From Desulfobacterales bacterium (GTDB lineage: Bacteria > Desulfobacterota > Desulfobacteria > Desulfobacterales > SpSt-501): DNA of 32,450 nt. Shown here piece after piece: positions 1 to 32,450 of the stretch (position 1 is the first letter of the stretch; every line of letters starts with the position of its first letter). Under the pieces are notes generated by a model. That model saw only the letters and a program-made list of their open reading frames with translations. It was not told where the DNA came from and ran no database searches. The stretch lies in contig JAUQXK010000043.1 of NCBI GenBank assembly GCA_030834695.1, forward strand, positions 1-32,450. The letters are read 5' to 3'. The translations under genes were made by a program, and so were the position numbers.

Positions 1-378
1 GCCGATGTTCACCCGCGGCCGCTGTTCGTTGCGCACCCGGCGCACCAGCTCGTCCAGAGAGGCCGTCAGGAGCACGAAGAAACCCGTGCCTCGCAGAACA
101 TCCATGTTCCATTCATAGCGCACCGTACCACCCCCCAGGCAGATCAGGGATTTTTCGCGGCGTGCGAAGCGTTTGCAGATCGAGTACTCCAGCTCGCGGA
201 AGGCGACCCACCCTTTTTCCTGAACCAGCCGGTGGAACGAATAGCCCAAGACCCGATCCATCTCCCGATCCAGGTCGATGAAAGGCCATTCGAGTTCTTC
301 CGCCAGGCGCCGGCCGATCGTGGTCTTGCCGGAGCCGATCATTCCACAGAGGTAGATATTGCCGGTGCGTTGTGACAT
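1..378 (-). CDS. aroK: Shikimate kinase, 3' end beyond window
   Basis: Shikimate kinase phosphorylates shikimate with ATP in the common aromatic pathway, in the cytoplasm. The 126 visible residues begin with a P-loop GMIGSGKTT at about residues 12-20. They continue with FIDLD near residue 34, the shikimate-binding aspartate region, then FRELE near 59 and the LGGGT loop near 80, which together are diagnostic for the AroK/AroL family. The C-terminal LID and adenine-binding parts lie off the left edge. The ATG shares one base with the stop codon of the ATC-hydrolase-family gene upstream (TGATG), so translation is probably coupled. It is the last visible gene of a long minus-strand run. A paralogous P-loop kinase with a different substrate cannot be excluded without the C-terminus. 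Confidence 0.88.
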   Translation of the reverse strand, partial: MSQRTGNIYLCGMIGSGKTTIGRRLAEELEWPFIDLDREMDRVLGYSFHRLVQEKGWVAFRELEYSICKRFARREKSLICLGGGTVRYEWNMDVLRGTGFFVLLTASLDELVRRVRNEQRPRVNIG

Positions 379-854
379 CAGCGGTCGAATATTTTGAGCT
401 GGCAGTAAGGGTTGCCTCGGGCGATGCGCTCCTCCAGCTCCATGCGGACCCCGTGGGCGTCGGCCCGGCCGCGGTCGCCTTCCATGGCGATGTCGCAGAA
501 GAGATCGATCTCCTCCGGCGAGCAGCCCATTTCCCTCCAGGCCTCGACCAGCGCGCAGAATTTCATGCGCTGCACCGCGTTCCCGTCGTTGATCTCGACG
601 TCGGAGTCGAAAACCAGGGCAGAGCCCTTGGAGACGTGCTTTTCCACCCAGGCGCGCGCGCTGAAGTCCGCAGGGTCGTTGCGGGCCTTCATGCGGCCGA
701 ACTCGAAGATGGCCTTGCGCGCCAGACGTTCGACCTCCGATGCCGGGAAGGCCTCCTGGAAGCTCCGATAGAGCAGGGCGAACCAGGTGGCGCGGTCCTT
801 GATGGCCGCGCGTACCTTTGCGATCATTTCTGCTTGCGTCACGGACGGAGTCAT
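378..854 (-). CDS. L-2-amino-thiazoline-4-carboxylic acid (ATC) hydrolase family protein
   Basis: This 158-residue protein resembles the ATC hydrolase family (PF14196), whose founding member opens the thiazoline ring of ATC to give N-carbamoyl-L-cysteine. The recognisable part is C-terminal: a Cys-containing FCALVEAWREMGC segment followed by EIDLFCDIAMEGDRG, the block by which the family is usually recognised. There is no signal peptide. The start is an ATG preceded by AGAGGA. The gene lies 15 bp downstream of the URO-D-like gene and overlaps the shikimate kinase start by one base. Many anaerobe genomes carry members of this family beside URO-D-like or corrinoid methyl-transfer genes, and most are uncharacterised. 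The exact substrate here is therefore unknown. Confidence 0.75.
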   Translation of the reverse strand: MTPSVTQAEMIAKVRAAIKDRATWFALLYRSFQEAFPASEVERLARKAIFEFGRMKARNDPADFSARAWVEKHVSKGSALVFDSDVEINDGNAVQRMKFCALVEAWREMGCSPEEIDLFCDIAMEGDRGRADAHGVRMELEERIARGNPYCQLKIFDR

Positions 855-869
855 ATAATTCCTCTGTGC

Positions 870-1826
870 TTACAGCAATGAGATATCGGATTGCTTTTGG
901 CCGCTGCGCGCGGCCGCCACCACGGCGCGCACGATGTCCGGGCTTGCCCAGGTGTCGATGCTGCAGCCGTTGGCCATGAAAAATCGCCGGCCGCCTCCGA
1001 GAGCGGCCCCCTCCGCCACATGGCTTTTGAGAAAAGCCGGCGAGCGCCGCGTGAGAAGGGTCTGGTCGATCCCGCCCATGACGCAGCCGGGAAAGCGCTG
1101 CTTGACGCTGTCCAAGGACGGTCCGTGGGGGCCGCGGTCCCACCAACTGAAGACGTTCACGGGAAAATCCAGGCATTCGTCCATGTAGAGGTTCTCGCCG
1201 TGGATGTGGGCGGTGTTCATCCGCCCCTGCCCGGAAACGGCCGCGAACACCTTTTGCGCATAGGGCTTAACGAAAGTGAGGAAGATGTCGTGGCTGACTA
1301 GCTCCCTTGCAGCCGGCACGGACATGAAAATCCCGGCGGCGCCGATCTCCAACGACTTCCGGGCGTAGGCGATGAGATTGTCTGTTACCGCCGCAAGCGC
1401 CGCATGCAGGGCTTCGGGTTCGTTTTGGGCGAGGTGCTCCATGCTCTCGCCGGCGACGCTACGCCGGATGCTCTGCCAAGGGTCGAACACCGTGTCGAGG
1501 AAGTAGGCGCGGCCCTTGAGCTCCCGGGAGATGATGCGCAGGGCCTTGAACTGCTCGCGCCATTCGCAGCGCTCCACGTCGAAGGCCGTGAACTTCTGCA
1601 GGTCCTGCCGGGTACGCACCGCATCGAGCCCTTGAGGCGTCGGGTAGTAATAGTCGTTCATCACCTTGAGAAAATCAAAGTCGTAGTGCCTGAAGAATTC
1701 CAATGTGATGCGGGCGAATGGCTCACCACCGCCGTGCTGCACGCCGAAGTGATACCAGAGCGAGATCGGCGGGTAGTCGACGTCCTCGCCTTTTAGCACA
1801 CGATCCACACGTTCGATCTTGTTCAT
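870..1826 (-). CDS. Uroporphyrinogen decarboxylase-like (URO-D/MtaA superfamily) protein
   Basis: This is a 318-residue TIM-barrel protein of the URO-D superfamily (PF01208). It starts NKIERVDRVLKGEDVDYPP, a common opening for non-heme members, and lacks the N-terminal RQAGRY motif of true HemE. Barrel motifs include AAGIFMSVPAARE in the middle, the HIHGEN histidine pair after it, and GGIDQ near residue 250. It is therefore more likely related to the corrinoid-linked methyltransferases (MtaA/MtbA/CmuA type) or their uncharacterised relatives than to heme synthesis. The ATG is preceded by GGAG at good spacing. Upstream is a 170-bp gap with a long AT-rich inverted repeat separating it from livF; downstream, 15 bp away, is the ATC-hydrolase-family gene. 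No corrinoid-binding protein gene is visible in the window. Confidence 0.8.
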   Translation of the reverse strand: MNKIERVDRVLKGEDVDYPPISLWYHFGVQHGGGEPFARITLEFFRHYDFDFLKVMNDYYYPTPQGLDAVRTRQDLQKFTAFDVERCEWREQFKALRIISRELKGRAYFLDTVFDPWQSIRRSVAGESMEHLAQNEPEALHAALAAVTDNLIAYARKSLEIGAAGIFMSVPAARELVSHDIFLTFVKPYAQKVFAAVSGQGRMNTAHIHGENLYMDECLDFPVNVFSWWDRGPHGPSLDSVKQRFPGCVMGGIDQTLLTRRSPAFLKSHVAEGAALGGGRRFFMANGCSIDTWASPDIVRAVVAAARSGQKQSDISLL

Positions 1827-1847
1827 CGCTTTCTCCAGAATAGTTTT

Positions 1848-1947
1848 AAGTTTTACGTTTTAAGTGTTAAGCAAAATGCAGCTTAATCCAACCCTTAATC
1901 TTTAAAGGAACCTCCCTTTTTTACTTAACACTTAAAACCTAAAACTT
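1848..1947. repeat. AT-rich inverted repeat between livF and the URO-D-like gene
   Basis: Two 24-nt arms (1848-1871 and 1924-1947) are reverse complements with one mismatch, made mostly of TTTTAAG / CTTAAAA units around a 52-nt centre. A T-run follows the right arm on the plus strand and the centre is also A/T-rich. It lies just past the livF stop on the minus strand, so it may act as a processing or termination structure between the transporter genes and the URO-D gene. It looks like a dispersed intergenic repeat rather than a canonical terminator, because the loop is long. Confidence 0.75.
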
Positions 1948-1996
1948 TTTTGCCCCCAAAGAAAGGCAAATTTGCGATTGAACCGCAGCCTAAACT

Positions 1997-2707
1997 CTAT
2001 GCCACTCCCAGATACGCCTTCTGCATCAGCGGGTTGTTCTTCAAGTTTTCGGCGGTGTCGTGCAGGACGATTTCACCGGTCTGCAACACATAGCCGCGGC
2101 TGGCGATGGTCAGCGCCATGTTTGCGTTCTGCTCGACGATCAGGACGGCCACGCCTTCCATCCGGTTGATCGTCTGGATGATATCGAAGACCTTGTCGAC
2201 ATAACGCGGCGACAGGCCCATAGACGGCTCGTCCATGATGAGCAGCCGCGGTCGGGCCATGAGGGCCCGCGCCATGGCCACCATCTGCTGTTCGCCGCCG
2301 CTTAAGGTCGAGGCCAGCTGGCGGCTGCGCTCCTGCGCCACCGGAAACAGCGCGTACATGCGTTCAATATCGTCCCGAATCCCGCCGGCGTCCCGGCGGG
2401 TGTAGGCGCCCATCAGCAGGTTCTCGTGCACGGTGAGATACGGGAACAGGCGTCGCGCCTCCAGCACCGGCGCGATTCCGGACCGGACGATCTCCGAAGA
2501 CGGCAGCCGGTCGATGCGCCGGCCGAGGAACTCCACCGTTCCCATCTTCGGCCGCACCAGACCGAGGATGGTCTTCATGGTGGTTGATTTGCCGCAGGCG
2601 TTGCCGCCGAGCAGCGAGACGATTTCCCCCGCCTGGACGTTCAGGGAAACGTTCCGCAGCGCCTGGATCGGCCCGTAAAAGGTGTGCACGTCAGTCAGCT
2701 TGAGCAC
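1997..2707 (-). CDS. livF: Branched-chain amino acid-type ABC transporter ATP-binding protein LivF
   Basis: This is one of two ATPases that would power the HAAT-family importer, working with LivG at the inner face of the membrane. The 236-residue length is normal for LivF. It has a Walker A GGNACGKST (residues about 34-42; the usual form is GxNGAGKTT), signature LSGGEQQMVAMARAL, Walker B LLIMDEPSMGLSP and a C-terminal H-loop region ending in the typical QKAYLG. The start is GTG inside the end of livG, a 17-bp overlap, so translation is likely coupled. The Ala-Cys in the P-loop is unusual but keeps the GxxxxGKS consensus. It is the last gene of the transporter proper. Confidence 0.94.
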   Translation of the reverse strand: MLKLTDVHTFYGPIQALRNVSLNVQAGEIVSLLGGNACGKSTTMKTILGLVRPKMGTVEFLGRRIDRLPSSEIVRSGIAPVLEARRLFPYLTVHENLLMGAYTRRDAGGIRDDIERMYALFPVAQERSRQLASTLSGGEQQMVAMARALMARPRLLIMDEPSMGLSPRYVDKVFDIIQTINRMEGVAVLIVEQNANMALTIASRGYVLQTGEIVLHDTAENLKNNPLMQKAYLGVA

Positions 2708-3473
2708 GCCGGCGCCCTCCCATATAGGCTTCGATGACCGTCGGGTCGGCCGCGATGGCGGCGGGCGTTCCCTCGGCGATTTTCTCGCCGTGATCGAGAA
2801 CCACGATCCGGTCCGAAACCGTCATGACCACCTTCATTTTGTGTTCGATCACCAGAACGCTGTGGCCGCGTTCGCAGATCAGGCGGATGAGGTCAACCAC
2901 CTGCTGGGTTTCATGGGGGTTCATGCCGGCCGTCGGCTCGTCGAGCAGGATGAGCTTGGGGCCGGACACCAGCGCCCGGGCGATCTCCAGCCGGCGGCGG
3001 TTGGCGTAGGACAGCTCGCGGGCCGGCTGGTCCAGGCGCGGCAGCAGCCGTTCGCCGAAGAGGGCTAAGACCTCCAGGCAGCGCTCGCGGTTTTCGGCCT
3101 CCTCGCGGCCGACCCGCGGCGGCCGCAGCAGCGCGCTGAAGATGCCGGTTCGGCCCCTGAAGTCCCGGCCGACCATGACGTTCTCAAGCACCGACATCTG
3201 GCCGAACACCCGAATATGCTGGAAGGTCCGGCTGATTCCGCGGCGCGCCACCTCGTGGGGCGGCCGGCCGACGATTTCCTCTCCGTTGAACCGCACCGAT
3301 CCTCGGTCGGGCGGCATGGTGCCGGTGATGCAGTTGAAAAGGGTGGTCTTGCCGGCGCCGTTGGGGCCGATCAGGCTGACGATCTCGCCCTCGTCGAGGT
3401 GCAGGGACACCGCGCGGAGGGCCTTGAGGCCGCCGAATTCCTTGGTGATCTCCGCGATCTGCAGCAGCGCCAT
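2691..3473 (-). CDS. livG: Branched-chain amino acid-type ABC transporter ATP-binding protein LivG
   Basis: This is the second ATPase of the importer, 260 residues. Visible motifs are Walker A GPNGAGKTT (about residues 37-45), the LivG-typical RRGISRTFQHIRVF segment near 95, signature ELSYANRRRLEIARAL, Walker B LILLDEPTAGMNP and H-loop VIEHKM. The C-terminus IEAYMGG is typical of LivG. The ATG has GGAGG upstream, lies 3 bp after the livM stop, and the gene overlaps livF. The signature (SYANRRRLE instead of SGGQ) is the normal LivG variant. Substrate specificity is set by LivK, not by this protein. Confidence 0.95.
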   Translation of the reverse strand: MALLQIAEITKEFGGLKALRAVSLHLDEGEIVSLIGPNGAGKTTLFNCITGTMPPDRGSVRFNGEEIVGRPPHEVARRGISRTFQHIRVFGQMSVLENVMVGRDFRGRTGIFSALLRPPRVGREEAENRERCLEVLALFGERLLPRLDQPARELSYANRRRLEIARALVSGPKLILLDEPTAGMNPHETQQVVDLIRLICERGHSVLVIEHKMKVVMTVSDRIVVLDHGEKIAEGTPAAIAADPTVIEAYMGGRRRAQAD

Positions 3474-3476
3474 GGC

Positions 3477-4496
3477 TCAGCCCTCCGGCAGAAACTTGTC
3501 CCCGCGTTGATAGACCCTGACAGGGGACGGATCGAACCGGGTAAGCCGCAGGCGATAGGAGCGGCTCCCGAAGAGCCCCTGGCGCCGCACCAGCATCATG
3601 ACGATGAGGATGCCGCCGTAGACGAACATGCGGTATTCCAGCAGCGGGCGGAAGATTTCCGGGATCAGGATCAAGGCCGCCGCTCCCACCATCGGGCCGA
3701 TCAGATTGCCCTGGCCGCCGAAGGCCAGCATGGCGAGCAGGATAAACGATTCGTTGATCGTGAAGCTGTCCGGGCTGATGTATTTCACGAAGTGGGCATA
3801 GAAGCTGCCGGCGATGCCGGCGTAACTGGCCGACAGCACAAAAGCCTGGGTCTTGTAACGGGTGGTGTCCACGCCCGTGGCCTCGGCGGCCAGCTCGTTT
3901 TCGCGGATGGCGGTCAGGGCGCGGCCGAAACGGCAGTCCATCAGCCGGTGCATGCTGAAAACCGTCAGCAACACCAGGGTCAGGATCAGGTAATAGTACT
4001 GCAGCCGCGAGCCCAGCGCGAAGCCGAAGATCGAGGGCGGAGGAATGTCCATGATCCCGAGCGGGCCGTTGGTGAATCCCATCCAGTTCTGCAGCACCAG
4101 GAACAGAATCATGTTGAACCCGAGCGTCACGAGCGTCATGTAAATGCCCGAAAGGCGCAGGGTCGGTTTGGCGATCAGGTAGCCGAAACCGCCGGCGATC
4201 GCACCGGCTCCGGCCAGCGCCAGCACCCACGGCAGCTGCAGATCGATGGTCAGCTTAGCCGATGCGTAGGCACCGATCGCATAGAAGGCGGCATGCCCGA
4301 TGGACAACATCCCCACGTAGCCGTTGAGCAGGTTGAGGCTGAGCGCCAGGATGGCATAGATGCCGATGAACACCAGCACCTGGAGGTAGTACATGTTGGC
4401 GACGAAAAGGGGCACCGCAGCAAAAGCCGCGATGATCAGCAGCACGGGCGAATTGGCCATTATGGATTTAAGGCCGCGCATGATTCGTGTTTCCAT
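3477..4496 (-). CDS. livM: Branched-chain amino acid-type ABC transporter permease LivM
   Basis: This is an inner-membrane permease of the LivM type, 339 residues with the start chosen here. It shows about eight to nine hydrophobic helices and the family motifs ILALSLNLLNGYVGMLSIGHAAFYAIGAY near the N-terminus, FTNGPLGI, the cytoplasmic EAA-like loop RFGRALTAIRENELAAEATGVD, and ILLAMLAFGGQGNLIGPMVGAA. The frame stays open further upstream to a TTG at 4541, but that stretch lies inside an inserted palindromic repeat (4514-4638), so the ATG at 4496 is preferred; no strong ribosome binding site is visible. ATGs at 4481 and 4460 are also possible. The spacer to livH is filled by the repeat. Confidence 0.92.
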   Translation of the reverse strand: METRIMRGLKSIMANSPVLLIIAAFAAVPLFVANMYYLQVLVFIGIYAILALSLNLLNGYVGMLSIGHAAFYAIGAYASAKLTIDLQLPWVLALAGAGAIAGGFGYLIAKPTLRLSGIYMTLVTLGFNMILFLVLQNWMGFTNGPLGIMDIPPPSIFGFALGSRLQYYYLILTLVLLTVFSMHRLMDCRFGRALTAIRENELAAEATGVDTTRYKTQAFVLSASYAGIAGSFYAHFVKYISPDSFTINESFILLAMLAFGGQGNLIGPMVGAAALILIPEIFRPLLEYRMFVYGGILIVMMLVRRQGLFGSRSYRLRLTRFDPSPVRVYQRGDKFLPEG

Positions 4497-4513
4497 AAAA
4501 CGCCATTCGTTTC

Positions 4514-4638
4514 GATGACTTTGTAATAAAGCCAAGTTCAAGGCGCGCGAGTCTCGCCGAGCGAGGCGTACTTGAGGTACGCCGCAGCGAGAGCGAGACG
4601 AAGCGCAACGCCGAAATTGACTTTATTACAAAGTCATC
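4514..4638. repeat. Palindromic element A in the livH-livM spacer
   Basis: A 125-bp element is bounded by perfect 18-bp terminal inverted repeats, gatgactttgtaataaag at 4514-4531 and its complement at 4621-4638. The interior folds again: an outer stem GTCTCGC/GCGAGAC and a central hairpin GGCGTAC-5 nt-GTACGCC. The core of about 90 bp matches element B at 13501-13600 when both are read in the direction of their host operon. It fills almost the whole spacer, from 3 bp past the livH stop to 18 bp before the livM ATG. No protein is encoded. It could be a non-autonomous mobile repeat or a REP/BIME-like structure affecting mRNA stability. Confidence 0.88.
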
Positions 4639-4641
4639 GCA

Positions 4642-5544
4642 TCAGTCGCCGCGGGTGTGCGCCATCTCCCTGCCGCCGAACAGCCCTCCCGGCCGCAGCA
4701 GCAATATCAGGATCATGAAGACAAAGGAGAAGACGTGGCGGAAGTTGGAGGCCCCGAACTCGACCGAAAATGTCTCGACCAGGCCGATCATCAAACCCGC
4801 CACCACCGCTCCCGGCAGGCTGGTCAGCCCGCCGACCACGCTGGCGCTGAAAGCCTTGAGGCCGTAAAGCCCGCCCATCGTGGGGTAAAAGAGATTGTAG
4901 TACACCCCGACCAGCACGCCGGCCACGCCGCCGAGCATCGACCCGATGGCAAAGGCCGCCATGTAGATCACGTTGACGTTGACCCCCATGGCGGAAGCCG
5001 CCTCGTAGTCCTGGGCCGTGGCGCGGATGACCATGCCGAGCTTGGTGCGGTTGATGACGAAATAAAGCAACAGCATCAGCAGGAGCGTGACTCCCAGAAC
5101 CGCCATCTGCAGAAAGGTGATGTAGACCCCGGCGACGTTGATTTCAAAATCGCCGAGGCGGCCGAGGAGGCCGAAGGGAATCGACTGGGTCTCCGGCCCC
5201 CAGACCTTCTGGGCGAGATTGACGAGCAGGATCGAGATGCCGATGGTGACCAGCAGCGAGGTGGCGTGCGGCGCGTTTCGCAGGAAGTGAAACGCGAGAA
5301 CCTCGACCACGATCCCCAGAACGGCGGTGGCGGCCAGGGCCGCGCCCAGGGCCAGGAGAAAGTTGGGATGGAGCAGGCGGATGATTTCAAAGCCGACGTA
5401 CGCCCCGATCATATAGACTTCGCCATGCGCGAAGGTCACCATGCGCAGGGTGCCGAAGATCAGGGTGAAACCCAGGGCGAGCAAGGCATAGACGCTGCCC
5501 TGGGTCAGGCCGTTGATGAGTTGTTCAAATATAAATGAAGGCAT
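4642..5544 (-). CDS. livH: Branched-chain amino acid-type ABC transporter permease LivH
   Basis: This is the LivH-type inner-membrane permease, 300 residues from the ATG at 5544. The start region FIFEQLINGLTQGSVYALLALGFTLIFGTLRMVTFAHGE is the classic LivH N-terminus. Later come the LGMVIRATAQDYEAASAMGVNV cytoplasmic loop and the GLKAFSASVVGGLTSLPGAVVAGLMIGLVE motif. The protein is almost entirely hydrophobic, with about eight helices. A TTG six codons upstream (5562) is in frame, but the ATG aligns with the family start and neither has a clear ribosome binding site. Between livK and livH lies a 158-bp spacer with an imperfect inverted repeat. Confidence 0.94.
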   Translation of the reverse strand: MPSFIFEQLINGLTQGSVYALLALGFTLIFGTLRMVTFAHGEVYMIGAYVGFEIIRLLHPNFLLALGAALAATAVLGIVVEVLAFHFLRNAPHATSLLVTIGISILLVNLAQKVWGPETQSIPFGLLGRLGDFEINVAGVYITFLQMAVLGVTLLLMLLLYFVINRTKLGMVIRATAQDYEAASAMGVNVNVIYMAAFAIGSMLGGVAGVLVGVYYNLFYPTMGGLYGLKAFSASVVGGLTSLPGAVVAGLMIGLVETFSVEFGASNFRHVFSFVFMILILLLRPGGLFGGREMAHTRGD

Positions 5545-5560
5545 AAAGAATAAAAGGTTC

Positions 5561-5639
5561 AAGGATTCGAGGGGTCAAGGGGTCAAGCGAGGATGCCGAT
5601 TCCATTTTTCACTTGAACCCTGGGACCCCTTGGACCCTT
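5561..5639. repeat. Imperfect inverted repeat between livK and livH
   Basis: Left arm 5561-5587 (aaggattcgaggggtcaagg and on) and right arm 5612-5639 are reverse complements with a few mismatches. Both are built of GGGGTC-AAG units. The resulting stem-loop lies 17 bp upstream of the livH ATG and 64 bp past the livK stop on the transcribed strand. Such structures after a binding-protein gene commonly protect or terminate part of the transcript, which makes binding protein more abundant than permease. The unit also looks like a dispersed genomic repeat. Confidence 0.65.
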
Positions 5640-5702
5640 CCGGGTCGATTTCGGCCGACGTCGCGCTCCACCGAACAGCCCAGACGGCGGCGGAGCGGCG
5701 AG

Positions 5703-6833
5703 TTAAGGCTTATACAACACCCACTGCCCATCCTTGATCATGATCCGCACCAGCTGCTTGGCCGGGTCGCGGCCTTCGGCGTAGGAAATGGGACCGGTGG
5801 CACCCTCGTATCCCCTGAGCCCGAGCAACCCTTCGCGCACCTTGGCGCGGCTGTCGGTGCCCACCGCCTTGAGCGCCGCCGTCAACAGGCCGGCCGCGTC
5901 ATAGGCCAGCGCCGCGAACTGATTGGGGTCTGCGCCGTACAGGGCCTTGTAGTCCTTCGTGAAATTCTGGGCGGCCGGACGGGGGTCGCTGCTGAAATAG
6001 TTTACCGGGATCATGGTCCCCTCAACGGCCTTGCCGCCCATCTCAAGGGTTTTGACCGAAAAAAGCGAGCTGTTGGCGAGCACGGTCGGCTTGAAGCGCG
6101 CGCGTTCGGCCTGGTTCATGATGGCCGTAAAATCCGCATAGAAGGTCGGCATGTAGACCAGGTCCGGCTCCAGGCGCTTCAATTTGGAGATGATGGCGTT
6201 GAAGTCTTTTTCGCCGGGAGTGAAGGCCTCCTCGGCGGCGATCTCCGCGCCGAGTTTGCGGGCCTCGCCCACGAAGTATTTGTTGGCGTCCACACCCCAG
6301 TCGTTGTTGATGTAGATCGTGGCGATTTTTTTCTTTTTCAGGTCGTTGACCGCCCAGCGGGCGTTGTAGGGTCCCTCATAGCCTTGGGTGGCCACGACGC
6401 GGAACATGAACTCGCCCTTCTTGGTCCAGTCCTGGTGCGAGGCAGTGGGCGAGATCTGGACCATCTTGGCCTGCTCGTAGACCGGTGCCGCCGCCATGGT
6501 GCTGGAGCTGCTGAAGTCGCCGATCTGTGCGATGATGTCGGGATCGGCCACGAACATTTCGGCGATCAGGACCGACTCCTTGGCGTCGCCGCGGCTGTCG
6601 GCGACGACCAGTTCCAGCTTCTTGCCGTTGATGCCGCCGTCCTTGTTGATCTTGTCCATTACCAGGGTGACCGATCGTTTGAAGTCGTTGCCATACTCGG
6701 CCCAGTCGCCGGTCAGCGGGGCCGATAGCCCGATCTTCACTCCGCCGGCCGCCTGCACCGCACTCGGGCCGGCGGATGCGCCGGCCAGGATCAACACGAT
6801 CAGAGTACTCGTCACGACCATCTTTTTAACCAT
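5703..6833 (-). CDS. livK: Branched-chain amino acid-type ABC transporter substrate-binding protein
   Basis: This is the periplasmic binding protein of the importer (Peripla_BP_6/LivK type), 376 residues from the chosen ATG. The N-terminus VKKMVVTSTLIVLILAGASA is a signal peptide, with likely cleavage after AVQA near residue 28. The mature protein starts VKIGLSAPLTGDWAEYGNDFKRS, the standard opening of the family, followed by KINKDGGINGKKLELVVADSRGD. The start at 6833 has GGGAGG seven bases upstream; an in-frame ATG 39 bases further upstream lacks one. It is the first gene of the liv set, 141 bp downstream of the cupin gene. LivK-type proteins bind varied amino acids, amides and aromatic acids, so branched-chain specificity is not established. 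Confidence 0.93.
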   Translation of the reverse strand: MVKKMVVTSTLIVLILAGASAGPSAVQAAGGVKIGLSAPLTGDWAEYGNDFKRSVTLVMDKINKDGGINGKKLELVVADSRGDAKESVLIAEMFVADPDIIAQIGDFSSSSTMAAAPVYEQAKMVQISPTASHQDWTKKGEFMFRVVATQGYEGPYNARWAVNDLKKKKIATIYINNDWGVDANKYFVGEARKLGAEIAAEEAFTPGEKDFNAIISKLKRLEPDLVYMPTFYADFTAIMNQAERARFKPTVLANSSLFSVKTLEMGGKAVEGTMIPVNYFSSDPRPAAQNFTKDYKALYGADPNQFAALAYDAAGLLTAALKAVGTDSRAKVREGLLGLRGYEGATGPISYAEGRDPAKQLVRIMIKDGQWVLYKP

Positions 6834-6974
6834 CGCAGCCTCCCTTTTTACGTGTTCGTTGATGGGTCCCATCCCTGCCGTCCGCCCGCCGGCGAGGCCG
6901 GCGCAGGTTCGTATCGTTTCCGAGGCCGGCCTCGAAGCGCTTGCGGCGTTCGGCTCCGCGCAGGGTCGCGGCCG

Positions 6975-7385
6975 TCACACGGTCTCTTTTTCATAGACGT
7001 TGCAGATGCAGCACAAAAAGGTTGCCGGCTCCGTGTCGCTCAGGTTGCGCATCCCGTGCGGTTCTATGCTGGGAACCACCACCGTGTCTCCGGCCTCGGC
7101 GATACAGCTCATCGACTTCTGATCGGTTTTCGGATCGAACTGGTAGCACTCGAAGCGGCCGCTCAGAATGTACATGGATTGGATGTAAAAGTGATTGTGA
7201 ATCGGAATCTCTCCGCCGGGCTGGGCCGTGAACAGGCGCAGGCCGTATTCCGGGTAGCCGGTGCCGTCGTCGCCGAACTTCGACAACCAGCGCACGCTGA
7301 TGCCCTTTACGTCCAGAAGCTGACCCTTGTATGGAAATTTGGCGATCTTGACGTCTTCGACGTTCTTCCATTTGACTAAATCCAT
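6975..7385 (-). CDS. Small single-domain cupin protein
   Basis: This is a 136-residue cupin, a small beta-barrel. Motif 1 is GGEIPIHNHFYIQSMYILSG (residues about 58-76) with His63 and His65 as probable metal ligands. Motif 2 is AGDTVVVPSIEPHGM, with His110 as a further ligand. The chosen ATG is preceded by GGAGG; an ATG four codons upstream overlaps that ribosome site and is unlikely. The gene lies 22 bp downstream of the M20D amidohydrolase, in the same operon, and 141 bp upstream of livK. The spacer contains a 14-bp perfect palindrome at 6921-6934 and GC-rich hairpins. Single-domain cupins can be enzymes or ligand binders, and its reaction is unknown. Confidence 0.85.
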   Translation of the reverse strand: MDLVKWKNVEDVKIAKFPYKGQLLDVKGISVRWLSKFGDDGTGYPEYGLRLFTAQPGGEIPIHNHFYIQSMYILSGRFECYQFDPKTDQKSMSCIAEAGDTVVVPSIEPHGMRNLSDTEPATFLCCICNVYEKETV

Positions 7386-7407
7386 GATGTCCTCCATAAA
7401 ATTTCGC

Positions 7408-8574
7408 TTAAGCGCCCAATAGATCCAGCGCCACCCGGCAGTGGGTCTCGACGCCCAGCAGCATCAGATCCTCTTTGAAATCGAACTTCGGATTGTGCAG
7501 GGGGGCAGCACCCTCACGACCGACGCCGATGCAATAGTAGCAGCCCGGGGCCCGCTGCAGAAAAAACGACATGTCCTCGCCGCCCATGGTGAGGTCGGGC
7601 ACGACGACCCGGTCCTCGCCGACCACCTGGACGGCGCAGCGCCGGACCACTTCGGACATGGACGCATCGTTGACGGTCGGCGGGTAGCCCCAGCTGAAAT
7701 TCAGTTCGTAGCCCGCGCCCATGGATTCGCAGACTCCCCGCACGACCCGGTCGATGCGGTTTCGCCAGGATTTCCAGATCTCATCGTTGAAGGTGCGGGT
7801 GGTTCCGCTCATGACGGCCTCGGCGGGGGTGATGTTGAAGGCCGTGCCGGCGTGAAAGCTGCCCACGGTGACAACGGCCGGCTCGATCGGGTCGATGTGG
7901 CGGCTGACGATGCGCTGCAGCGCCGCCACCACCTGGGTGCCGACCTCCAGCGCGTCCACGCACAGATGCGGCTGAGCGCCGTGGCCGCCCTTGCCGGTGA
8001 TTTTGATGTCGAATCGGTCCATGGCCGCCATAAATGCACCGGGCCTGATCCCGATATACCCCTCGGGGCGCTCGGCCCACAAATGGCATCCGAGGCAATA
8101 GTCCACGGTGGGGTTTTCCATGACGCCCGCCGCGATCATCGGCTGGGCGCCGCCCGGGCCCTCCTCGGCCGGCTGAAAGACGAATTTAATATTGCCCCTG
8201 AGACGGTCCCTGAGCGCGCTGAGAACGGACGCGGCACCGAGCGCCATGGCCATGTGCGAATCGTGCCCGCAGGCGTGCATGCATCCGGGGTGCGTCGAGG
8301 CGAAGGCCAGGCCGGTTTCCTCGGCGATCGGCAGCGCATCCATGTCGGCTCGAATCATCAGGGTGGCTCCCGGCTGTCCGGTCCTGAGCAGGCCGACCAC
8401 GCCGTGCGTGGCGATTCCCGTCTGAACGTCGAGGTCCAGCTTATCGAGCCTTTCGGCCACATAGGCGGATGTCTTGGCCTCTTTGAAGCCGGTTTCGGGA
8501 ATGCGGTGCAGGTCCCGACGAAAGGCAATCACCTGTTCTTTAGAGCGTTGCACCAGCTCGCGTACAGCATCCAT
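7408..8574 (-). CDS. M20D family amidohydrolase (hippurate hydrolase/N-acyl-amino acid amidohydrolase type)
   Basis: This is a cytoplasmic two-metal hydrolase of 388 residues, the normal length for subfamily M20D, which cleaves N-acyl or amide bonds of amino acid conjugates. Visible features are FRRDLHRIPETGFKE at the start, MIRADMDALPI (residues 73-83), MHACGHDSHMAMALGA with ligand Cys102 and His104, PAEEGPGGA with the Glu137/Glu138 pair, His164 in GCHLW, the dimerisation-domain KGGHGAQPH, and His360 in PLHNP. There is no signal peptide. The ATG has GAGGA upstream. It is the first gene of the minus-strand operon and is divergent from another amidohydrolase. Hippurate-type, N-acetyl, indole-conjugate or carbamoyl substrates are all possible. 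Confidence 0.9.
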   Translation of the reverse strand: MDAVRELVQRSKEQVIAFRRDLHRIPETGFKEAKTSAYVAERLDKLDLDVQTGIATHGVVGLLRTGQPGATLMIRADMDALPIAEETGLAFASTHPGCMHACGHDSHMAMALGAASVLSALRDRLRGNIKFVFQPAEEGPGGAQPMIAAGVMENPTVDYCLGCHLWAERPEGYIGIRPGAFMAAMDRFDIKITGKGGHGAQPHLCVDALEVGTQVVAALQRIVSRHIDPIEPAVVTVGSFHAGTAFNITPAEAVMSGTTRTFNDEIWKSWRNRIDRVVRGVCESMGAGYELNFSWGYPPTVNDASMSEVVRRCAVQVVGEDRVVVPDLTMGGEDMSFFLQRAPGCYYCIGVGREGAAPLHNPKFDFKEDLMLLGVETHCRVALDLLGA

Positions 8575-8713
8575 ACAATCCTCGGGTGGTTGTGGTTTTC
8601 AGGAATACCGTCCGTCGATCCGGCTCGGCATTCCACGCATTCGGCGGAATATGACACGACGACCGGCTGCGATCAACGTCAAAATTGACCGGCGCCATCC
8701 CGGCCCTTTTCTC

Positions 8714-8742
8714 TTGATTCAAGAAGGAAAACCATTCATAGT
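8714..8742 (+). promoter_or_regulatory. Candidate promoter of the amidohydrolase-dpp operon
   Basis: TTGATT at 8714-8719, a 17-bp spacer and CATAGT at 8737-8742 form a sigma70-like pair about 90 bp upstream of the amidohydrolase ATG. The -35 also falls in a small palindrome, tcttga-t-tcaaga (8712-8724). This is a pattern call only. Confidence 0.4.
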
Positions 8743-8779
8743 GCCGCCTTGTTGATTCGGCAAGGTCAAGACATCTCAA

Positions 8780-8792
8780 GGAATGCAATTCC
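8780..8792. promoter_or_regulatory. GGAAT-N3-ATTCC palindrome, candidate operator
   Basis: ggaat-gca-attcc lies just downstream of the candidate promoter and 38 bp before the amidohydrolase ATG. It has the same half-sites and spacing as the core of the palindrome in the iclR-type promoter region (30165-30179). The rest of the 255-bp divergent region also contains a looser pair, ggaataccg/cggcattcc, at 8602-8610 and 8626-8634. It is a possible shared operator; the short length leaves room for chance. Confidence 0.35.
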
Positions 8793-8829
8793 CAGCAAAT
8801 ACCGTTTTGGCTCAATATGAGAGGACTGC

Positions 8830-10047
8830 ATGCCGCTGGCTTTCGTGGACGGACGGGTCGTGGTTGGAAACGGAAAGGTCTTGGAGCGGGCCTCCGTGCT
8901 AGTCGAGGGGGATCGCATCGCCAAGGTGGCGGCCAGAAATTTTAAAACCCCCAAAAATTGCCCCCGCATTTCGCTTCGAGGCGGCACGCTTCTGCCCGGG
9001 TTCATCGACGCCCATGTTCACCTCTGCCTGGATGGAAGCCCGGACCCGATGACTTCCCTGTTGAATGCGCCGCCGGTCGTATCCACCCTGAAAGCTGCCA
9101 ACTTTGCGCATGCGACCCTCATGGCCGGGGTGACCACCATCCGTGACATGGGATCAAAGGACGGGATCGATTTCGGCCTGAGACAGGCGATCCGCGCCGG
9201 CATCGTGCCCGGCCCGCGCATGCTGGTGAGCGGGCAGCTGATCTGCATGACCGGAGGGCACGGCTGGCAACAGGGCCGCGAGGCCAACGGTCCGGAGGAG
9301 GTTCGCAAGGCCGCTCGGGAGCAGATCAAGGCGGGCGCCGACCTCGTCAAGCTGATGGCGACCGGCGGCGTGCTCACGCCGGCGGTCGAACCGGGGAGCG
9401 AGCAGTTCACCGAGGCGGAACTGCGCGCCGGCATTGAAGAGGCTCACAAGGCCGGCAAGAAAACCGCCACCCACGCCATGGGGACCCAGGGGATATTGAA
9501 TGCCCTGAGGGCCGGGATCGACAGCATCGAGCACGGGGTCTATCTCAACGACGAGGCGGTCGAGCTGATGCGGAAACGGGGCGTGGCGCTCATACCGACC
9601 CTGGCGGCGCTCTGCCAGATCGAATCCAACGGGGTCCGGGCCGGCATTCCCGCTTTCGCCGTTGAAAAGACCCTCAAGGTGAAACCGTTTCATCTGGCGA
9701 GCATCCGCCTGGCGCGCAAAGCCGGGGTTCCCATCGCCCTGGGAACGGATGCCGGAACGCCGTTCAACCGGCACGGCGAAAACCTGCAGGAAGTCAAACA
9801 CCTGGTACGGTACGGCGGCTTCTCGCCCCTGGAAGCCATCGAGGCCGGCACTCGGGTGGGCGCCCAGGTGCTCGGCCTGGAAAAAGAACTGGGGACCGTC
9901 GAAGCGGGGAAACTCGCCGACCTGGTGGTCGTGGACGGGGACCCTCTTGCCGACATCGACATTTTCCTTCAGCCCCCATCCATCCGCGTCGTTCTGCAAG
10001 GCGGCCGGATCGTCAAATCAAACCCCAAAGAGGAGGAACGAGGATGA
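8830..10047 (+). CDS. Metal-dependent amidohydrolase (imidazolonepropionase/prolidase-like)
   Basis: This is a 405-residue amidohydrolase-superfamily enzyme of the cytosolic Xaa-Pro dipeptidase/imidazolonepropionase-like group. The metal site is complete: His62 and His64 in GFIDAHVHL, Lys174 in DLVKLMATGG (probably carboxylated), His215 in TATHAMG, His235 in IEHG and Asp307 in LGTDAGT. The C-terminal GKLADLVVVDGDPL returns to the small beta-sandwich seen at the N-terminus. Relatives include dipeptidases with proline or arginine specificity and various lactam or amide hydrolases. Its stop overlaps the start of the binding-protein gene by four bases (ATGA), so it is co-translated with the peptide-type importer. 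The enzyme probably acts on what that importer brings in; this is inference. Confidence 0.88.
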   Translation: MPLAFVDGRVVVGNGKVLERASVLVEGDRIAKVAARNFKTPKNCPRISLRGGTLLPGFIDAHVHLCLDGSPDPMTSLLNAPPVVSTLKAANFAHATLMAGVTTIRDMGSKDGIDFGLRQAIRAGIVPGPRMLVSGQLICMTGGHGWQQGREANGPEEVRKAAREQIKAGADLVKLMATGGVLTPAVEPGSEQFTEAELRAGIEEAHKAGKKTATHAMGTQGILNALRAGIDSIEHGVYLNDEAVELMRKRGVALIPTLAALCQIESNGVRAGIPAFAVEKTLKVKPFHLASIRLARKAGVPIALGTDAGTPFNRHGENLQEVKHLVRYGGFSPLEAIEAGTRVGAQVLGLEKELGTVEAGKLADLVVVDGDPLADIDIFLQPPSIRVVLQGGRIVKSNPKEEERG

Positions 10048-11609
10048 GACAGTTGATGAACCGCTTCGGGAAAGTCCTGGCCATTGCGGTGCTGGCCGCC
10101 GCCGGTCTCTGGCCGGCGGCACCGTCCGCGCAGGCCCAGGGCAAAGAGATCAAGGAACTGGTCATCGCCATCGGGGTGGATGCCGACACGCTCAACCCGC
10201 AGGAGCAGACGACAACCCTCATCCAGAACATGTGCGACCTGATCTACGACGATTTGTTCTTTCAGGATCCGGCCGGCAAGCTTCACCCCCGGCTGGCCAC
10301 CAAATACGAGGTTTCGCCCGACGGTCTCACCTATACGCTGCATCTGCGCAAGGGGGTCAAGTTTTCCGACGGCACCGATTTCAACGCCGACGCCGTGAAG
10401 CTGACCTTCGAACGTGCCCTTGACCCCAAGCTGCGGGTGCCGTTGCGCTTCGCGATCGGCATGGTCAAGGAATGCGTGAAAATCGACGATCATACGGTCG
10501 CCCTGAAACTGAACTACCCCTTTGCCCCGCTGGGGCCGACGCTTTCCATGACGCTCGTATCCCCCATCAGCCCGGCGGCCATCCAGAAATACGGCGATGA
10601 GGTCCGCCAGCACCCCGTGGGCGCAGGGCCTTACATTCTCAAAGAATGGGTCAAGGGCGACCGCCTCGTCTTCGTGCGCAACGAAAACTACTACGGCGAA
10701 AAGCCGACGGTGGCCCAGATCACCTGGAAGATCGTCCCCGAGGACGCCACCCGGGAAGCCATGCTGCGGTCCGGACAGGTTCACGTCTGCTATAAGCCGC
10801 TGCCCTCCAATCTGGCCGCCCTCAAGGCCGATTCCGGCATTACGGTGGAAATGCCTCTCGACACCCGGACCATATTTATGGGACTGAACTGCCAGAAGGG
10901 CGTCACCGTGGACAAGAAAATCCGGCAGGCATTCAACTATGCCGTGGACAAGAAGGCCATCGTCAAGAAGATCCTCTTTGACACCGCCCAACCCATGGAC
11001 GGTCCGGTGTCGCCGGTCGTGTTCGGATACCAGAAGATGGACCAGTCTTACGACTACAACCCCGAGAAGGCCAAACAACTCCTGAAGGAAGCCAATTTCG
11101 ACTTCTCCAAGACCGTGGCAATGCGCACGCCCCAAGGCCGCTACCTGTTCGACAAGCAGGTGTCCGAAGCCGTTCAGGCTTACCTGCAGGCGATCGGCGT
11201 AAAGATCGAACTGCGGACCTACGACTGGCCGACGTATACAGCGGGCCTGCTCAAGCCTCTGGCTGAAACCGAGCTGGAAGTCTTCCTGCTCGGCTGGGGG
11301 CCGCTCATCCTGGATGCGGACATGGGCCTTTACGGGCAGTTCACCTGCGAGGTCAATCCCCCCAAGGGGCTCGGGTCGGCGTTTTACTGCGACGCGGAGT
11401 ATGACGCCATCATGAAGGACTCCCGCAAAGAGCAGGATCCCCAGAAGCGCCTGGACCTGCTGAAAAAGGCGTCGCAGAAGGTCTGGGACGACTGTCCTTG
11501 GATCTGGCTGCACGTCGAAAAGTTCGTCATCGCCTACTCGAGCAAAATCAAGGGCATGGTGGTGACGCCGACTGAAAAATTCTACCCGCAGTACGTCACC
11601 CTGAATTAG
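10044..11609 (+). CDS. dppA: Peptide-type ABC transporter substrate-binding protein (family 5)
   Basis: This is the periplasmic binding protein of the DppA/OppA/GsiB group (SBP_bac_5), 521 residues. An N-terminal signal peptide (about residues 1-31, ending SAQA) is followed by ELVIAIGVDADTLNPQEQTT, the usual start of the mature domain. LRKGVKFSDGTDFNADAVKLTFER is the family's signature block near residue 110, and VGAGPYILKEW lies near 190. The ATG is preceded by GAGG and overlaps the amidohydrolase stop. The family binds di- and oligopeptides, glutathione, nickel complexes, opines and other ligands, so the symbol marks family position only. A strong hairpin follows the stop at 11612-11655. 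Confidence 0.9.
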   Translation: MRQLMNRFGKVLAIAVLAAAGLWPAAPSAQAQGKEIKELVIAIGVDADTLNPQEQTTTLIQNMCDLIYDDLFFQDPAGKLHPRLATKYEVSPDGLTYTLHLRKGVKFSDGTDFNADAVKLTFERALDPKLRVPLRFAIGMVKECVKIDDHTVALKLNYPFAPLGPTLSMTLVSPISPAAIQKYGDEVRQHPVGAGPYILKEWVKGDRLVFVRNENYYGEKPTVAQITWKIVPEDATREAMLRSGQVHVCYKPLPSNLAALKADSGITVEMPLDTRTIFMGLNCQKGVTVDKKIRQAFNYAVDKKAIVKKILFDTAQPMDGPVSPVVFGYQKMDQSYDYNPEKAKQLLKEANFDFSKTVAMRTPQGRYLFDKQVSEAVQAYLQAIGVKIELRTYDWPTYTAGLLKPLAETELEVFLLGWGPLILDADMGLYGQFTCEVNPPKGLGSAFYCDAEYDAIMKDSRKEQDPQKRLDLLKKASQKVWDDCPWIWLHVEKFVIAYSSKIKGMVVTPTEKFYPQYVTLN

Positions 11610-11611
11610 GT

Positions 11612-11655
11612 GCCGGGCGGGGGGCCGGGTTCTACCCGTCCGGCCTCCCGCCGGC
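11612..11655 (+). promoter_or_regulatory. GC-rich hairpin between dppA and dppB
   Basis: Arms gccgggcggggggccgg (11612-11628) and ccggcctcccgccggc (11640-11655) pair almost perfectly across an 11-nt loop, starting three bases after the dppA stop. No T-run follows, so it is not a standard terminator. In operons with a binding protein first, such a hairpin commonly guards the 3' end of the upstream message, giving an excess of binding protein. Confidence 0.65.
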
Positions 11656-11682
11656 ATTCGCACGCCACCGAGTGCGGTATCG

Positions 11683-12603
11683 ATGCTGAATTACGTCATC
11701 AAACGGCTCTTTTCGATGATCCCCGTACTCGTCGGGATTTCGATTCTGCTGTTCTTCATGCTGCGCATGCTGCCCGGCGACCCCGCGCAGGTGCTCGCCG
11801 GGCAGATGGCGTCTCCCGAGGAAATCGAGACGATCCGAAAACAGCTCGGCCTGGATCGGCCGGTTTACGAGCAGTACCTTTCCTACCTCGGACGCCTCGT
11901 GCGCCTGGACCTGGGCCGCTCCGCCCGCACTCAGAACCCGGTCATCGAGGAGATCTGGGCCCGGCTGCCGAACACGGCGCTGCTGGCCGTCGTGGCCATC
12001 GGTCTGGCCTGCCTGTTCGGGATCCCCGCCGGGGTGATCTCGGCCGTGCGGCCCTACACCTGGGTGGACTATGCCGTGACGATGGGGGCCCTTTTCGGAA
12101 TATCCATGCCGGTCTTCTGGCTGGGGCTCATGCTGGTGGTGGTTTTCGCCGTTGTCCTGCGGTGGCTTCCGGCGGGCGGCACGGGAAGCTGGCAGCATGT
12201 GGTGCTTCCGTCGGTGACCCTGGCCTCTTTTGTGGTGGCGTTCATCGCCCGCATGACGCGCTCCACCATGCTCGAAACGCTCTCCCTGGACTATATCAGC
12301 ACCGCCCGTTCCAAGGGCCTGAAGGAAGAGGTCGTGGTCATCAAGCATGCGCTCAAGAACGCGCTCATCCCCATTGTGACGGTGGTGGGGCTCCAGTTCG
12401 GCCTGCTTCTCGGCGGGGCCGTTTTGACCGAGACCGTCTTTGCCTGGCCGGGCATCGGACGGCTGATCGTGGATTCCATTCTGGCCCGCGACTATCCCGT
12501 GATCCAGGGAACCATCCTCATTTTCGGATTGCTTTACATTCTGGTGAATCTGGCCGTCGATATCCTGTACGTCGTGATCGACCCGCGCATCCGCTATGAG
12601 TGA
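11683..12603 (+). CDS. dppB: Peptide-type ABC transporter permease DppB
   Basis: This is an inner-membrane permease with the DppB/OppB layout, 306 residues. The N-terminal helix LNYVIKRLFSMIPVLVGISILLFFMLRMLPGDPA carries the standard RLLPGDP-type motif. The LGLDRPVYEQYLSYLGRLVRLDLGRS block follows, then the TM core and the EAA loop YISTARSKGLKEEVVVIKHALKNALIPIVT. The C-terminus ends with FVDILYVVIDPRIRYE-like sequence. It overlaps dppC by eight bases. It would form the membrane channel with DppC. Confidence 0.94.
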   Translation: MLNYVIKRLFSMIPVLVGISILLFFMLRMLPGDPAQVLAGQMASPEEIETIRKQLGLDRPVYEQYLSYLGRLVRLDLGRSARTQNPVIEEIWARLPNTALLAVVAIGLACLFGIPAGVISAVRPYTWVDYAVTMGALFGISMPVFWLGLMLVVVFAVVLRWLPAGGTGSWQHVVLPSVTLASFVVAFIARMTRSTMLETLSLDYISTARSKGLKEEVVVIKHALKNALIPIVTVVGLQFGLLLGGAVLTETVFAWPGIGRLIVDSILARDYPVIQGTILIFGLLYILVNLAVDILYVVIDPRIRYE

Positions 12604-13486
12604 AGAGACCGAACCGAATGTCTGCCGGCCGGCAGAGCTCCCGTCCGAAAACCGCTGGCGGCGCTTCTGGGTAAAGCTGCGGCGCAACAAGGCAGCTGTC
12701 GCCGGAGGCGTCCTGCTGTTGCTTTATGTTTTCTGTGCTCTGCTGGCACCGGTTCTCTTCCGGGGGGATCCGGCGGCCCCGAACCTGATCCTGGCGTTAG
12801 AGCCGCCTTCCTTCAAGGACCCGCTGGGAACGGACGAGCTGGGGCGCTCCATTCTCGGACGCGTCATCTATGGCGCGCGGATTTCCCTGCTGATCGCCGT
12901 CGGGGTGATCGCCGTCGGTCTTTTGATCGGCGTGCCGCTCGGTCTGATTTCCGGGTTCTTCGGCGGCAAAGTCGATTTTCTCATCCAGCGGGCGACCGAC
13001 GCCATGCTGGCGTTTCCCGGTTTTCTGCTGGCGCTCGCCCTGGTTTCGGTTCTGGGGGTTGGAATCAACAACACGGTCATCTCCATCGGCATCAGCATGA
13101 TTCCGCTCTACATCCGGCTGGTGCGAAGTTGCGTCCTCACGGTGCGGGAGGAGGTCTACGTGGAGGCCGCCCGGGCGGCCGGCACCCGCGACGGAATGAT
13201 CCTGCTTCGGCACATCCTGCCGAACGTGATGGTGCCTATTACCGTTCAGACGAGCCTGGGAATGGGAACCGCGATCCTCTTTGCCGCCGGCCTCGGCTTT
13301 CTGGGAATCGGGGTGCAGCCGCCCACGCCCGAATGGGGGGCTATGCTGGGCTCCGCGCGCGCGTATCTGTTCAACGCCCCGCACGTCGCGACATTTCCCG
13401 GCATCGCTATTTTCCTGGCCGTCCTGAGCTTCAACCTGCTCGGCGACGGGTTGCGGGATGCCCTAGACCCGCGGTTCAAAATATGA
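12596..13486 (+). CDS. dppC: Peptide-type ABC transporter permease DppC
   Basis: This is the second permease, 296 residues. A cytoplasmic N-terminus is followed by RFWVKLRRNKAAVAGGVLLLLYVFCALLAP, the OppC_N segment. Next come HPLGTDELGRSILGRVIYGARISL-like sequence (here DPLGTDELGRS) and the EAA loop YVEAARAAGTRDGMILLRHILPNVMVPI. The C-terminus reads GDGLRDALDPRFKI, the canonical DppC ending, so the protein is complete. The start lies inside dppB. The next gene, dppD, is 156 bp away because element B occupies the spacer. Confidence 0.94.
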   Translation: MSEETEPNVCRPAELPSENRWRRFWVKLRRNKAAVAGGVLLLLYVFCALLAPVLFRGDPAAPNLILALEPPSFKDPLGTDELGRSILGRVIYGARISLLIAVGVIAVGLLIGVPLGLISGFFGGKVDFLIQRATDAMLAFPGFLLALALVSVLGVGINNTVISIGISMIPLYIRLVRSCVLTVREEVYVEAARAAGTRDGMILLRHILPNVMVPITVQTSLGMGTAILFAAGLGFLGIGVQPPTPEWGAMLGSARAYLFNAPHVATFPGIAIFLAVLSFNLLGDGLRDALDPRFKI

Positions 13487-13500
13487 CGGCCTGGCCGGAA

Positions 13501-13600
13501 GCCCAATTTCTGCGTTGCGCTTCATCCCGCGGTCACTGCGGCGTACGGGGCGTACGCCTCGGGACGCGGGACTCGCGCGCCTTGAACTTGAGCGTTGGGC
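13501..13600. repeat. Palindromic element B in the dppC-dppD spacer
   Basis: A palindromic element of about 100 bp has short ends gcccaa/ttgggc. Inside is a stem TCCCGCG/CGCGGGA around a central hairpin GGCGTAC-5 nt-GTACGCC. Read in operon direction it aligns along its length with element A (4514-4638), sharing tgcgttgcgcttc-type and actcgcgcgccttgaacttg blocks. The two differ in stem bases that change in pairs. It begins 15 bp after the dppC stop and ends 42 bp before the dppD ATG. No coding potential is seen. Confidence 0.85.
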
Positions 13601-13642
13601 CCAGCCGTCGGGAAAAAGCGTGTTCTCTGGAAGCTTCGATAG

Positions 13643-14629
13643 ATGACCGTCAACGCTGAACCGCTCCTGCGCGTCGAGAATCTGTATACGCGCTTCGATA
13701 CCATGGACGGCGTGGTGACCGCCGTGGACGGGATCGACTTCGATGTGCATGCGGGCGAGACGCTGGGGTTGGTGGGTGAAAGCGGCTGCGGCAAGAGCGT
13801 GACCGCGCTCTCGATCCTTCGGCTGCTGCGGTGTCCGCCCGCTCGCATCGAGGGCCGGATCCTTTTCGGAGGACGGGACCTGTTGCAACTCGACGCGGAT
13901 GCGGTGCGGTCCGTAAGGGGCCGCGAGATTTCCATGATCTTCCAGGAACCGATGACTTCCCTGAATCCGGTGCTCGCCATCGGCGAGCAGGTCGCGGAAG
14001 GCGTGCGTCTGCATCAACGGCTGTCCCGCCGGGAATCCTGGCAGCGCGCGGTGGAAATGCTTCAGAAGGTTCAGATCCCAAGCCCGGAGATCCGGGCGGC
14101 CCAGTATCCGCATAAGTTTTCAGGCGGGATGCGGCAACGGGCCATGATCGCGATGGCGCTATCCTGCGGGCCGAAACTGATCCTGGCCGATGAACCCACG
14201 ACCGCGCTGGACGTCACCATCCAGGCCCAGATCATGAGCCTCATGATGCAGCTCAAGCAAGAGCTGAACACGGCGATCGTCCTGATTACGCATGACCTGG
14301 GGATTGTCGCCGAAACGGCCAGCCGCGTGATCGTCATGTACGCCGGCCAAATCATGGAAGAGGCCCCGGTGCGGGACTTGTTCAAGGACCCCCGGCACCC
14401 CTACACCCGGGGCCTGTTGGGCTCCGTGCCGGTGATCGGCAGAGGCCAGCGGCCCAATCGGCGGCTGCAGGAAATTCCGGGAATGGTCCCCAGCCCCCTG
14501 CGCATGCCGGCCGGCTGCCGGTTCCATCCGCGCTGCCCGCAGGTCGCGCCGAGGTGCTGCCATGAAGCTCCGCCCATGGTCTTGCTCGGCGAACACCGCC
14601 GGGTCCGCTGTTGGCTGGAAACGGTGTAG
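13643..14629 (+). CDS. dppD: Peptide-type ABC transporter ATP-binding protein DppD
   Basis: This is the first ATPase of the peptide-type importer, 328 residues. Motifs are Walker [10 protein letters not shown] (about residues 47-55), Q-loop [17 protein letters not shown], signature [15 protein letters not shown], Walker [15 protein letters not shown] and H-loop [11 protein letters not shown]. The C-terminal oligopeptide-transporter domain contains GCRFHPRCP and nearby cysteines, which in this family can hold an Fe-S cluster. The ATG has GGAAG about a dozen bases upstream. It follows element B and is seven bases from the dppF start. Confidence 0.94.
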
Positions 14630-14636
14630 AGAACGC

Positions 14637-15593
14637 ATGGCGCTGCTCGAAGTCGAAAACCTCAAGAAATACTTTCCGGTTCAAAAGGGCGTCTTGAACC
14701 GGACCGTCGGCTATGTCAAAGCGGTGGACGACGTCAGCTTCAGCCTGAAGCGCGGGGAAACCCTCGGACTGGTCGGCGAAAGCGGCTGCGGAAAGACCAC
14801 GGTCGGACGCTGTCTGCTGCGGCTGATCGAGCCGACGGCCGGTCGCGTGGCCTTCAACGGCCAGAACCTGCTTGAACTCGATCGCGGAGAGATGCTCAAA
14901 ATCCGGGCGTCTTTCCAGATCATTTTTCAGGATCCGTTTTCTTCTCTGAACCCGCGCATGAACGTGGGCGATATCATTGCCGAGCCCATTCGCAACCATT
15001 TAAAGATCTCTGCCGCTGAAACCCGGCAGCGGGTGGCGCACCTCATGCACCGCGTGGGCCTGCACACGGCAACCATGAACCGGTATCCGCATGAGTTCTC
15101 CGGCGGGCAGCGCCAGCGCATCGGCATCGCGCGCGCGCTGGCCTTGAACCCCAAGGTCATCGTCTGCGACGAGCCGGTTTCGGCCCTGGATGTATCCATT
15201 CAAGCCCAGGTCATCAACCTGCTGGCCCAGCTCCAGGAGCAGCTGGACCTTTCCTATATTTTCATCGCCCATGATCTGAGCGTCGTGGAGCACATCAGCG
15301 ACCGCGTGGCGGTGATGTACCTCGGCCGCATCGTAGAAGTCGCCACGGCCGAAGCGCTTTATTCGAACCCGCTGCACCCTTACAGCCGGGCCCTGATGTC
15401 GGCGGTGCCGATTCCCGACCCCGACCTGCGCCGTGAGAAGATCCTGCTTCCCGGTGATGTGCCGAGCCCGTTCAACCCGCCTCCGGGCTGCAATTTCCAC
15501 CCGCGCTGTTTTGTCCGCCAGGACCGCTGCGCACGGGAAACCCCTATTCTGAGGGATGTGGGGGACGGCCACCAGGTGGCCTGCCATTTATGA
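14637..15593 (+). CDS. dppF: Peptide-type ABC transporter ATP-binding protein DppF
   Basis: This is the second ATPase, 318 residues from the ATG at 14637, seven bases after dpp[19 protein letters not shown] is the normal DppF start. An in-frame ATG 75 bases further upstream lies inside dppD and would add an unrelated tail. Motifs are Walker [11 protein letters not shown]-loop [12 protein letters not shown], signature [15 protein letters not shown], Walker [15 protein letters not shown] and H-loop [12 protein letters not shown]. The C-terminal GCNFHPRC cysteine region is present. Its TGA stop lies at the first bases of a small inverted repeat (15591-15643) that separates it from the convergent aromatic gene. 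Confidence 0.94.
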
Positions 15594-15643
15594 CTCCGGC
15601 AGTAAAATACGTTTGATTCGATTGCGTCACTTGCCGTCGGAGC
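15591..15643. repeat. Short inverted repeat between dppF and the aromatic fusion gene, possibly a remnant repeat copy
   Basis: tgactccggcagtaa at the left (15591-15605) and gtcacttgccgtcggagc at the right (to 15643) resemble the terminal repeats (tgactccggcaagtga) of the elements at 17821-17907 and 19166-19253, but the interior is much shorter and unrelated. It may be a deletion derivative. It sits in the 84-bp gap between convergent genes, and its first three bases are the dppF stop codon. Confidence 0.4.
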
Positions 15644-15677
15644 GGGATTTCAGCCGCCGCCTGCCGCAACCATCCGC

Positions 15678-17549
15678 TCAATAGCAGCCGAGTATTTTGA
15701 GGTACTCGCTCCGATCGATGATTTCCTTGCGCACCGCCGCCAGCTCCGGCGACTCCAGGTCGGCCTCCAGGTCGATGTAGAACATGTACCTCCAGGGCTC
15801 GCCGGGGATCGGCCGGGACTCCAACTTGATCATGTTGATCTGGTTGTCGGCGAAGACGCGCAGGATGGCGAACAACGCGCCGGGCTCGTTGCGCGCCGAG
15901 CAGATGAGCGATGTCTTGGCGGCCTTGCGGGGTTCGATGGGTTCCCGGCCGACGACCACAAACCGCGTGTAGTTGCGCGGGTTGGTTTCGATGCCTTCGG
16001 CGATGACCGTCAGCCCGTAGGCCTCCGCTGCGGCGATGTTGGCGATGGCCGCATCCCCGGGGCTTTCGGAGCCGCTCACGCGTTCGGCGGCGCCCGCAGT
16101 GTCGCTGACGGCGACGAGCTCCCAGCTGTGCTGCTCCAGGAACTGGCGGCACTGCTCGAACGCCTGGGGGTGCGATAGCACTCGCTTGACCGCGGCGAGG
16201 TCGGTGCCGGGCTTGGCGAGCAGGTTGTGCAGGATGCGGATCTTGATCTCGCCGATGATGCGCAGATCGTATTCGCGCAGCAAGTCGTAGTTCTCGTGAA
16301 TGCTGCCGGAAAGCGAGTTTTCGAGGGGTACGATCCCGTTGTCGGCCCCTCCGGTTTTTACGGCTTCGAAGATGGACTGGAAGGTCGGCATCGGCACCGC
16401 CTCGGCCGCCTCGCCGAAGTATTGCAGGCAGGCCTTGTGGCTGAAGGTTCCGATGCGGCCCACAAAGGCGGCGCGCCGCCGGGCCGTTCCGGTCCGGCGC
16501 TTGCGTTCGATCAGCTGCACCCGGTCGAGATGAGCGAAGTCGAGCTGTTTGCCGATGACGGGCGCGATGACGTAGATATCCCGCATGAGCTGGCGGAACT
16601 GGTGCGGGTACAGGCTCTGGGGACCGTCCGAGAGCGCGTGGTCCGGATCGTGGTGCACCTCGATCATCAGGCCGTCCGCGCCGGCGGCGACGGCCGCGCG
16701 CGCCATGGGGCTGACCTTTTCGCGCATACCGGTGGCGTGGCTCGGGTCCACCACGATGGGCAGGTGCGTCAGCTTCTTGAGCACCGGAATCGCGGACAGG
16801 TCCAGAGTGTTGCGGGTGTAGGGTTCGAAGGTGCGGATCCCGCGCTCGCAGAGCACCACCTGGCTGTTGCCTTCCGACAGGATATATTCGGCGGACATGA
16901 GCCATTCTTCGATCGTCCCCGCCAGCCCGCGCTTGAGCAGTACGGGTTTGCCCATCCGGCCCGCGCACTTGAGCAGCTCGAAATTCTGCATGTTGCGGGC
17001 GCCGATCTGGACGACGTCGATGTACTTCATCATCAGGTCGGCCTGGGACGGGGAGGTCATCTCGGTGACCACGCGGATGCCGAGCGCCTCGCGCACCTCG
17101 GCCAAAATTTTGAGGCCCTGTTCCTCCATGCCCTGGAACGAATAGGGCGAGGTGCGCGGTTTGAACGCCCCCCCGCGGAACAAAGCCGCCCCGGCTTTCT
17201 TGACCTCCCGGGCGATGGTGAGGGTCTGCTCCAGGCTTTCAACCGCGCAGGGCCCGGCGACAACGGCGATGTTCTCCCCGCCGATGACCACATCGCCCAC
17301 CCGCACCAGCGTATCCTGCGGGTGCATCTCCCGCCCGACCAGCTTGTAGGGGGTCCTAACGCGAACCACCTTCGCAACTCCCGGAAATCGCCGCAGCTCA
17401 TCCTCCTCGACCCCGGGCTTTCCGAGAATGCCGATGCGTTCGGCTTCGGTCGGCGGCAGTTCCCGGCAATCGCAGTGCTTGGCCTTCAGCTTGCGGATGA
17501 GATCCGCCTTGCCCTCCGGCGTCAGGTCCTTGTCCAGTTCCAGAATCAT
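15678..17549 (-). CDS. Fused DAHP synthase-prephenate dehydratase-ACT protein
   Basis: This 623-residue fusion joins two steps of aromatic synthesis. Residues 1-70 are a ferredoxin-like regulatory domain of the Thermotoga-type DAHP synthase. Residues about 85-335 are type Ibeta DAHP synthase (PEP plus erythrose 4-phosphate), with [18 protein letters not shown] and the four metal ligands Cys101, His271, Glu297 and Asp308. Residues about 360-535 are prephenate dehydratase, starting [11 protein letters not shown] and ending in the catalytic NYTRF motif (Thr528-Arg529-Phe530). Residues about 545-620 are an ACT domain with GALF and ESRP, the Phe-binding motifs. There is no chorismate mutase domain. 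The start at 17549 has GGAGAGAGG upstream; an ATG at 17597 lies in the attenuator hairpin. A phenylalanine attenuator precedes it, so control is probably both allosteric and transcriptional. Confidence 0.93.
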
Positions 17550-17596
17550 GAATCCTCTCTCCTTGCTGTCTTGGCACGTAATGGCTTCAAAATGCA

Positions 17597-17627
17597 TTAA
17601 GCCCCGAGGCTAGGTCTCGGGGCTTAA
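17597..17627 (-). terminator. Attenuator terminator hairpin upstream of the aromatic fusion gene
   Basis: A perfect 12-bp stem (ttaagccccgag/ctcggggcttaa) with a 7-nt loop is followed on the transcribed strand by TGCATTTTG. The T-run is short and slightly displaced, so termination may be partial. Its 5' arm and loop (AGACCTA, 17611-17617) can alternatively pair with TAGGTCT (17648-17654) in the preceding strand. Confidence 0.7.
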
Positions 17628-17690
17628 CGAACCGCGAAGCTCCGGACAGACCTACATCGGTCCATCCGGGGCTGTATGTCAGGGATTGAA

Positions 17691-17747
17691 CTACCGGCCC
17701 GGATGGACGCTTCTAAACCAGCAAAAACCAAAGAAGCGTCCCATCAT
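17691..17747 (-). CDS. Phe-rich leader peptide of the aromatic fusion gene
   Basis: An 18-codon frame reads MMGRFFGFCWFRSVHPGR and stops with TAG. Four of 18 residues are Phe and one is Trp, clustered at positions 5-11 as FFGFCWF. These codons lie in strand 1 and the loop of the first leader hairpin, as in pheA-type leaders. The stop codon falls just past strand 2, so a finishing ribosome would cover it. The ribosome binding site is weak (only a GTGGA about 15 bases upstream). It begins about 27 bases after the probable transcription start. Confidence 0.72.
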   Translation of the reverse strand: MMGRFFGFCWFRSVHPGR

Positions 17748-17781
17748 GTTCGAACGTGTCCACTGTTTAAATTTTTCCCCA

Positions 17782-17810
17782 GCTTTAGGTAAATTCGATC
17801 CGGCTGTCAA
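17782..17810 (-). promoter_or_regulatory. Candidate promoter of the leader and aromatic fusion gene
   Basis: On the minus strand a perfect TTGACA -35 (17805-17810), a 17-bp spacer and TAAAGC (17782-17787, weak -10) lie just upstream of the leader peptide. The repeat copy at 17821-17907 abuts it on the upstream side. Confidence 0.55.
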
Positions 17811-17820
17811 GAACTGTTTT

Positions 17821-17907
17821 TATTGCTCTGGCAAGTGAACAGGTGCAACTTGAGCCGCCGATGAAGGAAATGGCCGAATTAGACAAATTGTATTGCCGGA
17901 GTAATAG
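17821..17907 (+). repeat. MITE-like repeat, copy 1, 28 bp past the lipoprotein gene stop
   Basis: A sequence of about 87 bp aligns with the reverse complement of 19166-19253. Shared blocks, in order, are ctctggcaagtgaa-like, aggtgcaac, gagcc, gccgatga, atggccg, and ttgccggagtaata at the end. A deletion of about 6-8 bp accounts for most of the length difference. Its ends are imperfect inverted repeats of the form tgactccggcaagtga / ttgccggagtaat. No reading frame is present. Confidence 0.8.
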
Positions 17908-17934
17908 CGCACCGGCTGCCGGCGCGTGAAGCTT

Positions 17935-19140
17935 TCAGGGTTTGATCATTTCCTTGAATTTTTCTCCGGTTGCGCTGAGGACCCCCTTGAGGATATTTTC
18001 ATCGGCCACCCGGTCGCTCATTTTCATGCGTTCACCGGGGTCGAGCCGGCTGGTATCCGCGCTGTAATCGATGTAGCCGTATAGGTATTTCATCCAGAAA
18101 AACGAGCAGAACTCGGCGTCGATATGATGGGCCAGGTTCACCACCAGATCGATGAAATGCTCGTCGAGCGGCTGCCAAAAGGAATACATATCCCGACCGA
18201 ACGCCTCCACGGGGGAAATGCGGCTGAGGTCCCGGCCCCAGGCCTTGTAGAGCCAGGCCTCGCCGATGGCGAGTCCTTTGCCGTGGGAGCGGGCGATGTC
18301 CGCCGCTTTAATTGCCCGTTCGGCGGCGAAGCCGTACTGAATCGGATAGATGTGCAGATCGAGGTAATCCAGCTCCGGGATCTCGGCCAAGGCCTTGAAA
18401 TACTCCAGCGCGGTCCAGGTCCCGGCGCCGGCCCCGAACCTGATTCCCGGCTGCTTTAAGTCGCGAGCCACCCGTTTCACGACCGCTGCAAATTCGGCCG
18501 GAGAAAAAGCCAGCCCCGTGTTGCGGGTTTGGGTGTCCGGTTCGGACAACAGGGTCAGGTAGTCCGGCCGGATGTCGGCGATGACGGCTTCGGCCATCTC
18601 GCGCAGTCCGGCGCCGAAGCGCTCGCGGCTGAGCCCGCGGTAATCCGCCCCGATTCGGCTCAGTTCGGGTTCCCGGAAAGCCGATCCCATCGCGACCACG
18701 AGCGCCAGGCCCCGGCGGCGGATCTCGGCGGCCAGGCCGCGGTAAAAGGCCCGGTATTCGAGGGCTCGCGGATGGGCACCCGTCAGTATGGGGTGGTGCA
18801 AACTAAGGGACACGCAGCGCACGCCCAGAGCTTTCAGGCGGTCCAGCGTGAGCGCGCTCGCCGCCAATGCGTGCTCGTCCAGCAAGGCGTCTGCGCGGTG
18901 GCTGCCGGCCGCCAGTAGCTCCACCCCGAACGCCGTACGGCTCTTCTTTTGTTCCCAGGGAAGTGGAACGAGCGGTAGTTGCCGATGAAACTCCGCATCG
19001 AGTTCGCGGTAGATCATCTGAAAAGACTCCGGCACCTGTCCGGGTACGGCGTGCACGGGAACGGCCTCATGCACCCGCCGGCAGCCGACGGCTGTCACCA
19101 CGACCAGAATGACCATCGCGGCCAGGATCGGTTTTGACAT
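17935..19140 (-). CDS. Glycosidase-like TIM-barrel lipoprotein
   Basis: This is a 401-residue secreted lipoprotein. The signal ends in a lipobox VTAVGC with the lipidated Cys20. The rest reads as a glycoside-hydrolase clan A type barrel: LSLHHPILTG near residue 115, LLSEPDT with a candidate acid/base Glu200, LDLHIYPI near 263 and AIGEAW with a candidate nucleophile Glu294. The spacing between the two Glu is normal for such barrels. The nearest fold families are probably GH53-like or uncharacterised cellulase-like groups; I cannot assign one, and the substrate is unknown. The ATG has AGGAGG upstream. No partner gene adjoins it: both flanks are inverted copies of a short repeat, 28 and 25 bp from the gene ends, which suggests it may be a mobile or acquired unit. 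Confidence 0.75.
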   Translation of the reverse strand: MSKPILAAMVILVVVTAVGCRRVHEAVPVHAVPGQVPESFQMIYRELDAEFHRQLPLVPLPWEQKKSRTAFGVELLAAGSHRADALLDEHALAASALTLDRLKALGVRCVSLSLHHPILTGAHPRALEYRAFYRGLAAEIRRRGLALVVAMGSAFREPELSRIGADYRGLSRERFGAGLREMAEAVIADIRPDYLTLLSEPDTQTRNTGLAFSPAEFAAVVKRVARDLKQPGIRFGAGAGTWTALEYFKALAEIPELDYLDLHIYPIQYGFAAERAIKAADIARSHGKGLAIGEAWLYKAWGRDLSRISPVEAFGRDMYSFWQPLDEHFIDLVVNLAHHIDAEFCSFFWMKYLYGYIDYSADTSRLDPGERMKMSDRVADENILKGVLSATGEKFKEMIKP

Positions 19141-19165
19141 GAAATCCTCCTGCCGAGCCCTATGT

Positions 19166-19253
19166 TATTACTCCGGTAATAGGTTCAATGCGGCCATGTC
19201 GGTCATCGGCGGACCTCGGCTTACGTTGCGCCTATTCACTTGCCGGAGTCATA
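19166..19253 (-). repeat. MITE-like repeat, copy 2, inverted, upstream of the lipoprotein gene
   Basis: An 88-bp element runs from ttattactccggtaatagg to cttgccggagtcata. The ends are imperfect inverted repeats (attactccgg-taa / tgccggagtcat). It is the inverted counterpart of 17821-17907. It begins 25 bp upstream of the lipoprotein ATG, so it must lie in or next to that gene's promoter, and it also borders the lon leader region. Confidence 0.82.
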
Positions 19254-19390
19254 TGATCGAACCCAATCGTTACGCTCAGGCTAAACCAGGATATCCGGCT
19301 TTACAATACCTGCCGAGGCATTAGCTTCAAATCAAGCAAATGCAAAACAAGGGTTCCAATCCGATTGGCACTGATCATGGAGACGCATCA

Positions 19391-21847
19391 ATGACGACCC
19401 CTAAAAAAATCTTCAGCATCGCGGCCGATGCCGAGGGCAACCCCCGGCGGCTGTCCGCGCAGGATATCCCCGAGGAACTGCCGATCCTGCCGCTGCGAAA
19501 CACCGTGGCTTTTCCGTACACCATCATTCCGCTTTCGGTCGGCATCTCCCGTTCGATCCAGTTGGTCGAAGACGCTCAGAAAGCCGATCATCTCATCGGC
19601 CTGGTGGCCATGAAGGATCCCAAGATCGAGGAACCCGTGCCCGGGCAGGTCTATGAAGTGGGAACCATCGCCCGCATCGAGCGCGTGGCGCAAACGGCGG
19701 AGAAGCACCTGAACGTCATCGTGCACTGCCTGGAGCGCTTCCGGGTCCAGTTCTGGACAGCGGATCACCCCTATTTGAAGGCACGTGTCGCGCCGGTCGC
19801 GGAGACCTTGGAAGAAGACCTCGAAACCAACGCGTTGCACCGCAGCCTGTCGGATCTGGCGCGGGAGGTCGTGACGCTCTCGCCGGACTACCCCAAAGAG
19901 GCTGCGGATTTCCTGGCCCAGATCAAGAACCCGCATTATCTGGCTTACGTGGTGGCCAATTACGCCAATATTGAGATAGACAAGGCCCAGGAAATTCTGC
20001 AGGTCGACAACGTCAAGGACAAGCTGCGCTTGTTGATCAGCCATCTCAGCCGGGAAAAGGAGGTGCTGTCCCTGGGCCAGAAGATCCAGAGCGACGCGCG
20101 CGAGGAGATGGACAAGGCCCAGAAGGATTACTTCCTGCGGCAGCAGCTGAAGGCGATTCAAAAGGAATTGGGCGAGCCCGAAGAGGGCCGGCCGGAAATC
20201 GACGACTACGTTGACAAGATTCAAAAGGCCGAGCTGCCGGAGGAGGCCCGCAAGGAGGCGGAGCGCGAGCTCAAGCGCCTTCAGGGCATGTCGCCGCACG
20301 CGCCCGAGGCCAGCATGATCAAGACCTATCTCGACTGGCTGGCCGACCTGCCGTGGAAGAAGACGAGCGCGGACTGCACCGACATCGAGCATGCCCGCAC
20401 CGTGCTCGACGAGGACCATTACGGGCTCCAGGACGTGAAGGAACGCATCATCGAGTATCTGGCGGTGCGCAAGCGGGTGAACGAGCTCGGGTCGAACCGG
20501 GCCGCCGACAACGGGTCGGTGTCCGAAGCCATGGGGGCGATCCTGTGCTTCGCCGGGCCTCCGGGCGTCGGCAAGACCAGCCTGGGCAAGAGCGTCGCCC
20601 GGGCGCTGGGCCGCAGCTTTACCCGCATGAGCCTGGGAGGGATGCGCGACGAAGCCGAGATCCGCGGCCATCGCCGCACTTACATCGGCGCCATGCCGGG
20701 CCGCATCATCCAGGCGATCAAGCGGGCGGGCACCCGCAACCCCGTGTTCATGCTGGACGAGGTCGACAAGATCGGCATGGACTGGCGCGGCGATCCCAGC
20801 AGCGCGCTGCTGGAAGTGCTCGATCCGGCGCAGAACCACGCCTTCCGGGATCATTACCTGGACGTGGACTTCGATCTGAGCGACGTCATCTTCATCACCA
20901 CGGCCAATCAGCTTGAAACCATCCCGGCGCCTCTGCGCGACCGCATGGAAATCATCCCGCTGGACGGTTACACGGAATATGAGAAGCTGCAGATCGCCAA
21001 ACGCCACCTGGTGCCGCGGCAGCTCAACGCCCACGGGCTCAAGGATGAAGAGATCACCTTTACGGACGACGCCGTGCGCAAGATCATTCAGGACTACACC
21101 CGCGAGGCCGGGGTTCGAAGCCTGGAGCGCCGGATCGGGGCCGTATGCCGCAAGAGCATCGTGAAGATCGTCGGCCAGCAGTGGACCCATGTGGTCGTCA
21201 CTCCCGAACTGGTGCGTACCCAGCTCAAAAAGGAGGCGTTTGAATCCGAGCGCTCGGAGAACATCGAAATCCCCGGCATTGCCACGGGATTGGCCGTGAC
21301 CTCGGTCGGCGGCGACATTCTCTTCATCGAGGCCGCGCGCATGAAAGGCAAGGGCGGCCTCACCCTCACCGGGCATCTGGGCGACGTCATGCGCGAAAGC
21401 GCCCAGATCGCCCACAGCTACATCCGCTCCAAGGCCGAGCCGCTGGGCGTGGACCCGACTGCGTTCGAAGCCACCGACGTGCACCTGCACGTTCCGGCCG
21501 GCGCGGTCCCCAAGGACGGGCCGTCCGCCGGTGTTGCCATGGTGATGGCCATGGCAAGCCTTTTCAGCAGCCGGACCGTGCGCGGCGATGTGGCCATGAC
21601 GGGCGAGGTGACCCTGCGCGGACGGGTGCTGCCGGTGGGTGGGATCAAGATGAAAATGCTGGCCGCGCACCGGGCGGGCCTGACCACGGTGATCCTGCCG
21701 AAGCGCAACGAAAAAGATCTCGACGACATTCCTCAGGAGATCCGCGATACGCTGCGCATCGTGCTGGTGGAACGGATTGACGAAGCCATGAACGTGGCTT
21801 TCGGCACCGAAGTCCGACCGGAATATCCCATCCCGGCGTGCCGTTGA
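19391..21847 (+). CDS. lon: ATP-dependent endopeptidase Lon (LonA)
   Basis: This is a cytoplasmic AAA+ serine protease that degrades misfolded and regulatory proteins, 818 residues, full LonA length. The N-terminal LON domain starts at LPILPLRNTVAFPYTIIPLSVG. The AAA+ domain has Walker A GPPGVGKT (residues 389-396), Walker B VFMLDEVDKIG and sensor ITTAN. The protease domain has the Ser712-Lys753 dyad in PKDGPSAGVAM and GGIKMKMLAAH. The start at 19391 has GGAG eight bases upstream; an in-frame ATG 51 bases further upstream has no ribosome site. No heat-shock promoter could be assigned with confidence in the 137 bp between the repeat and the start. A terminator follows at 21997. Confidence 0.97.
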   Translation: MTTPKKIFSIAADAEGNPRRLSAQDIPEELPILPLRNTVAFPYTIIPLSVGISRSIQLVEDAQKADHLIGLVAMKDPKIEEPVPGQVYEVGTIARIERVAQTAEKHLNVIVHCLERFRVQFWTADHPYLKARVAPVAETLEEDLETNALHRSLSDLAREVVTLSPDYPKEAADFLAQIKNPHYLAYVVANYANIEIDKAQEILQVDNVKDKLRLLISHLSREKEVLSLGQKIQSDAREEMDKAQKDYFLRQQLKAIQKELGEPEEGRPEIDDYVDKIQKAELPEEARKEAERELKRLQGMSPHAPEASMIKTYLDWLADLPWKKTSADCTDIEHARTVLDEDHYGLQDVKERIIEYLAVRKRVNELGSNRAADNGSVSEAMGAILCFAGPPGVGKTSLGKSVARALGRSFTRMSLGGMRDEAEIRGHRRTYIGAMPGRIIQAIKRAGTRNPVFMLDEVDKIGMDWRGDPSSALLEVLDPAQNHAFRDHYLDVDFDLSDVIFITTANQLETIPAPLRDRMEIIPLDGYTEYEKLQIAKRHLVPRQLNAHGLKDEEITFTDDAVRKIIQDYTREAGVRSLERRIGAVCRKSIVKIVGQQWTHVVVTPELVRTQLKKEAFESERSENIEIPGIATGLAVTSVGGDILFIEAARMKGKGGLTLTGHLGDVMRESAQIAHSYIRSKAEPLGVDPTAFEATDVHLHVPAGAVPKDGPSAGVAMVMAMASLFSSRTVRGDVAMTGEVTLRGRVLPVGGIKMKMLAAHRAGLTTVILPKRNEKDLDDIPQEIRDTLRIVLVERIDEAMNVAFGTEVRPEYPIPACR

Positions 21848-22147
21848 GCCTCTCGACGTTATCCGGCACTTTTTATCGGCCCGAAGGGTGCTGCTTCGCT
21901 CAGCCGGGAGCACATTGGCCATGCCGCGCGGGGCGTTTTAAAAACCCAAAAGCAAAATGCCGTTCTGCTAACGCAAAGAAGGTTATGTCAGGCAACAAAT
22001 GCCACCCCGGACCGGTCGGGATGGCATTTGGTTTTGTCAGGCGCGCCCGGAAGGGCACCCCGGGGGAAAAGAGATTTGCTTATAGGTTGAAAAGGAGCGG
22101 AAGAGCGGCCGGGCCCCATTCGAACCCGGAAGCGTCTGCCTGCCGGC
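21848..22147. other. Intergenic gap between lon and nhaA
   Basis: This 300-bp gap lies between two convergent genes. It holds one clear terminator hairpin for lon (21997-22036). I see no reading frame with a ribosome site, no tRNA and no matching terminator on the nhaA side, though GC-rich stretches near 22040-22070 and 22100-22120 could fold. Confidence 0.6.
21997..22036 (+). terminator. Terminator-like hairpin downstream of lon
   Basis: The stem aaatgcca-c-cccg pairs with cggg-a-tggcattt across gaccggt (21997-22029) and is followed by ggtttt. It lies about 150 bp past the lon stop. Confidence 0.65.
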
Positions 22148-23467
22148 TTAACGGGACTTCGGCAGGGCTGCCGTCAGGACGATGACCCCGAGAACGGCAC
22201 TGGCCAGCGAGCCGCCCAGAATCCCCACCTTGGCCGCGGCCAGCAGCGTGCCTTCCAGGGCCAGGCTGGCGATGAAAATGGCCATGGTGAACCCGATGCC
22301 GGCCAGGATGCCGCCGCCCCATACCGCCGCCCAACCCACGCCGGGCGGCAGCTTGGCCATCCCCGCCTTGACCGCCAGCCAGCTGAACAGGACGATTCCC
22401 GCCGGTTTGCCGATCAAGAGCCCCAGAGCGACGGCGACGGCCACCGGATCCGCAAGGGCCGACGCGTCGACGCGAACCCCGGCGTTGGCCAGGGCGAAGA
22501 TCGGCATGATCACGAAGGCCACCCACGGATGCAGCCCGACTTCGAAGCGCCGCAGAGGTGAAATGGATCTGCGGGCGGCGCGTTCCATCCGGCGTAGAGC
22601 GGCATAGCGCTTATCTGAGGAGCGCGAATCCGCGCCCTGCATGAAGTCGATGGTGGTGTTGATGATGCGTCCGAGGCGCTGTTCGCTGATCCAGGCCTGG
22701 GACGGCGTGAGAAACCCCAGGATCACTCCGGCGATGGTGGCGTGAATGCCGGAGGCATGAACTGCGAACCACACTCCCGCCGACAAAATCAGGTAGACGC
22801 CCAGGTTTTGCACGCCGAGCTTCATGCAGGCGAAGATGACCGCGATGCCGCAGCCGCTGAGCACCAACGCCGACCCGTCGAGCTGCGCCGTGTAGCCGAC
22901 GGCGATGACGAGAATGGCGCCGATGTCGTCGGCGATGGCGAGCGAGAGCAGCATGATCCGCAGGCTGATCGGGATGCGTTTGCCGAGCACCGCCAGACAG
23001 CCCACGACGAAGGCGATGTCCGTGGCCATGGGGATGCCCCAGCCCCTTCCGCCGGGGGTCCCGTGCTGGAGCAGGAGATAGACCGCCGCCGGTGCGATCA
23101 TGCCGCCCAAGGCGGCGGCAAGAGGCAGGGCCGCGCGGCGCAGGTCGCGCAGCTCGCCCTTGACCAGCTCCCGTTTGACTTCCAGGCCGATCACATAGAA
23201 AAAGATGGCCATCAGGAAATCGTTGATCCAGTGCTGCAGGGACAGCTCCAGCTGCGCCGAGCCGAACCTTAGGCCGACCGGCGTTTGCCAGAAAACGCTG
23301 AAGGCCTCGCCGGCCGGGGAGTTGGCGGCGATGATCGCCGTCAAGGTGGCGGCCACCAGCAAAACGCCGCTCGTGGCTTCGATGTGCAGGAAGCGCCGGA
23401 TCGGATCGATGATGGCATCGATGGGCTCGCGGGGCAGAAGGTCGAGGGACTCAGGATCGTCAGGCAT
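22148..23467 (-). CDS. nhaA: Na+/H+ antiporter NhaA
   Basis: This is an inner-membrane antiporter exchanging internal Na+ for external H+, 439 residues, with about 11-12 hydrophobic helices. Diagnostic parts are HIEATSGVLLVAATLTAIIAANSP at the N-terminus, FFYVIGLEVKRELV (residues 89-102), PMATDIAFVVG with Asp150, and SLAIADDIGAILVIA with the paired Asp180-Asp181 of the ion site. A charged cytoplasmic insertion around residues 290-330 is longer than in E. coli NhaA but common in this family. The ATG has AAGGA upstream. It is divergent from the LON-domain gene and convergent with lon. Confidence 0.95.
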   Translation of the reverse strand: MPDDPESLDLLPREPIDAIIDPIRRFLHIEATSGVLLVAATLTAIIAANSPAGEAFSVFWQTPVGLRFGSAQLELSLQHWINDFLMAIFFYVIGLEVKRELVKGELRDLRRAALPLAAALGGMIAPAAVYLLLQHGTPGGRGWGIPMATDIAFVVGCLAVLGKRIPISLRIMLLSLAIADDIGAILVIAVGYTAQLDGSALVLSGCGIAVIFACMKLGVQNLGVYLILSAGVWFAVHASGIHATIAGVILGFLTPSQAWISEQRLGRIINTTIDFMQGADSRSSDKRYAALRRMERAARRSISPLRRFEVGLHPWVAFVIMPIFALANAGVRVDASALADPVAVAVALGLLIGKPAGIVLFSWLAVKAGMAKLPPGVGWAAVWGGGILAGIGFTMAIFIASLALEGTLLAAAKVGILGGSLASAVLGVIVLTAALPKSR

Positions 23468-23559
23468 GGTGTTTCCTTTCGAGCTGGATAGACACTATCT
23501 CAAATAATCTGATAATTGAATAAGCCGGTCGTCGAGATCGTCGGACGGAAGGAGATCGC

Positions 23560-24222
23560 ATGAACCGCATACCGCTTTTCCCGCTCGGGCTGGTGCTGCT
23601 GCCGGGCATGCCGCTGCCTCTGCACATTTTCGAGGAACGCTACAAACAAATGATCGCCGGGTGCCTGGAGGAAAGCGCTCCCTTTGGAATCGTCTGGTTC
23701 GACGGGCAATCCATCCGCTCCGTCGGATGCACCGCCCGCGTCATCAACGTCCTGCACCGCTACGAAGACGGCCGTATGGACATTCTGACGCGCGGAGAAC
23801 GGCGTTTCTTTACAGAAGCCCTGGTCGAGGAAAAGCCCTACATCGAGGCCGATGTTCACTTCATCGAGGATGCGGAAGAAACGGACGATTCAGAGGCCTT
23901 TGAAGCGGCGCGCACGCTGCTGGCCAAACTGGGCGACGCCGGCCACCTGGGCGAAGCCATTGAGGCGCTTGACGTTGAGAGTGCTCAAGAGCTGTCGTTC
24001 GCCATCCCGGCGCTCGAAGGCTTCACCCACGCGGAGCGCCAGCGTTTTCTGGAGATGACATCCAGCTCCGAGCGGCTGCAAAAAGGTGTGAAGGCTCTGA
24101 CCGGTATTCTGGAACGGGTGCAGGTAACGAAGCAGGTCCAGAAGATCATCGGCGGCAATGGGCATCCGCCCAAAGGAGCGCTCCGGAAGCTGTCTGCGGA
24201 AGATGCCGCTTCCGAAGATTAA
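23560..24222 (+). CDS. Stand-alone LON substrate-binding domain protein
   Basis: This 220-residue protein consists of the Lon N-terminal domain without ATPase or protease. It opens IPLFPLGLVLLPGMPLPLHIFEERYKQMI, the hallmark of the LON_substr_bdg family (PF02190), and continues with VGCTARVINVLHRYEDGRMDILTRGERRF. The C-terminal half is a helical bundle, as in the second part of the Lon N-domain. The ATG follows GGAAGGAG. Its function is unknown in general; a role as adaptor or decoy for Lon substrates is only a suggestion. Its stop codon overlaps the stop of the convergent GcvT-like gene (shared TTAA). Confidence 0.9.
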   Translation: MNRIPLFPLGLVLLPGMPLPLHIFEERYKQMIAGCLEESAPFGIVWFDGQSIRSVGCTARVINVLHRYEDGRMDILTRGERRFFTEALVEEKPYIEADVHFIEDAEETDDSEAFEAARTLLAKLGDAGHLGEAIEALDVESAQELSFAIPALEGFTHAERQRFLEMTSSSERLQKGVKALTGILERVQVTKQVQKIIGGNGHPPKGALRKLSAEDAASED

Positions 24223-25484
24223 ATCATGGTCGTGATGGGGCGGCGCGCCGTGCGATCCGGGCGGATGTCGTTTGCGATCGTGACCCGGATGCTGCGGCGC
24301 CGGTCTCGGATATCGATGCGGTCCCCGGGGTTCAACCGGCGTTTTACCTTCACAAAGCCGCAGCCGAGGCCTTTCGGCTCGAAACCCGCCGGCTTGTCGG
24401 GGCTCGCGACGCTGTAAATCCGGTCCCCATGCCGGCCGATGCCCATGTCGGTCGTGCAGGTCAGGGCTTTTCCGATCGCCAGCGCTTCCAGATCCAATAC
24501 CACCGCAGGGTCCTCGATGGCGACTTTGCGCGGGTCGCTGCCGACGAACGGGTAGGTATATTCGGCATCCGCCGGATGCCGCAGGGCTTCTGCGCCGATG
24601 AAGTTTTTGGTGAACCCGGTTCGGTCCGCATCGTAAGGCAAGGCGATGAGCCAAGGGTTGTTGGCGAACGGCCAGGCGCCGATGTCCTGATGGGACAGGG
24701 GCAGAACCGCGCCTGTCCGCAGGGAATCGCGAGCGGCAAGGCCGCAGGGTGTGAGGCCGAGGTCGCGGCCCATTGTGAGGATCATTTCCCACACGCGCTG
24801 CAGGTGGGCGGATTGGACAAACACCTCGAAGCCGAACTCGCCGGTGAAGCCCGTCCGCGACAACAGGATGGGGGTGCCGTCCAACAGGGCCACGCTGCGC
24901 GGTAAAGGCGAGGCCGGGTCGAAATGCCCTTTAAAGGAAAAGAAGCTCAGTTTTTCGAAAACCGCCGCCGGATCCTTCAGGACCCGGCCGAGCACCCTGG
25001 CGGCCTGGGGGCCCTGAACATCGATCTTACCCAGCCGGTCGGTTAGGTCGAGGATGCCGACGTCCCGGCCGGCGGCGTTCACGGTGAGATGGCGGGCGAC
25101 GGCCGCACCCATGCCGGCATTGACGACCACCAGGAAGTCGGCCTGCGCCAGGCGGAAGACGACGGCATCGTCGATCAGGTGTCCGTTCGGGTCGAGGAAA
25201 ACCCCATAGACGGACCGACCCGGGGCGAGTGGGGCGTTGCCGCCCCCCATGCCGGCGGAGAGATTCTTCGAGAAGCACCATTGCAGAAGGTCAAATGCAC
25301 CGGTGCCGCTCACGGCGATTGAAGACATATGGCTCGTGTCGAAAAGGCCCGCGTTCAGAAGCACGCTCAGATGTTCGTGCTTGGCGCCGGACGGGTACCA
25401 TAGCGGCATGGCGTAGCCGCCGAACACGCCCATCTGAGCGCCGCTGCGCACATGCCATTCGTTCAGAGGGGTTTTCTTGTGCAT
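24219..25484 (-). CDS. gcvT: GcvT-like aminomethyltransferase
   Basis: This is a folate-binding protein of the glycine cleavage T/DMGDH C-domain family, 421 residues, longer than the roughly 365 of standard GcvT. It starts KKTPLNEWHVRSGAQMGVFGGYAMPLWY and has FDTSHMSSIAVSG, GHLIDDAVVFRL (the folate-site Asp at about 105) and RTGFTGEFGFEVFV. The C-terminal barrel includes GFEPKGLGCGFVK. True GcvT moves the aminomethyl group from the H-protein to tetrahydrofolate, but no gcvH or gcvP lies nearby, so it may be a paralog acting on another methylamine-type substrate. No clear ribosome site precedes the ATG. SppA-like and aldolase genes lie upstream on the same strand with short gaps. Confidence 0.82.
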   Translation of the reverse strand: MHKKTPLNEWHVRSGAQMGVFGGYAMPLWYPSGAKHEHLSVLLNAGLFDTSHMSSIAVSGTGAFDLLQWCFSKNLSAGMGGGNAPLAPGRSVYGVFLDPNGHLIDDAVVFRLAQADFLVVVNAGMGAAVARHLTVNAAGRDVGILDLTDRLGKIDVQGPQAARVLGRVLKDPAAVFEKLSFFSFKGHFDPASPLPRSVALLDGTPILLSRTGFTGEFGFEVFVQSAHLQRVWEMILTMGRDLGLTPCGLAARDSLRTGAVLPLSHQDIGAWPFANNPWLIALPYDADRTGFTKNFIGAEALRHPADAEYTYPFVGSDPRKVAIEDPAVVLDLEALAIGKALTCTTDMGIGRHGDRIYSVASPDKPAGFEPKGLGCGFVKVKRRLNPGDRIDIRDRRRSIRVTIANDIRPDRTARRPITTMI

Positions 25485-25520
25485 GGTGCGAATTCACTTT
25501 TCAGACGCCCGGGGGCGCTC

Positions 25521-26501
25521 TCAGTCAGAGCCCGGATGCCACAAGTAGTAGAAGCCCGCCGGCAGGGCCGGGATCAGGCGCGAAAGGCCCGTGTCGAAAA
25601 TCACCGCCGAGCGGCCCCCCTCGTAGGACGTGGTGGGGTTGTAGATGTTGTCGTCCGGGTATTCCGTGCGGCGATAGACGATGACCTTGCTCTCCTCCGG
25701 GAGACCGGCGTGCTGTCGGGCTTCGGCGAGGGCGTCCTCCATATAGCCGATGCGGTCCACCAGCTTGAGGTTGAGGGCCTCTTCGGCCAGGTAAACCCGG
25801 GCGGAGGATACCGCCGCAAGCGCCGCGGAGTCAAATCCGCGGTGCTTGCGGACGAGATCGACAAAGCGTCCGGCCAGCTGATCCGTCATCGCCTGAAAGA
25901 TGCCCGCCTCCTCCAGCGTGGTTGCCCGGAACGGCGAGCCGATGTCCTTGTTCTGGCCGGACTTGCTCACCTCCACGCCGACACCGATCTTCTCCATCAA
26001 CCCGGTGACCTTGGGCCGGATGAAGATCACCCCGACCGAGCCCGTTATGGTGGTGGGATGCGCCACGATCACGTCGGCGGGCAGCGCGATGTAGTAGGCG
26101 CCGGACGCGGCGACGTCCATCATTGCCGCCACCACCGTGCGGCCGGTGCGTTCCTTGAACCGACGGATTTCGTTGTAGAGCACGTCGCTGGCCGTCACCG
26201 AACCGCCGGGGGAATCCAACTGCAGCACGACGGCTTTGACCAGCGGGTCCTTCTCCGCCTTGCGCAGGTGCGAGACCGCCTCCTGAACCGTGCTCGGCCG
26301 CGTGCGCAGCAGTCCCGCCTCGGGATTGTCTGAGATGACGCCGCGGATCGGAAGCAGCAGGATTTTTTCGGATGTCTTGCCTTCGAGGGTGAATTCCTGC
26401 AGCGGGTCGGTCTGGCTCGGAAAAAGTTTGATGCGGGGGCTGGCGCATCCGGCCGCCGCTGTCAGAAGGAACACGGTCATGACGATCATGAGCTTTCGCA
26501 T
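25521..26501 (-). CDS. sppA: SppA-like S49 peptidase, lipoprotein form
   Basis: This is an envelope serine protease of family S49, 326 residues, the size of the short, single-domain SppA. It carries a lipobox TAAAGC with Cys19 rather than a membrane anchor helix. The catalytic dyad is visible: Ser133 in DVAASGAYY and Lys185 in SGQNKDIGSPFR, 52 residues apart as in the Bacillus enzyme. LDSPGGSVTASD (about 95-106) and TGSVGVIF are the other conserved blocks. The family digests remnant signal peptides in the membrane, but a lipoprotein form could act on other envelope substrates. It lies 43 bp downstream of the aldolase gene. Confidence 0.9.
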   Translation of the reverse strand: MRKLMIVMTVFLLTAAAGCASPRIKLFPSQTDPLQEFTLEGKTSEKILLLPIRGVISDNPEAGLLRTRPSTVQEAVSHLRKAEKDPLVKAVVLQLDSPGGSVTASDVLYNEIRRFKERTGRTVVAAMMDVAASGAYYIALPADVIVAHPTTITGSVGVIFIRPKVTGLMEKIGVGVEVSKSGQNKDIGSPFRATTLEEAGIFQAMTDQLAGRFVDLVRKHRGFDSAALAAVSSARVYLAEEALNLKLVDRIGYMEDALAEARQHAGLPEESKVIVYRRTEYPDDNIYNPTTSYEGGRSAVIFDTGLSRLIPALPAGFYYLWHPGSD

Positions 26502-26544
26502 GGTTTTTCTCCGGCCATCACCGCCACGGTTGCGGAAGCGGCCA

Positions 26545-27438
26545 TCAACCCAGCAGTTCGGCTTTTTTCAGGATCTCCCGGATTTCGCTGCGCTCCTTCT
26601 CGCTGGCCGGCAGGAGCGGCGGCCGGGGGTCGCCGCCGAAATAACCCAGCATGTCGAGAGCCGCCTTCAGGCCCGGCACTCCGTAAGTGGCCGTGACCGC
26701 GGTGTTGACCGGCAGCATCCGCAGCTGCAGCTTGCGCGCCGGCCCGACATGGCCCTGCTCCACCAGATCGAGGATCTGCACGCAGAGCTGCGGCGCCACG
26801 TTGGCCAGGGCCAGCACGCCGCCCACGGCGCCTAATGTCAATGCCCCGAACAATGCGCCGGCGGTGCCCACGAGGACGCTGAAATCCTCGTCGACGGCGC
26901 TCACCATCTCGCCCAGGGTGCTGACGTTGCCGTTGCTGTCCTTGATGCCGATGATGTTGGGGTGGCGCGAAAGCTTGGCGGTCAACCCGACGCTGACGTT
27001 GATGTTGGTAAACTTGGTGACGTTGTAAATCATAATGGGAATGGCGGATTGATCGGCGACCGCCGTAAAATGCTGAAACAGCGCGGCTTCGTTCATGCGC
27101 CCGCCGTAATAGAAGGGGGTCACCACCAGGGCGGCATGGGCGCCCAGCTTGGCGCAAGCATTGGTCAATTCGACGGTCTGCCAGGTGGATTCGCAGCCGG
27201 TCCCGGCGATAATCTTCATGCCCGGCGCCGCCGACTGCACCACGGTCTTGACGACCTCGAGTTTTTCCTCCTCGCTCAGGTAGATGTATTCGCCGTTCGA
27301 CCCGAAGGCCACGTAGCCTTTGAGCCCGGTCTTGTTCCACTTGGCGATGTTGTCGGCCAGCTTGTCGTAGGCCACTTTCCCGTCGACGAACGGGGTCGTG
27401 ATGGGTGGGAAAATTCCCTTTAAGTCGGTAGGTTTCAT
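26545..27438 (-). CDS. Dihydrodipicolinate synthase family aldolase (DapA/HOGA-like)
   Basis: This is a Schiff-base class I aldolase or lyase of the DHDPS family, 297 residues. Seen are GIFPPITTPF at the start, FGSNGEY (residues 45-51, against GTTGE in DapA), IYNVT with Tyr138 and IGIKDSNGN with the Schiff-base Lys166. The variant loops suggest a relative such as 4-hydroxy-2-oxoglutarate aldolase or another 2-oxoacid aldolase rather than lysine-pathway DapA. The start at 27438 has GGGAG upstream; the frame is open further upstream but without family similarity. It lies downstream of the Gcl-like gene, separated by a strong terminator, so it needs its own promoter. Confidence 0.83.
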   Translation of the reverse strand: MKPTDLKGIFPPITTPFVDGKVAYDKLADNIAKWNKTGLKGYVAFGSNGEYIYLSEEEKLEVVKTVVQSAAPGMKIIAGTGCESTWQTVELTNACAKLGAHAALVVTPFYYGGRMNEAALFQHFTAVADQSAIPIMIYNVTKFTNINVSVGLTAKLSRHPNIIGIKDSNGNVSTLGEMVSAVDEDFSVLVGTAGALFGALTLGAVGGVLALANVAPQLCVQILDLVEQGHVGPARKLQLRMLPVNTAVTATYGVPGLKAALDMLGYFGGDPRPPLLPASEKERSEIREILKKAELLG

Positions 27439-27595
27439 GCGTAAGCTCCCGTGGGCGCCTGATAAGAAGTTTTTTCGATGTCCGGCCCTAAACAGTGTAT
27501 TTATATAGCGCATGACTGGCGGGATGTCACCACCACCGGAAGCGCCTCCGAGACAGGCGGGCCTGTCGGTTGCCCGGGCGGTCGAATTCCAAATT

Positions 27596-27635
27596 AAAAA
27601 TGCCTGGGGCGTCAAGCGACGCCCCAGGCATTTTT
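27596..27635 (-). terminator. Strong rho-independent terminator after the Gcl-like gene
   Basis: A perfect 18-bp stem (27596-27613 and 27618-27635) with a 4-nt loop has the GC core tgcctggggcgtc flanked by A-run and T-run. On the minus strand it is followed by TTTTTAATTT. It lies 11 bp past the stop of the Gcl-like gene. Confidence 0.92.
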
Positions 27636-27645
27636 GGGGGTTCTC

Positions 27646-29337
27646 TTATTCGAATTCGCGGACGCTGGCAATGGAGGCTCCCATGGCGCAATCGGTCGTC
27701 TGTTCCAGGACGATGTCGATGACGTAGGGGCCTCCGGCCGACTGGGCGCGTTTGAAGGCGGCTTTCAGCTGGCCGGGGTCGGTGACCCGTTCACCCTTGG
27801 CGCCGCAGGCCTCGGCGAATTTCACGAAATCAAAGCCGCGGCCCTCGTTGACGCCGTCGTACCAGATCTCGACTTCGCATTCCATTTCGTAGAGATACTT
27901 CTCGGCCTGGCGGATCAGGCCCAGGTATCCGTTGTTGAGGACCAGGATGATGAAGGGCACGTTGTACATCACGGCGACCGGCAGTTCCTCCATGCAGAAC
28001 TGGAAGCCGAAATCGCCCACGACCTGCACCACCTGCTTGTCCGGCCGCGCGACCTTGGCGCCGATGGCGGCCGGCAGGTCCCAGCCCAGCGGGCCGGCGC
28101 CGCCGCAGTCCAGGTAGTGCCGCGGCTTTTCGATTTCCTGCATCTGACCCGACCAGATCTGGTTGAGGCCGATGCAGGTCACGAAAACGGTCTCCGGCCC
28201 GAAGAACTCGTTGATCTCCTTGTATACCCGCGGCGCCTTGATGGGGATGCCGTCGTAGTCCATCTTGCGCTTCAAAGCGGCCTTGACCTCGGGTATGGCC
28301 GCGGCCCACGCGGCCGGCTTGGCGGCCGGCCGGCGCTTCTTGATTTCTTCAAGCAGGGCGGAAAGGGCCTTCTTCGCATCGGAAACGATGGCCAGCTCGG
28401 GCATGATGTTCTTCCCGAGCTGGCCGGGGTCGATGTCGATATGGATGAATTTGCGGTTGGCCGTGTACGTCGCGACATCCCCGGTGTGGCGGTCGTTGAA
28501 ACGCACCCCAAGGGCCAGCACGAGATCCGATTCCAGGAAAGTCTTGTTGCCGGAACGGGTGTTGCACTGGATGCCGACGTGGCCGGCCGCCAGGGGGTGG
28601 CTGTACGGGATGCCGCTTTTGCCCATGTAGGTGGTCACTACCGGGGTCTGGAGGTATTCCGCCAGTTGTACGAAGAGGTCGCAGGCTTCGGCGATGATGA
28701 CCCCGCCGCCCAGGAGCATGACCGGCTGTTTGGCGGCCAGGATCAGGTCGATGGCCTTTCGGATCGCGGCCGGGTTGGGGCCCTGCGCTTGAAAGGTCAG
28801 CGAGGAATCCGCTTCCGGATCGTAGACGATCTCGCCCTTCTGCACGTCGAGCGGGAGGTCGATCAGAACCGGCCCCGGCCGTCCCTCGCGCATAATTCTG
28901 AAAGCCTCCCGGAACACCCACGGCACCATGGCCGGTTCCTTGATGCAGTAGCTTTTTTTGGTGATCGATTTGCAGATTTCAGCGATGTCCACGGCCTGGA
29001 AGGCTTCGCGCCCGAGCTGGGCCCGCACGTTCTGGCCGGTGATGGCCAGGACCGGGATGGAATCGACCTGGGCGGTGTAAAGGCCGGTGACGAAATTGGA
29101 GGCGCCGGGGCCGGAAGTGGCGGCGCATACGCCCACGGTATTGATCGCCCGGGCATAGCCGTCGGCCATGTGAATGGCCCCTTCCTCGTGCCGGGCGATC
29201 AGGTGCTTGATTTTGCCGTGGTTCTTCATCGACTTGTAAAACGGCAGGATCCCGGCCCCGGGGATTCCGAAAATGTGGCGGACCCCCTCGTCGTACAGGA
29301 TCGAAACCGCTGCATCCATTGCTGTCATCTTGGGCAT
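27646..29337 (-). CDS. gcl: Glyoxylate carboligase-like thiamine diphosphate enzyme
   Basis: This is a 563-residue ThDP enzyme of the acetolactate synthase superfamily. From memory it aligns without gaps to the start of E. coli Gcl (tartronate-semialdehyde synthase), with FGIPGAGILPFYKSM, ARHEEGAIHMADGYARA, ITGQNVRAQLGREAFQAVDI, GRPGPVLIDLPLDVQ, IGLNQIWSGQM, GGAGPLGWDLPAAIGA and GDFGFQFCMEELPVAV-VLNNGYLGLIRQ. At the catalytic position 51, however, it has Glu where E. coli Gcl has Val, so it keeps the canonical ThDP-activating Glu. It may be a Gcl variant or another 2-oxoacid carboligase. The ATG has GGGAG upstream. It follows the IclR-type gene by 28 bp and ends at a strong terminator, so it is a two-gene unit. 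Confidence 0.82.
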   Translation of the reverse strand: MPKMTAMDAAVSILYDEGVRHIFGIPGAGILPFYKSMKNHGKIKHLIARHEEGAIHMADGYARAINTVGVCAATSGPGASNFVTGLYTAQVDSIPVLAITGQNVRAQLGREAFQAVDIAEICKSITKKSYCIKEPAMVPWVFREAFRIMREGRPGPVLIDLPLDVQKGEIVYDPEADSSLTFQAQGPNPAAIRKAIDLILAAKQPVMLLGGGVIIAEACDLFVQLAEYLQTPVVTTYMGKSGIPYSHPLAAGHVGIQCNTRSGNKTFLESDLVLALGVRFNDRHTGDVATYTANRKFIHIDIDPGQLGKNIMPELAIVSDAKKALSALLEEIKKRRPAAKPAAWAAAIPEVKAALKRKMDYDGIPIKAPRVYKEINEFFGPETVFVTCIGLNQIWSGQMQEIEKPRHYLDCGGAGPLGWDLPAAIGAKVARPDKQVVQVVGDFGFQFCMEELPVAVMYNVPFIILVLNNGYLGLIRQAEKYLYEMECEVEIWYDGVNEGRGFDFVKFAEACGAKGERVTDPGQLKAAFKRAQSAGGPYVIDIVLEQTTDCAMGASIASVREFE

Positions 29338-29365
29338 GATTGTCTCCCTTGTTGTGGTTGCTTTC

Positions 29366-30118
29366 CTAACGCTCTGAAAGACGCTGCGAGATGGCGTCGG
29401 CGCTCCGGACGACTTCGGCCGCCAGCTCGGCGGTGTTGGCCCCGAAAAGCCTGGAACTCGGCCCCGAAATGCTCATGGCGCCGACCACTTCACCGTTTTG
29501 GGCAATAACCGCTGCAATGCAGCCCACTCCCTCTTCGAACTCTTCCCGGTCGATGGCGTATCCCCGCGCCCGCGTCTCTTCCAGGTCTTGGAAAAATTCG
29601 TCTTCCCTCATCAGGCTGTTTTGCGTGTAGCGAACTTTTTGCGCACTCCTGAAATATTCGACGGCCTCCTTCCGCGGGCGCATGGCGAGAAAGGCCTTGC
29701 CCACACCCGAGCTGTGGAGAGGCACCCGTGCCCCCACCCGGGTGAACATGCGCAGCAGGGACTTGGTGTTGGAGATCTGGTCGATGTAGACGGCCTCCAT
29801 ATTTTCAAAATTTACCAGGTTGACCGTCTCTCCGGTCGCCTCCATCAGCTTGCGCATGACCGGTTTGGCTGCGGTGATGATCTCCAGGTTGTCCTTCAGC
29901 CGCGAGGATATATCCAGGCACTTCAGGCCGAGCGTGTATTTCCGCGTCGCGGGGTCCTGCCTCACATAGCGGCGTCGGGTCAACGCGGCGAGAATACGGT
30001 GGATGGTGGCCGGCGGATAGCCGGTTGCATCCACCAGCGCGGTCAGGCGGGAGTCGCCCGCCTGGGCGATCGCTTCCAGCACGTTGAGTGCCTTATCCAG
30101 CGAAGTCTCTTGAGCCAT
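29366..30118 (-). CDS. IclR family transcriptional regulator
   Basis: This is a 250-residue DNA-binding regulator. The N-terminal winged helix-turn-helix covers residues about 8-65 (LTALVDATGYPPATIHRILAALTRRRYV). The IclR effector domain follows from about 80, with RVGARVPLHSSGVGKAFLA and ARGYAIDREEFEEGVGCIAAVI, the family signature. The ATG at 30118 gives the usual length; an upstream in-frame GTG at 30160 would add 14 residues. The gene leads an operon with the Gcl-like enzyme and is divergent from the FAH-family gene. A 23-bp palindrome resembling the E. coli IclR box lies 43 bp upstream, so self-repression and control of both sides is likely. The effector may be a small 2-oxoacid such as glyoxylate, by analogy only. 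Confidence 0.92.
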   Translation of the reverse strand: MAQETSLDKALNVLEAIAQAGDSRLTALVDATGYPPATIHRILAALTRRRYVRQDPATRKYTLGLKCLDISSRLKDNLEIITAAKPVMRKLMEATGETVNLVNFENMEAVYIDQISNTKSLLRMFTRVGARVPLHSSGVGKAFLAMRPRKEAVEYFRSAQKVRYTQNSLMREDEFFQDLEETRARGYAIDREEFEEGVGCIAAVIAQNGEVVGAMSISGPSSRLFGANTAELAAEVVRSADAISQRLSER

Positions 30119-30160
30119 GGATCGATTGATACCTTCGGGGAGACAACTTAATGCTTCCAC

Positions 30161-30183
30161 TATGTGGAATTTAATTCCATATA
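30161..30183. promoter_or_regulatory. IclR-type operator palindrome
   Basis: A palindrome of 23 bp with one mismatched pair has the core TGGAATT-T-AATTCCA (30165-30179). The E. coli IclR consensus, as I recall it, is TGGAAATNATTTCCA, the same length with the same outer five bases on each side. The site lies directly downstream of the candidate iclR-gcl promoter and upstream of the FAH-family gene. Confidence 0.75.
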
Positions 30184-30190
30184 TTGAAAT

Positions 30191-30219
30191 TAGTTAACCG
30201 AACCGGCCAACCTTGTCAA
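30191..30219 (-). promoter_or_regulatory. Candidate promoter of the iclR-gcl operon
   Basis: A perfect TTGACA -35 (30214-30219), a 17-bp spacer and TAACTA (30191-30196) occur on the minus strand. The operator palindrome overlaps the expected transcription start region, which fits repression. Confidence 0.55.
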
Positions 30220-30241
30220 TCCCTTTTTATTGAGATAGAAA
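30213..30241 (+). promoter_or_regulatory. Candidate promoter of the FAH-family gene
   Basis: TTGTCA (30213-30218), a 17-bp spacer and TAGAAA (30236-30241) lie 32 bp before the ATG. Its -35 overlaps the -35 of the divergent promoter by five bases, so the two would compete for polymerase. Confidence 0.45.
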
Positions 30242-30273
30242 CTTGTTTGAAGAAAATTCGGGAAGGAGGATGA

Positions 30274-31044
30274 ATGCAACCATCTGTCAGAAGATACGTG
30301 CGGTATGAACACCAGGGGGCCATCGTTTACGGCATCCTCGAAGGTGACGGATCAACTATCTCCCCGATCCAGGGAGATATTTTCGGGCCCCTGAAGGAAA
30401 CGGGCGCGAAAATCGAGCGCAAAGCGGTCAGGCTTCTGTGGCCCTGCGAACCGTCTAAGATTTTGGCGGTGGGGCTGAATTACAAGAGCCATCTGAGGGA
30501 TCGCCCGGCACCCGTCCGTCCGGAGTTGTTCTGGAAGCCGACCTCCTGCCTGCTGGAGCCGGGTGGCAAAATCGTCATCCCGGAGGGAGCGACGAATGTG
30601 CATTACGAAGGCGAGCTAGTGGTCGTGATCGGCCGAAAAACCAAGGGGGTTTCGCCGGAGGAAGCAGTCGGCTGCATCTTCGGCTATACCTGTGGGATCG
30701 ACGTGAGCGAGCGCGAGTGGCAACGGGGCGACCTGCAGTGGTGGCGTGCCAAAGGAGCCGACACCTTTGGGCCGCTGGGGCCGGCGATTGCCGTCGGCTT
30801 GGACTACAAGGCTTCCCGCCTGCAGACCCGACTCAACGGCGAGGTGAAGCAGTCCCAGTTCCTGAGCGATCTGCTCTTCGATGCCGCAACGGTAGTGAGC
30901 CATGCCAGCCGGTGCGTAACCCTGCTGCCGGGAGATGTGATTTACACCGGCACGCCGGGGACGACGAGCGCCATGAAGCCGGGCGACACCGTGGAAGTGG
31001 AGATCGACGGCATCGGGATTTTAAAAAATGTTGTCGCGGCATAA
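30274..31044 (+). CDS. Fumarylacetoacetate hydrolase (FAH) family protein
   Basis: This is a 256-residue FAH-superfamily enzyme, a group that includes 2-hydroxyhepta-2,4-diene-1,7-dioate isomerase, acylpyruvate hydrolases and oxaloacetate decarboxylases. The metal site is visible as Glu112 and Glu114 in YEGELVVVIG and Asp143 in GIDVSEREWQ. Lys160 in AKGADTFGPLGP and the C-terminal LLPGDVIYTGTPGTTSAMKPGDTVEVEI are also standard. The N-terminal domain of about 60 residues is typical of the bacterial type. GGAGG precedes the ATG. It is divergent from the iclR-type gene and shares its control region, so its substrate is probably linked to the 2-oxoacid chemistry of the cluster. Confidence 0.88.
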   Translation: MQPSVRRYVRYEHQGAIVYGILEGDGSTISPIQGDIFGPLKETGAKIERKAVRLLWPCEPSKILAVGLNYKSHLRDRPAPVRPELFWKPTSCLLEPGGKIVIPEGATNVHYEGELVVVIGRKTKGVSPEEAVGCIFGYTCGIDVSEREWQRGDLQWWRAKGADTFGPLGPAIAVGLDYKASRLQTRLNGEVKQSQFLSDLLFDAATVVSHASRCVTLLPGDVIYTGTPGTTSAMKPGDTVEVEIDGIGILKNVVAA

Positions 31045-31092
31045 GAACGCCGCATCAACATTTTAAAAAAGAGGATTGCTTTCCCGGGTTTG

Positions 31093-31218
31093 AAAACGGC
31101 GCCCCAGGCCGTCAGCCAAGGCGCACGGCTTTTTTTGGAAAGCGCAGCATATTCGAAGATATGTGAGCATTTCCAAAAAGCCGCGCAACGTTGGATCGCG
31201 GCCTGCGGCGCCGTTTTT
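31093..31218. repeat. Long palindromic element C between convergent genes
   Basis: A 126-bp imperfect palindrome has outer arms aaaacggcgcc (31093-31103) and ggcgccgtttt (31207-31217), middle arms ggcttttttt-ggaaa (31127-31141) and tttccaaaaagcc (31170-31182), and a central hairpin catat-tcgaag-atatg (31148-31163). Its right end overlaps the stop codon of the GlcF-like gene. Because T-runs occur on both strands, it could terminate both the FAH-family gene and the GlcF-like gene. The design resembles elements A and B but the sequence differs. Confidence 0.8.
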
Positions 31219-32450
31219 ACATCACTTCGGTCAGGTGCCTGACCTGGACCTTGAGCCCGTGCCGGCGCACGCCGTAGGATAGCTGGATGATGCAGGCCGG
31301 ACAGGTGGTCACGAGCACGTCGGCACCGGTCTTTTTCAGGTTGGCCATCTTGCGGTCGAGAACCTGCATGGCCAGATCGTAGTGGGAGAGCGCATAGGAC
31401 CCCGCTCCGCCGCAGCACCAGTCGGCTTCCGGAAGCTCGACGAATTCGGCACCCGGCATCCGGCGCAGCAGCTCGCGCGGCGGTTTCACCAGGCCCTGGC
31501 CGCGGGCGGCGTGGCAGGGGTCGTGGAAGGTGACGCGTTTGCCCTGCAGCGTCTGGGAGTGAGGGATGACCTCGGCCGCGAGCCATTCCGAGACGTCCCT
31601 GGCCCTGGCGGCGATGGATTCGGCGGCTTTGCGCTGCGGATCGTTTTCGGGAAAGACCCGCGGATATTTTTTAATGAAGCCGGTGCAGCTCGAGCAGTCG
31701 GTGACAATGGCGTCGATGCCGTCGGCGGCGAGCATCGGCAGGTTTTTGCCCGCGAGCTTGCGCGCCGCAGGCAGGTCGCCATAGGACCATGCCGGAAGGC
31801 CGCAGCAATTGTTGTCAAGGACGGCCACGCTGCGGGCGAAGCGCCGCAGCAGCGCCAGGGTGGCCTCCCCGGCCGAATGGCTCACCACGTCGACGCCGCA
31901 GCCTACAAAATAGGCGACCCGCTGGCTCTTGCCCTGCCCCTCGTAAACCGCGGGTTCGAAGCGCGCCCGGAACGGCTGCGCCGGCAGCCGGTCGACGATT
32001 TCCTCGGCCCGAGACAGATCGCGGCCGAAGATGCGCAGCAGGCCCAGCGCACGGGCCAGCTCGCTCACGCCGCTGTTCTTGCCCAGAGCGACCGCGCGGG
32101 CGGCCAGATGCAGCCGCCGGGGGTAGGGCAGCAGCTTGTCGAACAGCAGGTGGTGGATGGATTTTCGCCCGACCTTCTCCAGGTATTCGGACCGCGCCGT
32201 CACGACCAGCTCCGAGGTCGGTATGGCGGGAAAGCAGTTGCTCGTGCAGGCCCCGCAAAGCAGGCAGCTGTACAAAGGCTCTTCGAGTTCGGGGCTCCAT
32301 TGGAGCCGGTCCTCGATCACGGCCCGCAGCAGCGCCAGCCGGCCGCGTGCGACCCCGCCCTCATAGCCGGTGGAGCGGAAGATCGGGCAGGCCGTCTGGC
32401 AGAAGCCGCAGTGGTTGCAGTGGGCGATCTCGTCGTAGTGTGCGGATATG
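31217..32450 (-). CDS. glcF: GlcF-like (glycolate oxidase) iron-sulfur subunit, 5' end beyond window
   Basis: 410 codons are visible and the frame runs off the right edge. Two ferredoxin-type cluster motifs lie near the visible start: CNHCGFCQTACP and CLLCGACTSNCFP. Two cysteine-rich (CCG) domains follow, with VLDNNCCGLPAW and ADWCCGGAGSYAL as their CCG cores. This order (2x 4Fe-4S, 2x CCG) is that of GlcF, which passes electrons from the flavin subunit GlcD during glycolate or lactate oxidation; HdrD- and LUD-type proteins share it. The partner gene would lie to the right. A GTG or ATG within the visible part would cut off the first cluster, so the start is outside. Confidence 0.87.
   Translation of the reverse strand, partial: ISAHYDEIAHCNHCGFCQTACPIFRSTGYEGGVARGRLALLRAVIEDRLQWSPELEEPLYSCLLCGACTSNCFPAIPTSELVVTARSEYLEKVGRKSIHHLLFDKLLPYPRRLHLAARAVALGKNSGVSELARALGLLRIFGRDLSRAEEIVDRLPAQPFRARFEPAVYEGQGKSQRVAYFVGCGVDVVSHSAGEATLALLRRFARSVAVLDNNCCGLPAWSYGDLPAARKLAGKNLPMLAADGIDAIVTDCSSCTGFIKKYPRVFPENDPQRKAAESIAARARDVSEWLAAEVIPHSQTLQGKRVTFHDPCHAARGQGLVKPPRELLRRMPGAEFVELPEADWCCGGAGSYALSHYDLAMQVLDRKMANLKKTGADVLVTTCPACIIQLSYGVRRHGLKVQVRHLTEVM

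Follow-up and report, generated by a model that had tools for sequence, protein, structure and literature searches.

The minus-strand DNA in front of a fused DAHP synthase-prephenate dehydratase gene in the window (the whole stretch of Desulfobacterales DNA analysed here, 32,450 nt) is very probably a ribosome-mediated leader-peptide transcription attenuator that controls this gene. It is laid out as a chain of six segments, A to F, and would sense charged tRNA-Phe, possibly together with tRNA-Trp in the genus to which the window belongs. The Phe leader is an RNA element that lacks an Rfam family and has a definite two-state model. In many relatives a single position of the ribosome would, by this model, govern a pair of terminators.

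The coordinates of the element and of its presumed target are collected in Table 1. The fusion gene was taken to start at the ATG at 17549 because a ribosome-binding site, AAGGAGAG, stands before it; the start at 17597, which gives the longest open reading frame (ORF), was rejected. Convergent with the fusion gene, oligopeptide/dipeptide ABC transporter genes (a solute-binding protein and two ATPases) occupy 10044-15593 of the plus strand. The Phe-rich leader of 18 residues announced by a first-pass annotation of this DNA was recovered both by direct reading and in the ORF translation. No strong Shine-Dalgarno sequence or ribosome-binding site was seen for this leader in the window.

Table 1. 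Features of the Phe leader and of its presumed target gene (window positions).
Feature	Position	Strand	Remarks
TTGACA, probable -35 element	17805..17810	minus	direct reading; recurrence upstream in relatives
Leader peptide MMGRFFGFCWFRSVHPGR*	17691..17747	minus	18 aa; 4 Phe + 1 Trp control codons; homologous Phe-rich frames in relatives
Segment A (GGACGCTTCT)	17732..17741	minus	within leader; its end = first two Phe codons
Segment B	17698..17714	minus	partner A (via 17714-17705) or C (via 17708-17698)
Segment C	17659..17670	minus	partner B or D
Segment D	17637..17654	minus	partner C (17652-17642) or E (outer 17654-17648, inner 17644-17637)
Segment E (last hairpin, 5' arm plus loop)	17611..17629	minus	partner F (17629-17616) or D (17625-17618 + 17617-17611)
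Segment F, 3' arm of terminator-like hairpin	17595..17608	minus	helix computation
CATTTTG, degraded U-tract behind F	17588..17594	minus	one of 3/53 leaders with fewer than 7 T in the 10 nt past the stem's last G/C
Helix A:B (1:2)	17741-17732/17714-17705	minus	10 bp
Helix B:C (2:3)	17708-17698/17670-17660	minus	11 bp
Helix C:D (3:4)	17669-17659/17652-17642	minus	11 bp including 2 G-U
Helix D:E, outer part (4:5)	17654-17648/17617-17611	minus	7 bp
Helix E:F (terminator-like)	17629-17616/17608-17595	minus	14 pairs, 1 G-U; 12 bp if the two outermost pairs are left off
DAHP synthase (type I-beta)-prephenate dehydratase-ACT fusion gene, presumed target	15678..17549	minus	623 aa

The four pairings and the terminator-like hairpin that had been described for this region all lie where they were placed. 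The leader region packs into 161 nt four helices that reach 10 bp or more with no more than two G-U pairs each, a number equalled by none of 1,000 dinucleotide shuffles (mean 0.115, maximum 2). Folding of the minus-strand leader, suggested as a check, recovered these helices with an energy z of -6.2; an equally low energy was reached in 0 of 200 shuffles. The 7-bp pairing between strand 4 and the terminator arm is present, but it makes up only the outer half of a 14-bp D:E helix, whose inner, arm-to-arm part is the one conserved across aligned leaders. In a slightly longer fold of the window, the 14 pairs read UAGGUCU, a bulge GUC, CGG, an A.C mismatch and GCUU against AAGC, C and CCGAGACCUA.

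The arrangement suggests the following mechanism. When Phe is short, the ribosome would stall at the Phe codons and cover A, so that B:C would form and D would be left free; free D would then pair with E, E:F would be blocked and transcription would continue. When Phe is ample, the ribosome would instead reach the stop codon and cover B, whereupon C:D and E:F would form and transcription would terminate. An untranslated leader would form A:B and be terminated likewise. The control codons lie at A and the stop codon (17693-17691) begins 5 nt past segment B, a placement by which the position of the ribosome is predicted to select the fold. Sequence and comparison show the leader, the six segments with their alternative pairings, the covariation and the recurrent TTGACA; stalling, termination and Phe as the signal are inferred.

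Genome contigs were scanned for the fusion gene and the best 80 of 237 relatives were kept, among which its close relatives are mostly Desulfobacterales, Desulfobacteraceae or 'Deltaproteobacteria' assemblies. The 69 loci L031-L099, which match the fusion over both parts, run off the contig or match partially, were joined by ten whole-genome loci, giving 79 locus rows with the window's among them (L047 duplicates L011). A predicted short ORF with clustered codons for the pathway product, resembling G-R-F-F-F-x-F-R-S-V-H-P, precedes the fusion gene in 74 of the 79 rows, the window's included, 73 of them found by regular expression and one (L084) in the ORF list. Three of the leaderless rows (L039, L078 and L095) have merely 18-175 nt of upstream sequence; in the other two, L019 and L020, no Phe-rich leader was found within 600 nt upstream. 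A leader was also seen by eye at L009 and L012, which stand outside the 79 rows. Of the 73 rows found by regular expression, two were set aside, L050 because it has no E:F and L064 because of its runs of N, and removal of near-duplicates from the remaining 71 gave 53 aligned leaders. At L050, E and F are missing, other sequence follows segment D and C:D alone is left.

In 67 of the 71 rows with enough sequence, a TTGACA hexamer occurs at a distance of 20-150 nt before segment A, against 2.7 expected from shuffling. The promoter that had been proposed just upstream of the leader stands in this part, but its -10 element is poor: by our reading, the hexamer 17 nt downstream of the window's TTGACA is TAAAGC (17787-17782, minus strand), and a consensus scan of 17500-17940 returned neither a full promoter nor a canonical terminator.

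E:F was delimited with a hairpin search whose score favours T-rich tails, and four of its ends were set by hand, which makes the E:F pairing and the U-tracts in part a product of the method; located in this way, E:F is followed by a U-tract (at least 7 T in 10 nt) in 50 of 53 leaders, with the window among the exceptions. In the 8 nt after C:D, at least 6 T were counted in 24 of the 53, 4-5 in 13, and fewer in 16, the window included. The earlier statement that hairpin 3:4 is not itself the terminator thus describes the window well, where C:D has no U-tract, but not the family, since in those 24 leaders 3:4 has its own U-tract and the layout is that of a tandem terminator.

Searched with a covariance model based on the 53 Phe leaders, 196 of the order's 291 genomes gave a match at E <= 0.01 (109 matches below 1e-15, by our count). 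In the phylum sample, 43 of 395 genomes, some of which belong to the order, were matched at E <= 1e-6. Among twenty hand-picked model matches, most of them weaker ones, are unfused aroF-pheA loci (L157-L159) as well as other leaders.

Both proposed states covary across the 53 leaders. In the starved state (B:C + D:E), 96.9% of 900 cells are paired and 8 pairs changed two-sidedly; in the replete state (A:B + C:D + E:F), 94.8% of 1,481 cells are paired, with 15 two-sided pairs. Neither result was reached in any of 500 shuffles on any of the five measures. The structure was drafted from the window's own sequence, and slide controls favour it for that reason. A:B alone showed no two-sided change among the 53 leaders. 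D:E alone is paired in 94.1% of 371 cells, with two-sided change in 4 pairs and 27 cells; shuffles reached these two-sided pairs in 12, the two-sided cells in 0 and the further pair types in 141 of 500. Taken by itself, the covariation of D:E is therefore modest, weaker than that of the other helices. On a FastTree phylogeny of the fusion proteins, compensatory branch events exceeded the expected same-branch coincidences for B:C (4 versus 0.45), C:D (7 versus 2.1), D:E (4 versus 0.95) and E:F (18 versus 2.2), by our own sums. These data indicate that mutually exclusive terminator and antiterminator pairings are maintained by compensatory change, to a modest degree for D:E alone. A lack of Phe codons or of compensatory changes in the homologous upstream regions, which would have spoken against a Phe attenuator, was sought and did not emerge. 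The comparison lends support to the initial proposal that strand 4 acts as the antiterminator of a separate hairpin under Phe-attenuator logic.

D and E seem, from their sequences, to be tuned to one another, partly at the expense of C:D and E:F. The D:E column pair 114:158 is C-G in 21 of the 53 leaders, U-A in 19, U-G in 2 and something else in 11; G-U is tolerated between column 114 and C in 20 of the 53 leaders, and between column 158 and F in 7. The mean D:E energy of the 53 Phe leaders was -19.3 with the own partner and -17.0 with swapped partners, a value as low being found in 0 of 2,000 permutations. With this set of 53 and two further ones of 22 and 28 loci, the own E beat the E of other loci on mean D:E energy in all three, 0 of 2,000 permutations being as low in each (relatedness left in). 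On average, a D segment would find a better partner than its own E in 30-34% of the E segments of its set (30% in the Phe set). The window is such a case, the E segments of both L006 and L035 being better partners for its D than its own E. In these two loci the outer D:E is GCGGUCU/AGACCGC, doubly compensated at two positions, and adjoins the inner part on E without a break; L032, L033 and L034, also from the window's genus, are without the full 7-bp outer match. Among the loci from the local hairpin search upstream of ADH synthase and trpE (below), weak D:E was seen at four pairs (L183, L202, L206 and L221), partly through badly placed hairpin ends.

The two states were also examined by constrained folding. 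With A hidden and F absent, scored as at least 5 of 10 B:C pairs and at least 4 of 7 D:E pairs, B:C + D:E formed in 39 of 53 leaders, and the minimum-energy fold was a different one in 14. With B hidden, scored as at least 6 C:D and at least 8 E:F pairs, C:D + E:F formed in 49 of 53. The window gave 10/10 B:C and 4/7 D:E pairs in the former case, and 12/13 C:D and 10/10 E:F pairs in the latter. When F was present and A hidden, E:F still formed at minimum energy in 51 of 53 leaders; E:F wins at equilibrium, and read-through must therefore be kinetic. The same approach applied to Escherichia coli hisL yielded the same two states, B:C + D:E or C:D + E:F, and there too antitermination was not favoured at equilibrium with F present.

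Three other explanations were weighed against the six-segment attenuator. One holds that the window genome carries a decayed attenuator, in which termination has been lost with the U-tracts after C:D and E:F and expression is constitutive, with its level fixed by some other control; we consider this a minor but appreciable prospect, and one compatible with the six-segment reading for the family. The window's tail past the last hairpin is ...CTTAATGCATTTTG, which has no proper U-tract, whereas in its closest relative (fusion protein 97% identical) it is ...CTTAATGTTTTTTTG; CATTTTG stands in the window where relative L031 has TTTTTTT, and only AGCTTCGCGG follows the window's C:D. Against decay, the leader and the helices are intact and the clear difference from L031 is limited to the tail, while Rho, or the weak tail together with a 14-pair stem, may still terminate. 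On the attenuator reading, termination in the window should be leakier than in relatives, since its last U-tract is poor. The lack of a good U-tract behind the window's terminator-like hairpin would also suit translational control, in which the last hairpin masks the ribosome-binding site of the fusion gene and transcription is not ended. This hairpin, however, ends at 17595, about 30 nt ahead of the AAGGAGAG at the gene start, and T-runs directly follow the last hairpin in 50 of 53 leaders, as located by the T-rewarding search. Hiding of the ribosome-binding site was rejected, the hairpin being too far from the start codon, and we regard translational control as highly improbable.

The element could also be a classical four-segment attenuator with C:D as its sole regulated hairpin, E:F being an unrelated or backup terminator or a spacer and its complementarity to D a by-product of duplication or homogenisation of terminators at the locus. 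The U-tract that C:D bears in 24 of 53 leaders, the single-terminator Phe leader upstream of pheA at L156 and the modest covariation of D:E by itself would fit such a design. Yet a constitutive E:F ahead of the gene would silence it in every state, and in the window E:F would be the only terminator, because C:D there has no U-tract. Many D segments, moreover, fit E better than C (U-A at D:E 114:158 in 19 of 53, G-U at the C:D pair sharing column 114 in 20 of 53), and on average the own D:E is better than swapped ones in three gene families. A four-segment attenuator is accordingly improbable, although less so than translational control, and the six-segment chain is the reading retained below.

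In the pheL-pheA attenuator of E. coli, four segments are used and 3:4 is the terminator. Like the Phe leader it has, in its familiar layout, a leader with Phe codons that controls a prephenate dehydratase gene. The window departs from this four-segment type in its separate E:F, driven by D:E, and in a C:D without U-tract. The first-pass annotation was right to set the layout apart from E. coli pheA by its separate hairpin, but the design has a precedent. The his leader of E. coli and Salmonella (RF00514, His_leader) shares the six-segment chain, with His codons in place of Phe codons and in another lineage and gene, so the chain as such is already known; hisL C:D has no U-tract, whereas the Phe-leader C:D has one in 24 of 53. 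For the his leader, the available portion of a modelling paper (PMC1183508) places one more hairpin between pause hairpin and terminator and puts forward that basal read-through is reduced by it. What may be novel here is a coupled two-terminator gate across a whole lineage on the his layout, rather than a new class of mechanism.

No Rfam family matched at the gathering threshold in the window or in 13 whole loci (the window's included), while the hisL control scored 131.6 bits with RF00514. An Rfam-known element was rejected; the window's matches to sok, OxyS and two microRNA models were all far below gathering. Tandem terminators with a potential antiterminator are described for the rimP-leader of some Gammaproteobacteria in the accessible part of PMC2965389; they are serial as here, in another gene and lineage, and that part describes no leader peptide. 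Salmonella mgtCBR likewise has more than one attenuation step, its tandem attenuators relying on two short ORFs as two sensors according to the extract of PMC3641672, whereas one leader ORF apparently sets both hairpins here. Upstream of the Desulfovibrio vulgaris aroA'-aroB' cluster, a database-predicted attenuator is listed in the excerpted text of PMC1173090; this concerns aromatic biosynthesis in the same broad group, and the excerpt describes neither a leader peptide nor a chain. That prediction was the sole related item among the titles listed in searches of open PubMed Central papers, among which nothing was found on the Phe leader or the two-terminator chain.

The tandem design was at one stage taken for a Phe peculiarity, an idea dropped after surveys of the regions upstream of ADH synthase and trpE showed wider use. 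These surveys covered the 30 best-scoring loci per search, and their counts are raw, without shuffled control. An earlier counter, which folded the whole stretch, had given two terminators at just 2 of the 30 loci for ADH synthase and at 1 of the 30 for trpE; it was replaced by a local search because D:E and other pairings were judged to merge the two hairpins. With the local search, all 30 ADH-synthase loci (L171-L200) had an aromatic-rich leader and 22 of 30 had two or more U-tract hairpins; judged from these sequences, the alternative dehydroquinate pathway appears to have an attenuator too. The leader at L199 contains ...FYFYWYYYFSTGLPGV.... In front of trpE, 22 of 30 loci of the order (L201-L230) had a W-x-W or WW leader, and two or more U-tract hairpins were present at 20 of these 22. 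The corresponding counts for the phylum sample are a leader at 15 of 30 loci (two look spurious) and two or more such hairpins at 8 of the 15. Many trpE Trp leaders contain WWW, and D and E seem to co-change at these loci (GGTTC with GGATC in L213, GATCC with GGATC in L228).

On balance, we favour the existence of a common double gate across the order and somewhat into the phylum. One leader peptide would be followed by two serial U-tract terminators, with D:E formed by the 3' arm and U-tract of the first and the A-tract and 5' arm of the second, and one ribosome position would set both. Each entry enzyme would have its own sensor: Phe for the fusion, Tyr/Phe/Trp for ADH synthase and type I-alpha DAHP synthase, and Trp for the trp operon, while the window's genus may sense Phe and Trp. 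Should this double gate exist, the suggestion made for the his leader, that extra hairpins lower basal read-through (PMC1183508, as far as its available portion goes), becomes testable, and this lineage would be seen to control its aromatic-pathway entry enzymes through amino-acid-specific attenuators.

Combined sensing of Phe and Trp in the window's genus is a guess, in keeping with its gene content and leader codons. The fusion is the only I-beta DAHP synthase match in 7 of 7 genomes of the genus (completeness 80-100%), whereas a second I-beta match above the family cut-off was present in 13 of 13 other fusion-bearing genomes; type II DAHP synthase was found in none of the 20 fusion-bearing genomes. 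Four of the seven genus genomes have a type I-alpha DAHP synthase (L291-L294); an aromatic leader stands before each, and three of these leaders are Tyr-rich. Every one of the seven fusion leaders in the genus (L001, L006 and L031-L035) carries 1-3 Trp codons amid the Phe codons, compared with 2 of 47 aligned leaders from outside the genus, not counting a motif-opening W in four of the 47.

Several further leaders were noted. The Tyr-rich leaders at L291 and L292, before type I-alpha DAHP synthase, end in ...YYYFSTDLPAVR* and closely resemble ADH-synthase leaders, as though a single type of leader had passed from gene to gene. L156 lies before a chorismate mutase-prephenate dehydratase gene whose ORF follows 14 nt on; its Phe leader has one terminator only (C:D with a T-run) and is a possible simpler ancestor of the two-terminator form. 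A Phe/Tyr-rich leader at L142 precedes a protein without NCBIfam match, taken for an ACT-domain protein; L145 has hairpins before a similar ACT-like gene, where no Phe-rich leader was found, and L155 has a Phe-rich leader before phenylacetate-CoA ligase. These three loci may be a sign that Phe is made from phenylacetate. Before unfused DAHP synthase, L029 and L030 bear frames with YFSFFNYFWCW (mixed aromatic) and SWCWWWQSLW (Trp type).
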